Below are positions 1-64,000 of a DNA stretch of 64,000 nt, piece after piece. A program made the position numbers and the translations under genes. A model generated the notes under the pieces. That model made no database searches. It was not told where the DNA came from and saw only the letters and a program-made list of their open reading frames with translations. This DNA is from Candidatus Gastranaerophilales bacterium. Its GTDB lineage: Bacteria; Cyanobacteriota; Vampirovibrionia; Gastranaerophilales; Gastranaerophilaceae. The stretch is from contig CALVFU010000001.1 in assembly GCA_944326905.1 (NCBI GenBank), positions 1 to 64,000 on the forward strand, read 5' to 3'. Every line of letters begins with the position of its first letter. Position 1 is the stretch's first letter.

Positions 1-40
1 AGAGGTTAGTTCCTACTTTGTATTTAACAAGGAGAAAAAA

Positions 41-508
41 ATGAAAAAACAAATTACAACATTAACAATTGCAGCAATAGCATTTATTATGGGGCTTGGT
101 ATTAATAATTTTGCAATGTCAGACGTTCCATCAAATTATAAGGTAGCTGTTGTAGACGTAAATGCAGTAGTTCAAAAATCTGCTCAAGTACAAGCATTAA
201 AAAAGGAACAGCAACAAAAAATGCAAGAACTGCAAAAATGGCTTGAAACCGTAAGAGCTGATGTACAAAAGCAATCAACCAAAGAAGGCAAAGAAAAGCT
301 TGTTAAAAAATATGATGCTGAATTTGCAAAAAAACAAGAAGCAATTAAAAAGAATTACGCAGGTAAGCTTCAAGCCATTGATAAAAGCATAAGTGCAACA
401 ATAGCTGCTGAAGCCAAAGCTAAAAGCTATAATTTAGTGCTTTCCAAGGGCGTGGTTTTATACGGAGGAGAGGATATAACTGCAAGTATTTCAAAAATTG
501 TGAAATAA
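41..508 (+). CDS. OmpH/Skp-family periplasmic chaperone
   Basis: A 155-residue protein with an N-terminal signal peptide or anchor (KK followed by a hydrophobic stretch to about residue 25). An OmpH domain follows: a VAVVDVNAVV strand, a long Lys/Glu/Gln-rich coiled coil (about residues 50-125) and a C-terminal VVLYGGEDIT strand. Skp/OmpH proteins are trimeric holdases for unfolded outer-membrane proteins in the periplasm. AAGGAG lies just upstream of the ATG. A paralogue lies at 58838-59269 and shares the N-terminal VVD..AVV..SAQV and C-terminal VVLYGG-DIT motifs. An intrinsic terminator follows, so it ends its transcript. Family call is firm; client proteins are unknown. Confidence 0.85.
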   Translation: MKKQITTLTIAAIAFIMGLGINNFAMSDVPSNYKVAVVDVNAVVQKSAQVQALKKEQQQKMQELQKWLETVRADVQKQSTKEGKEKLVKKYDAEFAKKQEAIKKNYAGKLQAIDKSISATIAAEAKAKSYNLVLSKGVVLYGGEDITASISKIVK

Positions 509-524
509 TTGCTTTATATTGGAT

Positions 525-555
525 AAAAAGAGTCTCGATAATAGAGGCTCTTTTT
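525..555 (+). terminator. intrinsic terminator after OmpH gene
   Basis: AAAAAGAGTCTC, a 7-base loop (GATAATA) and GAGGCTCTTTTT form a 12-bp stem with one G-U pair, ending in a T tract 17 bases after the stop codon. The A/T flanks could let it act in both directions. Confidence 0.85.
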
Positions 556-929
556 GTATAAAACAATTAAGATTTGTACCAAAATAATCATACTAACCGT
601 ACACCATAATCAAACCATGTGTTCCTTTACAAATACGGCATTGAGCCAATTTATACTGGGCGGAAGCTGCTTGACTATAAAAAATCAAACTGGACTAAAC
701 GGACTTTATTAGGATATAAAGTTACAAAGAATATTTTTAAATAAGCCTAAAAATTTCCAAAGTCAAAGAAAATTCCGAGTCCAATTAATGTCCAATTTAT
801 TGTTGGGCAAGTATGCACAATCTACAAACTGACAGCATTTATAAGTGTCTCTATTCTCATATCTAATCCTCTATTTATAAATTTGTATTAGACAAAAGTA
901 CATATTATATGGTAATTTCTAAGTGCGAA
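556..929. other. intergenic stretch with a possible gene remnant
   Basis: No full gene is visible. An open frame at 619-744 (+) from a GTG encodes about 41 residues ending in a plausible protein-like tail (contains YGIEPIYTGRKLLDYKK). It has no ribosome binding site and an in-frame stop just upstream. It may be the 3' end of a decayed gene; I do not recognise the family. The rest (745-929) shows nothing I can support. Confidence 0.3.
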
Positions 930-2045
930 TCAGGCTTTTTGCATATATTCCAACAGCTGCCACTCATCTTCTGACATTTTGCGTGATGCAAGAACAGCCT
1001 TTGTATTTAATTCTGCAAAAAGTTCCTCTAATGAGCCATTCCCATATTGTGAGACTTTGCTGGCAACTGTCTTATATTGTTCAGGGATTTTAACTCTTAG
1101 TTCCACAAGATTTTGTGGTTGTACTGAATGTGAAAATTCATGAATTGGTACGTGAAATTTTGAAGCTGTCGATTTATTACATATTTGGGGAAATTTAAAC
1201 CAACTTGCAAATTTAGCCTGTACTCTATCCCGCCAATCACCCCGATTCATTAATTTATTGGATGATGGTCTCAACAAAACTATTGTTTCTCCGTTTAAAC
1301 CTCTTAAACATTGACCGGAAGCAATACACGAAGGAATTGTATCAGTTATAATTATTCCATTAGGCATTTTATTTCCGGATTTTTGCCATATTTTGCAAGC
1401 TTTTAATAATAATCTTCCCTTTGCTATATCATCGCCTATTGCTACAAAATCAACTCCATAATTTTTTAATTGTTCTTCAATTTTTATAGCTTCGGGTGTT
1501 GCAGATTTTGAAACTAACCCTTTTTGAATTTTAATAGCTGTTTGGGTAAAATCATAATAATATTTTAAATAAACTTTTCTTAATTTTTCTATATTTGCTT
1601 TATCTGTTGTTTCTAATAGTCTCTTTTTTGCTGTTCTGATTGCTAAAAGTAATTCTGTTTGCGCTTTTTCTAATATTGCAGATAACTCATCAGCAGTTTG
1701 TGCAGAATTAATCTTTTCATATAATTCAAAATCTTCTTTTCTTCTAAAATTATTCAACAACTGTTGTTTTTTCAATGCAAAATTTTGGGATAAAGCTTTT
1801 GAAATTTGAGGTCTTAGTATTATTGGATTCACCTTCTTCAAAATTTTAAGTTCTTTAGGACATTCTGTAATATGGCTTTTGTTCGGTATTGTAGAAAAAT
1901 TTTTTTGAGTTGTTTGTATAAACTCATCAGAACCAGCCGATATCTTTTTAGGAGGTATATACCTTAATGTATCAGCATTTATTTTCCCTTTTGGTACTTT
2001 CCACAATGATGACTGTATTATTTTAAATGTCTGTATTTTTCCCAT
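930..2045 (-). CDS. putative zinc metalloprotease-like protein (HExxH)
   Basis: A 371-residue protein of unknown family. Near the C-terminus it has HEFSH (about residues 302-306) within HVPIHEFSHSV, followed by SLEELFAEL (about 338-346). This fits a gluzincin-type zinc site with a downstream Glu ligand. The middle (about 100-190) is Lys/Glu-rich and helical. There is no clear signal peptide. Two other proteins in the window (11654-12535 and 62795-64000) carry comparable HExxH sites near their C-termini. Protease activity is inferred from the motif only. The gene is transcribed divergently from the ParD antitoxin at 2171. Confidence 0.6.
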   Translation of the reverse strand: MGKIQTFKIIQSSLWKVPKGKINADTLRYIPPKKISAGSDEFIQTTQKNFSTIPNKSHITECPKELKILKKVNPIILRPQISKALSQNFALKKQQLLNNFRRKEDFELYEKINSAQTADELSAILEKAQTELLLAIRTAKKRLLETTDKANIEKLRKVYLKYYYDFTQTAIKIQKGLVSKSATPEAIKIEEQLKNYGVDFVAIGDDIAKGRLLLKACKIWQKSGNKMPNGIIITDTIPSCIASGQCLRGLNGETIVLLRPSSNKLMNRGDWRDRVQAKFASWFKFPQICNKSTASKFHVPIHEFSHSVQPQNLVELRVKIPEQYKTVASKVSQYGNGSLEELFAELNTKAVLASRKMSEDEWQLLEYMQKA

Positions 2046-2082
2046 ATAGTTATATAAAGTTATATATTTTTCAAAAATTGCT

Positions 2083-2112
2083 CAATTGTTACAAAATATT
2101 TTTGTACAATTG
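2083..2112. promoter_or_regulatory. near-palindrome between divergent genes
   Basis: CAATTGT and ACAATTG arms flank an AT-rich centre that itself holds TTACAAAA and TTTTTGTA. It lies between the HExxH gene (minus) and parD (plus) and could be an operator for either. Sequence symmetry is the only evidence. Confidence 0.4.
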
Positions 2113-2115
2113 AAA

Positions 2116-2138
2116 ATAATAACAATCTTTGTTATTAT
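2116..2138. promoter_or_regulatory. perfect inverted repeat, likely ParD operator
   Basis: ATAATAACAA, spacer TCT, TTGTTATTAT: 10-bp perfect arms ending 32 bases before the parD start. Ribbon-helix-helix antitoxins usually repress their own operon by binding such palindromes, so autoregulation is the likely role. Confidence 0.55.
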
Positions 2139-2170
2139 ATAGATATATATTGTTATAAATGAGGTATTTT

Positions 2171-2407
2171 ATGAACATATCTTTAACACCAACATTAGAA
2201 AAATTTGTACAGGATAAAGTTGCATCGGGCTTATATAATTCTGTCAGCGAAGTCATTAGAGAGGCTTTAAGAATGATGGCTTCTAAAGATAAAATATCTC
2301 AAGAAAGAATTGCGCAGTTGAATAAAGAGATTGAAGAAGGCTGGAATGATACTGTAATTTTGGACGGGCATTCAGCTATGGAAAAATTAATTAAAAAATA
2401 TGAATGA
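2171..2407 (+). CDS. parD: ParD-family ribbon-helix-helix antitoxin
   Basis: A 78-residue protein. It begins MNISLTPTLEKFVQDKV and continues with SGLYNSVSEVIREALRMM, the typical ParD/CopG-type ribbon-helix-helix DNA-binding N-terminus. The charged C-terminal half would wrap the toxin. I place the start at the second ATG, because TGAGGT upstream of it is a good ribosome binding site and the first ATG overlaps that site. It overlaps the parE fragment by 8 bases, as in intact parDE operons. The upstream palindrome at 2116-2138 fits autoregulation. The partner toxin is truncated, so this is now probably an orphan antitoxin. Confidence 0.8.
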   Translation: MNISLTPTLEKFVQDKVASGLYNSVSEVIREALRMMASKDKISQERIAQLNKEIEEGWNDTVILDGHSAMEKLIKKYE

Positions 2408-2521
2408 TTTGGAACTTGAAATTACAAGTAAAGCATATAATGACATTGAAATAATTTCGGATTATATTGCTAAAGATAATAAAAACGCTGCAACAAAATT
2501 TGTGAGATTATTTTATAAAAC
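2400..2521 (+). pseudogene. parE: ParE/RelE-type toxin, 5' fragment only
   Basis: The first 40 or so codons read as a ParE toxin (LEITSKAYNDIEIISDYIAK, then NAATKFVRLFY). Homology then stops abruptly. The frame stays open to 2705 but only as the antisense of the neighbouring ATPase gene. ParE toxins are about 95-100 residues, so over half, including the C-terminal catalytic/gyrase-contact strands, is missing. The break coincides with the stop codon of the convergent AAA/DUF4143 gene (2522-2524), which suggests the toxin was cut when that gene arrived. I found no 3' half on the far side of the ATPase gene. Confidence 0.65.
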
Positions 2522-3766
2522 TTATTCCCATAAATTATTTATCGGAACAGTATACATGCCATTCTTCCACATCATTGTACGCTCACCTGTATATATAACA
2601 ATCCCTGTAAAAGGTTTATCTTTTGCCTTGTTATCTCTAAACCATTCTAAATGCTTAAAGGAATCTAATTTAATATCGGTGCCGGATTTTACTTCTATGC
2701 CATAAATGGCATTATCTGTTTCTATAATAAAGTCAATTTCACGTTTTCTGTTATCTCTATAATGAGATAATACAATATTTCGTTCCAGCTCTACCTGTGG
2801 TATTAACTGATTATATACAAATGTTTCTGTAAGTTTACCAGATTTATCACTATCTTTATAAACTTCTTTTTCATTCCAGTTTAAAATCGAACACATCAGA
2901 CCTGTGTCACACATAAAATACTTATTTCTGTCGTTAGCTGTTTCATAATCTCTACTAAACCAAGCCGGTACAGAGTCTATTAAATAAACTTTTTCTAACA
3001 GGCTTAAGTATTCATCTAGCGTAGGCCTTGATATAGCTAATTCCCTTGATAAATCAGACTTGGTTATAAATTTAGAAGAATAAGCATTAATAATATTAAA
3101 CAGCATTCTTAACTTTGTTTGGCGTTTTATGTTAGCAATGTATTTTAAATCATGGTCAAGGATTAAGTCTGTATAATCCTCATACCAATCTTTTACGTTT
3201 ATTTCATCTTGATGTAATAAGGGTTCTGGAAATCCGCCTTTAAAGGCAATTTCAATAATTTTACGTTTATCATATCCGTTGTTATTTATAAATTCCTTAT
3301 TTATTAAACGGTTAAAAAAATTAGGTTGTAAGTCTAAAAATTCACCATAAGTAAAGGGTCTTAAGCGAATTTTCTTTGCTCTGCCGGCTAAGGATTCTTT
3401 AACAGCCGGCAGACTTTGAATATCCGCAGAGCCGGTTATTATATATTGTCCGTACCTTGTATCTGTATCCACAGCCTTTTTAATTGCAGTAATGAGTTTA
3501 GGCACTCTCTGGATTTCATCAATAATCATGGTCTGCTTGTTGTACTTAATAAATCCATTAGGGTCAGAGTTTGCAACATCTTCTTCATCATCTAGAGTAA
3601 CGTATTCAAAGTCATTAGGTTTTGCAAGTTCAAATGCAAGAGTTGTTTTACCGCATTGTCTTGCACCAACAAGGACTGTAACTCGTCTGGTTGCAAGCGA
3701 AGTTTTAATTTTATCTTCAATCCATCTTTGCTTTACCATGATTGGATTATAGCATTCTTTTACCAT
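2522..3766 (-). CDS. AAA+ ATPase with DUF4143 domain
   Basis: A 414-residue protein of the AAA_14/DUF4143 family. Walker A is GARQCGKT (34-41) and Walker B is IIDEIQ (81-86). A helical middle follows, and the C-terminus has REID (342-345) and EVKSG (358-362), resembling a PD-(D/E)xK nuclease core. Such genes are abundant, often multicopy and mobile in gut bacteria; their role is unknown. An internal ATG at 3739 (MVKQRWIEDKI) is an alternative start; neither has a strong ribosome binding site. Its stop codon sits exactly where the ParE reading frame loses homology. Confidence 0.8.
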   Translation of the reverse strand: MVKECYNPIMVKQRWIEDKIKTSLATRRVTVLVGARQCGKTTLAFELAKPNDFEYVTLDDEEDVANSDPNGFIKYNKQTMIIDEIQRVPKLITAIKKAVDTDTRYGQYIITGSADIQSLPAVKESLAGRAKKIRLRPFTYGEFLDLQPNFFNRLINKEFINNNGYDKRKIIEIAFKGGFPEPLLHQDEINVKDWYEDYTDLILDHDLKYIANIKRQTKLRMLFNIINAYSSKFITKSDLSRELAISRPTLDEYLSLLEKVYLIDSVPAWFSRDYETANDRNKYFMCDTGLMCSILNWNEKEVYKDSDKSGKLTETFVYNQLIPQVELERNIVLSHYRDNRKREIDFIIETDNAIYGIEVKSGTDIKLDSFKHLEWFRDNKAKDKPFTGIVIYTGERTMMWKNGMYTVPINNLWE

Positions 3767-3813
3767 TTTGTAAAGTATAAGCCTGCCAAAATGTAAAATA
3801 TACCATTGTTATT

Positions 3814-3828
3814 TTGTAAAATTTACAA
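3814..3828. promoter_or_regulatory. perfect palindrome upstream of AAA/DUF4143 gene
   Basis: TTGTAAAATTTACAA has 7-bp perfect arms around a central A, about 48 bases upstream of the ATPase start. Further TGTAAAATAT and TTTTACAATAT motifs flank it (3790-3850). Related TTTACAA/TTTGTAA motifs recur at 31245, 32026, 37162 and 39533. Possibly a repressor or activator site. Confidence 0.4.
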
Positions 3829-3992
3829 CTAATATATTTTACAATATGGATTTTAAACTCTTAATGACAGGTATAATATGAACGGAGTATAAATAATACA
3901 ACAATAGGCAAATATATGACCATATACAAAAATTCGATTAATAAATTTATTATAAGTTTCAGTTTATCCATTTAATAACAAAAACATTTAAT

Positions 3993-4616
3993 TTACCAGC
4001 TGTTTAAATGTATTCTATCCTCAATATTAATTACTTTTTGTACCGGCAGCTTAATATTTTGTTTTGGATAACCAAGTGCAATATAACAGGGCATTGCGTA
4101 ATTATCCGGGTGATTAATAGTATTTTTTATATGTATAAGCTCCTCTTCCATTGGTATTCGCGTTACGCCGAAAATCCCCTCCGAAGCTGCAGCTAAAAGT
4201 ATATTCTCAATACAGCACCATATCGAAGCAAATTCATTTAGAGAACTTAAACAAGACGGCTGCAGTAATGGATCTCTTAATTTAAAGAACGGAAGGATTA
4301 AGCAGCCGGCGCCATATAGCATAGAAAATTGCTTTGGCATTGCAATATGGTACATTCCTCGTTGATCAGAGTCAGTCATTCCGTAGGAATCCATCATTTT
4401 TTCACAATCGTCATAGCTTGTCATGTCTTTTAAATTTAAGACTTTTAAACGTTCTTTTTTGTCATTAACAATAACAAACTCCCATTCCCTTAGATGGTTA
4501 TTAGTAGGGGCTTTAAGCCCGGCTGATAAGATTCTTTTTACTATGTCCTCACTGATTAACTTATCCTCAAATTCTCGAATTGTTCTCCGCGTTTCTACTG
4601 CTTCATAAAATTCCAT
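3993..4616 (-). CDS. nitroreductase-family FMN oxidoreductase
   Basis: A 207-residue single-domain protein. It opens with FYEAVETRRTIREFEDKLIS, the nitroreductase N-terminal RRxxRxF signature that binds FMN phosphate. APTNNHLREWEFVIV follows (family motif APSxxNxQPWxFivv), and a late GYPKQ sits in the usual flavin-contact position. These enzymes use NAD(P)H to reduce nitro-aromatics, quinones or similar compounds; the true substrate cannot be read. It stands alone and is divergent from accD. The length is normal. Confidence 0.8.
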   Translation of the reverse strand: MEFYEAVETRRTIREFEDKLISEDIVKRILSAGLKAPTNNHLREWEFVIVNDKKERLKVLNLKDMTSYDDCEKMMDSYGMTDSDQRGMYHIAMPKQFSMLYGAGCLILPFFKLRDPLLQPSCLSSLNEFASIWCCIENILLAAASEGIFGVTRIPMEEELIHIKNTINHPDNYAMPCYIALGYPKQNIKLPVQKVINIEDRIHLNSW

Positions 4617-4745
4617 TTTTACTTTCCTGTTTTAATTCGTATCAAAGTATGCAATGATTATACTATAAAAGCAATCATTTAATGTAGTTGAATACAAATT
4701 AAAAATTTTCCGCAATTTTAATTCTTAATAAATTTTATAAACTTA

Positions 4746-4773
4746 TAGACTGGTAATTTTTTTGGTGTATAAT
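4746..4773 (+). promoter_or_regulatory. probable sigma70 promoter of accD operon
   Basis: TAGACT (4746-4751), 16-base spacer, TATAAT (4768-4773), about 64 bases before the accD start. The -10 matches consensus exactly; the -35 matches 4 of 6. Confidence 0.5.
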
Positions 4774-4836
4774 CAACATGTATTTTTTTATAAAAATTTT
4801 GTGTATTAGTTTATAAACGGAGTTTGTTAATAGTTT

Positions 4837-5703
4837 ATGACGATTCAAGATTGGTTTGAGAAACGAAAAGAGGCACAAATAAGACGCCGTGAAGCCGAAA
4901 AGCATATGGAAGAAGACGGACAACCCAGTCTTTGGACTAAGTGTATTCACTGTGAAAATCAAGTACTAAAAGCAGATTTGGAAGAAAATTTGATGGTTTG
5001 TCCTGTCTGTGAATATCATTACAGGATAAATGCATCTAAGCGGATTAAGCTTTTATTTGATGAAAATTCTTTTATTGAACGCTTTAAAAACATTAAGCCT
5101 ACAGATCCTTTGGACTTTGTGGATACCGAGCCATATAAAGACAGGCTTGAAAAAGCTCATGCTAAAACAAATTTAGACGAAGCAGTTATAACGGGGACAG
5201 GAACAATTAAAGGTCACCGTGTTGCAGCAGCAGTAATGGATTTTGATTATATGGGCGGGTCAATGGGAAGTGTTGTCGGCGAAAAAGTCACAAGGATTAT
5301 GGAGGAAGCCGTAAAACAAAAAGTTCCTATGGTTGCAATAACTTCTTCTGGCGGAGCAAGAATGCAGGAAAGTGCTTTGAGCCTTATGCAGATGGCAAAA
5401 ACTGCTTGCGCTGCCGGTAAGCTTGATGAAGCAGGACTTTTATATATAAATATACTGACAGAGCCTACTTTTGGCGGAATTACTGCAAGTTTTGGAACGC
5501 TAGGCGACATTATTATTGCAGAACAAGGTGCACGTATTGGATTTGCCGGCAGAAGAGTAATTGAACAAACAATCAGGCAAAGTCTTCCGGCTGATTTCCA
5601 AACGGCAGAATACCTGTTAAAATACGGGCAAGTCGATATTATTTCCAAACGATCGGAACTCAGAGACAGGCTTGCGGATGTTCTTAGTATGCATGGAGTG
5701 TAA
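4837..5703 (+). CDS. accD: acetyl-CoA carboxylase carboxyltransferase subunit beta
   Basis: A 288-residue beta subunit that, with AccA, transfers CO2 from carboxybiotin to acetyl-CoA to make malonyl-CoA for fatty acids. The N-terminal zinc ribbon is intact: C36, C39, C55, C58. The crotonase-like fold carries TSSGGARMQESALSLMQMAKT and FGGITASFGTLGD. Length is typical. It is followed after 3 bases by accA; most bacteria keep accD and accA apart, but adjacency is also common. First gene of the accD-accA-prmA-kdsB operon. Confidence 0.95.
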   Translation: MTIQDWFEKRKEAQIRRREAEKHMEEDGQPSLWTKCIHCENQVLKADLEENLMVCPVCEYHYRINASKRIKLLFDENSFIERFKNIKPTDPLDFVDTEPYKDRLEKAHAKTNLDEAVITGTGTIKGHRVAAAVMDFDYMGGSMGSVVGEKVTRIMEEAVKQKVPMVAITSSGGARMQESALSLMQMAKTACAAGKLDEAGLLYINILTEPTFGGITASFGTLGDIIIAEQGARIGFAGRRVIEQTIRQSLPADFQTAEYLLKYGQVDIISKRSELRDRLADVLSMHGV

Positions 5704-5706
5704 ATA

Positions 5707-6657
5707 ATGACAGTGTTGGAGTTTGAAAAACCGATTTTTGAAATACAAAAAAAGATAGATGAATTTAAAAAAATGAGTTTGGAGTCAGGCATGGACTTTA
5801 ACGGTGAAATTGAAAACCTTGAAAAACAGGCAAACGAAATAAAAAAAGAGATGTATGAGTCTTTAAAGCCGTCTCAAAAACTTCAAATTGCAAGACACAG
5901 CGAACGACCGAACTTTTTAGATTATACTAATATGATGTGCGACAATTTTATAGAGCTGCACGGAGATAGAGAAGGCTCTGATGATCGTGCAATTATCGGC
6001 GGGCTGGCTACAATTTCCGGGCGGAATGTTGTATTGGTTGGAACGCAAAAAGGTAAATCTACTAAAGAAAACCTTGAGTTCAATTTTGGCATGCCGCAGC
6101 CGCAAGGATATAGAAAAGCTCTACGATTATTTAAGCACGCCGAAAAATTCAGACTGCCGATTATAACACTTATTGACACACCGGGTGCTTATCCGGGAAT
6201 TACGGCAGAGCAGACCGGGCAAGGTATTGCAATTGCAGTTAATTTAAGAGAGATGTCTAAGCTTACTGTTCCTATAATTGCAGTTATAACAGGCGAAGGC
6301 TGCAGCGGCGGGGCATTAGGTCTTGCAGTTGCAAACAGAGTGTTTATGCTTGAATACGCGTATTATACAGTTATATCCCCGGAAGGGTGTGCTTCTATTC
6401 TGTGGCGCGATGCTTCAAGAGCGGCAGATGCTGCTGACGCACTTAAAATTACTGCTGATGACCTGCTAAAATACGGTATAATTGATGGAAAGATTAAAGA
6501 ACCATTAGGCGGTGCGCATACTAATCCGCAAGATATGAGCGACAGGCTTAAAAATGCTTTAATTGGTGCATTAGAAGAATTAGACTCTTATTCACCTGAT
6601 GAATTAAAAGCTCAAAGATATAGCAAATTTAGAGAAATGGGTGTTTTTAACGAATAA
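5707..6657 (+). CDS. accA: acetyl-CoA carboxylase carboxyltransferase subunit alpha
   Basis: A 316-residue alpha subunit. It has the N-terminal coiled coil (about 1-60), then RHSERPNFLDYTNMM, DTPGAYPGITAEQTGQG and GEGCSGGALGLAVAN, the oxyanion-hole glycine loop for carboxybiotin. It forms an alpha2beta2 carboxyltransferase with AccD encoded just upstream. Its stop overlaps the prmA start by one base, indicating translational coupling. Length is typical. Confidence 0.95.
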   Translation: MTVLEFEKPIFEIQKKIDEFKKMSLESGMDFNGEIENLEKQANEIKKEMYESLKPSQKLQIARHSERPNFLDYTNMMCDNFIELHGDREGSDDRAIIGGLATISGRNVVLVGTQKGKSTKENLEFNFGMPQPQGYRKALRLFKHAEKFRLPIITLIDTPGAYPGITAEQTGQGIAIAVNLREMSKLTVPIIAVITGEGCSGGALGLAVANRVFMLEYAYYTVISPEGCASILWRDASRAADAADALKITADDLLKYGIIDGKIKEPLGGAHTNPQDMSDRLKNALIGALEELDSYSPDELKAQRYSKFREMGVFNE

Positions 6658-7559
6658 TGAATAATTATTTTGAATTAGTTATTGATATTAATCCATCAAT
6701 TTCTGATATTGTGTCTGATATTTGTTTTTCAAACTTTGATTGTGAAGGGGTAATTCTTGCGGAAGAAACGTATAAAGATTTGGAAATGGTATCAACCACA
6801 GAAGGTGAGTTAAAGGCGTTTCTTACTATAAATCCAGGCAAACCAGCTATAGCTCGAATATTGACAGAAAACAGAAATCTTCTTATTGAACGCGGATTTA
6901 GAGAAGAGGAACTTGGAAGCTGGGTATTTACTATTACAGAAAAAGAAAACCAAGACTGGTCAAAGAAGTGGAAAGAAAAATGGGATGTAACACATGTTAG
7001 TGACCGAATTACTATTGTACCAAGCTGGATAGAGTATAAACAGAAACATTCTGATGAAATTATAATTACACTTGATCCTGGATGTGCATTTGGTACAGGT
7101 ACGCATTCTACTACGCAGTTATGTATGCGGGCAATAGAGAAGTATGTAAAAGCGGGAGATTCGGTTGCCGATATAGGTATGGGCTCTGGTATTCTTGCAA
7201 TTTGTGCTAAAAAATTCGGCGCCGGCTATGTGTACGGATGTGATAATGATGAAATGGTTATTGATGTTGCAAAAGAAAATGCTGCAAAAAACAATGTTGA
7301 GACTGTTTTTGAGCTAAATACGGCTGATAAAGTTAAACAAGAGTTTGATTTTGTATGTGCAAATATCCTTCATAATGTTCTTGCAGAAATTATGGGAGAT
7401 TTAAAAGCTTTAATAAAAAACGGAGGCTTAATTGTATTAAGCGGTATTTTAGATGATAAAAAAGAGATTGTGCTTAATGCAGTTAAGGCGCATTCTTTAA
7501 AAGTTGTTGAAGAAACACACCTTAATCAGTGGACGGCAATAATAGCAGAAAGGACTTAA
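6657..7559 (+). CDS. prmA: ribosomal protein L11 methyltransferase
   Basis: A 300-residue SAM-dependent methyltransferase. The PrmA N-terminal substrate domain (about 1-110) includes WSKKWKEKWDV. The class I methyltransferase core has LDPGCAFGTGTHSTTQLC and VADIGMGSGILAI (SAM glycine loop), with CANILHNVL as the N-[IV]-L catalytic motif. It trimethylates ribosomal protein L11. It sits between accA and kdsB with 1-base overlap and 1-base gap, so it is cotranscribed with lipid and LPS genes. Confidence 0.9.
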   Translation: MNNYFELVIDINPSISDIVSDICFSNFDCEGVILAEETYKDLEMVSTTEGELKAFLTINPGKPAIARILTENRNLLIERGFREEELGSWVFTITEKENQDWSKKWKEKWDVTHVSDRITIVPSWIEYKQKHSDEIIITLDPGCAFGTGTHSTTQLCMRAIEKYVKAGDSVADIGMGSGILAICAKKFGAGYVYGCDNDEMVIDVAKENAAKNNVETVFELNTADKVKQEFDFVCANILHNVLAEIMGDLKALIKNGGLIVLSGILDDKKEIVLNAVKAHSLKVVEETHLNQWTAIIAERT

Positions 7560-7560
7560 A

Positions 7561-8289
7561 ATGGAAAAGACTGCAATAATAATTCCTGCAAGATACGGTT
7601 CAAGCCGGCTTGAAGGCAAGCCGCTTATAAAAGTATTAGATAAACCGATTATACAGTGGGTTTGGGAAAAAGCAAAAAAAACTCAAAAAGCGGACATGGT
7701 TATTGTAGCTACTGATGATGAGCGAATTTTTAATACTGTAAACTCGTTCGGCGGATATGCAGAAATGACATCAGTTGAGCATAAAAGCGGCTCAGACAGA
7801 ATTGCAGAAGTTGCTTTAAGACACCCTGAGATTAGTTTTATTGTAAACCTTCAAGGTGATGAGCCGTTAATTAGTCTTGATGATATCAATGCAGTAATTG
7901 ACGGTGTTAAAAACGATAAGACAGTTGATATTTCAACGCTGGTAAGAGAAATTAATGATGAAAAAGAAGCTAATAATCCGAATCTTGTAAAGTGCGTATT
8001 TGATATAAATAATTATGCTTTGTACTTTTCGCGCTCTAAAATTCCGTTTGAGAGAAATAGCGGAATGAGTAAAATATATGGACACTTAGGAATTTACGGA
8101 TATAGAAAAGAATCTTTGCTAAAGATGACACAATTATCTCAAACTAACCTTGAAAAAGCAGAAAGTCTTGAACAATTAAGAGCTTTACAGTATGGTATGC
8201 GGATAAAGGTTTCCGTAACGGAAAATGTACCTGTGGGTATTGATACAATTGATGATTTGGAACATTTTAAACAATTAGTGCAAAGATAA
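7561..8289 (+). CDS. kdsB: 3-deoxy-manno-octulosonate (KDO) cytidylyltransferase
   Basis: A 242-residue protein. It opens with AIIIPARYGSSRLEGKPL, the nucleotidyltransferase signature, and carries NLQGDEPLI and IYGHLGIYGYRKE. KdsB activates KDO with CTP for addition to lipid A, a sign of an LPS outer membrane. Length matches the family (about 245). It is the last gene of the accD operon and is followed by a strong terminator. Confidence 0.92.
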   Translation: MEKTAIIIPARYGSSRLEGKPLIKVLDKPIIQWVWEKAKKTQKADMVIVATDDERIFNTVNSFGGYAEMTSVEHKSGSDRIAEVALRHPEISFIVNLQGDEPLISLDDINAVIDGVKNDKTVDISTLVREINDEKEANNPNLVKCVFDINNYALYFSRSKIPFERNSGMSKIYGHLGIYGYRKESLLKMTQLSQTNLEKAESLEQLRALQYGMRIKVSVTENVPVGIDTIDDLEHFKQLVQR

Positions 8290-8320
8290 AAAATCCGCCC
8301 AACTTAGTGAGCGGATTTTT
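8289..8320. terminator. bidirectional intrinsic terminator
   Basis: AAAAATCCGC, 12-base loop, GCGGATTTTT: a perfect 10-bp stem with A and T flanks. It lies between convergent kdsB (plus) and the GLFG-rich gene (minus) and can serve both. Confidence 0.9.
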
Positions 8321-8326
8321 ATATTT

Positions 8327-9439
8327 TTATTTTTTACGTACTCTAGGTGATGTGTTAATTTTCATTAAGCCGGTTGATGCGTCTATTGTATATGGTGCGT
8401 CTTTGTAATCACTTGCAAAGTTGTAATCAGATGCTTTACCTTTGTTTTCGCCTTTGACGCCGTCGCTTATGTTTTTGATTTTAAACTGCTTATTAGTACC
8501 GTCAACGGCTTCAAAGTCATAACATAAACCATATTCGCCAGATACATTGCTGTTATCTATTGTTAATGATATTTTCTTATCTTCAGCTTGTTTTACATTT
8601 GATATCGAACCATGAATGTAGCGTTGTTGGACATACGGACCTTCGTTCTTAGCGACATCGACTACAATTGAAGGGTCTAAAGCACATAACAATTCAAGTT
8701 GTTTCAATTTGCCAAAGTCGGTTGTAAATTTGTAGTTGCCGGTTTCCGAATTTATAAGACCTTTAAGAATTTCTTTTAAACCAGTTATAATTGTTGTTTT
8801 TTGTTCTACTGTAAGTTTATTGATGTTTTTCAATAATTCATCAATATTTTCAGTTGTTAATAGTTTGTTAAGTTCATTTGGATCAGTTGTTATTTTCTTA
8901 CCGTCTAGTATATCTTTAACTGTTCCGGCAGTTTCTTCAGTTTTTTTCTTTTCTTCTGCTTCTTCAGTTTCTTCTGTTTCCTCGGTTGTTTTAGTTTTTT
9001 TAGTTTCCTCAGTCTCTTCAGTTTCTTTAGATTTTCTTGTTCTAATTCCAAGATAAGAGTATTGTCCGGGGATATAGGAGGTATCTATAGTGCTTCTGTG
9101 CCCGCTATTACCGCAAGTACAGCCTGCTCCTGGATAATAACCGCCTGCTTGCTGGCTGCCGCCAAACAAATTGCCGAATAAGCCGCCTCCGCCGAATAAA
9201 CCGCCAAACAGACCGCCTCCGCCGAATAAACCGTTAAACAAGCTCATTCCAAGTCCAAGACCGAGCCCGCTGCCAAGCATTGACCAGAAACCGCCGCCAA
9301 AACCAAAACCAAATCCACCTGAACAATAAGAATGACTTCTTGATGCTCCGCTGAATATATTAATTTGTTTTGTGTTTCTAATACTTACACCGCCGTGGCA
9401 ATGTCTTGCGTCTAAGTTGCATGGTATAACGTGAACCAT
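8327..9439 (-). CDS. hypothetical protein with GLFG repeats and acidic linker
   Basis: A 370-residue protein of unrecognised family with four visible parts. The N-terminus (1-40) has several Cys and His residues. A Gly/Phe-rich segment (41-94) contains four GLFG units. A Glu/Thr/Lys low-complexity linker (about 139-172) is built of TEE and KKTEE units. A folded-looking C-terminal half (about 180-370) ends in basic PRVRKK. There is no signal peptide. FG/GLFG segments are cohesive, low-complexity sequences in nucleoporins; here that is only a compositional resemblance. The gene is monocistronic and ends at the shared terminator. Confidence 0.6.
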   Translation of the reverse strand: MVHVIPCNLDARHCHGGVSIRNTKQINIFSGASRSHSYCSGGFGFGFGGGFWSMLGSGLGLGLGMSLFNGLFGGGGLFGGLFGGGGLFGNLFGGSQQAGGYYPGAGCTCGNSGHRSTIDTSYIPGQYSYLGIRTRKSKETEETEETKKTKTTEETEETEEAEEKKKTEETAGTVKDILDGKKITTDPNELNKLLTTENIDELLKNINKLTVEQKTTIITGLKEILKGLINSETGNYKFTTDFGKLKQLELLCALDPSIVVDVAKNEGPYVQQRYIHGSISNVKQAEDKKISLTIDNSNVSGEYGLCYDFEAVDGTNKQFKIKNISDGVKGENKGKASDYNFASDYKDAPYTIDASTGLMKINTSPRVRKK

Positions 9440-9568
9440 AATCTTATCCTCATTTTTTCTTACTGCTTATATATATAAAGTATATCTACATTATTAAATT
9501 TCACTTTTTATATGTTTTGTTACAAAACTTAATAATCATGCCTAAGGTTCATTAGACATGGGATTTGG

Positions 9569-9608
9569 CATGAAAAAAGGGCACTAAATATGCACCCTTT
9601 TTTTCATG
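9569..9608 (-). terminator. intrinsic terminator after the PGFKG small protein
   Basis: CATGAAAAAAGGG and CCCTTTTTTTCATG arms surround a short loop; the helix has wobble pairs near the loop and ends in a T tract on the minus strand. It lies 50 bases after the stop of the gene at 9658-9972. Confidence 0.7.
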
Positions 9609-9657
9609 TATTTATATATTATTAGTATATACTTAATAGCAAAATATGCATGTGATA

Positions 9658-9972
9658 TTATTTATTATCTTTATTATTGTCATTTTGCATATTTTTATCG
9701 TGCTTGTAATCTTTTTCGATATTATGTCCTGCTAACGCACCTACCCCGCTGGCTATAGCTGCCGCGCCAAGAGTTATGGGCATAAACGGAGCAGCAAGAA
9801 TTGACACTAATCCAAGATAAGCAAGTCCGCCAAGACTGCCTATTGCAGCACCTTTTATCCCTTTAAAGCCGGGAGCTTGTGTCTTTATATTATGACACTG
9901 TCCATAGTTTACCTGGTGTTTAGCAGGATAAGTACATTTGTAATTTGTTACGGATACAGAATTAACTTTCAT
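9658..9972 (-). CDS. small PGFKG-motif protein with glycine-zipper segment
   Basis: A 104-residue hypothetical protein. The N-terminal third is Cys/His-containing and polar and ends in APGFKG (about 33-38). A Gly/Ala-rich hydrophobic stretch (about 39-88) looks like one or two membrane-inserting helices. The tail is Asp/Asn/Lys-rich. The PGFKG motif also occurs near the N-terminus of the unrelated 684-residue protein at 22954, which suggests a lineage-specific targeting or processing signal. A good sigma70 promoter precedes it. Confidence 0.6.
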   Translation of the reverse strand: MKVNSVSVTNYKCTYPAKHQVNYGQCHNIKTQAPGFKGIKGAAIGSLGGLAYLGLVSILAAPFMPITLGAAAIASGVGALAGHNIEKDYKHDKNMQNDNNKDNK

Positions 9973-10027
9973 TTTTACCCCCTTTTACATATATGACCTT
10001 AATAATCTTTGCTTTGCCTTGCGTTGA

Positions 10028-10056
10028 ATTGTACAGAAAAAAATTGCAATAGTCAA
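10028..10056 (-). promoter_or_regulatory. sigma70 promoter of PGFKG small protein
   Basis: On the minus strand: TTGACT, 17-base spacer, TACAAT. Five of six bases match at each hexamer. The start codon lies about 55 bases downstream, with GGGGG before it as a ribosome binding site. Confidence 0.7.
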
Positions 10057-10090
10057 GATTTGACAGTAAAATAAGCTCATTAAAAAAATC

Positions 10091-11101
10091 TTAAATAACT
10101 TTATGTATAATTGGTGCGATTTGCTTAATTTCTTGGTAGAGTTTATTATATTCGTCAGGGTATAATGATTGAGCCCCGTCACATAAAGCGTTATCCGCAT
10201 CATAGTGAACCTCAATAATTAAGCCGTCGCAGCCCGCAGCAACTGCCGCTCGTGACATAGGCGCAACTTTATCTCTTAACCCTGTGCCATGAGACGGGTC
10301 AATAATAATCGGCAGGTGGCTCAACTTTTTAATAACCGGGATAGAGGATAGATCCAGCGTATTTCTTGTATAGCGTTCAAAAGTACGTATTCCACGTTCG
10401 CAAAGAATTACTTGCCGGTTTCCGCCCGCCATTATGTATTCAGCGGACATTAACCATTCTTCAAATGTAGAAGAAAGCCCGCGTTTGAGCAGTACAGGTT
10501 TATTTAGCAGCCCTACTTCTTTTAAGAGATTGTAGTTTTGCATATTTCTTGCGCCGATTTGAAGGATATCAACATATTTAAGGAACATTGGAATTTGGGA
10601 TATTTCCATAATTTCTGAGGTTACCGCCATGTTATGGTTATCCGCAACGCTTCTTATAATTTTGAGACCGTCTTCTCCCAGCCCTTGAAAGGCGTAAGGT
10701 GATGTCCTGGGCTTAAATGCTCCGCCTCTTAAAATTTTTACATTTGATTTTTCAAGTGCTTCGGCTGTTTTATCCATTTGTTCGTAGGATTCTACAGTAC
10801 AAGGTCCGGCAATAAGTCCGATATGCTCACCGCCAAATTTAACTCCGTTTACTTCAATTACTGTATCTTCTGCCTGAAAAACGCGGCTTGTAAGCTTAAA
10901 ACCGGTTGAAATTCTTATAACTTCTTCTACTTCATTAAGAAGTTCAATATCCCGCTTATCAATAATTTTGTTACCCACGGCTCCTATTACGGTATGCAGC
11001 TCACCGTTAGACACATGTGCATCAAAACCGCGCTTTTTAATATAGTTTATAACATTATCAATACTTTCCTGCGAGGCATTTTGCTTCATTATAATAAGCA
11101 T
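10091..11101 (-). CDS. aroF: 3-deoxy-7-phosphoheptulonate (DAHP) synthase, type I-beta
   Basis: A 336-residue enzyme condensing PEP and erythrose-4-phosphate, the first step of aromatic amino acid synthesis. An N-terminal ferredoxin-like/ACT-like regulatory domain (about 1-70, beginning IIMKQNASQESIDNVINY) precedes the barrel. The barrel has IAGPCTVES, LRGGAFKPRTSPYAFQG, QIGARNMQNYNLL, KRGLS and IIDPSHGTG. The architecture matches the Thermotoga-type enzymes, in which the N-terminal domain gives feedback inhibition. GGAG precedes the start. It is divergent from the gene at 11232. Confidence 0.9.
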   Translation of the reverse strand: MLIIMKQNASQESIDNVINYIKKRGFDAHVSNGELHTVIGAVGNKIIDKRDIELLNEVEEVIRISTGFKLTSRVFQAEDTVIEVNGVKFGGEHIGLIAGPCTVESYEQMDKTAEALEKSNVKILRGGAFKPRTSPYAFQGLGEDGLKIIRSVADNHNMAVTSEIMEISQIPMFLKYVDILQIGARNMQNYNLLKEVGLLNKPVLLKRGLSSTFEEWLMSAEYIMAGGNRQVILCERGIRTFERYTRNTLDLSSIPVIKKLSHLPIIIDPSHGTGLRDKVAPMSRAAVAAGCDGLIIEVHYDADNALCDGAQSLYPDEYNKLYQEIKQIAPIIHKVI

Positions 11102-11231
11102 TTTTATTTCTCCAAATACTCTTTCGGCTTTTATACTACTAAATTTTAACTTAAATATAAATAATTTACAAACCTGAAAAAATATTGTACAATAGCTATA
11201 CTAAGACTTTAGAATGTGTTTAGGAGGTTGT

Positions 11232-11657
11232 ATGAGCGATACTGACAAAATAGATACAAGACGCTGGTATGACAGAGACCCTGTTTTATCTCAGGCAATG
11301 CGTACTTTAAAAGAAACCGACGATGAATCACAGATTAAAATTGCCCTTAATTTGATTAAGATAATAACTGAACACAACCTCTCCGACAGCGAATTTTCTT
11401 CAGTAGATGAGATTATATCCGCAACCGAAGACGGGCTTAAACGTAATAAACGCGAACGCTGGTATGATATTGATGCAACTTTAAGAACCGCTATCAGTCT
11501 TTTGCAAAACTGCCCGGATAATACACGCTCAATTATTGCCAAAGAAATGGCTCAAATGGTTTTGGAAAGCTTTGATAATAACAGTGAAGAAGATATTGAT
11601 GATGAAGATATGGTGGTTGATGAGAGCGCAATAATGGATGCCCCTAACACTCTTTAA
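11232..11657 (+). CDS. hypothetical acidic protein with duplicated RWYD domain
   Basis: A 141-residue protein consisting of two copies of one segment of about 40 residues. Copy one begins RRWYDRDPVLSQAMRTL and copy two begins ERWYDIDATLRTAISLL; each is followed by a helix (IKIALNLIKIITE and SIIAKEMAQMVLE). The C-terminal 25 residues are strongly acidic. I choose the ATG at 11232 rather than 11214 because AGGAGGT sits between them. I do not recognise the family. Its stop overlaps that of the convergent HExxH gene by 4 bases. Confidence 0.6.
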   Translation: MSDTDKIDTRRWYDRDPVLSQAMRTLKETDDESQIKIALNLIKIITEHNLSDSEFSSVDEIISATEDGLKRNKRERWYDIDATLRTAISLLQNCPDNTRSIIAKEMAQMVLESFDNNSEEDIDDEDMVVDESAIMDAPNTL

Positions 11658-12535
11658 TCGTTGTTCCATTCGCCGTATAATTTTGTTATGTAGTCATTAG
11701 ATTCGCGGTATGCCTCAGCTTCTATAAAGTTTGATGTATAAAGCGGAGAAACTACAGGCGGGTAGTTTTGAACAGCATCAAGACATTTTATAGCATAATC
11801 ACCTGTTGGAGAAGATTTTTTGTACTTTATTATATCAGGCTTGTCTGCCCAATAAGATTTTTGATATTGCGCATTTATAATTTGATCCATAATATATTTG
11901 GGCGTACTGTTATTGGGCGGAATATGCCTCCAAGCTTTAATAACCGCTTTAGCACCGATACCTTCTGTCTGACGCATAATCATATGCTGCTTTGCATGTA
12001 CTAGTTCATGCCGGAGCTTCATAATAAACAGCTTTCGCTGCTCATCCTCTGTTATCGGCTCTGCGATAAGTTTATCATAACCTTTTACTACCGCATTTTT
12101 AGGATTCTTTACAACAAGACCGGCTATCGACTTATTTATAAAAAGCGGAACCATTGTTTTGGTATCTACAAGTATTTCTTTTTCGTCACCCTTGATACCG
12201 ATAATTTTGTAATTGGAATCGAGAATATCAGGCAGATTCAGGTCAATTCTGTTATTAATAAAAGAATAGCCTCCGCCTGCTTCTGTTACAGCTCCTGTCT
12301 CAAAAACTAAATAGGGCGGATAATCCAGTTCTAATTCGTTACACATACCAGTGTAAATATCTTTAATTTCGCCATGTGGAAATAACTCTTCTAACCGTTT
12401 AAGATACTCAGAGGAATTATCCGTGCGAACAAAGACATCCTGCATAGATGATTGTACCGGCATTTTATTTTGCACATTGTGCTGGCTGAGTTCAGCACGC
12501 CTGAAACTAATGTTTGGATTAAAACTAATTCCCAT
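11654..12535 (-). CDS. putative zinc metalloprotease-like protein (HExxH)
   Basis: A 293-residue protein. It opens GISFNPNISFRRAEL, a start unlike a classical signal peptide. The zinc motif is LRHELVHAKQHM (HELVH at about 176-180), and FIEAEAYRES (about 271-279) supplies candidate downstream Glu ligands. That downstream E-x-E-A-Y pattern is shared with the HExxH protein at 62795 (EVEAYALG), which suggests one family. The central region 90-170 is probably a beta-rich subdomain. Activity and substrate are unknown. Confidence 0.6.
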   Translation of the reverse strand: MGISFNPNISFRRAELSQHNVQNKMPVQSSMQDVFVRTDNSSEYLKRLEELFPHGEIKDIYTGMCNELELDYPPYLVFETGAVTEAGGGYSFINNRIDLNLPDILDSNYKIIGIKGDEKEILVDTKTMVPLFINKSIAGLVVKNPKNAVVKGYDKLIAEPITEDEQRKLFIMKLRHELVHAKQHMIMRQTEGIGAKAVIKAWRHIPPNNSTPKYIMDQIINAQYQKSYWADKPDIIKYKKSSPTGDYAIKCLDAVQNYPPVVSPLYTSNFIEAEAYRESNDYITKLYGEWNND

Positions 12536-12595
12536 AATATATTAAAGTATTTTTATGAAAAAAAATTGCCTTAAATATGAAGAGAAAAAGTATAA

Positions 12596-13894
12596 CTAAT
12601 TTTCTGAACTGTCAAATCCAAATTTTTTAAGAAGATTCCTAAAGAAATACATTACATTACCGGCATTTTCAACCTTTTCTTTGAATTTATCCAGATTAAG
12701 TGCTACATACTGATTTTTCGGATCGATTTCTTTAAGCCGCTCCATATACTCAATTGCACCTTCATAATCGCCAATATAATCTCTAAACCGTGCAAGTTTT
12801 TCAAGCGCAGTTTTATTCTTCGGCTCTAATTCCAGCAGCTCTTCAAAAAACTCGCTGGCTTTATTCTTGTCGCCGGTCTCTTCATTTAAAAATGCAAGAG
12901 CTTCCACAACCTGAATATTTTTATCATTGATTTGATACGCATTTAAGTATTCGCTTATTGCAACATCTTTTTCGCCGCGTGCAAGATTATACTTAGCCCA
13001 ATTTACATGTTCTTGAAAATAGTTTTCTTTCTTTTCATAAATTAATGCTCTCATTTGATAAACAAGCGGAGAGTTATAGTTTAATTTCTCGTACTCATTT
13101 ACTGTTTCTAAAGCTTCATCAAACATATATTTTTGGAAATAATACTGAGCAAGAAGTGCATAGTATTGAGATGTCTTTTTAGATTTATCATCTAAGGATT
13201 GCAAGAGTTCAAATGCTTTTTCATTTTCCTCCATATCCATATATGCTCTAATCTTAGTTAAAGGTTCCTTTGTGATTGCCAAAGCTTTATCCGGCATAGA
13301 GGCTTTTATATAATATCCGGCAAGCGGTTCACCAGACCCTTCTATACCTTTTTCGTGTGCTTTTTCAAGTATATTGATTGCGCCTTGCAGATAATCCGTT
13401 TTTACATACAAACCTGCAAGTTTTAAGTAGGTGTAGATATCGTCAGCACCGTGGTCAATTACTTGGATATATTCGTCAATTGCTTTATCCGGCTTATCAA
13501 TTTGTTCATAAATACTACCGAGTACCATTCTAGCTGTAATAATCTTGTCTTCTTCACCGCCTGCTGCATCCACAGCTTTTTTGTAATCATTAAGCGCGTA
13601 TGTGTAATGACCTTGCAAGATATTTAAGTTTCCTCTGTATACATAGTATTTAAAGCGGTCTGTATTTTCATAAATACTCATTAACTGCTCATGTGCCATT
13701 GTATTGGTGTTATCTATTGATATAATTTTTAAATAATAAGAAACAGCATCTTCTGTTTTATCAAGCATTAATGCCAAGTGCCCAAGGTGTGTTAATAAAT
13801 CAACATTGTTTGTGTTGTGAGAAAGTTGTTTTTTGTACTCTAAATACGCTTCTGCATATTTTTCTTCTTCTTCGTATTGTTCAGCGATACCCAT
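12596..13894 (-). CDS. tetratricopeptide repeat protein
   Basis: A 432-residue soluble protein almost entirely made of TPR helix pairs. Examples are YAEAYLEYKKQLSHNTNNVD, KAIDEYIQVIDHGADDIYTY, DEALETVNEYEKLNYNSP and GAIEYMERLKEIDPKNQYV. No signal peptide or enzymatic domain is visible. TPR arrays are protein-interaction scaffolds. It lies 12 bases downstream of pth on the same strand, so the two are probably cotranscribed. Function is not deducible from sequence. Confidence 0.75.
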   Translation of the reverse strand: MGIAEQYEEEEKYAEAYLEYKKQLSHNTNNVDLLTHLGHLALMLDKTEDAVSYYLKIISIDNTNTMAHEQLMSIYENTDRFKYYVYRGNLNILQGHYTYALNDYKKAVDAAGGEEDKIITARMVLGSIYEQIDKPDKAIDEYIQVIDHGADDIYTYLKLAGLYVKTDYLQGAINILEKAHEKGIEGSGEPLAGYYIKASMPDKALAITKEPLTKIRAYMDMEENEKAFELLQSLDDKSKKTSQYYALLAQYYFQKYMFDEALETVNEYEKLNYNSPLVYQMRALIYEKKENYFQEHVNWAKYNLARGEKDVAISEYLNAYQINDKNIQVVEALAFLNEETGDKNKASEFFEELLELEPKNKTALEKLARFRDYIGDYEGAIEYMERLKEIDPKNQYVALNLDKFKEKVENAGNVMYFFRNLLKKFGFDSSEN

Positions 13895-13906
13895 ATATTC
13901 TCCTGT

Positions 13907-14464
13907 TTAATTATATAAATTTTGAGTTTTAGAAATTCCGTTCTTAAAATAATAATCAATTGATTCTGCTGATTTGTCAAGAGCCGGTTTAAGCAGTTTT
14001 AAATCTTCTTCCGTAAATTTTTGCAGGACATAAATTTCTGATGGCAGATTGGGCTGGGGACCTATGCCTATTTTAAGCCTCGCAAATTCCTTTGTACCTA
14101 AGCATTTTATAATTGATTTAATTCCGTTGTGCCCGCCGTCGCTTCCATTTGCCCGATATCTGATAACACCTGTATTAAGAGATATATCATCATAGATTAC
14201 GAGAATATCTTCGACGGGGATTTTGTAATAGTTCATAACAAGCCGCAAAGCTTCACCTGAAAGATTCATATAAGTAGTCGGTTTTATAACGATATAATCC
14301 TCATTTGGCGTCTTTATGTTAGTTATAAAAGAGCGCAGTTTTGATACTTCTTTAAATACGGCAGAGTTATCCAGTGCAAACTTATCGACTGCCATAAATC
14401 CGGCATTATGTCTTGTAAATATATAATTGTTTCCGATATTTCCCAACCCTGCTACAAGTTTCAT
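13907..14464 (-). CDS. pth: peptidyl-tRNA hydrolase
   Basis: A 185-residue enzyme that releases tRNA from peptidyl-tRNA dropped by the ribosome. Key motifs are present: VAGLGNIGNNYIFTRHNAGF with catalytic His19, PTTYMNLSG (Asn66), IYDDISL (Asp91/92) and GGHNGIKS. Length is normal for Pth (about 185-195). It is first in a pair with the TPR gene. Confidence 0.93.
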   Translation of the reverse strand: MKLVAGLGNIGNNYIFTRHNAGFMAVDKFALDNSAVFKEVSKLRSFITNIKTPNEDYIVIKPTTYMNLSGEALRLVMNYYKIPVEDILVIYDDISLNTGVIRYRANGSDGGHNGIKSIIKCLGTKEFARLKIGIGPQPNLPSEIYVLQKFTEEDLKLLKPALDKSAESIDYYFKNGISKTQNLYN

Positions 14465-14584
14465 TATATTTTCGTCCTTATAAATATAATTTTACTACAA
14501 ATAAATATTACCGCATTGTCTCACCGGGTTGTGATTATAAAAAAAGCTTAATAATTTTATTTTATATCAGGAGAGGTAAACAAA

Positions 14585-15136
14585 ATGAAAGAAATTACTA
14601 AACAAAAAAGCTCACATAAGGTTGCAAAGTTTTTAGAGGAAAATTCACTTCACAAAAAAGATTTTGCTGAAATGATAGGTGTTACATTGTCTTATGTTTA
14701 CAATTTAATTGATGAAACAATACCCTTTTCAACAAGGAGTACAACATTAGAGCGTATTGCAACTGTAATGGGGATTGCGCCTGAAGAGTTTATAGAATAC
14801 AAAATTCCGCAGGAACCTATACTTGTTGATGAAACAACAGAGTTTTTAAGAAATGCAATCAAAGAAAAGAAGATGGACACTGTTACCTTTTTAAAATCTT
14901 TTCCGCGGAAAAAACGTATACAAATAGTTGATATTTTACGCGGCGCACTGCCTATACCTATAGATTATAAAGAACTTAAGCTTATTGGTACGACGCTTGG
15001 TTTATCAGATGACGAAACGTATAACCTGTGGGAGAAACGGTTGAAACAAGTACTTGAAAGTTCCGGCATGAACATATATTCAAACGCGGAACTTATCAAT
15101 GCAATGTTTACTTGTGCTAAAAAGTATTTGTTGTAA
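14585..15136 (+). CDS. HTH (XRE/Cro-type) transcriptional regulator
   Basis: A 183-residue protein. Residues about 12-75 form a Cro/C1-like helix-turn-helix: HKVAKFLEENSLHKKDFAEMIG then VTLSYVYNLIDE and TTLERIATVMGIAPEEFIEY. The C-terminal half (about 80-183) is helical and of unknown fold, with a second possible HTH-like stretch around 135-155. CAGGAGAGG gives a strong ribosome binding site. It is not linked to a phage or toxin-antitoxin locus; targets are unknown. Confidence 0.7.
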   Translation: MKEITKQKSSHKVAKFLEENSLHKKDFAEMIGVTLSYVYNLIDETIPFSTRSTTLERIATVMGIAPEEFIEYKIPQEPILVDETTEFLRNAIKEKKMDTVTFLKSFPRKKRIQIVDILRGALPIPIDYKELKLIGTTLGLSDDETYNLWEKRLKQVLESSGMNIYSNAELINAMFTCAKKYLL

Positions 15137-15137
15137 A

Positions 15138-15455
15138 TTATAGATCGTGGATTTGCGGCGTGAATTTAATATCATGGTGATATCTGCCGTTGTCTTCAAG
15201 CGCAGGATCTAAGTAGATAAACACATTTCGTACACCTTTAATAAAAGGATTGTGATAGTAAGGTTTATCTTCAATGTTTACAGGTTCAACGCCGTTTGCT
15301 CTTGCCTGTAAAATAAGTATATCTGCTGCAGTTGTAATTGAGTATCCACCGTTCATAACGTAACTGGGATCAACCATTTCATCAACTGTAACGTCGGCTT
15401 TAGCTATACCAGTACTTAATAATGCAAAAATTGCTAATAATAAATATTTTTTCAT
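15138..15455 (-). CDS. small secreted hypothetical protein
   Basis: A 105-residue protein with a clear signal peptide (MKKYLLLAIFALLSTGIAKA, cleavage after AKA). The mature part is about 85 residues, with Tyr/His-rich segments and several Asp residues. I choose the ATG at 15455, preceded by GGGTG, over one 9 bases upstream. It follows ispG by 32 bases on the same strand and may be cotranscribed. No known family was recognised. Confidence 0.55.
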   Translation of the reverse strand: MKKYLLLAIFALLSTGIAKADVTVDEMVDPSYVMNGGYSITTAADILILQARANGVEPVNIEDKPYYHNPFIKGVRNVFIYLDPALEDNGRYHHDIKFTPQIHDL

Positions 15456-15487
15456 AACACCCATTCTTATTTTTCAAAAACTATCTC

Positions 15488-16543
15488 TTACTTATATGTT
15501 TCCATTATAATATTTTCCAGCGTATTAATCAAGTCTTTTTCACCCACTCGTGCGATAATCTCACCTTTTTTAAAAATGTATCCTTCGCCTATTGCACCGG
15601 CTATGCCAAAATCCGCATGCCGGGCTTCTCCAGGTCCGTTTACTGGACATCCCATAGTTGCAATTGTAATTGGTAAATCAAGATTTTTAAAACGTTCTTC
15701 TACTTGTTTTGCAAGTGTAATCAAATCTATTCTTGTCCTTCCGCAGGTTGGACAGGAGATAAACTGTACTCCTCTCTGCCTCAGCCCTAATGATTTTAAT
15801 ATCCCCCAGCCGGCTTCTACTTCTTCTAGAGGATTTTCTGTTAAAGAAACTCTTATTGTATCTCCTATTCCGTCGAAAAGGAGAGTACCAAGACCTATTG
15901 ACGATTTTATTAAGCCTGATTTTAAAGTTCCTGCTTCAGTAACCCCCAAATGCAGCGGGTAATCACATTTTTGAGCCATAAGCCTGTACGCTTTTATAGT
16001 TGTCGGAACGTCAGAAGATTTTAAAGATACTTTGATTAAGTCAAAATCTAAATCCTCAAGAATTTTTATGTGACCAAGCGCGCTCTGTACCATTTTTTCT
16101 TCAAGCGGAATATCAAGTGTTTCAAGATTTTTTTCTAAAGATCCGCCGTTAATCCCAATCCTTATAGGAGTTTTGTTTATTTTTGCAAGTTTAACAACTT
16201 TTTCAACATTTTCGCGCTTGCCGATGTTCCCCGGGTTAATTCTTAATGCAGCAATACCTTGCTCTATACACTGTATTGCTAATCTGTAATCAAAATGAAT
16301 ATCTGCAATTACTGGAATTTTACTTTTTTTTACTATTTCTCCGATGCAGGAGGCAGCATCTTTATTTAAAACCGCAAGTCTTATTAATTCACACCCGTGC
16401 TCTGCCAGTTCATCAATCTGCTTTAAGGTGGATTTAATGTCTCTTGTATCAGTATTACACATTGACTGTACGGAAATCGGAGCCTCGGAGCCTATTTTTA
16501 CATTACCTATTGTTAATTGTTTTGTTATTCGTCTTTTTATCAT
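15488..16543 (-). CDS. ispG: 4-hydroxy-3-methylbut-2-en-1-yl diphosphate synthase
   Basis: A 351-residue [4Fe-4S] enzyme of the non-mevalonate isoprenoid pathway. The N-terminal TIM barrel starts with the SVQSMCNTDT motif. The cluster ligands are C264, C267 (CPTCGR) and C299 (MGCPVNGPGEA). It is the short form lacking the extra A* domain of plants and Chlamydia. Electrons would come from ferredoxin or flavodoxin. It is divergent from the phosphoesterase at 16581. Confidence 0.93.
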   Translation of the reverse strand: MIKRRITKQLTIGNVKIGSEAPISVQSMCNTDTRDIKSTLKQIDELAEHGCELIRLAVLNKDAASCIGEIVKKSKIPVIADIHFDYRLAIQCIEQGIAALRINPGNIGKRENVEKVVKLAKINKTPIRIGINGGSLEKNLETLDIPLEEKMVQSALGHIKILEDLDFDLIKVSLKSSDVPTTIKAYRLMAQKCDYPLHLGVTEAGTLKSGLIKSSIGLGTLLFDGIGDTIRVSLTENPLEEVEAGWGILKSLGLRQRGVQFISCPTCGRTRIDLITLAKQVEERFKNLDLPITIATMGCPVNGPGEARHADFGIAGAIGEGYIFKKGEIIARVGEKDLINTLENIIMETYK

Positions 16544-16580
16544 ATAATTATTATATTACAAATAAAGAGAGACAGAAAAA

Positions 16581-17324
16581 ATGAAAATAGCAGTAATTTC
16601 AGATATTCATGGAAATATGCAGGCGCTTAAGGCGGTTATAAGACATATTAAATTAAACAGGTACGATAAGGTTATCGGATTGGGTGATTATGCAATGGCA
16701 GGTCCTGAACCAGCTGAAGCCGTTGATTGGTTTATTAATGCAAAAGAAGATAAAGGGTATATTCTTATACAAGGAAATACAGATAAATTAATTGCAGAAT
16801 ACAATGAGGAACTTTTTGAGGCTATGAGTGCTAAATATCCTGTTATGGCTAACGCTTTAAAAAACGATGTGGAACTCCTTAATTGGAGGCAAAAAGATTT
16901 CTTGCGTTCTCTTCCCGGACAATTAAACTTAGAGTTTGATGGAGTAAAACTGCTTTTAGTCCATGGCTCGCCGCGTAAAAATAACGAAGACATTCTTCCT
17001 GATACTTCGCTTGATAAACTTGAAGAGATGATTAAAGATACAGAGGCTGATATTATCTTGTGCGGACATACGCACATTCCATGCGGTTTTCAAACATTAT
17101 CTAAAAAAACGGTCTTAAATGCAGGTTCCGTAGGAAGACCGTTTACTGAAAACCCCCAAGCTTGCTATCTTACGCTCAATATCAGTGATGGTAAATTTCT
17201 TGTTGAACATCATTTTGTAGAATATGATAATAAAAAAGCAGCAGAAATTATGCGTTCAAGAACGTTTGAAGGGGCAGATACAATTGCCGATATCCTCATA
17301 GCACCAAACAAAAGACACGTTTAG
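16581..17324 (+). CDS. calcineurin-like metallophosphoesterase
   Basis: A 247-residue protein with all family motifs in order: AVISDIHGNMQAL, GLGDYAMAGPEP, IQGNTDK, LLVHGSPRKN and ILCGHTHIP. These bind a di-metal centre. It belongs to the YfcE/MJ0936-like group of cytosolic phosphodiesterases; the substrate is unknown. AAAGAGAGA is a weak ribosome binding site. Its stop shares a 4-base TTAG overlap with the convergent gene. Confidence 0.85.
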   Translation: MKIAVISDIHGNMQALKAVIRHIKLNRYDKVIGLGDYAMAGPEPAEAVDWFINAKEDKGYILIQGNTDKLIAEYNEELFEAMSAKYPVMANALKNDVELLNWRQKDFLRSLPGQLNLEFDGVKLLLVHGSPRKNNEDILPDTSLDKLEEMIKDTEADIILCGHTHIPCGFQTLSKKTVLNAGSVGRPFTENPQACYLTLNISDGKFLVEHHFVEYDNKKAAEIMRSRTFEGADTIADILIAPNKRHV

Positions 17325-18319
17325 TATTTATCCTGCGATTGAGAAGATTGTATTTTTCCGCGTTCTTTGTATAAAACTTCAAAGTTATATTGGGAGCGTT
17401 TATAATTTTCAATAGTAGCCTCAAGACATTTGTTGACAATTGTATACAATAACGGTATGCACACAACAAAAGTAATTATACCAAGCAGCAGGTGCGCTAT
17501 TAATTTCCTTCGGCGGATTTCTTCTTTTTTAGCAATTCTTATATCATCCTGCTCTCTTAAAATACTGTTTATAATATCTTTTCGCTCTTGAATAGATAGA
17601 GATGATATAAAATCAATATTTTCTTCATCAATATATATTACAAATTTTTTATACCGCTTATCGCCTTCTAGATAATCAAGGGTCTGCATGTATTCATTGT
17701 CAAAATTATTTGCCGGGTATTCACAAATCTGCTCTGTTACAATTGTTTTTTCGCTCTCTTGATTTATTGTTTCTTCTTCTGCAAGTTCTTCATTGCCTTC
17801 AAGACTATTTATATTTGTTTCACTTTCGTCTGCTTCGTCAAGCTCGTTAATTTCTTCTTCTGTTATTTCTTCATTTTCTTCCCGGATAGGCGGTTCTTCC
17901 GATCTAACAGGAGTACTGTCAGCCATTTCAGCCGTAATTTTGCTTGTTAATTGTTCAAGCAGATCAAGTGAAACTTCGTTATTGCTCATATTAACAAATT
18001 CGTTTACATCAAGAGAATCGGCATTGCTCTTTTGCGCCGCAACTGAAGACCTTGGCGTGCTGCTCTTTAAAAGCGGCGGTATTACAGTTTGAGCTCCCTG
18101 TTGTTTAGTTGTCTTATTATCCTGCTGCTGGTTATTTTGTTCATCTTGATTTTGCGGTGGTACAGCGTCTTCTCCGCTATCCTGTTTTTTTTCGTGTTTT
18201 GTTTTGGGCTTTGATACTTGTGCAATAGCATTTGTAATCTGGCGCTGAATCAAACGTACATCTACATCATCATCGTCTATCGCGTAAGACTCTCTCTTTT
18301 CAGGTTCAGTATTTGCCAC
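17321..18319 (-). CDS. hypothetical protein, acidic domain with C-terminal membrane anchor
   Basis: A 332-residue protein. Residues 1-220 are low-complexity: Gln/Asn/Lys-rich, then Glu-rich (EENEEITEEEINELDEADES). A short folded region (about 220-265) precedes a basic IRRRKLIAH and a single membrane helix (about 270-292, LLLGIITFVVCIPLLYTIV), with about 40 residues after it. The arrangement suggests a cytosolic tail tethered to the inner membrane. No family was recognised. Confidence 0.55.
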   Translation of the reverse strand: MANTEPEKRESYAIDDDDVDVRLIQRQITNAIAQVSKPKTKHEKKQDSGEDAVPPQNQDEQNNQQQDNKTTKQQGAQTVIPPLLKSSTPRSSVAAQKSNADSLDVNEFVNMSNNEVSLDLLEQLTSKITAEMADSTPVRSEEPPIREENEEITEEEINELDEADESETNINSLEGNEELAEEETINQESEKTIVTEQICEYPANNFDNEYMQTLDYLEGDKRYKKFVIYIDEENIDFISSLSIQERKDIINSILREQDDIRIAKKEEIRRRKLIAHLLLGIITFVVCIPLLYTIVNKCLEATIENYKRSQYNFEVLYKERGKIQSSQSQDKY

Positions 18320-18386
18320 TTATACAACTTTCCTATATATTTTTTTTATTATAAAATAATTATATAGTATATTTATGTTTTAGGCA

Positions 18387-19406
18387 ATGATGATGGATAT
18401 TTCTAGAGAGACATTAATTGAAAATATAAAGGCATTGAGCGAAAAGAGTGTACTGGTTGCAGGCGATCTTGCTCTTGATGTTATGATTTACGGCGCAACT
18501 GAAAGAATTTCAAGAGAAGCCCCCGTTTTGATACTAAGACATTCCTACACGAAATACATTCTTGGTGGAGCATCTAATGCTGCAAATAATGCCTCCGCTA
18601 TCAATAGCGGAAAAGTAAGCGTTATAGGCGTTGTCGGAGACGATTATCACGCAGCTGATATAAGAAGGGTTTTTGAAGATGCCGGAATTAACTGTAAGTA
18701 TCTTGTAGAAGCAAAAGGCAGGCAGACAATTACCAAAACAAGGATTTCTGGCTCATGTTCTCATTCAATAACACAGCAGATTGTTAGAATCGATACACAA
18801 TCAGATGAACCGCTGCCTGAAAACGTTGAAAAACAAATAATTAAAAATCTTGAAGAAGCTATTCCTGAGCACGATGCATTAATTTTATCAGATTACCATA
18901 TCGGTACTCTTACACCTAAAATCATTAACTCTGCAATAAAAATTGCTAATAAGCATAAAAAAATAATAGTTGTAGACGCGCAAAAAGACCTGGATAATTA
19001 TAAAAATATTACTTCGATGACTCCAAATCTGCCTGATACACAAAAATATGTGGGCAGAAAGCTATGCACACGCGAGGATTTCTCTGCAGCCGGAAGATAT
19101 TTAATCTCTGATTGCAAGGCAAAATTTATCCTTATTACCTGCGGAGGAGACGGAATGATGCTTATTACACCAAAGGAAACTTATCATATTCCTGTATTCA
19201 ACAAATCCAAAGTGTTTGATGTTACAGGTGCTGGTGATACAGTAACTGCTGTTTATACTTTAGCACTTGCAGCAGGCGCTAACCCTGTTTATGCCGCTAT
19301 TATCGGCAACATTGCCGCCGGCATCGTTGTAAAGGAATTTGGGTGTGCTACTACTTCAATTAATGCAATAATTAAAAGCATTCCTTCAAAAATTAATGTT
19401 GAATAA
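18387..19406 (+). CDS. rfaE1: D-glycero-beta-D-manno-heptose 7-phosphate kinase
   Basis: A 339-residue PfkB-family kinase matching domain I of HldE/RfaE. It has VLVAGDLALDVMIYG at the start, GGASNAANNASA, RQTITKTRISGSCSHSITQQIVRID, and VTGAGDTVTA with catalytic Asp near 284. The cytidylyl/adenylyltransferase domain II is absent, so that step must be encoded elsewhere. The product feeds ADP-heptose for LPS core. It begins a run with the DUF4330 and IctB-like genes. Confidence 0.88.
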   Translation: MMMDISRETLIENIKALSEKSVLVAGDLALDVMIYGATERISREAPVLILRHSYTKYILGGASNAANNASAINSGKVSVIGVVGDDYHAADIRRVFEDAGINCKYLVEAKGRQTITKTRISGSCSHSITQQIVRIDTQSDEPLPENVEKQIIKNLEEAIPEHDALILSDYHIGTLTPKIINSAIKIANKHKKIIVVDAQKDLDNYKNITSMTPNLPDTQKYVGRKLCTREDFSAAGRYLISDCKAKFILITCGGDGMMLITPKETYHIPVFNKSKVFDVTGAGDTVTAVYTLALAAGANPVYAAIIGNIAAGIVVKEFGCATTSINAIIKSIPSKINVE

Positions 19407-19425
19407 CTAATATGGAGAATAATTA

Positions 19426-19941
19426 ATGGAAAAATTTAAAAAAATTATAAAAAAAATAAGTGCAGTTGATATAATTATACTATTAACAGTTGTGATTGCT
19501 TTATTTGTGGGATATATTACATTTAAGCAATTAAGACAAACCTCTGATAAACAAATTATTTCCGCTTCAAAAGTTATTTTCCACGTATTTTTACGTGGAG
19601 TATCATTTACTGGAACAGAGATTCCTATAAAGCAGGGTGATAAAACCTTTATTACAATAAGAAATGTTCCGTATACCGAATTAAATATTGAAAGAGTTAT
19701 TGCTCAGCCTAGAAAAGTGCTGGTTAATGATGGCAAACAATTAAGCGTTGTAAATGATCCTGCTTATCCCAACTTATACGATATTGTTGTTATAATCTCA
19801 GATGACGCTAAGATAACAAATGACGGCGCAGTTGTAGGCGGTAATAAATTAAAAGCAGGACTGCCTGTTACATTAGAAGGTCCGCTGTATAAATTAAACG
19901 GAACTGTATCTGATATATATATAGAAAAAATGGAGAAATAA
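19426..19941 (+). CDS. DUF4330 family membrane-anchored protein
   Basis: A 171-residue protein. A basic N-terminus (KFKKIIKKIS) precedes one membrane helix (about 14-35) and a beta-rich extracytoplasmic domain. That domain ends with a GGNKLKAGLPVTLEGPLYKLNG motif typical of DUF4330 proteins, which I associate mainly with cyanobacteria. Its place between the heptose kinase and an O-antigen-ligase-family gene hints at an envelope polysaccharide role. Function is unknown. Confidence 0.7.
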   Translation: MEKFKKIIKKISAVDIIILLTVVIALFVGYITFKQLRQTSDKQIISASKVIFHVFLRGVSFTGTEIPIKQGDKTFITIRNVPYTELNIERVIAQPRKVLVNDGKQLSVVNDPAYPNLYDIVVIISDDAKITNDGAVVGGNKLKAGLPVTLEGPLYKLNGTVSDIYIEKMEK

Positions 19942-19950
19942 TTTTTATTT

Positions 19951-21273
19951 ATGATTATTAATACACTCCTTAACCGTATTCAAAATGTATTGGCTCCATT
20001 TACCGGCAAGAGTTTTATTTTACAGTTTTTAGATAAGTTCATATTTATATCAATTTGTGCCCTGCTCCTTATGTCCTTGTTCAGCTCCTCTGATACTTTA
20101 GGCGGGTTAGCTTTAATAACTGTTTTCTTTACCTTAATAAAAATATGTGTAACAAAAGGATTCAAATTTGAGTATACAAAATTTGAACTGTGTCTTATTG
20201 TGTATTTAGCTTTTATAATAATAAGCACTGCAGGTGCTTCATTATTTCTGTTAAGCATAAAAGGTATCATGAAAACCTTTGTTTACCTCTCTTTTTACTT
20301 ATCGTGTTCTGTTTATTTAAAAGAACATAAAAAAGATATTTACAAAATTTTTGGAATATTCGTTTTTTGCGTGTGCTATGAGAGTGTTGTCGGACTTCTT
20401 CAAAATTCATCACACGCTGCTGCTCTTGCAGGCTGGCAGGATGCTGCGCATTTAAATCCTGAAGAAGTAATGACACGGGTATATGGTACATTAAAACCAT
20501 TAAATCCTAATCTATTTGGCGGGTATATGCTCTCACTTATCCCTGTAGTATATGGTGTATCAGCGCTATTACTAGCAAAAGGCAGCCGAGTTAGATTTCT
20601 TATCGGTATATTGCTCTCATTATTTTCAACTGTTGTTATGATAATGAGCGGCTGCCGAGGTGTGTTTGCAGCATACCCTTTTATGATGCTTGTTCCTGCA
20701 GGAGTGTTATTTGTACGCTGCCCGGAAAAGTATAAATCTCTTTTGTATAAATTATATGCCGGTATTTGTGCTTTAGGTGTATTTTGTATAATGTTTTCTA
20801 CTTCAATAAAAGCTCGTATATTTAGTATTTTTGCAATGCGTGCAGACAGTTCCACTTCTTTTAGATTTAATGTCTATCAATCTTCATTAGAAATGTTCAA
20901 GGATAATCCATTTTTAGGTATTGGTGTAGGCAACCAAAATTTCCGTGAAACTTACGGACTATATATGAAAACAGGATATGATGCCTTAAGTGCTTATAAT
21001 ATTTATTTAGAGACAGCCGTAGAAAGCGGTATTTTTGCATTAATAGCTTTTCTTGCATTTCTTTGGTATATGATTAAAGGGGCAGTAAAAACAATACTTA
21101 AATCAAAAAATATTAACAAAATTATCATTCTAACCACTGCTCTAGCTTCTATTACAGGTATTTTATTACACGGTGTTGTAGATACAATATTTTTCAGACC
21201 TCAATTACAATTTGTATTTTGGACAATGGTTGCAATCATAAGAACGCTTGCGGAGTTTGAAACATTAGAATAA
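19951..21273 (+). CDS. O-antigen ligase/IctB-like polytopic membrane protein
   Basis: A 440-residue protein with about ten membrane helices. The Wzy_C-type region has MTRVYGTLKPLNPNLFGGY and LGIGVGNQNFRETYGLY then ALSAYNIYLETAVESG, which resembles cyanobacterial IctB-like proteins. Such proteins were first linked to bicarbonate uptake but belong to the O-antigen ligase/polymerase superfamily. With a heptose kinase in the same run, an LPS or surface glycan role is more likely. It overlaps convergent mtnA by 9 bases. Confidence 0.75.
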   Translation: MIINTLLNRIQNVLAPFTGKSFILQFLDKFIFISICALLLMSLFSSSDTLGGLALITVFFTLIKICVTKGFKFEYTKFELCLIVYLAFIIISTAGASLFLLSIKGIMKTFVYLSFYLSCSVYLKEHKKDIYKIFGIFVFCVCYESVVGLLQNSSHAAALAGWQDAAHLNPEEVMTRVYGTLKPLNPNLFGGYMLSLIPVVYGVSALLLAKGSRVRFLIGILLSLFSTVVMIMSGCRGVFAAYPFMMLVPAGVLFVRCPEKYKSLLYKLYAGICALGVFCIMFSTSIKARIFSIFAMRADSSTSFRFNVYQSSLEMFKDNPFLGIGVGNQNFRETYGLYMKTGYDALSAYNIYLETAVESGIFALIAFLAFLWYMIKGAVKTILKSKNINKIIILTTALASITGILLHGVVDTIFFRPQLQFVFWTMVAIIRTLAEFETLE

Positions 21274-22314
21274 AGCAGCTATTGATTGTTTATAATTCGG
21301 TTTAATAATCCCTTTCTCTGTTATAATACCTGTAATAAGTTCATTAGGTGTCACATCAAATCCGGGGTTGATAATATTTACACCCTCAGCGCAAATTCTC
21401 CTGCCGTTGATATGTGTAACCTCTTCTGCCGAACGTTCCTCAATAGGGATTTCATCTCCTGAATGAATTGATATATCAATGGTTGACAAAGGTGCTGCAA
21501 TATAAAACGGAATATTATGGTATTTAGCGGCAATAGCGACAGTGTATGTGCCGATTTTATTTGCAGTATCTCCATTTGCAGCAATTCTGTCTGCACCGAC
21601 AATTACTAAATCAATCATTCCTTTTTTCATAAAATAAGAACACATACCATCAGTTATTAGAGTAACAGGGATATTATCCATTACAAGTTCAAAAGTGGTA
21701 ATTCTTGCTCCCTGCTGGCGCGGGCGGGTTTCATCTGCAAAAACTTTTACAGTATTATCTTTTGCATAAGCAGAACGCACAACACCTAAGGCTGTTCCAT
21801 ATCCTACGGTTGCAAGTGCGCCGGCATTACAGTGAGTTAAAATAGTTCCGCCTTTGGGTACAATTTCAGCTCCGTACTCTCCAATTTTTTTATTGATTTC
21901 TATATCTTCGTTCTCAAGTTTTATACTATTTTCTATTAATTCTTTTATAATTCCGTTTACATCAGAATTAGAACTTTTAATAATCTCTTTTTGTTTTTCA
22001 ACTGCCCACATAAGATTAACTGCTGTCGGACGTGAAGTTTTCATATAATCAGCTTTTTTAAGCAGCTCTTGTATAAAATCATTTCTTGATAGATTTTTCT
22101 CAGCAATCTCTATGGCATACAAATTAATTCCGTGCGCTCCGGCTATTCCTATTGCAGGAGCCCCGCGGACTATCATTGTTCTGATTGCGGAAAACATCTC
22201 ATCCCCGGTTTTAATATTTACAAAAGAATATTCATATGGGATTTTAGTCTGATCCACCATCTTTGAATAATTATCAAACCATTCTATAGTTTTTATTTTT
22301 GATTTAAATTCCAT
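21265..22314 (-). CDS. mtnA: S-methyl-5-thioribose-1-phosphate isomerase
   Basis: A 349-residue eIF2B-like enzyme of the methionine salvage pathway, converting methylthioribose-1-P to methylthioribulose-1-P. IVRGAPAIGIAGAHG binds phosphate, THCNAGALATVGYGTALGV contains catalytic Cys162, and GADRIAANGDTANKIGTY contains catalytic Asp242. No other mtn gene is in the window. It follows a small membrane protein gene by 27 bases. Confidence 0.92.
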   Translation of the reverse strand: MEFKSKIKTIEWFDNYSKMVDQTKIPYEYSFVNIKTGDEMFSAIRTMIVRGAPAIGIAGAHGINLYAIEIAEKNLSRNDFIQELLKKADYMKTSRPTAVNLMWAVEKQKEIIKSSNSDVNGIIKELIENSIKLENEDIEINKKIGEYGAEIVPKGGTILTHCNAGALATVGYGTALGVVRSAYAKDNTVKVFADETRPRQQGARITTFELVMDNIPVTLITDGMCSYFMKKGMIDLVIVGADRIAANGDTANKIGTYTVAIAAKYHNIPFYIAAPLSTIDISIHSGDEIPIEERSAEEVTHINGRRICAEGVNIINPGFDVTPNELITGIITEKGIIKPNYKQSIAALF

Positions 22315-22341
22315 TAAAAAGGCTCCTTAATAGTACTAATA

Positions 22342-22821
22342 CTATTTTACTTCAAAATTTATATTTTCGTTATCACCCTTTTTTACTCCTGTGATAAATT
22401 CATACAGCCATACTGTAAACAATCCGGCAAAACTATTTAACAAGGCGCTCATTAAAGCACAAAAGAAAACCATAAATAAACCTATTATAATACCGCCCAA
22501 AGAGGTAAAAAACATAGAAAAAAATCCGCCGGTATACTTTGAAAAGATTAAGCCAATTAGAGAGCTTATAGGGATATAAATTACACATAAACCGATAAAA
22601 GAAGCAAAACCGGCAAGTGCGCCAACTACAGCTCCTTCTCTTATGTTAATAAGTCCTATCAAATTAAATTTCTTCAAAAATACAACCATTGCGCCGCCGG
22701 TCACAAACATTGCAAATAAAAATGCTATAAGATTTAAGCCCGGTATCAGCGTAATGACTCCAAGTAATAACCCAAAGAAAAAACTCAGTATACTGATTTG
22801 TTTTACAATTAAGAAATTCAT
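22342..22821 (-). CDS. hypothetical polytopic membrane protein
   Basis: A 159-residue hydrophobic protein with about four Gly/Ser/Phe-rich membrane helices (roughly 8-28, 29-50, 62-92, 98-142) and a short charged C-terminus (VKKGDNENINFEVK). Its composition resembles DUF4199/YIP1-like small membrane proteins but I cannot assign a family. It is upstream of mtnA on the same strand, so probably cotranscribed. Confidence 0.6.
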   Translation of the reverse strand: MNFLIVKQISILSFFFGLLLGVITLIPGLNLIAFLFAMFVTGGAMVVFLKKFNLIGLINIREGAVVGALAGFASFIGLCVIYIPISSLIGLIFSKYTGGFFSMFFTSLGGIIIGLFMVFFCALMSALLNSFAGLFTVWLYEFITGVKKGDNENINFEVK

Positions 22822-22864
22822 AATCTCCCCCTGTTAAATTAATTGTGACATAATTAATTAAATC

Positions 22865-22897
22865 TTACAATACTTGTTTTCAGGTTAAGTATTGTAA
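22865..22897. promoter_or_regulatory. 11-bp inverted repeat between divergent genes
   Basis: TTACAATACTT, 11-base spacer, AAGTATTGTAA: perfect arms located between the membrane protein (minus) and the 684-residue gene (plus). The right arm is also part of a second palindrome, AAGTATT-GTAAAG-AATACTT. This is operator-like; no T tract makes it a terminator. Confidence 0.45.
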
Positions 22898-22953
22898 AGA
22901 ATACTTATAATTAAGGCAAAAAAAAATTTGTTTATCGTTATACTTTAATAGCT

Positions 22954-25008
22954 ATGCAAATTAATTCTATAAATACAAATAATATCCCCCAAAAACACGT
23001 ATCTTCTCCTGGTTTTAAAGGGTACAGCCGTGTACAGTTAGATAATGCGATAAAATTTAGACGCAAAAATTCAATAATAAAATCAGCTTATAATATATTG
23101 AGGCTGCTTAATACAAAAAATTATAAACTATTTATAAATATAATAATAAGTGCCGTTTTAGCAGGGAATTTAAGACGGATTTTCAACTCGGCAGATCCGT
23201 TAAGTAAACAAGTAACAGACATCCTAAAAAATCCAAATTTGAAATCCAAAATAATAGAAGAATACAACGAAGCTGCGGATAAAGAAGAACTTTATTCACC
23301 CGCAGGTGATTTAAAGTTAGATGAACAGACTCCATACATTGCAAGTAAAATAGAACAGCTGGTTACTCCTAAAAATAAAACTGCCTTCGCAAAAATTATA
23401 AATAACAAATTACTTGAGGATGAAGATTTAGTTGGATATTTAATGTGTGTTTCAAATTATTCGGAAGCTGAAAAAGAAAATTTGTTTAAAAATTTAGATA
23501 CGGGACTTGGTGATTATTTAAAAAGTATTGCCGCAGATAATCGGCACCCGCTGAGAAAAAACCTTAACACTATGGATTTTGCACAAAACGGTTCAGATTT
23601 TGTATACTTAGTAAATAATCTTATGAATAATAATATTGCTCTTATGAATTTATTAAAGTATCCATTTGAGAGTAAAAAACACTTTAATACGGCTTTACGT
23701 GATGTAGGTTCATTGATGGGGACGATTTATAGGAATGAGCGGGCTTTAGTTCTTGATAATCCTAACAAGATATCTGATTTAAAATATTTCTTTTCCATAA
23801 GTTTTCCAAGCATAATCGGAATGACTGCACTTACTGATAAAGAAACTGTTTTACAGCTTTTTGACCGAGGCTTTGAGCAAGTACAGTATTATACAATGGC
23901 ATTAAAAAAAATGAGTTCGAATGATGAAAAACTTATTAATACTGTGGTAAGAAAAGGGAAAAAAATAAATAAACTCGGAGCCGAGGTAAATATTCCTGCA
24001 AAGGACAAAGTTTACATGTATAAACTTATTGCGTTAAATAATCTTAAGTATGCTGCTTTACTTGAAAAAATAGACTTAAACAGCGCAATTTCCGCTTCAA
24101 AAAACAATAGCGGCGTTTATATCGATTTTAATAAAATCGGACAGCAGATAAAGCAGTGCGTACTAAGCAGGTGCGGCTTTAGTACAGAAGAAATCCAAAA
24201 CCTTGCGCCTGAAAATATGGATTGGGATATTTTAAATATTCATTTATTATCACGAGTTTCAATAGATGATGCGCTGAAAACTATTGTAAAAAGTGCCTCA
24301 GAAGGAAAATTTAACGAATTAATAAATGATCCGTTTAACAAGTACGGATATGCAAATATGAAAACACAAGAGGCATTTAAAGAGGCTGGATTGGACTATG
24401 ATGTATGGACTAACGGTATTGAAGCGGTGGAGTTTGAAATTAACGGTGAAAAATATACAATTTCCATTTGGAAACGACGCCCGCAAGAGTCTATTTTTAA
24501 CGGGAATTATACTTCTTGCTGTACAGGCATAGGAGAAGCACAGGGGGCTTCTATGCCTTATTATCTTTTAAATACAATGTTTAATGTTGCTGAAGTTAAA
24601 AATGAAAAAGGTGAAACAATTGCACAATCAAGAATGTTTTTAATAGATAAAGATTATCCCATTCTTATAATTGACAATGTAGAAGTAAATAACAACTTTA
24701 AAAAGAAACTTGTTACTTATAAACAGAAACAAGATTTTATGGAAAAGATTTTTTCATATGAAAGAAAATTTGCACAAAAACTAGCCCCATGGAATATTAG
24801 TTTATTTTTCTCAAGTGAAAATAATAAGTTATTACCAAAAGAGCAGCTCAATTATCCTAAAGTACAGTGGTACATCCGCTCAACAGTCGGCGAATTATCA
24901 GACGAAAACGTATATTGCAATATTATCACATCCAGCTTTAGGAATTTAATAAAATCATTTGTAATACCTTATGATATTACTGAGCCGCCCAAAGAGACTT
25001 CTTTTTAA
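22954..25008 (+). CDS. large PGFKG-motif hypothetical protein
   Basis: A 684-residue protein of unknown family. The N-terminus (INSINTNNIPQKHVSSPGFKG) ends in the PGFKG motif seen also at 9658-9972. A long helical region follows (about 30-470) with one hydrophobic stretch near 55-75. The C-terminal third has a conserved-looking domain with YTSCCTGIGEAQGASMPYY and IAQSRMFLIDKDYPILIIDN. This last domain loosely recalls PcfJ/GNAT-like modules with a Cys/His active site, but I cannot confirm that. It is monocistronic; ribosome binding site not evident. Confidence 0.6.
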   Translation: MQINSINTNNIPQKHVSSPGFKGYSRVQLDNAIKFRRKNSIIKSAYNILRLLNTKNYKLFINIIISAVLAGNLRRIFNSADPLSKQVTDILKNPNLKSKIIEEYNEAADKEELYSPAGDLKLDEQTPYIASKIEQLVTPKNKTAFAKIINNKLLEDEDLVGYLMCVSNYSEAEKENLFKNLDTGLGDYLKSIAADNRHPLRKNLNTMDFAQNGSDFVYLVNNLMNNNIALMNLLKYPFESKKHFNTALRDVGSLMGTIYRNERALVLDNPNKISDLKYFFSISFPSIIGMTALTDKETVLQLFDRGFEQVQYYTMALKKMSSNDEKLINTVVRKGKKINKLGAEVNIPAKDKVYMYKLIALNNLKYAALLEKIDLNSAISASKNNSGVYIDFNKIGQQIKQCVLSRCGFSTEEIQNLAPENMDWDILNIHLLSRVSIDDALKTIVKSASEGKFNELINDPFNKYGYANMKTQEAFKEAGLDYDVWTNGIEAVEFEINGEKYTISIWKRRPQESIFNGNYTSCCTGIGEAQGASMPYYLLNTMFNVAEVKNEKGETIAQSRMFLIDKDYPILIIDNVEVNNNFKKKLVTYKQKQDFMEKIFSYERKFAQKLAPWNISLFFSSENNKLLPKEQLNYPKVQWYIRSTVGELSDENVYCNIITSSFRNLIKSFVIPYDITEPPKETSF

Positions 25009-25019
25009 ACAAGCGGACT

Positions 25020-25394
25020 TTACGGGGTAATATATCCGCCCGCCATATCTGACTGAACGTGACCATTCGGCGTAAAATACCCGCCCATTCCGTCTGATTG
25101 AATGTGACCATTAGGCGTAAAATATCCGCCCATACCGTCTGACTGAATATATCCTTGAGGCGTAAAATATCCGCCTGCCATATCTGATTGAATATGTCCT
25201 TGAGGCGTAAAGTACCCGCCCATACCGTCTGACTGAATGTGACCATTAGGTGTAAAGTACCCGCCCATCCCGTCTGACTGAATATGCCCCTGTGGCGTAA
25301 AATACCCGCCCATTCCGTCTGATTGAATATGTGCTGCATAAACAGCATTTGCCAGTAATATCACTATAAATATTGCTGCCGTTTTTTTTATCAT
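25020..25394 (-). CDS. secreted protein made of seven 15-residue repeats
   Basis: A 124-residue protein: signal peptide (MIKKTAAIFIVILLANAVYA) and then nothing but seven tandem units of the form HIQSDGMGGYFTPxG, the last one shortened by two residues and ending at TP. Units vary mainly at GM/MA (units 4 and 7) and N/Q. There is no other domain. Gly/Tyr/Ser-rich repeats of this size suggest an extended beta or matrix-like structure outside the inner membrane. No family was recognised. It stands alone, convergent with the 684-residue gene 11 bases away. Confidence 0.75.
   Translation of the reverse strand: MIKKTAAIFIVILLANAVYAAHIQSDGMGGYFTPQGHIQSDGMGGYFTPNGHIQSDGMGGYFTPQGHIQSDMAGGYFTPQGYIQSDGMGGYFTPNGHIQSDGMGGYFTPNGHVQSDMAGGYITP
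25023..25331 (-). repeat. seven 45-bp tandem repeats
   Basis: Six full 45-bp units plus a 39-bp unit encode the HIQSDGMGGYFTPxG repeats. Unit sequences differ at wobble positions, so the array is not freshly duplicated. Copy number may vary between strains by slippage or recombination. Confidence 0.9.
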
Positions 25395-25519
25395 ACTTTA
25401 ACTCCGAAATTCCTACAGTTTAATTTTAATGCATACGTTTAATTTTTTCAATATTGCACCAAAAATATAGGTAATAAGAGTAATATTTTTTTTAAGAACT
25501 AATTTTTCTTGATTTAATG

Positions 25520-25525
25520 TATAAT
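25520..25525 (+). promoter_or_regulatory. TATAAT box seven bases before a start codon
   Basis: A consensus TATAAT ends 7 bases before the ATG at 25533. No ribosome binding site lies between. Transcription would start at or next to the A of ATG, making a leaderless mRNA. A -35 element is not evident. Confidence 0.4.
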
Positions 25526-25532
25526 ATTTACT

Positions 25533-26228
25533 ATGAATAATGAATTTGAAAATAATCAAACTAATTCAAATCCTTTTGGGGCACCTGATTTTACAATTGA
25601 AGATATCGGTTTAGATGCAAACATGTCTGAAGACGCCGGCTATCTTCCATCAATTGCAGCCGGAGAACACAGGCTCAATGATCTTGACAGCAACCTTTTT
25701 AGCGAAAGTGCCTATAAGGGTGTTGATAATGAAGTTTTTCAATTAGAATATAAAATTAACAGAACAGAAAACAAGTTAAAACGCATACAGGCAAATATTG
25801 CAAGTGCAGCAGCTATTAACGATATACAGCAGCTAAAAATACTTCATCAAAAAAAAATACAGTACGAAGCGGAGTTAAAAAAACTCTATTATAAATACAA
25901 TAACCAGGGTTTGTCATCTAAAATATCAGGGGAGCTTATTAATATTGTGACCAAGAATCCAACACGCTCTGCCGAGTATATTCGTAAAGCTTTTGAATTT
26001 TTAAATAAAAATATTTTTTCTAAATTCTTAGAAAAATTTGATTCTGCAATTCCTATAAAAGAAGCACTAGTAAAACTCGAAACAATAAATCAAAATGTTG
26101 ACGAACTAGTATCCAGACAAACACCATACGGCGAATCGCCTGAAAAATACACGAGGCTGCTTCAATATTTAAATAAAGCTAATAATATACAATCCCAAAT
26201 TTCACAAATAGTAAAAAAATATAAATAA
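25533..26228 (+). CDS. hypothetical coiled-coil protein
   Basis: A 231-residue soluble protein. The N-terminal 70 residues are Asn/Asp-rich and probably disordered (NNEFENNQTNSNPFGAPDF). A coiled coil spans about 70-125 (VFQLEYKINRTENKLKRIQANI then LKILHQKKIQYEAELKKLYY), followed by a helical C-terminal domain. There is no signal peptide and no family assignment. It precedes the ferredoxin-nitroreductase gene by 25 bases. Confidence 0.55.
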   Translation: MNNEFENNQTNSNPFGAPDFTIEDIGLDANMSEDAGYLPSIAAGEHRLNDLDSNLFSESAYKGVDNEVFQLEYKINRTENKLKRIQANIASAAAINDIQQLKILHQKKIQYEAELKKLYYKYNNQGLSSKISGELINIVTKNPTRSAEYIRKAFEFLNKNIFSKFLEKFDSAIPIKEALVKLETINQNVDELVSRQTPYGESPEKYTRLLQYLNKANNIQSQISQIVKKYK

Positions 26229-26253
26229 GATACAATAAAAAAAAGGAGTAATT

Positions 26254-27087
26254 ATGCAAAAGAATCTGGTAGTAAATAAGGAGAAATGCATTTCGTGCGG
26301 TTTATGCATAAAAGATTGTATTGCCGCAGCTCTGGAGTTTGACACTGATAAACATCCACAATTTACTAAAGATGGTGAAAACAGGTGTCTAATGTGCCAG
26401 CATTGCCTCTCAGTCTGTCCCGGCGGGGCAATATCTATTCTTAATAAAACACCAGACAATTCAGAAGAATTAAAGCAGCCCGATTCAGAAGTAGTTTTAA
26501 ATGCTCTTAAATACAGACGCAGTACCAGAATTTTTAAAGAGGAAAATGTCTCGGAAGAAATAATAGGAAAATTAAAAGCAGCACTAAATTATACTCCTAC
26601 CGGGTGTAATAATCGCAAACTTCTGTTTACCATTACTGAGACGAAGCAAGAAACTGACCAAATAAGGAAGTACGTTACAAACAGACTTATTAAATTATTA
26701 AAATTCCTGCCGTTTGCAGGTCCGGCTAAAAAATTTGCACATTACAAAAATATGTTATTAAGCGGTAAAGATGTTATTTTTAGAGGCGCACCTCATATTA
26801 TTATTGCCTCTTCTCCAATTAATGCTCCCTGCAGAGACATTGACCCGATTATTGCATTAAGTTATTTTGAACTTTACGCAAATTCCCTGGGCGTTGGTAC
26901 ATGCTGGTGCGGATTTGGAGAAGCCTGTTTTAAAATTTTACCTGAATTGAAATCAATATTTAACATACCTAAAGATTATAAACCTGTATATGTTATGTTG
27001 TTTGGTATTCCAAATATAAAATACTCAAGAACTACTCAGCCGGAACCGTATACATTTGTTAGGTCTAATTTGGATTTAATAAAGTAG
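26254..27087 (+). CDS. ferredoxin-nitroreductase fusion oxidoreductase
   Basis: A 277-residue protein. Residues 1-60 form a two-cluster ferredoxin: C12, C15, C18, C22 and C45, C48, C51, C55. A nitroreductase domain follows, starting YRRSTRIFKEENV, then TPTGCNNRKLLFTI, and ending near YVMLFGIPNIKY. The fusion could pass electrons from the 4Fe-4S clusters to FMN. This domain order is common in anaerobes; substrates are unknown. AAAAGGAG precedes the start. It suits an anaerobic lifestyle. Confidence 0.88.
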   Translation: MQKNLVVNKEKCISCGLCIKDCIAAALEFDTDKHPQFTKDGENRCLMCQHCLSVCPGGAISILNKTPDNSEELKQPDSEVVLNALKYRRSTRIFKEENVSEEIIGKLKAALNYTPTGCNNRKLLFTITETKQETDQIRKYVTNRLIKLLKFLPFAGPAKKFAHYKNMLLSGKDVIFRGAPHIIIASSPINAPCRDIDPIIALSYFELYANSLGVGTCWCGFGEACFKILPELKSIFNIPKDYKPVYVMLFGIPNIKYSRTTQPEPYTFVRSNLDLIK

Positions 27088-27131
27088 AGAAATATATAAA
27101 AGTATGATATAATTTCCAAGGAGAGGTTTTT

Positions 27132-27749
27132 ATGAGAAGAAGAAAATGCAAAATAACATTTGTCGCCCACGGAGCAACAGTTCACAGTGAAGAATACATT
27201 TATTCTGATAAAGAGCAGTATCCGCCGCTGTCAGAATTGGGCGAATCTGAAATAAAAAAAGTCTGTGAATATCTTCAAAACCGAGGACTTAAAGCAAATA
27301 AAATTTATTCTTCTCCGGCTTTAAGGTGTACCCAAACCGCAGAAATGGTTACTAAAGTCTTTAGAACAAAATTTGAGCCGCTGCCTGAATTATACGAAAG
27401 AAAATGTGGTGATTGGAACGGACTGTCTGTAGATTCGATTTTTATTAAATACCCTGAATTAAAAGAAAAACCTTTTGACTTACTCCAATTTACTCCAAAT
27501 GGCGGAGAAGAACTGCTTTCATTTAATAAGAGAGTTGGTGATGTTATAAATAAAATCGTCGAAAACCAAATCGGCAATCGGATAATTATTGTTACTTACC
27601 CGAGCGTTATTCAAGCAGCAGTAGCAAATGCTTTAGAATTAACAAAAGGTAATCAGGCAAAAGTCCTTATAAAAACAGGCAGCCTCACACAAATAAGCTA
27701 CTTCGCTAACTGGGCAAGTGTTATTTATTCAGGTTATGTTCCACTCTAG
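27132..27749 (+). CDS. histidine-phosphatase-fold protein with altered active site
   Basis: A 205-residue protein with the phosphoglycerate-mutase-like layout: FVAHGATVHSEE, KIYSSPALRCTQTAEMV, ERKCGDWNGL and NRIIIVTYPSVIQAAVANAL. The hallmark RHG is AHG (Arg replaced by Ala12), and the second catalytic His of the family is Tyr156 (VTYPS). The nucleophile-position His13 and the Arg65 region remain. It may have weak, altered or no phosphatase activity. The stop is 9 bases from the GT-C-like gene, so the two are linked. Confidence 0.7.
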   Translation: MRRRKCKITFVAHGATVHSEEYIYSDKEQYPPLSELGESEIKKVCEYLQNRGLKANKIYSSPALRCTQTAEMVTKVFRTKFEPLPELYERKCGDWNGLSVDSIFIKYPELKEKPFDLLQFTPNGGEELLSFNKRVGDVINKIVENQIGNRIIIVTYPSVIQAAVANALELTKGNQAKVLIKTGSLTQISYFANWASVIYSGYVPL

Positions 27750-27758
27750 GAGCTTGGG

Positions 27759-29891
27759 ATGTTTTTGTTCTTATTATCATTTATTTTACTGGTTATAACG
27801 TCTTATTTTATAACATCATTATTAAAGCCTGTAAATTTTATATCAGGATTTATCTATTTTTTAATTGTATCTTTTGCGCAAATTGTACTTATTGCTGAGA
27901 TTTTATCGCCGTTTAAAACATTGTATCCTGCAAGTTTTTTTGTATTGCAAATTATTATTGCAATACTTACTTGTTTTGCTTGGTTCAGGTTTGATAAACC
28001 TATTTTTAAACACTCTCCGATTTGTACATTTAAAAGAATTTTAAAATGTATTTTATCTGACAAAGCTCTCTTAATCCTTTCATTTGGTTTTATATTTTTT
28101 ATTTGCGTATCTCTATTTCTTTCTCTAATAATGGTTTTAAGAAGCGGAGATGCAGCAGTTTATCATGCAGCAAGAAGCCTGTTTTGGGCACAAAATCATT
28201 CAATAAACCATTTCTTTACCCCGCAGGTAAGAATGCTTTCCTTTCCCATTAACTCTGAAATTCTTTATACCTGGGTTATTCTGTTTACAAAAAATATATA
28301 CGGTCTTTGTTTGTTCAGTTTTATAGGTTTTATACTGTCAATTGCTGCCCTGTTTGGGATTATGGATAGATATTCAATCCCCAGGCGGCTTTGGGTAATA
28401 TTTATAGTCTCCTCGTTCTCTTCTGTTCTTGTGCAGGCATCAGGCACAGAAACAGATGTAATAATAGCCGGATTGGTTCTATCATCTATGTATCTGTTTA
28501 AACAAGGTGTAAGACAACAAAATAAACTGCCTGTATTTATGTCTGCACTCTGTTATGCGCTTGCTCTCGGTACAAAAACGACTGCTTTCTTTTTGATACC
28601 GGCTGTTGGGGTCTTTATGATTTATTTTGCCCACAAATATTTGCAAAAAGCCTGGTATAAACCATTTTTATTCTTTTTAGGGTATGGTATTATTAATTTT
28701 TTGATTTTTTCAGCATATAACTACATTGAAAATATTATATGGTTTTCTAACCCTCTTGGAGCGCCAAATACTATTGAATTACATAAAAATTATTACGGAC
28801 TTAGAGGTGCTGTAGCAAACTTTATTAAAAACAGTGTTTTGTTATTTGATTTTACAGGATTTACTTGGAATGAGGCCGTTGGAAAATATCTAATACCAAT
28901 GCGCGATTCTTTGCTGCAGCTTCTTAATTTGGCAGATATTCCGGATGGAAGAAATTCAGGAAACTCAGAAATATTGAACAAAACTATTCTTGCTCCATTA
29001 ATGGGTGAAGGTGTTCTTGGAATTATTGTTTTTATTCCCTCACTGCTTTTTGCATTAGTTTATCCGTTATTTAAAAGAAATAGTATAACAGTTGAAAATT
29101 TTTTGTACTCCATTATGTTTCTTTTAACTTTGTTTATCATGTCTTATTCTATTATGTTTATGACGTATAATAACCGATTTATTGCCTCATTTTTGATGGT
29201 ATGCGCACCTTTAATCGGATATTCTTATTTTAAAAAATTCAAAATCGGAAAATGGATTATAGTGTTTTTTGCAATGTTTTATTTAACTCTTGTTTCAACA
29301 CATCAGTGGCATCAGCCGGCGGGTAAAATATTTAATGCCTTGTTTGTAAAACATATACCGCTAAAAGAAGTGCAGGCTCGCGAGCGGTGGGCACTGTATA
29401 AAAAAAATACGGATATTCCAGTATTAGAAACAGAGATAAAAAAAGTTATATATTCCTATCCCAAAGAGACTCGTTTTGTTATATTTCCTTCCTTTTTTGC
29501 ATATTTTGCAATATTGGCACAGTTAAAAAATGAAGGATACAACGTTGATATAAGAGTCCTTGAAACATTTGATATAAATGAGTTAAATAATTATGATGTA
29601 GTAATTTACAATAAAAATGACCAGTTATCAAATATTGCATATAATTATAATAATTATAAAGAATACAATTCTAACAGCCCGATAAATTGTATTTATTTTT
29701 CAAAGGATAATAAGACTATCACTCCATTAAGCGGAATAAATCCGACAAACTCCCACTGTGTTTTAAACGGCAAATATTTGTATAATGCAGGTTACCAGCC
29801 AAATAATATTGTTTTATATTCAGCAAAACCAGGTTATAAAAATGAAAATCAGATTGAATACCTTTTCTTAAAAAAACAAGCCAAGACTTAA
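27759..29891 (+). CDS. GT-C-like polytopic membrane glycosyltransferase candidate
   Basis: A 710-residue protein with about 12-14 membrane helices (residues 1-500) and a C-terminal soluble domain of about 190 residues. The first loop carries RSGDAAVYHAARSLFWAQNHS (Asp near 131), resembling the D-x-x-x-Y-H-x-x-R motif of dolichyl/undecaprenyl-phosphate-sugar GT-C enzymes (GT39/GT83-like). This is inference from topology and one motif. The preceding histidine-phosphatase-like gene is probably cotranscribed. Confidence 0.6.
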   Translation: MFLFLLSFILLVITSYFITSLLKPVNFISGFIYFLIVSFAQIVLIAEILSPFKTLYPASFFVLQIIIAILTCFAWFRFDKPIFKHSPICTFKRILKCILSDKALLILSFGFIFFICVSLFLSLIMVLRSGDAAVYHAARSLFWAQNHSINHFFTPQVRMLSFPINSEILYTWVILFTKNIYGLCLFSFIGFILSIAALFGIMDRYSIPRRLWVIFIVSSFSSVLVQASGTETDVIIAGLVLSSMYLFKQGVRQQNKLPVFMSALCYALALGTKTTAFFLIPAVGVFMIYFAHKYLQKAWYKPFLFFLGYGIINFLIFSAYNYIENIIWFSNPLGAPNTIELHKNYYGLRGAVANFIKNSVLLFDFTGFTWNEAVGKYLIPMRDSLLQLLNLADIPDGRNSGNSEILNKTILAPLMGEGVLGIIVFIPSLLFALVYPLFKRNSITVENFLYSIMFLLTLFIMSYSIMFMTYNNRFIASFLMVCAPLIGYSYFKKFKIGKWIIVFFAMFYLTLVSTHQWHQPAGKIFNALFVKHIPLKEVQARERWALYKKNTDIPVLETEIKKVIYSYPKETRFVIFPSFFAYFAILAQLKNEGYNVDIRVLETFDINELNNYDVVIYNKNDQLSNIAYNYNNYKEYNSNSPINCIYFSKDNKTITPLSGINPTNSHCVLNGKYLYNAGYQPNNIVLYSAKPGYKNENQIEYLFLKKQAKT

Positions 29892-29912
29892 CAGTTATAT
29901 TATACTATTATT

Positions 29913-31064
29913 ATGAAAAACGTTATTGCGCTTGTTGACTGTGATTCTTTTTTTGTTGCCTGTGAACAGGTTAAAAAGCCAGAGCTTATCGGACTTCCTG
30001 TTTGTGTATTAAGCAACAATGACGGTTGTGTAGTATCACGCTCCAGGGAAGCAAAGCTTGCAGGCGTAAAAATGGGAATGCCATATTTTATGGCAAAAAG
30101 AGAATTTCCAGAAGTAATATATTTATCAGGAAACAAGGATTTATACTGCGAAATTTCTGAGAAAGTGATGAATAAATTAAAAACATACTCTCCGTATGTA
30201 GAGGTTTACTCAATAGATGAAGCTTTTATAGATTTGACAGGAACAACAAGACTTTATAATAAAAATTATGAAGAAATAATACGAATGATACGAAGCGGTA
30301 TAAAATCCGAAACAGGAATAACCGTTTCCATAGGACTTGCTACATCTAAAACTCTTGCTAAACTTGGCAGTGATAAAGCAAAAAATACAGGCGGAATTTT
30401 TGTAGTTAAAGAAGATGAACTGGACGAACTTTTAAAAAATACTGCAATCGAAGAGATCTGGGGGATTGGGAGACGGTTAAAAAAGACGCTAATCCAGCGA
30501 GGAATATTAAATGCCTATGATTTCGTTTCAAAGCCTGATTCAATACTTCAGTCGATGCTTGGAGTTGTCGGATTAAACCTTAAACATGAACTTATGGGAG
30601 AATGTACATCAAGTGTAAATTCTCAAAAAGAAATTCCGAAATCAATCCAACATACATCAGCGCTAAAAGAGTTCAGCACGGATAAAAATATGCTAAAGTC
30701 GGAATTGAATAAACATATCCATAGCGCATGCTCTAAATTAAGAAGATACGGGCTTTTAACGGCAAATGTCGGCGTAATGCTCAGGACAAAAGATTTTCAG
30801 GTTACTACTCAAAATGAGAGATTGACAGAAAGTACTAATTTTGAGCTGGAAATCCAAAAAACTGTATTTGAACTTTTTGAAAAAATATATAAACCTGGGA
30901 TTATTTATAGAAGCACCGGGGTTTACCTTGGAGATTTTGAAGCAGAGAATGCAAAACAGCTAAATTTACTAAATAGCGGAGAAGAAAAAAATAATAATCT
31001 TGCAAAATGTATAGACAGGATAGAGGCAAAATTCGGGAAAAATTCAATCAGGACAGGATTTTAA
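29913..31064 (+). CDS. umuC: Y-family DNA polymerase, UmuC type
   Basis: A 383-residue translesion polymerase catalytic subunit. It has ALVDCDSFFVACEQV (Asp9), NNDGCVVSRS, VYSIDEAFIDL (Asp102/Glu103), VSIGLATSKTLAKLGSDKAK and WGIGRRLKKTL. The C-terminus is shorter than Escherichia UmuC (about 420). No umuD or LexA-like gene lies beside it and no LexA box was seen. It may work alone or with a distant UmuD. Family is firm; SOS control is not shown. Confidence 0.88.
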   Translation: MKNVIALVDCDSFFVACEQVKKPELIGLPVCVLSNNDGCVVSRSREAKLAGVKMGMPYFMAKREFPEVIYLSGNKDLYCEISEKVMNKLKTYSPYVEVYSIDEAFIDLTGTTRLYNKNYEEIIRMIRSGIKSETGITVSIGLATSKTLAKLGSDKAKNTGGIFVVKEDELDELLKNTAIEEIWGIGRRLKKTLIQRGILNAYDFVSKPDSILQSMLGVVGLNLKHELMGECTSSVNSQKEIPKSIQHTSALKEFSTDKNMLKSELNKHIHSACSKLRRYGLLTANVGVMLRTKDFQVTTQNERLTESTNFELEIQKTVFELFEKIYKPGIIYRSTGVYLGDFEAENAKQLNLLNSGEEKNNNLAKCIDRIEAKFGKNSIRTGF

Positions 31065-31404
31065 CTTGAGCGATGCCCGTACTGCTTTTGATTACCCACA
31101 AGGCTCCTGTGTGATATTATTTGGCGTAATTAATAGCCTATGCATTAGCTATATTAACACTTTCCCCCATTTATGCAACCGTTTATGCAGTATGTTGTAT
31201 ATATCGGCACAAACTAGAAAAACTTTAATGTTTTCGGTATAAAATTTACAAAAATTTACAATGATTGTATGAAATTAGTTTTTTGCTTAATTTATTGCGT
31301 TTAAATATAAAGTCATGCTGAACTTGTTTCAGCATCTAACCCGCATGGTATATGGATTTAAAACGTGTATCAAACATAAGCCTTGCTGCCTGGTAAGTTC
31401 CTGA
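31065..31404. other. non-coding decayed stretch after umuC
   Basis: About 340 bases without a supported gene. It contains AAAATTTACA twice in tandem (31241-31260), and the palindromic repeat at 31312-31421 begins within it. The first 100 bases are less AT-rich than the surroundings but no frame is convincing. Confidence 0.4.
31241..31261. promoter_or_regulatory. tandem TTTACA motif
   Basis: AAAATTTACA is repeated exactly with a 10-bp period. The same pair with 10-bp spacing occurs at 39533-39550, and the complementary TTGTAAA pair at 32026-32043 with 11-bp spacing. No gene start lies directly downstream here, so it may be a relic. Confidence 0.35.
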
Positions 31405-31421
31405 AACGAGTTCAGGAGGAC
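31312..31421. repeat. 110-bp palindromic interspersed element (MITE/REP-like)
   Basis: The 26-base ends are imperfect inverted repeats (about 20 of 26 match) around CTGAACT-GTTTCAG cores. Each end is itself a small hairpin, TGCTGAA...TTCAGCA and TCCTGAA...TTCAGGA. Repeats with this TGAACTTGTTTCAG core are scattered through many bacterial genomes. It interrupts the 5' end of the gene fragment that follows. Confidence 0.65.
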
Positions 31422-31848
31422 AGTAATTAACCTCTCAGATTTATATAAAATCCAAGTTATAGCAGAAGGTACAACTGCAAGCGGTGAATATTTTTGCTCT
31501 TCATCTGGTTTGCTCGATTTTAAAGAAAATAACGATAGTTATCATATAGAATATACACATGGTGTTAATCCTCCTGTCTTCCCCTTTGGTATACTTGAAA
31601 AAGATTGTCTTGTAACATACTATATAATTTTTGATGGTAATATATTAGTTTCACAAAATGAAAATATCAGTAATATTCATTATATGTATAATATAGAAAC
31701 AGAGACCTTTTATGATGTAAAAGATTTATACGGAAGTGGATGGGGTTTACAATCTCAATATTCTACAAAATGGAAAACCGAGAACTTTCCGACTATGGAC
31801 GACATCAAAAACATGTCCGATAATGTAAAAAATTTAATAATAAAATAA
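31405..31848 (+). pseudogene. 5'-truncated gene of unknown function
   Basis: The frame opens inside the right arm of the palindromic element and runs to 31848. It includes protein-like text upstream of the only candidate start (TTG at 31510), such as LSDLYKIQVIAEGTTASGEY. No ribosome binding site precedes that TTG. The C-terminal part (112 residues from 31510) has TYYIIFDGNILVSQ and DVKDLYGSGWGLQSQYSTKW. It looks like the 3' part of a gene whose start was lost at the repeat. A perfect terminator follows. Family unknown. Confidence 0.45.
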
Positions 31849-31865
31849 TCAAACAATTTATTATC

Positions 31866-31894
31866 TCCCAGCCCTAGATTAGGGCTGGGATTTT
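31866..31894 (+). terminator. intrinsic terminator
   Basis: TCCCAGCCCTA, loop GAT, TAGGGCTGGGA: a perfect 11-bp stem followed by TTTT, 18 bases after the truncated gene. Its retention implies that the gene upstream was once expressed. Confidence 0.85.
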
Positions 31895-31950
31895 ACTATG
31901 AATGTTTTCTTTGTACGTTCGGTATAAAATAACCTGTCAAAGAGGAAAAA

Positions 31951-31992
31951 ATGTCTCAGCTTATTCCTTTAAAACCTCAAGAAGTCATTTAG
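31951..31992 (+). pseudogene. 13-codon ORF resembling a HicA toxin start
   Basis: AGAGGAAAAA directly precedes an ATG encoding MSQLIPLKPQEVI and then a stop. The residues resemble the first strand and helix of HicA/YcfA-type toxins (typically ending LKPKEVIKxLxKxGF). It could be a toxin remnant or a short leader peptide. Upstream GGTATAAAAT (31921-31930) could be a -10. The match is short, so confidence is low. Confidence 0.3.
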
Positions 31993-32025
31993 GAGATTTA
32001 CGGGCGGATTTTTATTTTGTTAAGT

Positions 32026-32084
32026 TTGTAAATTTTTTGTAAACTTATGGCAATTTCGTCCGGCAAGAAGACTTTATATAAATA
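32026..32084 (+). promoter_or_regulatory. promoter region with shared architecture (copy 1)
   Basis: TTGTAAA at 32026 and 32037 (11-bp period), then ATGGCAA (32047-32053), a 17-base spacer and ACTTTATATAAATA (32071-32084), 21 bases before the start codon. The same ATGGCAA-N17-ACTTTATATAAATA layout occurs upstream of the gene at 39612. The hexamer spacing does not fit sigma70 (about 23 bases between TGGCAA and TATAAA), nor sigma54 or sigma28 consensus. Confidence 0.6.
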
Positions 32085-32105
32085 AGAAAAAGAAGAGGAA
32101 CGATT

Positions 32106-32390
32106 ATGAGTTTTGATGCAGCAAAATTAGGACAATACCTGTCATTCACCGGCGGATTTAATAATCTTCGCACAGGTGGTGTTCAGGGAGTACCTGGCGG
32201 TGAGCAGGGCGGAGGCTCTGGAAAAACTGCCGGTGCAGCAGGTGTATCTGGTATAGATGCTGTCTGGGGCGGCGACCAGTATGGTAATATTAATGTTAAT
32301 GCAGCAACATTAGGCAGAATTGGCGCTATTAACGGTGAACTTTCGCCGGATGTTTCAGGCAGCGGGCTCAGACACCTTGCATGGGCATAA
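32106..32390 (+). CDS. small Gly-rich hypothetical protein
   Basis: A 94-residue protein, 30 percent or so Gly, with no signal peptide. It opens SFDAAKLGQYLSFTGGFNNLR, has a GGVQGVPGGEQGGGSG linker and ends GSGLRHLAWA. AGAGGAA is the ribosome binding site. It is convergent with fliI (5 bases apart) and has the special promoter architecture described at 32026-32084. Family unknown; a structural or secreted role is only a guess. Confidence 0.55.
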   Translation: MSFDAAKLGQYLSFTGGFNNLRTGGVQGVPGGEQGGGSGKTAGAAGVSGIDAVWGGDQYGNINVNAATLGRIGAINGELSPDVSGSGLRHLAWA

Positions 32391-32395
32391 CAAGA

Positions 32396-33712
32396 TTATT
32401 TCATTTCACTTAACTTGATAAGATTGGCTACTGTGCTATCGTAGTCAATCTTTTCGTGTGTGGCTTGTTTTAAAAACTTGTTTATTTCAGGCATTAATTT
32501 AATTGCTCGGTCGCATTCCTGGTTTGAGCCTCTTACGTACGCGCCGATTGTAATCAAATCTTCATTTTGTCTGTAAACTGCCATTAAATTTCTCAACACT
32601 CCGGCTGCTTTTCTGTGTTCAGGGCTTGTAACCTCCGGCATTACACGGCTTATTGATTCTAAGACATCCACTGCCGGATAATGGTTTTTGTGCGCCATTG
32701 CACGTGATAGCATTATGTGCCCGTCTAAAATACTCCTTGCCGTATCAGATATTGGTTCGTTAAAGTCATCCCCCTCAACAAGCACAGTATAAAGCCCTGT
32801 AATTGTACCTTTGTCATTTGTTCCTGTTCTTTCAAGAAGCTTTGGCATAAGGGCAAACACTGACGGTGTATAACCTCTTGTTGCGGGCGGTTCACCGACA
32901 GCAAGTCCGACTTCTCTCTGTGCCATTGCAATACGGGTTACACTATCAAGCATAAACAGTACATCCATCCCCTGGTCTCTAAAATACTCCGCAATGGTCG
33001 TTGCAACAAATGCTGCTTTTATCTTAACAAGCGAGGGCTGCTCCGAAGTCGCCGCTACAACTATAGAACGTTTCATCCCCTCTTCTCCGAGAATATTTTC
33101 GATAAATTCTTTGACCTCTCTGCCCCGCTCGCCGATAAGTGCGATAACGTTTAAATCAGCACTTGTATTTTTAGCAAACATACCGATTGTAGTACTTTTA
33201 CCAACGCCGGAGCCCGCAAAAATTCCCATCCGCTGGCCTTTGCCTACAGTTATAAAACCATCTACCGAACGTACGCCAAGCGATAACGGTTTAGTAATAC
33301 GCGTTCTTTTAAGGGGATTAATTAATTCTGCAGTTGTAGAGCGAAAATCTGTAATCTTAATATCTCCCAGCGTATCAATCGGACGCCCAAGACCATCAAG
33401 GACTCTTCCTATAAGCTGTTTGCCTACTCCTACCTGCATGGCGCTTCCTGTACTCTCTACAATAGATCCGGGTCTGACACCTTCGACACTGCCAAGCGGC
33501 ATAAGTAAAATCCGATTTTCTCTAAAACCTACAACCTCAGACCAAATAGGTTTCGCATCATACGAGGGGTAAATATAGCATAAGTCGCCGATAGAAGCTG
33601 CCGGACCGTCTGCTTCTATAATAAGACCTATTATCTCTACTACACGTCCGATGAGTTTTTTTGTATTAGTTGAATTAATTATTTCAAGGTATCGTTCTTT
33701 ATTAAATGCCAT
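32396..33712 (-). CDS. fliI: flagellum-specific ATPase
   Basis: A 438-residue F1-beta-like ATPase that energises the flagellar type III export gate. Walker A is AGSGVGKS (166-173). VIALIGERGREVKEF and LFMLDSVTRIAMAQREVGLAVGEPPATRGYTPSVFALMPKLLERTG are family signatures. Injectisome homologues (YscN/SctN) are similar, but adjacency to fliF-G-H makes a flagellar role likely. Its start overlaps fliH by 11 bases. It is the last gene of the run; no fliJ follows. Confidence 0.9.
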   Translation of the reverse strand: MAFNKERYLEIINSTNTKKLIGRVVEIIGLIIEADGPAASIGDLCYIYPSYDAKPIWSEVVGFRENRILLMPLGSVEGVRPGSIVESTGSAMQVGVGKQLIGRVLDGLGRPIDTLGDIKITDFRSTTAELINPLKRTRITKPLSLGVRSVDGFITVGKGQRMGIFAGSGVGKSTTIGMFAKNTSADLNVIALIGERGREVKEFIENILGEEGMKRSIVVAATSEQPSLVKIKAAFVATTIAEYFRDQGMDVLFMLDSVTRIAMAQREVGLAVGEPPATRGYTPSVFALMPKLLERTGTNDKGTITGLYTVLVEGDDFNEPISDTARSILDGHIMLSRAMAHKNHYPAVDVLESISRVMPEVTSPEHRKAAGVLRNLMAVYRQNEDLITIGAYVRGSNQECDRAIKLMPEINKFLKQATHEKIDYDSTVANLIKLSEMK

Positions 33713-34469
33713 CTTTCAACGCTTCCGCACGGAGTTTTTTTACTATTTCTTCTATTTTTGCTGAAATCCGCGCGTCTACTCTTGAAGAAACAGATTCCAC
33801 AATTGTTCCGTCATCAGAAAGCGCCGGATCTTCCACTATTTTTATATTTTTTACATTTGGAATCTCATATTTAAACCGTTCACTAAAAGATGATATTCTG
33901 CCAACCAGCTTTGGATTAACTATTATTGTAATACTCTCTTTATCAGGGAGCTGCATAACGGTTTCGGCAGTAATTTTATATAAAAGATTATCATCAATAG
34001 GTTTGCCGCAAACTTTTAAGGATATTGCATTGATTAATTCAACTATATCTTTTTCTGCTGATTTTACTATATCGTGTTTTACTTCAAATGAACTTTTTGA
34101 GAGTATGTCTAAGGATTTTAGCGCCTCAACTGCGTCATTGTCAAACTTTTCCAGCCCGTCCTTCATTCCCTGCTCAAATCCGGCGTTATATCCTTCTTGT
34201 TTAATCTGCTCATACTCTTCTTCCGCTTTTTGGCGAGCCTCCTCTATAATATGTGCGGCCCTTGTTTCAGCCTGCTCAAGAATTGTATTTGCTTTACCCT
34301 CAGCAGCTGCCATTAACTCTTTTTTCTTTTGTTCTGTCTGCGCAATTATTGCTTTAACCTTCGCCTGCTGCTGGGTTACTGGCGTTTCTTCAATAGGAAG
34401 TACATACTCTCTCCCCATTTGGACATTTGAACTTTTTATTCGGCTGTTTAATTTATTCTCGTTACTCAA
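33702..34469 (-). CDS. fliH: flagellar assembly protein FliH
   Basis: A 255-residue V1G/F-type stator-like protein that binds and inhibits FliI. It has an N-terminal disordered part, an Ala/Glu/Lys-rich coiled coil (about 35-100, AEGKANTILEQAETRAAHII), a GYNAGFEQGMKDG motif, and a C-terminal HrpE/FliH domain with TIIVNPKLVGRI and VEDPALSDDGTIVES. It overlaps fliG by 8 bases and fliI by 11, showing tight coupling. Confidence 0.88.
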   Translation of the reverse strand: MSNENKLNSRIKSSNVQMGREYVLPIEETPVTQQQAKVKAIIAQTEQKKKELMAAAEGKANTILEQAETRAAHIIEEARQKAEEEYEQIKQEGYNAGFEQGMKDGLEKFDNDAVEALKSLDILSKSSFEVKHDIVKSAEKDIVELINAISLKVCGKPIDDNLLYKITAETVMQLPDKESITIIVNPKLVGRISSFSERFKYEIPNVKNIKIVEDPALSDDGTIVESVSSRVDARISAKIEEIVKKLRAEALKDGI

Positions 34470-35502
34470 TTAATTCGTCCTCTACACTAGCACGGGTAAT
34501 TGTAATTTCTCCTGATACTTCAAGAGATCTGATAGTTGCAACAATTTTTGTCTGCGCCTCTTGAACATCTTTTGCACGAACTGGCCCCAAGTATTCCATA
34601 TCGTCTTTAAGCATTTGTTGCGCACGTTCAGACATATTCTTAAAGATTTTATCTTTAATCTCATCTTTAACACCTTTTAGAGCAAGTGACAGTTCTTTTG
34701 AATCCACTTCTCTGAGAACTTTTTGGATAGATCGGTCATCAAGGATGACAATATCTTCAAATACGAACATCAAGTCTTTAACTTCTTGGGCAAGTTCTTG
34801 ATTTTCAATATCAAGCCATTCCATAATATTTTTTTCGGTTCCTCTGTCACAGCAGTTTAAAATATTTGCAAGGGATTCCACCCCGCCTGCGGTTGAAAAA
34901 TCTTGAACAAGAAGAGCCGAGAATTTGCGCTGTACAATATCTTCTATAACTGATAAAATTTCAGGGTTTGTGGGAGTCATTTCTGCAATTCTTAATGAAA
35001 CAGCAGCTTGAATATCCGGCGGCAGAAAAGATAAAACTTGTGCTGACAAATCAGGTCTTATATATGCAAGAATAAGCGCTAAAAGCTGCGGATTTTCTGA
35101 AGAAAATGTGTTTGCAAGCTGGCTGGGATCTGCATCATTGAGAAAGTGGAACGGATTTGTGTTAATCATGGAGTTGACTCTGTCAAGCATTTTACTTGCT
35201 TCTTCTGAGCCGTAAACATTTTCAAGCAGCTGTTTTGCATAACTTACGCCGCCTTGGGCAATATAGTTTTTTGCCTGAAATACTATTTTAAATTCTTCCA
35301 ATATTCCGTTTAAAACATCATCAGGCAGCTTCCCCAGGTTTGCGATATCTAATGTAATTTGTTCCAGTAAATCTTTATCACCTATATTTTTTAGGATTTC
35401 AGAGGCTGTATTCGGTCCAAGTGCAATTAACAGCGCCGCAACTTTTTGACTGGGTCTGGTTAATTTCTGCTCTTTCTTATTTTTTAAATCTTCTAACGAC
35501 AT
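34462..35502 (-). CDS. fliG: flagellar motor switch protein FliG
   Basis: A 346-residue rotor protein. The N-terminal FliF-binding domain (about 10-110) starts SQKVAALLIALGP; the middle EHPQ-type region reads ENPQLLALILAYIRPDLSAQVLSFLP; the C-terminal torque domain has DIVILDDRSIQKVLREVDSKELSLALKG with the charged torque helix, and SERAQQMLKDDMEYLGPVRAKDV. Length is normal. It is 6 bases from fliF. Confidence 0.93.
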   Translation of the reverse strand: MSLEDLKNKKEQKLTRPSQKVAALLIALGPNTASEILKNIGDKDLLEQITLDIANLGKLPDDVLNGILEEFKIVFQAKNYIAQGGVSYAKQLLENVYGSEEASKMLDRVNSMINTNPFHFLNDADPSQLANTFSSENPQLLALILAYIRPDLSAQVLSFLPPDIQAAVSLRIAEMTPTNPEILSVIEDIVQRKFSALLVQDFSTAGGVESLANILNCCDRGTEKNIMEWLDIENQELAQEVKDLMFVFEDIVILDDRSIQKVLREVDSKELSLALKGVKDEIKDKIFKNMSERAQQMLKDDMEYLGPVRAKDVQEAQTKIVATIRSLEVSGEITITRASVEDELIE

Positions 35503-35508
35503 TCTTTA

Positions 35509-37074
35509 TTAATCCTTCAAATATGACGTTATTAATTTTGCCGCCTCCTCCGGGGACTGCATTATTATATCATTTAATTCATTAATACTTGCTTCTTTTT
35601 GTGATTGTGTGTAATTTTTTCTAAATTCTATTATTGGTTCTTTATTATCAGCTTGCATAAGCCCCTCCTCTGCCGGTGCTATAGAAACCGTTGTGTGACC
35701 TATGTTATTATTTACTGCCGACATTTTCACTTTTGTAAATTTATCCAATATTCCTTTTAGCATTATTAATGCTATTAAGCCTAAAACAAATAATATAACA
35801 AGCGGTAATACATTATCAATAACTGTTCCTACGATTTCTTCTTTTTGGTATTTTGCTCTTATTGCGGACTGCCGCTCTTCTTCTGCCGCCAGCCCCTCAA
35901 ACTGTAATCCTGATACAGTTATTACATCTCCGCGGTCGTAATTGCCGCCGGAAGCAGATAACACAAGATTCTCCAGTTCTTTTTTTTCTGAATCAGTTAG
36001 TATCTTATTTACCGCAACCGCTATAGTTAATCGTTTTATTGTCCCCGGGGCATATACTACTTGTTTAATTTCTTTTGAAACACTATAGTTGATGGCGCTT
36101 TTTTCTTTTGAATAATTTAAGTTCTTAGGATTAGCGGTAACTCCGTTTTGAACAGGGATTTGGTTAGGGTTTTCATAAGTCTCTATCTCTGTTTGGGAAC
36201 TTGTCATTACTCCCTGATTGGTATTTGCAACAGGTATATAACTCTCAATTGTCGCCTTTGCAGAGTTAAAGTCTATATCAGCGTTTACTTGAACAGAAAC
36301 ATTTCCTATACCTACAATTTTCTCCAGCACTTTTGTTATCTTTGATGCTGTTTGGCTCTCCAGATTGGATTTAAAGCTCTCCATATCGGTAGAGTTTTTG
36401 GCTACTTCATCAGACAAGCTTGCCCCGTTTTGATCGGTAATAAAAACTCTCTCAGGCGAAAGACGCGGAACCGAAAAAGCTACCAGGTTTTTAATCGCTT
36501 TTACTTGTGAAGTTTTAAGCCGGTACCCAGGCTCTAAAACAAGCATAACAGATGCGGAAGGCGCCTCATCTTTATCTTGGAATATCGAGCGTTCAGGTTC
36601 TGCAAGGTGAACTTTAGCGTATCTTATACCCTTCATTTTTTCTATTGCACGTGTTAATTCGCCCTGGTAAATTCTCTGTTTTGTTAATTTGTTTTTAAAA
36701 TCGGTAGACCCAAGCTGCATATCGTCTAATAATTCAAACCCAGAATCTTCGCGTTGTATCATGTCATTTTCTACAACAAAAACTCTTAGTTCATCACGAA
36801 CATTTGACGGAACAAAAATTGTTCTTTTATCTTCTGATAATTTATACGGATGTCCATTTTTTTTCAGACCTTCAATAACACTTATTGCGTTTGTTTCGCT
36901 CAAATCCGAATACAACACCGCCCAATCAGGTTCAAGCGCCTTAGATAAGAAAAATGACGCAGCAACCAGTGTAAGGACCACAATAACAAGCATTGCAAAC
37001 TTCTGTGTGCTGTCTAAACCGTTCCACAGACGCTTTACATCTGACGCTAATAAATTAAAATAATTGCCTTCCAT
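35509..37074 (-). CDS. fliF: flagellar MS-ring protein FliF
   Basis: A 521-residue inner-membrane ring protein. There are two membrane helices (about 26-46 and 428-448) around a large periplasmic region with YscJ-like RBM domains: LYSDLSETNAISVIEGLKKNG and AKVHLAEPERSIFQDKDEAPSASVML. The C-terminal tail binds FliG. It is first in fliF-fliG-fliH-fliI, preceded by a good sigma70 promoter. No fliE, flgB or flgC lies upstream, so the rest of the flagellum must be encoded elsewhere. Confidence 0.92.
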   Translation of the reverse strand: MEGNYFNLLASDVKRLWNGLDSTQKFAMLVIVVLTLVAASFFLSKALEPDWAVLYSDLSETNAISVIEGLKKNGHPYKLSEDKRTIFVPSNVRDELRVFVVENDMIQREDSGFELLDDMQLGSTDFKNKLTKQRIYQGELTRAIEKMKGIRYAKVHLAEPERSIFQDKDEAPSASVMLVLEPGYRLKTSQVKAIKNLVAFSVPRLSPERVFITDQNGASLSDEVAKNSTDMESFKSNLESQTASKITKVLEKIVGIGNVSVQVNADIDFNSAKATIESYIPVANTNQGVMTSSQTEIETYENPNQIPVQNGVTANPKNLNYSKEKSAINYSVSKEIKQVVYAPGTIKRLTIAVAVNKILTDSEKKELENLVLSASGGNYDRGDVITVSGLQFEGLAAEEERQSAIRAKYQKEEIVGTVIDNVLPLVILFVLGLIALIMLKGILDKFTKVKMSAVNNNIGHTTVSIAPAEEGLMQADNKEPIIEFRKNYTQSQKEASINELNDIIMQSPEEAAKLITSYLKD

Positions 37075-37129
37075 TTATTTAGTTTTACCTTTTATTCCAA
37101 AATTTTTAGAATACTCCCACAATAATATA

Positions 37130-37158
37130 ATAATAGCGTGGAATAAAAATCTTTTCAA
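37130..37158 (-). promoter_or_regulatory. sigma70 promoter of fliFGHI
   Basis: On the minus strand: TTGAAA, 17-base spacer, TATTAT; five of six match at each hexamer. It is about 56 bases upstream of fliF. The usual flagellar sigma28 consensus is not seen here. Confidence 0.6.
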
Positions 37159-37161
37159 TTT

Positions 37162-37179
37162 TGTAAAGCTAACTTTACA
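37162..37179. promoter_or_regulatory. palindrome next to fliF -35 element
   Basis: TGTAAAG, spacer CTAA, CTTTACA: perfect 7-bp arms, adjacent to the -35 of the fliF promoter and 45 bases upstream of the SulP gene. It may control either divergent transcript and resembles the TTTACAA motifs elsewhere. Confidence 0.45.
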
Positions 37180-37224
37180 GTATTTAGATTAGATTTTTGT
37201 TTATTTATAGTAAAATAAATATTA

Positions 37225-38832
37225 ATGAAAATATTAAACAAAATACGAGGTGATTTTTTAGGTGGAATCGTTTCTTCAATTGTTGCACTACCTCAGGCAC
37301 TTGCTTTTGGGGTAGCAACGGGGCTTGGTGCAGGAGCAGGGATTTGGAGTGCTATAATCCTATGCTTCATAGCGGGTATTATTGGTGGTCCGCTTGTATC
37401 AGGGCCGACCGGGCCTGTGACAATCATTTTAACATCAATGATTTTAACAAATTCTTTTGGTCTCCAGATGGTTGTGACCGTGATGGTGCTTGCTGCAATA
37501 TGCCAAGTAATAATAGGTTTAACCCCGCTTCCGGGTATTGTTAAATATGTGCCTTACCCTGTAATCTCAGGCTTTATGAACGGAGTCGGCGTACTATTAA
37601 TATTTTTACAATTAAATCCGCTTGTTGGACAAGCAGGTGCCGCTTCTCCTATTGAGGGTGTGAAAACATTATTTACGTCTCCTATTAATCAGTCTGCATT
37701 AATGCTTGGTATTATCACCCTGTTAATTGTTTTTCTGACACCTAAAAAAATTAACCGTATTTTTCCTTCACAAATAATTGCTCTTATTATAGGGACGATT
37801 ATTTCGGTTAAAATAGGGGCGGATGTTGCTAGAATTTCCGAAATTTCTTTTAAATTTCCTGATTTTACGCTTCCGATATTAAACGTAAAAACAATTCTTG
37901 ATTGTATACCGTTTGCGCTTGTTCTTGCTATTATCGCCTCATCAGAAAGTCTTTTAACCGGGCTTGTGGTTGATTCTCTGACTAAAACTAAGACTCCGCC
38001 TAAAAGAATTTTAATCTCTCAAGGTATAGGGAATTTCTTTTCCGCCATTACAGGGTCTCTATATGGCTCCGCTGCTACTATGAGAAGTGCTGCTGCAATT
38101 AATGCCGGAGCCTCAACCAGGCTTGTAACTGTTATTAATCCGTTAATACTTCTTGCTGTTCTTATCTGTTTCTCTGATTTTGCAAAACAAATCCCGCTGT
38201 GCGTACTTGCCGGCATTCTTATAAAAATCGGTTATGACATTATTGATACAAAACTTCTCAAAGTTATAAAGTACGCTCCAAAAGATGACTTATATGTACT
38301 TATTGTTGTTTTTCTTCTAACCGTTTTTTATAACCTTATCTTTGCAGTAGGTGCTGGTATTACTCTTGCTTCTATACTTTATGCCAAAAGGGTTGCAGAT
38401 AAAACCTCTTTAGGCGTTAAAACTATTCAAGATAACGAAATTGATGAGCTGGAAAAACAACTATTTAAAGTCTATAATTACCAAATTCGTGTTGTCCATA
38501 TAGACGGGCAGTTTTTCTTTGGCTCTGCTACTCAGCTTGTTGCACAATTTGAAGAGCAGCTTGGAACAAAGTTCCTTATTCTGAATTACGAATCAGGCGC
38601 CCTGCTTGATATATCCGCAATATTTGCGCTTGAAGATATTATAATACGGCTCCAAGGGCAGAGAATCCGTGTGATGCTTGTTGTTAAAAATGAAGAAGTT
38701 CTCAATCAATTAAAGGATTTAAATATTTTAGCCCAAGTTGGAAAAGAAAATGTATTTTATACAGAATATGATGCAATTGATGAGGCAAAAAAACGGATTA
38801 AAAACAAGTTTTTAAACGACAAAGAGCAGTAA
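37225..38832 (+). CDS. SulP-family anion transporter with STAS domain
   Basis: A 535-residue permease. The N-terminal SulP signature is present: GIVSSIVALPQALAFGVATG, then GPLVSGPTGPVTIILTSM. There are about 12-14 membrane segments to residue 400, then a cytosolic STAS domain (about 415-525; LILNYESGALLDISAIFALEDI). SulP members carry sulfate, bicarbonate (BicA in cyanobacteria) or dicarboxylates; the substrate cannot be read here. It stands alone, divergent from the flagellar operon. Confidence 0.88.
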   Translation: MKILNKIRGDFLGGIVSSIVALPQALAFGVATGLGAGAGIWSAIILCFIAGIIGGPLVSGPTGPVTIILTSMILTNSFGLQMVVTVMVLAAICQVIIGLTPLPGIVKYVPYPVISGFMNGVGVLLIFLQLNPLVGQAGAASPIEGVKTLFTSPINQSALMLGIITLLIVFLTPKKINRIFPSQIIALIIGTIISVKIGADVARISEISFKFPDFTLPILNVKTILDCIPFALVLAIIASSESLLTGLVVDSLTKTKTPPKRILISQGIGNFFSAITGSLYGSAATMRSAAAINAGASTRLVTVINPLILLAVLICFSDFAKQIPLCVLAGILIKIGYDIIDTKLLKVIKYAPKDDLYVLIVVFLLTVFYNLIFAVGAGITLASILYAKRVADKTSLGVKTIQDNEIDELEKQLFKVYNYQIRVVHIDGQFFFGSATQLVAQFEEQLGTKFLILNYESGALLDISAIFALEDIIIRLQGQRIRVMLVVKNEEVLNQLKDLNILAQVGKENVFYTEYDAIDEAKKRIKNKFLNDKEQ

Positions 38833-38834
38833 AA

Positions 38835-39458
38835 CTAGTTTTCTGGCATCATTCTCGGTTTTACGACAGCAAGCGCGCAGGCAAGTCCTGCCCCAACATA
38901 TGGTAGTGTTGTCATTCCGGCTCTTACTGTACGCTCTAAAAACCTTGCTGAATTCAATACATAAGAAGGCTGAGTTTTTATTTTCCGCCGGTAGCTCAGC
39001 CTGCTGTCTCGCATAAAGCTTTTTACTCCCATTATAAAATCGTTGTTATCAACTGAGTTTACAATTTCAGCAGTTTTGCTGCAAAGTTTAGGATGTTTTT
39101 CGGTAAAAGCTTTACCAGCTGTTTGCAGCAAATAGTAGCCTCCTGTAGAAGCGGCGCCTACAGCAGCCATTGCTGTTATCTCATGATTATTTTCAAAGTT
39201 TCGGATTTTTTGTGAATTTCTTGCTAAAAACTTATTAATATTTATCATAGAACATAATGAAAGCAAAAATGCTCCCCATTTTAGCCCGCTCAAGGCTCCC
39301 GCTGAAACAATTTTAGACGGCATTTTCCGGCGGTTTTTATAAGCGGCGCTTATTGCGGCAAGTGCAGGAGTGGACAATAGTATCTTGTCTTTTTGGTCTA
39401 AACTTTTATTATACGATGAAAAATTTGTATAAGAAAATGTATTGTCCGGGATACGCAT
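38835..39458 (-). CDS. hypothetical membrane-associated protein
   Basis: A 207-residue basic protein. The N-terminus (MRIPDNTFSYTNFSSYNKS) is polar, not a classical signal. Hydrophobic Gly/Ala segments occur near 52-75, 95-115 and 180-200, suggesting three weak membrane helices. Between them is a basic region (SRLSYRRKIKTQPS). Convergent with the SulP gene (2-base gap). Family unknown; style resembles other lineage hypothetical proteins here. Confidence 0.5.
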   Translation of the reverse strand: MRIPDNTFSYTNFSSYNKSLDQKDKILLSTPALAAISAAYKNRRKMPSKIVSAGALSGLKWGAFLLSLCSMININKFLARNSQKIRNFENNHEITAMAAVGAASTGGYYLLQTAGKAFTEKHPKLCSKTAEIVNSVDNNDFIMGVKSFMRDSRLSYRRKIKTQPSYVLNSARFLERTVRAGMTTLPYVGAGLACALAVVKPRMMPEN

Positions 39459-39532
39459 ATCTTAACTCCTTTTTAAACACATGTATTTTAACATTTTAAA
39501 AAAAATTTTTCTGCATTATATGCCCGCTTTTC

Positions 39533-39588
39533 TTTACAAAAATTTACAATATGGCAACTTTTAATCTGTTTTGAACTTTATATAAATA
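39533..39588 (+). promoter_or_regulatory. promoter region with shared architecture (copy 2)
   Basis: TTTACAA at 39533 and 39543 (10-bp period), then ATGGCAA (39551-39557), a 17-base spacer and ACTTTATATAAATA (39575-39588), 23 bases before the start codon. This matches the region at 32026-32084 in element identity, order and ATGGCAA spacing. The TTTACAA pair could also serve the divergent gene at 39458. Confidence 0.6.
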
Positions 39589-39611
39589 TAGTAGGTAAAG
39601 AAGGTTAAACT

Positions 39612-40457
39612 ATGGCTGAATATCTAGACAGGCAGTTACAAGTACCAAATTATTCAGGAGTGAATATCCAGATAATAAATCCGGCGGTCAATATGGGTGG
39701 AAATGGTGTATTGCCTGCATCGACAGGACAAAACGCTCTCCAGGCAATTAATAACACTGCTGCAGAAAATTTACCTCAGACATCACAACTACCGGCAGAT
39801 AACAGGTATTTGCAGCCTAATTCTAATCAAGGTACTTGGAGCAGTATTCCAAATGGGTCAATTTATAATAACAATAACAACGAAATAAATAACAATATAC
39901 AATACCCGCCTCAACAAGGACAAACACAAGTTCAGGGATATCCGTATCCGCCGCCTTATATGGCTTATCCGCCGTATCCAGCATATCCGGGATATCCGCC
40001 TTACCCTCCGCAAATTCAACACCAGCCGGACGAACAAGCTGAAAAAAAAGAGCAGCCGACAGGCAAAAAAAGGATTGTTACATTAACTGATAATTATATT
40101 AAATCGTTAGAAAATTACTTGAATAATCCGAATAAAGAAGTTCGTCTCCAGGCAGCAAAAGATATAGTAAGACGATTTGAAGAAGATACAACAAGATATA
40201 ATGATCCTGCACTTAACGCGCTTGTAAATAAAATGCTTCAAGACCCGCAAGGCTCAGTCCGCGGCATTGCTTTAAGCATTCTGAGCACAGGTACGGCCCA
40301 AGGAAATGATTATACTGTAAATTTATTGAATAATATGAAAAATGACCAGTCAAATAAAGAAGATGCTCTGCAAGCTGCTGAGGCTCTGCTTAGAATGTCT
40401 GCAAAAACAGAAGTTGTGACTTATCCGCTCCCTAAAGATGAACAAAAGAGGCACTAA
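39612..40457 (+). CDS. Pro/Tyr-rich protein with HEAT-like C-terminal domain
   Basis: A 281-residue protein. The N-terminal 100 residues are Asn/Gln-rich and disordered. A PY-rich segment (about 109-133) contains repeats of YPPYP. The C-terminal domain (about 155-265) looks like HEAT repeats: NPNKEVRLQAAKDIVRRFEED and DPQGSVRGIALSILSTGTAQG. No signal peptide. It is probably cotranscribed with the small gene 3 bases downstream. Function unknown; likely a cytosolic scaffold. Confidence 0.6.
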   Translation: MAEYLDRQLQVPNYSGVNIQIINPAVNMGGNGVLPASTGQNALQAINNTAAENLPQTSQLPADNRYLQPNSNQGTWSSIPNGSIYNNNNNEINNNIQYPPQQGQTQVQGYPYPPPYMAYPPYPAYPGYPPYPPQIQHQPDEQAEKKEQPTGKKRIVTLTDNYIKSLENYLNNPNKEVRLQAAKDIVRRFEEDTTRYNDPALNALVNKMLQDPQGSVRGIALSILSTGTAQGNDYTVNLLNNMKNDQSNKEDALQAAEALLRMSAKTEVVTYPLPKDEQKRH

Positions 40458-40460
40458 ACC

Positions 40461-40907
40461 ATGGCTATTGCATTTAAAAACATCTTAATAAAAACAGCAG
40501 GTGCAGGCGGATTAGGGCTTGGAATTTATGATGCTCACTGCCGTGCTAAACACGAATCTATTCAGCACGGAAAAATTGAGATGGCGGATTCAACTATTAA
40601 CGGATGGATTCATGCTAATCGGCTAAACAAAGAAAGCGAAGTGGAAAATGCACTGAAAAAAGGAGCATTTAAATGGAAATTAGACAGCCCGCTTCCCAAA
40701 ATGTGGGGGAATATTAAAGGTTATGCAAGCGGATTTTTTAATTCTATAGCTGAAAATGTTATTCCTATAGGGTTGTCAGCTGGGGCATTAATATCTAAAG
40801 GCGGCAGTTTCTTATCTAAATTATTTATTTCTGGTCTTGGATTATACACAGTTTATGAAATTATTAGAAGTTTTATTTCCAAAGACCATATAAATAAAAT
40901 ATCTTAG
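40461..40907 (+). CDS. hypothetical protein, C-terminal membrane segments
   Basis: A 148-residue protein. The N-terminus has a Gly-rich hydrophobic start (IKTAGAGGLGLGIYDAH). A polar helical middle follows, and two hydrophobic segments lie near 95-112 and 118-135. It shares a 4-base TTAG stop overlap with the convergent solute-binding protein gene. Linked to the HEAT-like gene upstream; family unknown. Confidence 0.5.
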   Translation: MAIAFKNILIKTAGAGGLGLGIYDAHCRAKHESIQHGKIEMADSTINGWIHANRLNKESEVENALKKGAFKWKLDSPLPKMWGNIKGYASGFFNSIAENVIPIGLSAGALISKGGSFLSKLFISGLGLYTVYEIIRSFISKDHINKIS

Positions 40908-42757
40908 TTTACGCATTTACTCTTGTCAATATAAATTTCTTCAGGGTTATACCCCAAGCCTGAAAGTGCTGAAGGATATAAGTTTTTTAAATAATTTCTC
41001 GCAGCAATTATTCGAACGGGCGAATAAAGATAAATCATTGGTTTCTCTTCATATATTATTTCTTGATATTTATCATATAATTTTTTTCTGTCTTTAAAAT
41101 TTGTTTTAAGTGCGGCTTCATCAAAAATATAATCAAGTTCTTTTTCCATAGGAAGCCTGTCATCGACACTATACCCTGCCGGGCGCTGGTTAAACATGTG
41201 CAGAGGTCCTGATGAATTCCACACATTCTTTCCGCTGTGAGGCTCAAGCGGTGAGCCGGTCAACCCCATTATTGCCATATCATAATCGTAAGTATTTACA
41301 AGTTTATTTACAAGTGAATTAAATTCAATCGGTTTAAAATTGACTTTTATCCCCAAATCTTCTATGTCCTGTTTTACCATAACACCTAAAGCTTCACGCT
41401 CGGTATTTCCGGCATTAGTAAACAGGTCAAACTCTACCAGGTTTCCATGTGTATCACGTAATCTGCTTTTATCATCATAATAAAATCCGCCTTCCTTAAG
41501 CAGTTCCCGCGCCTTATTTAAGTCGCGCTCATGCCCTTTTAATGATTTATTAAGGTATATTGAATTAAGGCTTTCAGCGGTAAATAGAGGAACGCCAAGA
41601 CCATTTGCAATATTCATTACCATACTTTCCCTATCAAGGGCGTAATCAATTGCTGCTCTGAAATATTTATTATTAAACCATTTCTGTTTTGTCGGATTTA
41701 CATTCCATTTGCCATCTTTATTTTTTCGATTGTTTAAATTTATTGTAATAAACATTGTGCCTGTATCAGGTCCTAAATTGTATACTGTGTAATCAGAATC
41801 CGCTTCTTTTGCTTTATAGCGGGCAACATTAGATCCGCGGAGATTTATCATATTAAGTTCTTTTGCCTCAAATTTTAAAATTTCATTGTTTAAATCCGCA
41901 ACAATAAAATATACAAGCTTATCCAGATAAGGAAGCTTTTCATTCCGTCCGTTAATCTTATAGTAATTAGGATTGCGTTCATATATTACTCTTTGTGCCG
42001 GTACATACTCTTTAAGTCTAAAAGCGCCGCTTGTTACAAGCTCCTTTGGATTTATATCAGTAGATAGGAATGTATTAAACGCATCTGAACCTTTGTCGGA
42101 TACTGGCTTAAAAATATGTTTTGGGGCAATTGGTGTAGATAATTGCCTTAAAAACGGGGCAAAAGGTTTTGATAGTATAAATCTTATAGTATAGTCATCA
42201 ACCTTATATATTTCAGGAAGCTTACCGTTAATTACCATCATATCTCTTGTAGAGGTATTTCCAAGCCCTGCAAAAATAATCTCTTTATATGTATAAATTA
42301 CATCCTCTGCGGTAATTGGTCTGCCATCCGACCAGGTAATACCATGTCTTAGTTTTATTATATATTCTAGCCCGTCCGGGCTTATTGAATATTCTTTTGC
42401 AAGCAGCGGTATTACATCTCCTGTAATTGGGTTAGAGGTCAGTAGTCCGTCATACATAATCCCGCCCATGGTAGAAGAGGTTGCATCCATTGCATTAAAC
42501 GGATTAAAGGTTTTTGGACCTTCACCAATTGTTGACATAAAAAATACACCGCCAAATTTACCATCATTCGCACCTGATTTGTAATAATCTACCCCGTTAA
42601 TGGTAACAGTTGTATCAGGCTCCCGTTGAGGTAAAGCTGGTGAGGATTGTTTATATATATGTTTTGGAGTTTGAACTGGTATATCTCTGTGAAATATAAG
42701 TCCAAAAAAAATAAGTATTATTACGAAAGCGGATAGTATGCTTAACAATCTCTTCAT
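40904..42757 (-). CDS. peptide-type ABC transporter solute-binding protein
   Basis: A 617-residue SBP_bac_5 (DppA/OppA-like) protein. The family signature is at PLLAKEYSISPDGLEYIIKL then HGITWSDGRPITAEDVIYTY. The N-terminus is a hydrophobic helix (about 5-24) with no lipobox Cys, so it is either cleaved by signal peptidase I or stays anchored. Substrates are probably oligopeptides or similar. No permease or ATPase genes are adjacent. The length is above the family mean (about 530). Confidence 0.85.
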   Translation of the reverse strand: MKRLLSILSAFVIILIFFGLIFHRDIPVQTPKHIYKQSSPALPQREPDTTVTINGVDYYKSGANDGKFGGVFFMSTIGEGPKTFNPFNAMDATSSTMGGIMYDGLLTSNPITGDVIPLLAKEYSISPDGLEYIIKLRHGITWSDGRPITAEDVIYTYKEIIFAGLGNTSTRDMMVINGKLPEIYKVDDYTIRFILSKPFAPFLRQLSTPIAPKHIFKPVSDKGSDAFNTFLSTDINPKELVTSGAFRLKEYVPAQRVIYERNPNYYKINGRNEKLPYLDKLVYFIVADLNNEILKFEAKELNMINLRGSNVARYKAKEADSDYTVYNLGPDTGTMFITINLNNRKNKDGKWNVNPTKQKWFNNKYFRAAIDYALDRESMVMNIANGLGVPLFTAESLNSIYLNKSLKGHERDLNKARELLKEGGFYYDDKSRLRDTHGNLVEFDLFTNAGNTEREALGVMVKQDIEDLGIKVNFKPIEFNSLVNKLVNTYDYDMAIMGLTGSPLEPHSGKNVWNSSGPLHMFNQRPAGYSVDDRLPMEKELDYIFDEAALKTNFKDRKKLYDKYQEIIYEEKPMIYLYSPVRIIAARNYLKNLYPSALSGLGYNPEEIYIDKSKCVN

Positions 42758-42847
42758 AACAATAGAGTAGCATAAATAATAACAAGTTTCATTTCCCCGG
42801 CAGGAGTAAAAATGATAAACGATTATAACTTAAACTTCACAAGTATA

Positions 42848-44426
<1,579 letters not shown>

Positions 44427-44509
44427 AATCTCTCCTTAATCTGTCTCCTTGAGTTATTACACCATAAATATATAATTTTGTAAATATTTCAGCATTGAGC
44501 AGGTGTAAA

Positions 44510-45103
44510 TCAGCTGTTCTTTTTAAATATTGCCAGCCGGCGGGTATGTTTTTCTTCGGTTGGCAAAATATACTCAATCACTTCGACCAGCGAAAAATCT
44601 GTTTTTTTCATAATTTTTGCTGCACATTTAAGTTCATCTTCAAGCAGCTTTGATTTGTATGCTGCAAAATACCCGCCGTTATTAACTAAAGGGGCAGCAT
44701 ATATCAGTAATTTATCCAGAGATGCAAGCGCCCTTGAAGTTACTAAATCAAATTTTTTTTCTTTAAAACTCTCTATTCTAGAGCAGACTGGATAAAGATT
44801 TTTAATTCCAAGTTCTTGTTTAATATTTTCTATAGCACGGATTTTCTTGGCAATACTATCCAGTGCCCATACTTGAATATTAGGATAGGCAATTGCTATC
44901 GGTAAAGCCGGAAAACCTCCGCCTGTTCCTATATCCAAAATCGTTTGCGGAATAAAATATTTTTCAAAAAAATTTGAGATACTTAGAGAATCTGTTATAT
45001 GTTTTTCAAAAAGATACTTTTCTTCGTTTTTTGATATCAAATTTACTTTGGCATTTTCTGTTAAAAATGCGTTAATATACGGCTGAAAATCATTTTTGTC
45101 CAT
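44510..45103 (-). CDS. rsmG: 16S rRNA (guanine-527-N7) methyltransferase
   Basis: A 197-residue SAM methyltransferase. The fold starts with a short helical cap, then ILDIGTGGGFPALPIAIAYP (SAM loop), ALDSIAKKIRAI and DLVTSRALASLDKLL. Length is just under the usual 205-240. Its start overlaps the 3' end of the P-loop/TPR gene by 14 bases, so the two are translationally coupled. Confidence 0.9.
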   Translation of the reverse strand: MDKNDFQPYINAFLTENAKVNLISKNEEKYLFEKHITDSLSISNFFEKYFIPQTILDIGTGGGFPALPIAIAYPNIQVWALDSIAKKIRAIENIKQELGIKNLYPVCSRIESFKEKKFDLVTSRALASLDKLLIYAAPLVNNGGYFAAYKSKLLEDELKCAAKIMKKTDFSLVEVIEYILPTEEKHTRRLAIFKKNS

Positions 45104-47339
45104 AATTTTTCATAATCTCCGTGTATTTTTCGGCGCCAAGCCGCATTTCCATATCTTTAATTCTTGCGGTAATTTTATCCAGATTTTCTCTGCTAAAATC
45201 ATTTTTAACGCTCATATAAACACCGATATATTCTTTTAGTGCATTCTCGTTATCATTAATCCTGTAATAATAATCCCCTGCAAGTAAATGAGCCTGAGCG
45301 ATATAAAAAGAATCATTTAGGGTTTCTGCGCTGTTTTGCGCCATTCTTATATACGGCAGGGCTTTTGCGGGAATTTTTTCAAAATACAGATTCGCAAGGC
45401 GGGTAGAACTGAAATATATTCCGTCGTAATTGTTATTTGCAATATCAATATCATAGGCTTTTTTGTAATATTCTTCGGCTTTTTTAATGTCACCCTCTTC
45501 TTCAGACATAGCTCCCAAATTGCAATATACCGGCGAAAGATACATTTTAGAGCCGGAGTTTATATATTTTTTATAATACATTATGGCTGCTTCTTTTTCA
45601 CCGTGCTCGTCCAAGGCTACCGCATACCTGAAATACAATTCATCTGCGGTGTCTTTAGCTGTGGTTTCATCAACGGAATCCGCTCCTTGTTTGTAATAAA
45701 GGAAGGCTTCATCATAGTCTTGTGCGTAATCTTCAATATTTCCTAGCTGTAAACATGCATCAATCATAAGACTTTTGGGTGAGTCTTGAGAGTATATTAC
45801 TTCTTTTAAAATCTTTCTTGCTTGGCTAAGGTTAAACATATTATAATAAACACTTGCAAGTTCATATTTTATATAGTTGACATTAATCGGTTCGTTATTT
45901 TTTGAATAGATGTCTTCTAAGATTGTATAATAATGAAGAGCTTTTGCCCACTCAGAAGTTTTTGAATAGGTGCGTGCAAGCGCTGTATATATTTCCTGCT
46001 GTTTAATACGGTCTTTTGTAGTTTCAAGAATTTTGTTATAAATAGTAATTGCATCTTTATATTTGTAAGTATTGATTAAATCATTAGCCTGCTTAAATAA
46101 CTCATCATTATTAGATTCTACAGTACTTTTATTTAAAACTGCTGCGGAGCGTTCAGGTGATTGTATAACTTGTTTCGGCTGTTCAGAAACTTCATTTACA
46201 TATTCGTTTGTGCTTTCAGACAACAGAGTGTGATATTCAATTTCCGCATTTAGTGATTGGCGTGAGAGTTTTAATACACGGTTTTCAGGTTTTTCTTTTA
46301 ATTGTGATTTGTAAATATCTGTCAGGTATTTGTGCAGCTTTTGTTTTATTTTAATTGGGATAATAATTTCAACTGCTGAGTGGAAATAATCACTAACATA
46401 TATGACTCCAAAGCTCTCATAAATGTAACCGTTTTTTAACAAATATTTTACAGATATTTCGTCATATAAATCAAGAACGCTAAGAGCATCATAGGAAATA
46501 CCGTGTCTTAGCAGGAGTAAAAACCAGAAAAAATTTCTAATAGGTATGGGGAGTATTGAAATTGCAAGATCGCACAAGTATTTATCAAAAATCTTGCCGG
46601 CATTTTTACATCTGCTTAAAAACTCTTTAAGCGATATCCCCATATTGGTTATAACGTTTGATGATAGCTTAGCATAGTAATAATAACCGCGGGTAAGTTT
46701 ATATAATTCTTCAACTTCATCTTCATTAAATTCAATGTTTTTTGTTTTTATATATCCTGCAAACAGTTCTCTGTTAAGCGGCTTAGATATAATCTTTGTA
46801 TAGTTTATATTCTCAGGAATAAGAGATGAATCAAAAGTTTTGGCAGTAATAATAACTTTTACTTTGTCATAATTTGCGGCAGAAAAAAGAAAATCAAGGA
46901 TTAGTTTAGAGTTTTTTGGAAGTACATTATCAAAGTTATTAATAAAAATCAATATCGGAAAGGAGCTGACACCAATATAACGGTTAAGCGTTTTAGCAAA
47001 GTTCTCGATTTTAGGCGAGAATATTTTTTTAGCCTCAGGTGTTTTCTGCATAATATCAATAAAATATAGCAGAATATCATCACATACAGTAGCTGCTTTG
47101 CAGTCAAATTCAAGTCTTAAGACATTAGAAGCGAGGAAACCTTCCGAGTGTTCAATAATAAGCCGCTTCCCCGTTCCCCCAAAGCCTGTTAATAGCAGCA
47201 AGGATTGGTTTGAACTATAAAAATCATAAATTTTTTTGAGTTCAGACTTGTTGTTTTCCTGCAAAAAAGTACTAATATGCGTTGATTTGATATTGTCTAT
47301 ATTATTTTTGTTTACGTTGCTGTTTATAAAATTAATCAT
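45090..47339 (-). CDS. STAND-like P-loop NTPase with TPR array
   Basis: A 749-residue protein. Residues 1-330 form a STAND/AAA-type NTPase: Walker A GFGGTGKR (52-59) and Walker B PILIFINNFDNV (Asp near 137). The residue after the P-loop Lys is Arg, not the usual Ser/Thr that binds magnesium. A linker follows, then TPR helices from about 415 to 740 (YKDAITIYNKILETTKD, KALHYYTILEDIYSKNN, EEYYKKAYDIDIANNNYD). STAND proteins act as signal-triggered switches, sometimes in regulation or anti-phage defence. Coupled to rsmG, so a defence role is not shown. Confidence 0.7.
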   Translation of the reverse strand: MINFINSNVNKNNIDNIKSTHISTFLQENNKSELKKIYDFYSSNQSLLLLTGFGGTGKRLIIEHSEGFLASNVLRLEFDCKAATVCDDILLYFIDIMQKTPEAKKIFSPKIENFAKTLNRYIGVSSFPILIFINNFDNVLPKNSKLILDFLFSAANYDKVKVIITAKTFDSSLIPENINYTKIISKPLNRELFAGYIKTKNIEFNEDEVEELYKLTRGYYYYAKLSSNVITNMGISLKEFLSRCKNAGKIFDKYLCDLAISILPIPIRNFFWFLLLLRHGISYDALSVLDLYDEISVKYLLKNGYIYESFGVIYVSDYFHSAVEIIIPIKIKQKLHKYLTDIYKSQLKEKPENRVLKLSRQSLNAEIEYHTLLSESTNEYVNEVSEQPKQVIQSPERSAAVLNKSTVESNNDELFKQANDLINTYKYKDAITIYNKILETTKDRIKQQEIYTALARTYSKTSEWAKALHYYTILEDIYSKNNEPINVNYIKYELASVYYNMFNLSQARKILKEVIYSQDSPKSLMIDACLQLGNIEDYAQDYDEAFLYYKQGADSVDETTAKDTADELYFRYAVALDEHGEKEAAIMYYKKYINSGSKMYLSPVYCNLGAMSEEEGDIKKAEEYYKKAYDIDIANNNYDGIYFSSTRLANLYFEKIPAKALPYIRMAQNSAETLNDSFYIAQAHLLAGDYYYRINDNENALKEYIGVYMSVKNDFSRENLDKITARIKDMEMRLGAEKYTEIMKNYGQK

Positions 47340-47446
47340 CCAGATAATTTTACCTTATTTAATCAGTTTAATCAAGAGCATTTGCTGTTTTAGAGGAGAA
47401 GTTTGAAATAATATTTTTCTATAAATTGATTGTGCGAAATAACCTC

Positions 47447-47475
47447 TTGCAATAAGCCGAAAAATAAAATAGAAT
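47447..47475 (+). promoter_or_regulatory. sigma70 promoter of prepilin gene
   Basis: TTGCAA, 17-base spacer, TAGAAT; the start codon lies 36 bases downstream with AGAGGG as ribosome binding site. Confidence 0.65.
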
Positions 47476-47510
47476 TACTTATATAAAGAACAAACAGAAA
47501 AGAGGGTTAT

Positions 47511-48071
47511 ATGAAGAGAAAAGCGTTTACATTGGTAGAAATATTACTATGCATTGCAATTGTAGCAATTTTGGCGACGATACTTGCCCGTGTAATATCA
47601 GGAGTAATGCCGGATGTTAATAAAGCAAAGTTCTTAAGAGTATATAACGCCTCTAAAATGATAGTAGCGGATATGGTAAATGATACATCTATATACCCGG
47701 ATGACGATCCCAGCAGTTCGCTTTACGGCTTTGGTAATACGGCTGTTCCTATAGGCGGCATATATGGTTCTAGTGTTTCTGGTTCTGTCTTTAGCGGAAA
47801 TTACAAATTTGCAAGAATTTTTGCAGATAAACTGGGAATTAGCAATGCTGCCAGTGTTACAAATTCATTCTACTCGACGAGAGATAATGTTACTTATAAC
47901 ATTACAAAGTCAGGTAATGGTTATAAAATAATCTACAAAATAAAGGATCCTGAAAATCCAAATGCTTCTATTGAATTGGGTTATATGAAAGTAGAGCAGG
48001 ACGGCGAAGTAAGCTGCTATTCAAGCTTGAACTATTGTGATGATATGACAAACTTAAGACGCGGAGGCTAA
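47511..48071 (+). CDS. type IV prepilin-like (pseudopilin) protein
   Basis: A 186-residue protein with a class III leader MKRKA cleaved before FTLVEILLCIAIVAILATIL. The -1 residue is Ala rather than the usual Gly, which prepilin peptidases tolerate. Glu is at +5. The C-terminal globular domain has a possible disulfide pair (CYSSLNYC). Pilus or type II secretion assembly genes are not near. It shares a 4-base CTAA stop overlap with the convergent flavoprotein gene. Confidence 0.8.
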   Translation: MKRKAFTLVEILLCIAIVAILATILARVISGVMPDVNKAKFLRVYNASKMIVADMVNDTSIYPDDDPSSSLYGFGNTAVPIGGIYGSSVSGSVFSGNYKFARIFADKLGISNAASVTNSFYSTRDNVTYNITKSGNGYKIIYKIKDPENPNASIELGYMKVEQDGEVSCYSSLNYCDDMTNLRRGG

Positions 48072-49222
48072 AGATTATTAATATGTGCTGCAGCAATATA
48101 TGCATTTGACCAGCAGTTTTGAAGGTTAAACCCTCCGCAAAATCCGTCAATATTAAGAACTTCACCAATAAAATACAGACCCGGTATGGTTTTATATTCC
48201 ATTGTTTTAGGGTTGACAAACTTTAAGTCGACACCGCCGGAGGTTACCGTTTCTCCATCTGGGCGCGGTTTAGTTACAGTTATCTTGTAGTTTTTTAAAT
48301 CATATATTATTGCATCTCTTAAATCAGACTTAATTTCGCACGCTGACAGTTCTAAAGAATATTTTTTGCTAAACTCTACAGCAAACGTTCTTGGAAGGTA
48401 CATTGCTAAAATATTCTTTAATTCTTTCTTGGGATTTTTATCCAAAATTTTTTGAAAAGAACGTCCGTCCTGGATTTTTTTACCAATTAAGTCAAAAATT
48501 AATGTATAAGGAAATTCATCACGCGCTCTTATCGAAGAAATCTTAAAAATCAGCGGTCCAGAGATTCCAAAATGGGTAAATAGCAGGTCGCCGTTAAAGT
48601 TTGTGTCATAATTATAAATGTTTTTTAATGACACCCCGCTTAAAGCCCTGTAAGATTTTTCAGTGCAAAGCCCGGTTAGAGCCGGTTTAGGCGGAATTAA
48701 ACTGATACTTGCATTTTTTAGCATTTCCCAATTGCAGTGCCCGCCGGCTGCAACAATTACCTTATCAAAAAAATATTCAGCCTCAAAAGAAGTCAGTTTA
48801 AAACCTCCATTAATAGCTGCAAGGCTTGTAATTTTCTGATTTTCATACCTGCAATGCTTTATTTGTTCAAGCAGTTTTTGCCGTACAAATTTTGAATCCA
48901 TTTTTTCGGGGAAAACTCTACCGTTATCAAGTACGACTGTTTTAATCCCTATTTTGTCAAAATAATCAACTGCATCAGATGAAGAAAATCTGGAAAAAAC
49001 CGAGTATAAAAATTTTTCACCGCGCGGATAATTACGTGCAAACTCTCTAAAATCGGGCTCAGCATTTGTAATATTGCACTTACCGCCGCCTGTTGGCAGA
49101 ATAGATGAAAGCAGGGGCTTAGTGTCGAATATTGTAATATTATTTTTTTTATCAGCGAATGCAGAAAAGCTGCAGCCGGCAGGACCTCCGCCAATTACCG
49201 CAATATTACAAGCGCGTTCCAT
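48068..49222 (-). CDS. BaiN/HI0933-like FAD-dependent oxidoreductase
   Basis: A 384-residue flavoprotein. It has the N-terminal dinucleotide motif IAVIGGGPAGCSFSAF, PTGGGKCNITNAEP, VTSGGVDLKFVNPKTMEYK and LYFIGEVLNIDGFCGGFNLQ, all hallmarks of the HI0933 family. Some members reduce bile-acid intermediates (BaiN); most have no known substrate. It overlaps folK by 17 bases, so they are cotranscribed. Confidence 0.85.
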   Translation of the reverse strand: MERACNIAVIGGGPAGCSFSAFADKKNNITIFDTKPLLSSILPTGGGKCNITNAEPDFREFARNYPRGEKFLYSVFSRFSSSDAVDYFDKIGIKTVVLDNGRVFPEKMDSKFVRQKLLEQIKHCRYENQKITSLAAINGGFKLTSFEAEYFFDKVIVAAGGHCNWEMLKNASISLIPPKPALTGLCTEKSYRALSGVSLKNIYNYDTNFNGDLLFTHFGISGPLIFKISSIRARDEFPYTLIFDLIGKKIQDGRSFQKILDKNPKKELKNILAMYLPRTFAVEFSKKYSLELSACEIKSDLRDAIIYDLKNYKITVTKPRPDGETVTSGGVDLKFVNPKTMEYKTIPGLYFIGEVLNIDGFCGGFNLQNCWSNAYIAAAHINNL

Positions 49223-49709
49223 AGAGGCAGACCATTTCAGGGTTCTCTAATTCGTCATACAGTTTGGAAACTGTTTTATTAAATTTGGGATGAATAAAAT
49301 CCTGTGCAATCTCAAGCATCGGCACAATCATAAACGCCCTTTGATGAAAATGTTTGTGGGGAATGGTTAAGTTTGGTTCATCAATAATTTTATCATCATA
49401 AAAAATGATATCTATATCAATGCACCTGTCTGAATATTCGCCGGAGACAGTATCGTTTACTCTTCCAAGAGTTTTTTCAATCAATTTAATCGCATCAAGA
49501 AGTTTCTCGGGCGTAAGTGTTGTACTTATTTGCATAACAGCGTTTACAAAAAGATTCTTACTCTCCATACCCCAAGGCTCTGTTTCATAAAAAGAAGATG
49601 TAGTTATAATACTAACCCCGTCTGTGCCTTTAAGCAAAGACGCCGCTTGTTGTATATAACCTATTCGGTCACCCTGATTAGAGCCTAAACATAAATACGC
49701 TGTTGCCAT
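49206..49709 (-). CDS. folK: 2-amino-4-hydroxy-6-hydroxymethyldihydropteridine diphosphokinase
   Basis: A 167-residue folate enzyme transferring pyrophosphate from ATP to the pterin. It has AYLCLGSNQGDRIGYI at the start, SSFYETEPWG, and DRCIDIDIIFYDD, the metal-binding and signature region. Length is typical. No folP or folB gene is adjacent. Confidence 0.92.
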   Translation of the reverse strand: MATAYLCLGSNQGDRIGYIQQAASLLKGTDGVSIITTSSFYETEPWGMESKNLFVNAVMQISTTLTPEKLLDAIKLIEKTLGRVNDTVSGEYSDRCIDIDIIFYDDKIIDEPNLTIPHKHFHQRAFMIVPMLEIAQDFIHPKFNKTVSKLYDELENPEMVCLYGTRL

Positions 49710-49771
49710 AAGTCAATTTTATATCTTATATAATCTCTTTGTCAAATAAGACGGTTCTTTTTTTTATTCGA

Positions 49772-49799
49772 TTTACCGCTGCCTTGTTTCTGTTATAAT
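49772..49799 (+). promoter_or_regulatory. sigma70 promoter of prfA operon
   Basis: TTTACC, 16-base spacer, TATAAT, 26 bases before the prfA start, with GTGAGGA as ribosome binding site. Confidence 0.6.
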
Positions 49800-49825
49800 A
49801 AAATTAACTTGGTGAGGAAATAACT

Positions 49826-50908
49826 ATGCAAGATATGTTAGATAAAATAAAACAAATAGAAAAAAAGTATATTGAACTTGGTGAAATATTGATGGAACCT
49901 AATGTTATAGCAGATTATAACAAATTCCGCGATTTATCAAAGCAGAGAAAATCAATGGAAGAAACCGTTGAACTTTATTATGCATGGCAAAAAGCAACAA
50001 AAGAAATCGAAGAAGCAAAGGAACTTATGTTTGCAGAAAATGACCCTGAAATGAAAGCGTTTATGAAAGCAGACATTGAAGAAAACGAGAATAAAATAAA
50101 AGAGTATGAGGAAAAAATGAAAGTTCTTCTTCTTCCTCGTGACCCAATGGATGATAAAGATATTATGCTTGAAATTAGAGGCGGCGCCGGCGGTGATGAA
50201 GCGAATATATTTGCCGGAGACTTAATGCGGATGTATTTAAAATACGCTGATAAACAGGGCTGGCAGACACAAATTCTGTCAAAAAACGAATGCGAAGCAG
50301 GCGGTGTATCAGAAGTGATTATTTCAATGAAAGGCGACAGCATCTATTCAAAACTCAAATACGAATCAGGCGTTCACCGCGTACAAAGAGTTCCGGAAAC
50401 AGAATCACAAGGCAGAGTTCATACATCAACTGCAACGGTTGCAGTTATGCCGGAGGTAACGGATGTTGAAGTTAATCTAAATCTTAATGACTGTGAAATT
50501 TCAACTGCCCGTTCAGGCGGCGCCGGCGGACAAAACGTTAATAAAGTGGAAACGGCAGTCCGCGTGTTTCACAAACCGACAGGAATAATGATTTTCTGTA
50601 CAGAAGAGCGCTCGCAGCTCCAAAACAAAGAACGTGCTTTAGAAATTCTTAAGGCAAAGCTCTATGATTTGGAGCTTCAAAAACAAACAAAGGAAATAAC
50701 AGACCTGAGGCGTTCCCAAGTTGGAACAGGCGATAGGAGTGAACGTATCAGAACATATAATTTCCCTCAAGGACGTCTTACAGACCACAGGATTAATCAA
50801 AACTTAAATGTATGGACTGTTATAGAAGGTGATTTGGATGAATTAATCAATCTATTGATTGAGTATGATCAAAAATTGAAACTTGAAAAACTCGCGGCAG
50901 GTGTATAA
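49826..50908 (+). CDS. prfA: peptide chain release factor 1
   Basis: A 360-residue release factor for UAA/UAG. The codon-recognition PxT tripeptide is PET at about 190-192 ([23 protein letters not shown] region). The GGQ motif that triggers hydrolysis is within [13 protein letters not shown] (about 233-236). Its Gln is a target of PrmC methylation, not seen nearby. It starts an operon with ylxR, infB, rbfA and truB, an unusual place for prfA. Confidence 0.95.
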
Positions 50909-51157
50909 ATGTTGCGAAAATGTGTTGGTTGTGGCAAACTGGAAGAAGCAGATAAAATGATTAAGCTGACAAAAGAGTACAAATCCGGCAAAGTCATTAT
51001 ATCACCTGATTCAAAGGTATTTGGCAGATCAGCATATCTTTGTTATAATCAAATGTGTATAGTGAAATCTTTTAAGAAAAATAAATTAAATAAAGCCTTG
51101 AAGACTTCACAGGAATTGAAAGGATTATTTAATAATGGAGAATACCAGAGTAAGTGA
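50909..51157 (+). CDS. ylxR: YlxR-family RNA-binding protein
   Basis: An 82-residue DUF448 protein. It has RKCVGCGKLEEADKMIKL and the GRSAYLC variant of the family GRGAYxC motif. YlxR (RnpM) modulates RNase P and nucleoid or gene-expression functions in some firmicutes. It lies before infB as in most bacteria. Its start is directly after the prfA stop, and it overlaps infB by 23 bases. Confidence 0.88.
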   Translation: MLRKCVGCGKLEEADKMIKLTKEYKSGKVIISPDSKVFGRSAYLCYNQMCIVKSFKKNKLNKALKTSQELKGLFNNGEYQSK

Positions 51158-53687
51158 ATTAGCAAAAGAATTAGGGATGACAAGCAAGGAAGTAATAGAA
51201 AAATTTGCAGAAATATCTATTACTGTAAAATCTCATTCCAACGTGGTAACTCCGCAGCAAATCAGGCGCTTAAAAGAGCACTTGGGGCAGGCAAGCGGAG
51301 TTCCTGCTAAAAAACCTAAAGCATTTGTTGTAAAGAAAACGAAATCGCCTGAGAAATCAGAAGCAGAAGAAAAAACGGAAGAAAAGCTGGAAAAGCCCAA
51401 AAAATCAACTGATAAACCGTTAATTGAAATAGTGAAAAAATCTGCCCCTGCTGAAGCCGCGAAAAAGCAAGCAGCAGATGAGCCGGAAGAAGAAAAAACT
51501 GAAGTGAAGCCAGAGAAGAAGGCTATAAAAGTAGAACACACTAAAATAGAGTATTCTGCAAAAAAAACGAGCAGAATTGAAATTGTGCGCCGTGCCCCCC
51601 AAAAGCCGCCGGTCGAAAAGGCGGAGCGGAAGCCGGCTGATGCTGAAAAACGTTCAGCTGACGGTGAAAAGCGTGCTTATAAGAAAGAAAGCGGTCAAGA
51701 GAAAAAGCTTGTTGAAAGACGTATTATCCCTCAGGAAATATACGACAATAAAGGTTTTTCAAAGAAAAAAGATAATAAGAAAAAAGATAAGGATTACAAT
51801 TCAAAACAAGAAGAACAGGAACGTATTTCTTTAGAAAAAACTGCTGCTCACAAGCATAAGAAAAAAATTCATAAAGAAAATGATGAAGCAGAAGTAACAC
51901 AATTGGTAGTAAACCACGCAATGACAATTAATGAATTAGCTGAAAAAATCAAAAAAACTCCAGCCGAAATTGTTAAGTTTCTTATGTTTCAAGGTATTAT
52001 GGCAACAGTCAACCAATTAATTGATGTTGATGTTATAAAGAAAGTTTGTGCTGAATATGGACTTGAAGTTCTTGATGAAGACCTTGACGCTTACATTGAA
52101 GAAGAAATGGAAAAAGAAGAGAAAAATAAAGCGTTAAGCGATGTTGATAAGAAACTTCTTAAGAAACGCGCGCCGGTTGTAAGTATTATGGGGCACGTTG
52201 ATCACGGTAAAACAACACTTCTTGATAGTATCAGAGCATCAAAGCATAAAATTGTCGCAACTGAGGTAGGCGGTATTACTCAATCAATTGGGGCATATAC
52301 AGTATACCTTGATAACAAGAAGGAAAAGAAAATTGTATTTGTAGATACCCCCGGTCATGAAGCGTTTACAGAAATGCGCGCACGCGGAGCCAAGGCTACA
52401 GATATTGCTATTCTGGTAGTAGCGGCAGACGATGGTATAATGCCGCAGACAATTGAAGCAATTAACCATGCAAAGGCTGCAGAGGTACCGATTATTGTTG
52501 CTGTCAACAAAATTGATAAACCTGGTGCGGATCCTTCAAAAGTCCTTCAGCAGCTGACAGAACATGGTCTTGTGCCTGAAGAATGGGGCGGGGATACAAT
52601 CGCAGTTAAAGTTTCTGCTCTTCAAGGTCAAGGTATTGATGAACTGCTGGAATATATTCTTTTGTTAGCTGATGTTCTTGATCTTAAAGCTAATCCGAAA
52701 GCAGAAGCCAGCGGAGTCGTTATAGAAGCAGACTTAGATAAAGGTAAAGGTCCTGTCGCAACGCTCCTTGTCCAAAACGGAACTCTAAGAACAGGAAATT
52801 GTATAGTTGTAGGTACTGCATGCGGACGTGTAAGAGCACTTTTATCCGACTCGGGCGAAAGAATTACAAAAGCAGAGCCGTCTACGCCGGTTGAAATTTT
52901 AGGTTTGACTGAAGTTCCTCAGGCCGGCGACTATTTTGAGGTCGTTCAAAATGAAAAAGAAATGAAAGCAATTGTTGAAAAACGCAAAGAAAAAGAGCGC
53001 AATAAGCGTTTGGATTCAATGCTGCCTGCACATATAAGAAAAGAAGCGGTACAAGGCAAAGAGGGTGATATTCCGCAGTTAAATCTGATTATAAAAGCAA
53101 ATACGTTTGGCGCTGCAGAAGCTGTATCTCAAGCGATTGCACAATTAGAATCAAAAGAAATTGTTACAAAAATAATCCACGTAGGTGTCGGCGATATATC
53201 AGAAGCAGATGTAATGCTTGCTTCCGCTTCAGGAGCTTTAATTTTAGGATTTACAGTAAAAGAAGATGCTAATGCCCTTGCTGCCGCAGAGCGAGAAGGT
53301 GTTACTATCAAGAAATATGATATTATTTATCAGATTCTTGAAGATATTGAAAAAACAATGATTGCTCTACTTGAGCCTGAAGTAAAAGAAATTGCTCTTG
53401 GTAAAGCTGAAGTACGCCAGGTATTTACAATAGGCAAGACAACAAAAATTGCCGGCTGTTACGTTACAGAGGGTAAAATTGTCCGCGCTAAAAATGCAAT
53501 ACTCTTAAGGAACGGTAAGCAAATATTCAAGGGGGCAATTGACCAGCTCAAACGTTTCAAGGATGATGTTAAAGAAGTGGCGCAAGGCTTTGAGTGCGGT
53601 ATTTCCTTCAGCAAATGGAATGACATTGAAGTCGGCGATATTATTGAGGTTTCTACGACCGAAGAAGTTGAAAGAACAAGTTTGTAA
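51135..53687 (+). CDS. infB: translation initiation factor IF-2
   Basis: An 850-residue GTPase that loads initiator tRNA on the 30S subunit. The N-terminus has an IF2_N helix ([21 protein letters not shown]), a long Lys/Glu-rich linker (about 55-260) and a second IF2_N domain. The G domain has [11 protein letters not shown] (about 353), DTPGHEAF and NKIDKPG. Domains II to IV follow, ending in the fMet-tRNA-binding C2 domain. Typical size. It is in the ylxR-infB-rbfA-truB order. Confidence 0.96.
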
Positions 53688-53698
53688 GTGAGGTAAAA

Positions 53699-54043
53699 AT
53701 GTCACTGAGAAATGAACGGGTAAGAAAAGAGTTGATGCGTGATATCTCTGAGATTCTAAGAAAAGAAATCCGAGGCTTATCAGGCGTTGTATCAATAGTT
53801 GATGTAGAAGTTTCCCATGACAATTCTTACGCAAAGGTAATCTATAGTGTTCTCGGCTCTCAAGAACAAGTAGAAAAAGATAAAGAAATTATTGAAAAAA
53901 ATACCCCAAAAGTCCGCTATGAGGTAGGAAAGCGTATAAGATTACGCCTAACTCCCGAAATAAAATTTGTATATAGCGACGGCTTGGAGAAAGGTTCTAA
54001 AGTAACTGAATTAATTGATAAAATCTCAAAAGGTGAGATTTAG
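53699..54043 (+). CDS. rbfA: ribosome-binding factor A
   Basis: A 114-residue KH-like 30S maturation factor. It starts RNERVRKELMRDISEILRKEI, has VSIVDVEVSHDNSYAKVIYSV and ends with KRIRLRLTPEIKFVYSDGLEKG. It follows infB by 11 bases and its stop overlaps the truB start by 1 base. Confidence 0.93.
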   Translation: MSLRNERVRKELMRDISEILRKEIRGLSGVVSIVDVEVSHDNSYAKVIYSVLGSQEQVEKDKEIIEKNTPKVRYEVGKRIRLRLTPEIKFVYSDGLEKGSKVTELIDKISKGEI

Positions 54044-54897
54044 TGTTTGGATTTTTAAATGTTTATAAGCCAACAGGTATAACCTCGCATGATGTTGTAT
54101 CAAGGCTGAGAAAAGTTATCGGCATGAAACAAATCGGTCATACTGGAACGTTAGATCCTTTTGCAGAAGGTGTACTCCCAATTTGTGTGGGGAAAGCTAC
54201 CCGGCTGATAGAATACCTGGATGACGATAAAGCGTATGAAGGTATAATTCAATTTGGCAAATCATCAACAACGTATGATAAGGATGGTGAAATTCTTGAA
54301 ACAAGCGGCAAACTCATAACAGAAAACGAACTTATAAGTGCACTCAATGATTTTCGCGGTGAAATAGAACAAAAGCCTCCGATATTTTCTGCAATTAAGA
54401 TAAAAGGTAAAAAACTTTATGAATATGCAAGGGCAGGTGAAACGGTTGAAGTTCCGATAAGAAAAATAACGATTTACAAGCTGGAATTACTAGAGTTTGA
54501 TTATAGTAAGCAGCAGGCAAAAGTTTATATAGAATGTTCAAAAGGCACTTATATCCGCTCTATAGCAAACGATTTAGGGAAGGTGCTCGGATGTTTTGGA
54601 TACCTGGAAAAGCTTATAAGGGTAAAGGCAGGTAAGTTTGTAATTGATAAATCATGTCCGCTTGAAAGTATAAATACAGAAAATGTAGGGTCTCTGCTTT
54701 TCTCACCGCTTGAAATTCTTGACTTTAGGAAGTATCAGCTGGATGATAACACTGTTAGAGCAGTAAAAAACGGGATGAGAATAAAAGCGAATGGATTTAG
54801 TGAAACTGAATTTGCCGCTTTAGTCTATAACTCTGAATTGATTTCTGTAGCCCGGTTTGAAAAAGGCGCATTCGTACAGAAAAAAGTGTTGGGATAG
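54043..54897 (+). CDS. truB: tRNA pseudouridine(55) synthase
   Basis: A 284-residue enzyme making pseudouridine in the T-loop of tRNA. It has LNVYKPTGITSHDVVSRLR and GHTGTLDPFAEGVLPIC with catalytic Asp38. KPPIFSAIKIKGKKLYEYAR is the usual second motif. GTG start with 1-base overlap to rbfA. It ends the translation operon; no terminator is obvious in the 17 bases before the convergent gene. Confidence 0.95.
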   Translation: MFGFLNVYKPTGITSHDVVSRLRKVIGMKQIGHTGTLDPFAEGVLPICVGKATRLIEYLDDDKAYEGIIQFGKSSTTYDKDGEILETSGKLITENELISALNDFRGEIEQKPPIFSAIKIKGKKLYEYARAGETVEVPIRKITIYKLELLEFDYSKQQAKVYIECSKGTYIRSIANDLGKVLGCFGYLEKLIRVKAGKFVIDKSCPLESINTENVGSLLFSPLEILDFRKYQLDDNTVRAVKNGMRIKANGFSETEFAALVYNSELISVARFEKGAFVQKKVLG

Positions 54898-54914
54898 GTT
54901 AAAAATTATTTTTA

Positions 54915-55811
54915 CTATTCTTCTGTGTAGATATATTCACCGCGTACAATCGGCAGATTTTTAAATTTGGCTTTGCTTGCAAAATTTCCATTTAACGACT
55001 TTACACTCCAATTTCCAAGGAGATAGTATGCAAAATATTTACCCTGTAGGACTATATCTTGGTATTCCGGGTTTGGTTTAATTAATATTCTGGTTGGGTA
55101 ATTCATATCGCGGATACCTGCCCCGTCTTTTGTTTTATACACAACCCACTCATCCTCAGGCGGAGTGTAAATATTCTGTTTCAACCAATTCTCAAAAATA
55201 TTATAATTAATTTTTTGATTTTTTTCTTCGCTGCTCATTTGTTGAGTCCATTTTGATTGGTAATCTGTTTTATCAATCTTGTTTTGGCTAAGCCATAATG
55301 TGAGTTTTTCAGGTGTATCAAGAATAAGCGGAGGTTTGTCTGCTTCAAATATTACTATTGCTGATGGCTTTTTTATTCCTATAATTCTTCCATCTTTTAA
55401 ATATTTAAATCCGAGCGGCTCATAATTTTTAATTTTATCCTGCGGAAACACTATCTTTCCTTTTTTATTATAAATAATCATTTCAGCGTCATTATCCTGA
55501 ACATCTTTTGCTTTAATCAGTTGTATAAAATTACCGTCTGATATGTTTAAAAGCGGATAGCCTAAAACAAGATATTCTTCGTTATTTATTTGATTTCCAA
55601 TTTTATCAGCAATAAAGTAGTTGTTATTTCTGTTTCTTACTACAATAAAATCAGGGGTATAATATTCAATTGATAAATCTGGGTTTGATAAAATTTTTTC
55701 TCCCTGAAAATTATAAACAGCAAGTCTGCGCCAGCCAGTTTCAGAATTGTTTGCAAGCGCCGGCGTAAAAAATAATATCAATACTGAAATAAAAATAAAT
55801 ATTTTCTTCAT
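54915..55811 (-). CDS. secreted hypothetical protein
   Basis: A 298-residue protein with a signal peptide (MKKIFIFISVLILFFTPALA). I choose the ATG at 55811 over the one 15 bases upstream because it gives a canonical signal start. The mature part is beta-rich with WG/DY-type repeat character (NNYFIADKIGNQINNEEYL, MIIYNKKGKIVFPQDKI, GIKKPSAIVIFEADKPP), resembling WG-repeat or propeller-like folds. No motif gives a function. Confidence 0.6.
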   Translation of the reverse strand: MKKIFIFISVLILFFTPALANNSETGWRRLAVYNFQGEKILSNPDLSIEYYTPDFIVVRNRNNNYFIADKIGNQINNEEYLVLGYPLLNISDGNFIQLIKAKDVQDNDAEMIIYNKKGKIVFPQDKIKNYEPLGFKYLKDGRIIGIKKPSAIVIFEADKPPLILDTPEKLTLWLSQNKIDKTDYQSKWTQQMSSEEKNQKINYNIFENWLKQNIYTPPEDEWVVYKTKDGAGIRDMNYPTRILIKPNPEYQDIVLQGKYFAYYLLGNWSVKSLNGNFASKAKFKNLPIVRGEYIYTEE

Positions 55812-55938
55812 ACTGAAATTATACAAAATTTTTTACACTTAATCATATTGTGAATTTTATTTAACATTTTAAAACAGCGGCGGCTGATTAAATATACAAC
55901 ATACAAATTATTTGATTAATTAAAACCTGTGTTACTAT

Positions 55939-56790
55939 ATGAGTATGAATAAGAAATTTTTTTCCGGGGTTATATCCCATATTATATTAGTATTTGTATC
56001 TATTTTATCTGTATTTCCGTTTATATGGCTTGTATCGACTTCGTTTAAAGGTATAAATGAAAATATTTTTGCATACCCGCCGCAATTTATTCCCACGGAT
56101 TTCACTTTTTCAAATTATTCAGGCGTTTGGGGAAAAGTTAATTTTATGCGATATTTTTACAATTCTATAGCAGTAGCCGGATTAACAGTAATATTTAACC
56201 TTGTTTTTTCTTCACTTGCCGGTTATCCGCTTGCCCGAATGAAGTTTACAGGAAAGAAATTTATATTTTTTGGAATTTTAGCAACAATTATGGTGCCGTT
56301 TCAGGCAATAATGATACCTGTGTATCTTATTACCGTTAAGTTAGGACTCACAGACGGAATAAGTGTTTTAAACGGGTACATAGGTTTAGTAATGCCTTTT
56401 GCAGTATCAGCTTTTGGAATATTTTTAATGCGGCAGGCTTTTATAAAAATCCCTGTTGAGCTTGAAGAATCTGCAATAGTTGATGGTTGTAATGTCTTTC
56501 AAGTATTGTATAAAATTGTTCTGCCGATGGTAAAACCCACGCTGGCTGTACTTGCAGTCTTTACATTTATTGGTTCCTGGGGCGAATTCTTATGGCCGAG
56601 TATTTTATTAACTAAAGAAAGTATGTTTACACTTCCTGTAGGAATAAATAATTTACAAGGAATGTTTAGTTCTAACTGGCGTTATGTTGCAGCCGGCTCA
56701 ATTCTTTCTACTATTCCTATAATAGTATTTTTTATTGCTATGCAAAAGTATTTTATTAACGGAGAGAATGACGGAGCCTTGAAAGGGTAA
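55939..56790 (+). CDS. carbohydrate-type ABC transporter permease (MalG family)
   Basis: A 283-residue permease with six membrane helices. The EAA loop is present: ELEESAIVDGCNVFQVLYKIVLPMVKPTL, which docks the ATPase. The C-terminus GENDGALKG is typical of MalG-type sugar permeases. It is an orphan: no MalF-like partner, binding protein or ATPase is adjacent. An ATG 6 bases downstream is an alternative start. Confidence 0.85.
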   Translation: MSMNKKFFSGVISHIILVFVSILSVFPFIWLVSTSFKGINENIFAYPPQFIPTDFTFSNYSGVWGKVNFMRYFYNSIAVAGLTVIFNLVFSSLAGYPLARMKFTGKKFIFFGILATIMVPFQAIMIPVYLITVKLGLTDGISVLNGYIGLVMPFAVSAFGIFLMRQAFIKIPVELEESAIVDGCNVFQVLYKIVLPMVKPTLAVLAVFTFIGSWGEFLWPSILLTKESMFTLPVGINNLQGMFSSNWRYVAAGSILSTIPIIVFFIAMQKYFINGENDGALKG

Positions 56791-56793
56791 CCT

Positions 56794-57873
56794 CTATAAA
56801 TCAGAAAGGGGCGTGTGCATAAGCATCATATAAATTACGCCTGATAACAGCATGCATATAGGAATTGTAAGCACCCATGCAAGGACAATATTTTTAACAA
56901 TACCCCATTTTACTGCACTAGCTTTTGTCATGCTGCCGACACCCATAATCGCAGTAGAGATAATGTGTGTTGTGCTTACGGGGATTCCAAGGTGTGAACA
57001 CGCAAGAATAATGCCTGAGGCGGAAATTTCAACTGCAAAACCGTGAATTGGTTTAATTTTAACGATTTTAGATGACATTGTTTTAATAATTCTCCACCCG
57101 CCGGCCATTGTTCCAATAGCTAGAGTAAAAGCACATATACATATTACCCATAGGGGAATATGAAAATCATCGCCTTTAATCAGTCCAAAAGTGATTAGAG
57201 AAAGAGTTATAATACCCATCGTTTTTTGAGCATCGTTTGACCCATGTGAAAATGCAAGAAAACCGCATGAAATCAATTGTAGTTTTTTAAATGTCCGATT
57301 TAAGTATTCAGGCTTAATTCTCCAAAATAGAAATATAAGGGTTGCAATTACTAAAAAACCTATGATAAAACCTAGAAGAGGAGAGGTTACCATAGGAATA
57401 AGGACTTTATGTAAAACATTTTGACCATTTATTACGTCAAGTGCCGGATGTTCAAGGTGCATTGTTCTAAATCTAAAAATCAGGTCATATTGCTGGTCCA
57501 GTTTAAAATAAGCGTGGACGACAGAGGCTCCTAAGAGACCGCCAATTAAAGCATGCGAGGAGGAAGACGGAATACCCGCAAGCCATGTAATAAGCCCCCA
57601 AATTATAGCTCCAAGCAGTGCACATAATATTGTAAGCTGGGTGATTGCATCGTGAGCAACCATGCCAATCCCGATCGTTTTGGCAACATGAGTACCGCAG
57701 AGGGCGCCTGCAAAATTAAATAATGCAGCATATAAAACAGCGTAGCGCGGGCTTAGTGCTTTGGTTGAGACAGCCATTGAAATCGCATTTGCCGAGTCAT
57801 GGAAACCGTTAATAAATTCAAAAACGAGTGCTACTGCAATGATTATTACTAAAAATAAAATTAAATGTGTCAT
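56794..57873 (-). CDS. pit: low-affinity inorganic phosphate transporter
   Basis: A 359-residue PiT-family transporter. It has two inverted PD001131-type repeats: FEFINGFHDSANAISMAVSTKALSP near the N-terminus and GFLAFSHGSNDAQKTMGIITL in the second half. About 10 membrane helices. It moves metal-phosphate by ion symport. It is 2 bases downstream of its DUF47 partner gene. Confidence 0.92.
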   Translation of the reverse strand: MTHLILFLVIIIAVALVFEFINGFHDSANAISMAVSTKALSPRYAVLYAALFNFAGALCGTHVAKTIGIGMVAHDAITQLTILCALLGAIIWGLITWLAGIPSSSSHALIGGLLGASVVHAYFKLDQQYDLIFRFRTMHLEHPALDVINGQNVLHKVLIPMVTSPLLGFIIGFLVIATLIFLFWRIKPEYLNRTFKKLQLISCGFLAFSHGSNDAQKTMGIITLSLITFGLIKGDDFHIPLWVICICAFTLAIGTMAGGWRIIKTMSSKIVKIKPIHGFAVEISASGIILACSHLGIPVSTTHIISTAIMGVGSMTKASAVKWGIVKNIVLAWVLTIPICMLLSGVIYMMLMHTPLSDL

Positions 57874-57875
57874 AA

Positions 57876-58541
57876 TTAACTGTTCTTTGCTGCTATATTA
57901 AGTACAATATCTGCTACAGAAGTACACTTATCAAGTGCATCTTCCAAGTCTTTATATATATCGCGGTATTTAATAACTGTAATTGGATCAAATTTACCGG
58001 AAAACAGTTCTTCGGTTGCGCGGTATAAAACATCATCTCCAAGAGTTTCTATTTCTTTCATTGTATTTCTTGAATCAGTGATAGCTTGGATTTTATGAAG
58101 TTTCTTTAATAAACTTACGCAGTGGACAAGCTCTGTAGTTGCCTTAATTATTACTTTGCCTTGTTGGAACATTTCTTCTGTAGGTTTTGTAATCTTATAC
58201 AGATTATAGTTCATAAATGCTTTGCAGATTTTTTTATTTATTTTTCTTATAGATATACTGAGCAATTGTATATCTTCGCGGTCTATCGGTGTGATAAATG
58301 TGTTATTAAGAGTTGTTATAACTTCTCTTTCTTTATCTTTGCCCTTGTGTTTTTGGAACTTCATTTGAAGTAAAAGCTCTTCATCTATACCATGGATGAG
58401 AGCTTCGTTATACAAAATAGCACTTTTTTTACAAATATTTGCCGCATCAATAAAACAATCAAAAAAGACTTTATTATCTGGCGGGAGAAGTTTCTCCAGT
58501 ATTCCTAATTTAACCATTTCCAACATCCTTTCCAGAAACAT
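57876..58541 (-). CDS. PhoU-like DUF47 regulator of Pit
   Basis: A 221-residue all-helical protein. Motifs such as ITTLNNTFITPIDREDIQLLS and DVLYRATEELFSG then DIYKDLEDALDKCTSVADIV are typical of the DUF47/TIGR00153 family, which is nearly always next to pit and thought to regulate phosphate uptake. Here it is upstream of pit in the same operon (2-base gap). Confidence 0.9.
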   Translation of the reverse strand: MFLERMLEMVKLGILEKLLPPDNKVFFDCFIDAANICKKSAILYNEALIHGIDEELLLQMKFQKHKGKDKEREVITTLNNTFITPIDREDIQLLSISIRKINKKICKAFMNYNLYKITKPTEEMFQQGKVIIKATTELVHCVSLLKKLHKIQAITDSRNTMKEIETLGDDVLYRATEELFSGKFDPITVIKYRDIYKDLEDALDKCTSVADIVLNIAAKNS

Positions 58542-58666
58542 GTTACTTAAAAAAAAATCATAAAAACAGATGTTTGTAACAATTATTAACGTAAATTTAA
58601 AAAGTTGGTATTCCTTTGCTGATTTGAGTTATATACAAAATGCATAAAAATAATTTGTTACAAAAT

Positions 58667-58695
58667 TTGTAATTTCCAAAATAGTGTAGTATAAT
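58667..58695 (+). promoter_or_regulatory. sigma70 promoter of second OmpH leader
   Basis: TTGTAA, 17-base spacer, TATAAT (58690-58695). Transcription would start near 58702, about 135 bases before the OmpH ATG, so the mRNA has a long leader containing the hairpin below. Confidence 0.6.
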
Positions 58696-58732
58696 AAAAT
58701 TGCTATTTATATTTCGGCTAGTGTAAAATCTT

Positions 58733-58763
58733 AACAGGAAGGATTGCCCTACCTGTTTTTTTT
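58733..58763 (+). terminator. terminator-like hairpin in OmpH leader
   Basis: AACAGGAAGG, loop ATTGC, CCTACCTGTT (one mismatch), then T6. It lies about 30 bases downstream of the predicted transcription start and 74 bases before the OmpH ATG, so it could attenuate the gene or end a short RNA of about 60 bases. Confidence 0.65.
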
Positions 58764-58837
58764 ACCCTGTAAGGCGATTAATTTTTTTATAAATGGAAGT
58801 ATCTTATTTGTGTAGATTATAGATGAGGTATTTTATT

Positions 58838-59269
58838 ATGAAAAAAATTTTGGTATTAACAGCGGTTGTATTTATGTTTTCAAACATAGCATTTGCAGAA
58901 AATATTGGTGTTGTTGATTTGCAGGCTGTTGTGAATAATTCTGCCCAAGTAAAACAGCTTAAAAGAGAGTATGATACAAAGCTTGAAGAGTTGAATAAAA
59001 TTGTAGCAAATGCAAGAATGGAGGTTGCAAAGGAAACAGATTTACAAAAAATAGCTACAATTGAAGAAAAATACACCAAAGAATTTAATACAAAAAAATC
59101 AGCACTTGAACATGAATACAATTCCAAAATCAGTGCTATTGAAAATAAAATCCGTGAACAAATAAAGAAAAAAGCTCAAGAAAAGAAATTTGATTATGTA
59201 TTTGCAAAAAGTGTAGTTTTATATGGCGGAGATGACATAACCAGCGAAGTTTCTGCCGCAGTAAAGTAG
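58838..59269 (+). CDS. OmpH/Skp-family periplasmic chaperone (paralogue)
   Basis: A 143-residue protein: signal peptide (MKKILVLTAVVFMFSNIAFA), GVVDLQAVVNNSAQV, coiled coil (about 40-115) and C-terminal VVLYGGDDITSEV. I start at 58838 because TGAGGT is a ribosome binding site between the two ATGs. It is a close relative of the gene at 41-508 but more compact. Having two copies about 58 kb apart suggests specialised clients. Its long leader may be attenuated. Confidence 0.87.
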   Translation: MKKILVLTAVVFMFSNIAFAENIGVVDLQAVVNNSAQVKQLKREYDTKLEELNKIVANARMEVAKETDLQKIATIEEKYTKEFNTKKSALEHEYNSKISAIENKIREQIKKKAQEKKFDYVFAKSVVLYGGDDITSEVSAAVK

Positions 59270-59310
59270 ATTAATAAACTCGTGCGGCAAATTGAATTAA
59301 ATAATGCAGG

Positions 59311-59360
59311 AAATCGGATATTAATGTGAATTGTGCTGTATTTCACTTAAAATCCGATTT
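59311..59360. terminator. nested hairpin after second OmpH gene
   Basis: AAATCGGAT pairs perfectly with ATCCGATTT; inside lie GTGAA and TTCAC. TTT lies at the 3' end on the plus strand. It separates OmpH (plus) from the small minus-strand gene and may terminate both. Confidence 0.55.
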
Positions 59361-59377
59361 TCAAGTTATTAATTATT

Positions 59378-59542
59378 TTATATAGTTAGATATACATTTT
59401 TGGCTTGATTTACAGAAAAGTACTGCTGATAATTAAAACCAGACATAGGTGCTGAATAAGTATTTTTTCGATGCTTCCTCCTAAGGCTGCATAAACCTAC
59501 GTATTTTTCTTCGGTGTTAAAAATTTTGCTTAAAAAGTTCAT
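59378..59542 (-). CDS. previously unlisted small protein (54 residues)
   Basis: A clean 55-codon frame including the stop. AGAGGA lies 7 bases before the ATG, a strong ribosome binding site. It encodes a basic protein starting MNFLSKIFNTEEKYVGLCSL, with RRKHRKN and NYQQYFSVNQAKNVYL further on. No membrane helix or known family. It lies between the second OmpH gene and the DUF1858 gene on the opposite strand and has the nested hairpin after it. Its size would let it escape ordinary gene finders. Confidence 0.55.
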   Translation of the reverse strand: MNFLSKIFNTEEKYVGLCSLRRKHRKNTYSAPMSGFNYQQYFSVNQAKNVYLTI

Positions 59543-59614
59543 ACACAAATCCTCTATAATATGCTACAATATACTTATTAATGATTTTTGTTGATTAGTC
59601 AAAGAGGAGGCATT

Positions 59615-59821
59615 ATGTCAGGAAAAGTTACAAAAGAAATGAATATACTGGATATAGTAAATGAGTATCCGCAAAGTATAGAAATATTCCAAAAATACGG
59701 CTTAGGCTGTATCGGATGTGCTGCAGCAAGATTTGAAAATCTCGATGCCGGTGCAAGAGTTCACGGATTTAACGCTGATGATATGGTTAGAGAAATTAAT
59801 GAACTAATAGGCGCAGAATAG
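59615..59821 (+). CDS. DUF1858 redox-disulfide domain protein
   Basis: A 68-residue protein. It reads VTKEMNILDIVNEYPQSIEIFQKYGLGCIGCAAARFENL, the DUF1858 core with its CxxC pair. These small proteins are linked to hybrid-cluster proteins and redox sensing. I start at ATG 59615 because AGAGGAGG precedes it. It runs 9 bases ahead of nfeD, so it may be in that operon. Confidence 0.85.
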   Translation: MSGKVTKEMNILDIVNEYPQSIEIFQKYGLGCIGCAAARFENLDAGARVHGFNADDMVREINELIGAE

Positions 59822-59830
59822 GCAGGTCGT

Positions 59831-60253
59831 ATGGCGTTATGGCAAATTATAGGAGTAATAGGGGTAGCTCTATGTATTTTGGAAATTCTTACACCAACGC
59901 TGTTTTTTCTTAACCTTGCTATTGGTGCTTTTGCGGTTGCTGTTATTTCAATTTGGTATCAAAATATTACAGGGCTAATTGTATTATTTGTTATCTTGTC
60001 GTCAATTATATTGATTTTTATAAGACCGCTTTTAACAAAGAAAGAAGTTAAAGAAAATCAAACAGGTATAGAAGGGAAATATATAGGTAAAATAGCTCGT
60101 GCTGAGTCTGATATCTCAAAAGATGCAGGCGTTATTACAATATACGGGGAACGCTGGGAGGCTCGTAATGTTCATAGTGATATAATTCCTGCGGGCAGTG
60201 AAGCACGTATTTTACGAAATGACAGTCTTATTATGTTTGTAGAAAAAGTTTAA
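59831..60253 (+). CDS. NfeD-family membrane protein
   Basis: A 140-residue protein: two to three membrane helices (about 5-70) and a C-terminal OB-fold domain with GIEGKYIGKIARAESDISK, VITIYGERWEAR and IPAGSEARILRNDSLIMFVEK. NfeD proteins partner with stomatin/SPFH proteins in membrane microdomains; one is encoded 16 bases downstream. Confidence 0.85.
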   Translation: MALWQIIGVIGVALCILEILTPTLFFLNLAIGAFAVAVISIWYQNITGLIVLFVILSSIILIFIRPLLTKKEVKENQTGIEGKYIGKIARAESDISKDAGVITIYGERWEARNVHSDIIPAGSEARILRNDSLIMFVEKV

Positions 60254-60269
60254 ATGAAAGGAGAAGTTA

Positions 60270-61244
60270 ATGGGTTTAATTTTTAGTATAGCTCTGGTTA
60301 TTTTACTTTGTGTTTATTTAGCAAAAGGTATTTATATTGTAAAACAGGCCGAAGCTGTTATTGTAGAACGTCTTGGAAAGTTTGACAGAATGCTTTCGCC
60401 TGGGCTTAATTATATTATTCCATTTATCGAAAATACTAGAGGTATAACCTGGAAAATTACACATAAATCATTAGACGGCTCAACTTATTCTTATGTAAAA
60501 GAAATTGATAGAATTGATTTAAGAGAAACTGTTTACGATTTTCCGCGCCAGAATGTCATTACTAAAGATAATGTAACAATAAGTATTAACGCGCTTATTT
60601 ATTTCCAAATTGTAGAACCTAAATCAGCAGTTTATGAAATTACAAACTTGTCTGATGCTATAGAAAAACTTACCCAAACAAGTTTAAGAAACCTTGTAGG
60701 TAAAATGGATTTAGATGAATCGCTTGTTTCAAGAGATCACATAAATAAAGAACTGCGGATGGTATTAGATGATGCAACTAATAAGTGGGGGGTTAAGGTA
60801 AACAGAGTAGAACTTCAAGATATTATCCCTCCAAAGGATATTCAGGCTTCAATGGAAAAACAAATGAAGGCAGAACGTGACAGACGGGCTACAATCCTTG
60901 AAGCAGAAGGACTTAAAACTGCTGCTATTCTTAAAGCGGAAGGGGAAAAAGAAGCGGCTATTAATATGGCAGAAGGTGAAAAACAAGCCGCAATCCTTCG
61001 CGCTGACGGTGTTGCCCAAGCCCGTATACTGGAAGCAGATGGTGAAAAAGAAGCTATTAGAAAAATTATTGAAGCACTTCAGGGCAACGGGCAGCCTGAT
61101 AAATACTTAATTGCTATGAAGTACCTTGAATCATTAGAAACGATTACATCAGGTAAGGATAATAAAGTTATTTATATGCCTTATGAAGCAACAGGTATTT
61201 TAAGCTCAATAGACGGTATTAAGCAAATGCTTAGTAAAAGTTAA
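60270..61244 (+). CDS. SPFH/band-7 membrane protein (QmcA/stomatin-like)
   Basis: A 324-residue protein. One N-terminal membrane helix (about 3-20), then an SPFH domain with KQAEAVIVERLGKFDRMLSPG and FPRQNVITKDNVTISINALIYFQI. A C-terminal coiled coil has repeated AEGEKEAA and ADGEKEA units. It forms large ring oligomers in the inner membrane, often with NfeD, and may recruit proteases such as FtsH. AAAGGAG precedes the ATG. Confidence 0.9.
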   Translation: MGLIFSIALVILLCVYLAKGIYIVKQAEAVIVERLGKFDRMLSPGLNYIIPFIENTRGITWKITHKSLDGSTYSYVKEIDRIDLRETVYDFPRQNVITKDNVTISINALIYFQIVEPKSAVYEITNLSDAIEKLTQTSLRNLVGKMDLDESLVSRDHINKELRMVLDDATNKWGVKVNRVELQDIIPPKDIQASMEKQMKAERDRRATILEAEGLKTAAILKAEGEKEAAINMAEGEKQAAILRADGVAQARILEADGEKEAIRKIIEALQGNGQPDKYLIAMKYLESLETITSGKDNKVIYMPYEATGILSSIDGIKQMLSKS

Positions 61245-61254
61245 ATATTTTTCT

Positions 61255-61285
61255 AAAGGGCGGGCGCAGCGCGCCCGCCCTTTTT
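61255..61285 (+). terminator. very GC-rich intrinsic terminator
   Basis: GGGCGGGCGC, loop AGC, GCGCCCGCCC, then TTTTT. The 10-bp stem is entirely G and C, unlike the AT-rich surroundings, and A/T flanks extend it. Confidence 0.95.
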
Positions 61286-61299
61286 AGCAAGGAGTTAAG

Positions 61300-62082
61300 A
61301 TGAGAAGGTTATTTATTTTATTATTTTTATTAATACTAAATGCCGGCATGGTTTTTTCTTATGAGTATCCTTGGGAGAGGACAGGCAGTAAAAATATAGA
61401 AATAGATGCAGGCAGTTATGTTAAACGTCCAGAAGGTGAGTTTTTCAACGTAAAAGATGAGAAACAGCAAAAAGTATATACAATGCAGCATCACACCAAA
61501 TACTCTGAAAATGATAAACAATTTTATCATTTTTTAGGGATAGCACAAACATGCCAGCTTGAAGATTACATAAAATACGGAAGGAGTGTTTGTTCTCCGC
61601 TTGCGGCAAAGCCAGCAGAAAGTTTTGAAAAAATCTCCATAGATGATACTGATTATAATAAATGGCTGCTGGTAACAGTTCCTCGTGCGCGGTGTGAATA
61701 TATAAAAAATAAACCTGATTATTGGATTAATCATTATTATGCTGAAGATATGAACAACAGGATAAAAACGAACTTTGCAAAAGAATTAAAAAAAGCCAAA
61801 AAAGACAAAACATTACCTAAAATAAAAGCTCCGCAAAAAATATTTGTAAATATCGCATATGAGATAATGCCTGACGGCACGTTGAAATCAGCCGAGGTTA
61901 CGGCGTCCTCAGGAGATGAATTTTTTGAAGATATCTTACTTAATTCTTTTAAACAGTCTGCGCCATTTTTAGTTTTTCCTGTATCAGCCGACCGGGAAAT
62001 TCTAAAAGGAGAGTTCCAATATGAATTTAATCTGATTTCACGAAGAAAATCTGAAACCAAATTTCTGCAGGTATTTAAGTAA
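61300..62082 (+). CDS. secreted protein with TonB-C/TolA-like domain
   Basis: A 260-residue protein with a signal peptide (RRLFILLFLLILNAGMVFS). The middle has four Cys and many aromatic residues. The C-terminal part (about 180-250) reads VNIAYEIMPDGTLKSAEVT, ASSGDEFFEDILLNSF and AAPFLVFP-like text, matching the TonB C-terminal fold pattern. Such domains contact outer-membrane transporters or colicin-type partners. The N-terminal membrane anchor expected of TonB is absent, so it is a soluble variant. Confidence 0.65.
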   Translation: MRRLFILLFLLILNAGMVFSYEYPWERTGSKNIEIDAGSYVKRPEGEFFNVKDEKQQKVYTMQHHTKYSENDKQFYHFLGIAQTCQLEDYIKYGRSVCSPLAAKPAESFEKISIDDTDYNKWLLVTVPRARCEYIKNKPDYWINHYYAEDMNNRIKTNFAKELKKAKKDKTLPKIKAPQKIFVNIAYEIMPDGTLKSAEVTASSGDEFFEDILLNSFKQSAPFLVFPVSADREILKGEFQYEFNLISRRKSETKFLQVFK

Positions 62083-62175
62083 TATTTAACGGACCTCCCT
62101 CCTCCTATATATGCATGATAGAAAATTATTAAAAAAGCTATATAATATATATAACTTGATATATCAGGAGGTCTT

Positions 62176-62826
62176 ATGACTAACGCTGTTAGCTTTTGTG
62201 CGGATAGTATTTTATTTTCACAAACTTTGCCCGGCAAAACTGAAAATAGTACTTGTAATTTTGAAAATATACTTGAACTCTCAGGACAAACTGGATTACA
62301 GCTGAATGCTGCCGCTAAAACAGGGTTGACTTATATCTCTACAGGTTTTTCTGGTATGTTAAATGAGAACATTACCCCGGAAAAGATTATTGAAAATATA
62401 ATAGAAAAAACTGAAGAAAAATACAGTGCTGATAATGACGGCAGTTTGAGTTATAACGATAAAAATAAACTTATGAAGTTATCGCAGTTATTAGATTTGG
62501 CAATAAGTTTAATGATGTCTAAGACAATGGATGGAAGATACGAAGCCGGTGATTATCCTAAGTTATCAGAATTGATAAAAGATGTAACATCTGTCTTAAA
62601 TAATTTAGGAACACTGGATACAAAATCTCTTGATGAATTGATAGAAACAATAACGGATTTTACTTTAGAACTTGCAAAAGAAACAGATATTGATAGCGGT
62701 TTTGAGAAGAGTGATAAATTCGAAAAAATGTGCCAAGAGCGGATAAAGCAGTATGAAGCTCAAAACTCTATAAACTTAATGAACAATGGCGAGATTAAAT
62801 ACTTATCAGGTTTAATTCTTCAATAA
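62176..62826 (+). CDS. hypothetical protein with EF-hand-like loop
   Basis: A 216-residue helical protein. KYSADNDGSLSYNDKNKLM (about residue 80-98) resembles a calcium-binding EF-hand loop with D-x-D-G and a terminal Asp at position 12, but position 1 is Ser. The N-terminus is Ser/Thr/Cys-containing without a signal peptide. CAGGAGGT is a strong ribosome binding site. Its end overlaps the convergent HExxH gene by 32 bases. Confidence 0.5.
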   Translation: MTNAVSFCADSILFSQTLPGKTENSTCNFENILELSGQTGLQLNAAAKTGLTYISTGFSGMLNENITPEKIIENIIEKTEEKYSADNDGSLSYNDKNKLMKLSQLLDLAISLMMSKTMDGRYEAGDYPKLSELIKDVTSVLNNLGTLDTKSLDELIETITDFTLELAKETDIDSGFEKSDKFEKMCQERIKQYEAQNSINLMNNGEIKYLSGLILQ

Positions 62827-64000
62827 TTCTGGTTTGGCGTCCTGCTTTTTTCCCTAAAGCATAAGCTTCGACTTCCATAGGATTCTCCAAGTAATCTTTT
62901 GATAATGAAGTAAAAATTCCATTCTTTGAAATACCAGTATAGTTTTCTGTTGCTTCAAGGTATTTTTGTGCACGTCTGCCTTTTACAGAATTAGGATTAA
63001 TTCTTGGCGCGGATATAGATTGGGCAAAAGCTACTCTTATAGTATCATCACTTAAGTTATTTTTTTGCAGCCAGTTTTCAACGGCTCTATTAATTTCTTC
63101 AGGCGACGCATTTTTATATTGAGGCATTTGAGAGAACTGTTTAAATAGATTTGTTTTTTTTGCTTGAATATATCGTTCAATTCCAAAAGTTCTTATTATT
63201 TGATCAGCCTGCTCAAAGTGCCTTAGTTCATGTGTTATCATATTTGCTTGAATAGAACGTGTAATATCGTCGAACTCTCTTGTAAAAAATATTTTATTTC
63301 TCAATCCGTCAAATCCGCCCTCTACCGCTTTACCGCCCAATAAAGTTTCCAGGCTTAAACCTGCGGACTTTGGGAGAACTTCTACTTGATTCGGCGCACG
63401 ACCAGTCAAGCCTTTTTGCTTCAAAATTTTTGAGTAATAAGATGCTGCAAAGTTTTCTTTGGGATTATGAACTAGTTCTATAAGGGAGTTCTTTTTCCCT
63501 GAAGGAATAGAAAAACTCCTTATTAAGTTGACGGGGAAAGCGGCTATACGATATAGCATTGTTTTTACGTCTTTTAGATATTGCTTTAGGATATCTTTCA
63601 TAATCCGATTGATTGTTTCAGGAGAAGATGCTTCTGCTGCGGCATTTTTCAATATCTTACCTATTTGTTCATCTAAAATTGTTATTATATTTTCCGTCAT
63701 GCTGTTAAGATTACGCCGAGTATTCATCGGTTCCATTAACTCATAAAAAGCCCTGCGCCTGTTAAAATACTCTTCACCTGTTTTACCTTTGGTCAATGTT
63801 TTTAATATTACATCAGATGCTGGTTTGGGATTTTTTTTATCATCAGTTAATGTCTCAAGAGCATTAAAAAATTTTTTCTTTTCTTTTCTTGATTTACCGG
63901 CTAACATTTCAGATAACATATCAGCGGTTTCTTTTGATGTTTTACGTGCTGCTGCAGCTGAACGCCCTAAGTATTTATAAAGTTTTATTGCTGCTCTGCT
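62795..64000 (-). CDS. putative zinc metalloprotease-like protein (HExxH), 5' end outside window
   Basis: At least 401 residues; the frame stays open through 64000, so the start lies beyond the window (the ATG at 63919 is internal). THELRHFEQADQI contains HELRH (codons near 63218-63232), and NPMEVEAYALG about 120 residues later could supply the downstream Glu ligand. The N-terminal half is Lys/Ala-rich and helical. It shares HExxH and E-x-E-A-Y features with the proteins at 11654 and, less closely, 930. Substrate unknown. Confidence 0.6.
   Translation of the reverse strand, partial: SRAAIKLYKYLGRSAAAARKTSKETADMLSEMLAGKSRKEKKKFFNALETLTDDKKNPKPASDVILKTLTKGKTGEEYFNRRRAFYELMEPMNTRRNLNSMTENIITILDEQIGKILKNAAAEASSPETINRIMKDILKQYLKDVKTMLYRIAAFPVNLIRSFSIPSGKKNSLIELVHNPKENFAASYYSKILKQKGLTGRAPNQVEVLPKSAGLSLETLLGGKAVEGGFDGLRNKIFFTREFDDITRSIQANMITHELRHFEQADQIIRTFGIERYIQAKKTNLFKQFSQMPQYKNASPEEINRAVENWLQKNNLSDDTIRVAFAQSISAPRINPNSVKGRRAQKYLEATENYTGISKNGIFTSLSKDYLENPMEVEAYALGKKAGRQTRIIEELNLISI

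What the first reader, a model, noticed from the sequence alone, without database searches (positions are those of the whole stretch)
25020..25394. Secreted protein consisting only of seven 15-residue repeats
After the signal peptide there are seven HIQSDGMGGYFTPxG units and nothing else. Synonymous divergence among units suggests selection to keep the protein repeat. It may be a surface or matrix protein or a modified peptide precursor.
Basis: partly seen in the sequence, partly recalled or inferred. Interest (0 to 1): 0.55.

Follow-up and report, generated by a model that had tools for sequence, protein, structure and literature searches.

The report
Secreted all-repeat protein of gut bacteria
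A small exported protein of a gut bacterium is built almost only of a 15-residue unit repeated seven times, and closely similar genes occur in an unrelated group of gut bacteria; it is a real, selected and apparently undescribed family whose job is still unknown.

Summary
In detail: 25020-25394 (-) encodes 124 aa, a Sec-type signal peptide followed by seven head-to-tail 15-mers. Four of seven units match HIQSDGMGGYFTPxG exactly; the last has 13 residues. It is a gene: synonymous change dominates among units only in the annotated frame (pooled dN/dS 0.105), six genus members share a promoter-like block, and all six other genus genomes examined carry it. The host is a Gastranaerophilales relative. 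The same architecture is clear in 13 of 56 genomes of the Succinivibrionaceae family (E<=1.1e-20) and on one prophage-like contig. Seventeen of 28 complete members have six canonical units; in one, six units end a larger protein. No Pfam, NCBIfam or PDB family fits. No neighbour recurs between genera; YcaO and CsgG were not found in the genome, weighing against a YcaO-made peptide or curli. Best reading: a fixed-size exported array of about six beta-hairpins used as a binding or structural module. The fold is unproven: two AlphaFold runs gave pLDDT 44 and 42.

The parts
25020..25394 (-). whole gene, 124 aa plus stop (TAA 25020-25022)
   Evidence: orthologues; dN/dS
25335..25394 (-). Sec-type signal peptide, residues 1-20, cut predicted after VYA (rule-based)
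25287..25331 (-). unit 1 HIQSDGMGGYFTPQG
25242..25286 (-). unit 2 HIQSDGMGGYFTPNG
25197..25241 (-). unit 3 HIQSDGMGGYFTPQG
25152..25196 (-). unit 4 HIQSDMAGGYFTPQG
25107..25151 (-). unit 5 YIQSDGMGGYFTPNG
25062..25106 (-). unit 6 HIQSDGMGGYFTPNG
25023..25061 (-). unit 7 HVQSDMAGGYITP (13 residues, end of protein)
25402..25405 (-). GGAG, possible Shine-Dalgarno, 7 nt before the ATG
   Evidence: sequence read by eye
25423..25451 (-). promoter-like TTGAAA-17-TAAAAT; the block around TATG[CT]ATTAAAAT is kept in six genus members

Best explanation
A stand-alone exported protein of fixed size made of one short unit. Shown: a rule-based Sec signal, seven 15-residue units, purifying selection on the units, its own promoter-like block, orthologues in the genus and similar proteins in Succinivibrionaceae. 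Inferred: each unit is a beta-hairpin (strand GYFT, turn P-[DN]-G, strand HIxS, turn DGxGG), and about six of them stack into one small beta-solenoid-like module in the periplasm or outside the cell. Guessed: the array presents a row of equal sites (His, Asp and aromatic side chains at the same place in each unit) that bind a repetitive ligand such as an envelope or gut glycan. The family has probably moved between gut bacteria; direction is unresolved.
For: Coding-frame dN/dS 0.105 against 1.26 and 3.4 in the other two frames. Conserved upstream block. 6 of 6 other genus genomes. 13 of 56 genomes of the Succinivibrionaceae family at E<=1.1e-20. Six canonical units in 17 of 28 complete members, seven in 4, and a six-unit array as the C-terminal part of a 278-residue ORF (L054): this size constancy speaks for a folded module rather than an open-ended disordered chain. 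Spacing is 15 or 16 throughout. Of 134 full units: D5 in 130, aromatic 10 in 127, H1 in 111, G15 in 120, [DN]-G at 14-15 in 90; D/N-G and P-D-G as tight turns is recalled knowledge. DSSP on both AlphaFold models puts short strands at GYF and HIQ in the units.
Against: Both AlphaFold models have very low confidence (mean pLDDT 44.0 and 41.9, pTM 0.26), built on only 4 and 5 sequences, so the fold is not shown and disorder is not excluded. No solved structure matches (best E 2.8 and 0.33, both chance level). Nothing at all shows a ligand. Members with 3 and 4 units exist (85). The six-unit mode may partly reflect common ancestry rather than constraint.
Confidence: 0.4

Rival explanations
1. A disordered, Gly/Tyr/Pro-rich elastic or matrix protein (resilin- or silk-like) that works by length and stickiness and not by a fold.
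For: Low AlphaFold confidence; 25 Gly, 8 Tyr, 6 Phe in 104 residues after the signal peptide and no Cys, Lys or Arg in the window protein. The only paper of the library with a related 6-mer was a caddisfly genome paper (listing only, not read).
Against: Unit number is narrow (17 of 28 with six) and the spacing is rigid, including in a two-codon rearrangement (SDGMGG to SDMAGG) that keeps 15 residues.
Confidence: 0.22
2. A functional amyloid subunit, working like CsgA (small exported protein of imperfect strand-turn-strand repeats that polymerises).
For: Same gross plan: signal peptide plus 5-7 imperfect repeats. In units from 15 genes, positions 3, 7 and 11 are alike within a protein (0.77, 0.66, 0.82) but not between proteins (0.27, 0.20, 0.35), as in-register ladders would want.
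Against: No Curlin repeat match among Pfam hits; CsgG was not found in the genome, while the same search rang in E. coli. The within-protein likeness is also what lineage-specific array rebuilding would give. Other amyloid export systems were not searched.
Confidence: 0.12
3. A precursor of a modified peptide (RiPP) or of several short peptides cut from the array.
For: Near-identical repeated cores; a nitroreductase-family gene lies two genes away (26254-27087).
Against: That neighbour is an Fer4-nitroreductase kept only within the genus. No neighbour family recurs between genera. YcaO was not found. The window array holds no Lys, Arg or Cys.
Confidence: 0.07
4. A metal- or calcium-binding exported protein, one His/Asp site per unit.
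For: H1 in 111 and D5 in 130 of 134 full units.
Against: L053 lacks the His in its units; D-G and N-G are equally explained as turns; no EF-hand or RTX profile came up.
Confidence: 0.12

Closest known systems
Choline-binding repeats / ββ-solenoids (CW_binding, e.g. LytA, CbpL)
   Same: Short aromatic-Gly unit with an [DN]-G turn; choline-binding modules are built of one beta-hairpin plus a short linker per repeat (PMC4471590, abstract seen in the listing). The best PDB sequence match was a pneumococcal surface protein, but at E 2.8.
   Different: 15/16 instead of about 20 residues, no Trp pair, no Pfam match; cells are not Gram-positive with choline (recalled). A resemblance, not membership.
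CsgA / curlin
   Same: Small exported protein of five imperfect repeats (abstract of PMC9900396 and others in the listing).
   Different: Different unit, no Curlin hit, no CsgG in the genome.
MORN_2 (PF07661)
   Same: Short Gly/aromatic hairpin-like repeat; weak match to one stretch.
   Different: 14.3 bits against a cut-off of 29.6.
Alphaproteobacterial lipoprotein-like proteins with DGxGG..LPNG units (L032 Microvirga plasmid, L066)
   Same: Exported, period about 15, [DN]G and GG[YFL] motifs.
   Different: Four looser units after a long linker with a Cys near the start; E 1.7e-8 and 3.6e-6 with the profile; common origin uncertain.

Membership tests
Choline-binding repeat (CW_binding) | match to the Pfam profile | tested here: not met
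   no CW_binding family among hits at E<=10 for the window protein or at E<=1 for any of 10 members
Choline-binding repeat (CW_binding) | about 20-residue unit with conserved Trp | tested here: not met
   unit 15 or 16, no Trp in the window protein
Choline-binding repeat (CW_binding) | beta-hairpin per unit in a solenoid | tested here: inconclusive
   strands predicted per unit but pLDDT 44 and 42
Curlin (CsgA) | curlin repeat profile | tested here: not met
Curlin (CsgA) | CsgG secretion channel in the genome | tested here: not met
   0 matches in own genome, 94% complete; control rings in E. coli
Curlin (CsgA) | amyloid fibre formation | not testable with these tools
   needs protein
RiPP precursor | linked modifying enzyme | tested here: not met
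   no recurrent neighbour in 21 loci; YcaO absent; other enzyme classes not searched
MORN_2 | Pfam gathering score | tested here: not met
   14.3 bits against 29.6

The most novel reading that the evidence does not exclude
A new repeat family: a mobile, gut-associated, six-hairpin exported module shared by two bacterial phyla, whose units are kept alike as protein within each species (positions 3, 7 and 11 switch together) although the DNA of the units has lost its likeness in 8 of 15 genes. This would mean selection for unit-to-unit matching, as in a stacked ladder or a multivalent binding row.
Probability: 0.25. Interest if true: 0.6.

Novelty: new variant of a known kind. Interest (0 to 1): 0.4.

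Why it matters
Small exported repeat proteins are easily skipped by annotation; here one is shown to be a conserved gene with relatives in two phyla of gut bacteria. If the hairpin array is real it is a compact, simple repeat scaffold, and its sharing between gut lineages points to a function in that habitat. The case is also a clean example of protein-level repeat conservation without DNA-level repeat conservation.

Tried and rejected
Pfam, NCBIfam, PHROGs and PDB sequence searches gave nothing above a curated cut-off. One PHROG of unknown function (phrog_32767) matched the protein at E 3e-6, but a search of the own genome with that model did not ring at this gene (one match elsewhere, E 0.24; 5 of 14 unrelated controls rang), so I treat it as a composition match. 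tblastn against phages found nothing; plasmids gave only weak places. AlphaFold twice, low confidence both times, so no fold search was run. A tree of 24 members is unresolved (0 of 21 inner branches starred, both clades need 6 changes): cross-phylum transfer is plausible, direction is not shown. Super-periods of 2 or 3 units looked attractive by eye, but permutation does not support them, except L054 (lag 2, p 0.0035, a row that also held a spurious segment); the splitting of the window row was off by one residue in two places, so its lag values are not used. Weak hits rejected after reading: L008-L011, L013-L016 (other proteins or low complexity), L044, L046, L047 (G485) and L045 (G505). Active codon diversification among units was considered: no gene exceeds its codon-shuffle expectation clearly, so no evidence. 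The within-protein likeness of positions 3, 7 and 11 cannot be told from lineage-specific array rebuilding; the L002/L004 pair, in unit register (p 0.002, one of 78 pairs tested, uncorrected), differs at position 3 in all six units, which is suggestive only. Paper searches on the motifs and the host groups found no description; the library is partial. No paper was opened; what is cited comes from listings.

Full report
What is there. On the - strand at 25394-25020 lies an ORF of 124 codons. Its first 20 residues fit a Sec signal peptide by a simple rule (two Lys, a hydrophobic core of mean Kyte-Doolittle 2.98, VYA before the cut). From residue 22 on there are seven units at an exact 15-residue spacing and nothing else. 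TRF finds the 45-base period and a 135-base (three-unit) period.

It is a gene. Among the seven units the pooled synonymous difference is 0.55 and the nonsynonymous 0.10 (dN/dS 0.105); read in the two other frames of the same strand the ratio is 1.26 and 3.4. The long ORF in another frame (24977-25348) is therefore a shadow of the 45-base period. A GGAG lies 7 bases before the ATG, and a TTGAAA-17-TAAAAT site lies upstream; in an alignment of six genus members the block TATG[CT]ATTAAAAT, with TTG before it, is kept, while 7 promoter-like sites were found in the 701 bases scanned against 3.7 expected by chance, so the pattern alone proves little. The gene is divergent from a 231-residue gene at 25533 and convergent with a 684-residue gene ending at 25008, so it stands alone on its strand.

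Distribution. It is single-copy in its genome. All 6 other genomes of the genus have it (one cut by a contig end), and five genes on its right side are kept in order with it. In a sample of the host's family, 12 of 383 genomes match the profile at E<=1e-5: 7 of the own genus, 2 of g25, 2 of g8 and 1 of g2; the two g8 genomes have 6 and 8% contamination and deserve caution. An identical protein to that of one genus member lies in a named Candidatus Gastranaerophilales MAG (L021), which places the host. Outside, the named scan of genome contigs gave two further hits, both labelled Succinivibrionaceae or Anaerobiospirillum, Gammaproteobacteria. In the family of G292, 22 of 56 genomes match at E<=1e-3; 13 of these at E<=1.1e-20 with arrays I could read; of the other nine, two (G485, G505) are false on reading, some are looser variants (G321, G594, G605, G615) and the rest were not resolved. 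In the order of G292 8 of 295 matched at 1e-4, all eight being genomes of that same family, and in its phylum 2 of 398 at 1e-5: G292 itself and one GC-rich genome with a looser lipoprotein-like variant. In the host's phylum 4 of 292 matched, all of the own genus. So the compact form is concentrated in two distant gut lineages. The scan of named genomes used exact peptide seeds and would miss many members (it missed the seven-unit L036), so other phyla are not excluded.

A mobile copy. A viral-collection contig (L065) holds a six-unit member between a phage terminase large subunit and a late transcriptional activator, with an Abi-like gene and a DNA methyltransferase following: cargo of a prophage, by position. 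Its host is not known to me. In all, 21 loci with 234 ORFs were compared; apart from the repeat gene itself no gene family recurs between loci, except a syntenic block in three loci of one group (L082-L084), and clusters confined to the host's order were not printed. The neighbours are unrelated; this is my reading of the ORFs, not tested by profiles.

Anatomy. In 29 proteins (one truncated) strict counting gives six units in 17 of 28 complete ones, seven in 4 (the window gene among them), four in 6, three in 1; two of the four-unit proteins (L006, L053) carry extra decayed units by eye. Spacing is 15 or 16. In 134 full units D5 occurs in 130, the aromatic at 10 in 127, a beta-type residue at 2 in 128 and at 11 in 127, G15 in 120, H1 in 111, P13 in 96, [DN]G in 90. 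GG at 8-9 was used as the anchor and is not a result. In L054 the six-unit array is the C-terminal part of a longer ORF (278 residues, its start uncertain).

Evolution of the units. In 8 of 15 genes the synonymous codons of the units are no more alike than codons shuffled within the gene (more than 15 of 300 shuffles at or below the observed value); the window gene still shows kinship between its units (0 of 300), as do L049 and L051 most clearly. Yet units are 80% alike within a protein and 62% between proteins, the gap lying at positions 3, 7 and 11. This may be selection for equal units or arrays rebuilt once per lineage and then conserved; I cannot separate the two.

How it may work. My best account is a fixed-size array of beta-hairpins, exported and acting as a binding or structural module. 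The hairpin rests on the turn-like P-[DN]-G and DGxGG motifs, the alternation with aromatic and beta-branched residues, and short strands in two low-confidence models. The ligand is a guess. Rivals are a disordered matrix protein, an amyloid subunit, a metal binder and a peptide precursor; the last two and curli are weakened but only by partial tests.

Known or new. No library here has the family and no paper in the library held DGMGGY. It works perhaps like choline-binding repeats but is not a member: profile and unit length fail. I rate it a new variant of a known kind, small exported repeat proteins, of moderate interest.

Noticed in passing
L065:4998-5327 (+): Six-unit member carried as apparent cargo in a prophage-like region, next to an AIPR/Abi-like gene and a cytosine methyltransferase.
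   Followed up: partly
L031:3650-5166 and window 22954-25008: Several proteins of this order begin with a short F-x-[AG]-[KRY] motif within the first 30 residues (3 of 9 ORFs in L031 against 0 of 9 at residues 60-90; in the window 3 of 63 against 3 of 63, so no excess there). Possibly a sorting signal in some paralogues.
   Followed up: partly
L036:908-1174 (+): A second small exported protein with looser DG/Y repeats directly upstream of a seven-unit member; a similar one precedes the member in L050.
   Followed up: no
L032:3809-4189 and L066:1501-1911: Lipoprotein-like proteins of Alphaproteobacteria-type genomes with about four related 15-residue units and a C-terminal Cys pair; possibly a distant branch.
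   Followed up: partly
window 25395-25532: Intergenic region between two divergent genes with an invariant ATTATACATTAAA in six genus members, probably the other gene's promoter.
   Followed up: no
window 8920-9035, 9183-9240, 60924-60988: Other tandem repeats found by TRF, not examined.
   Followed up: no
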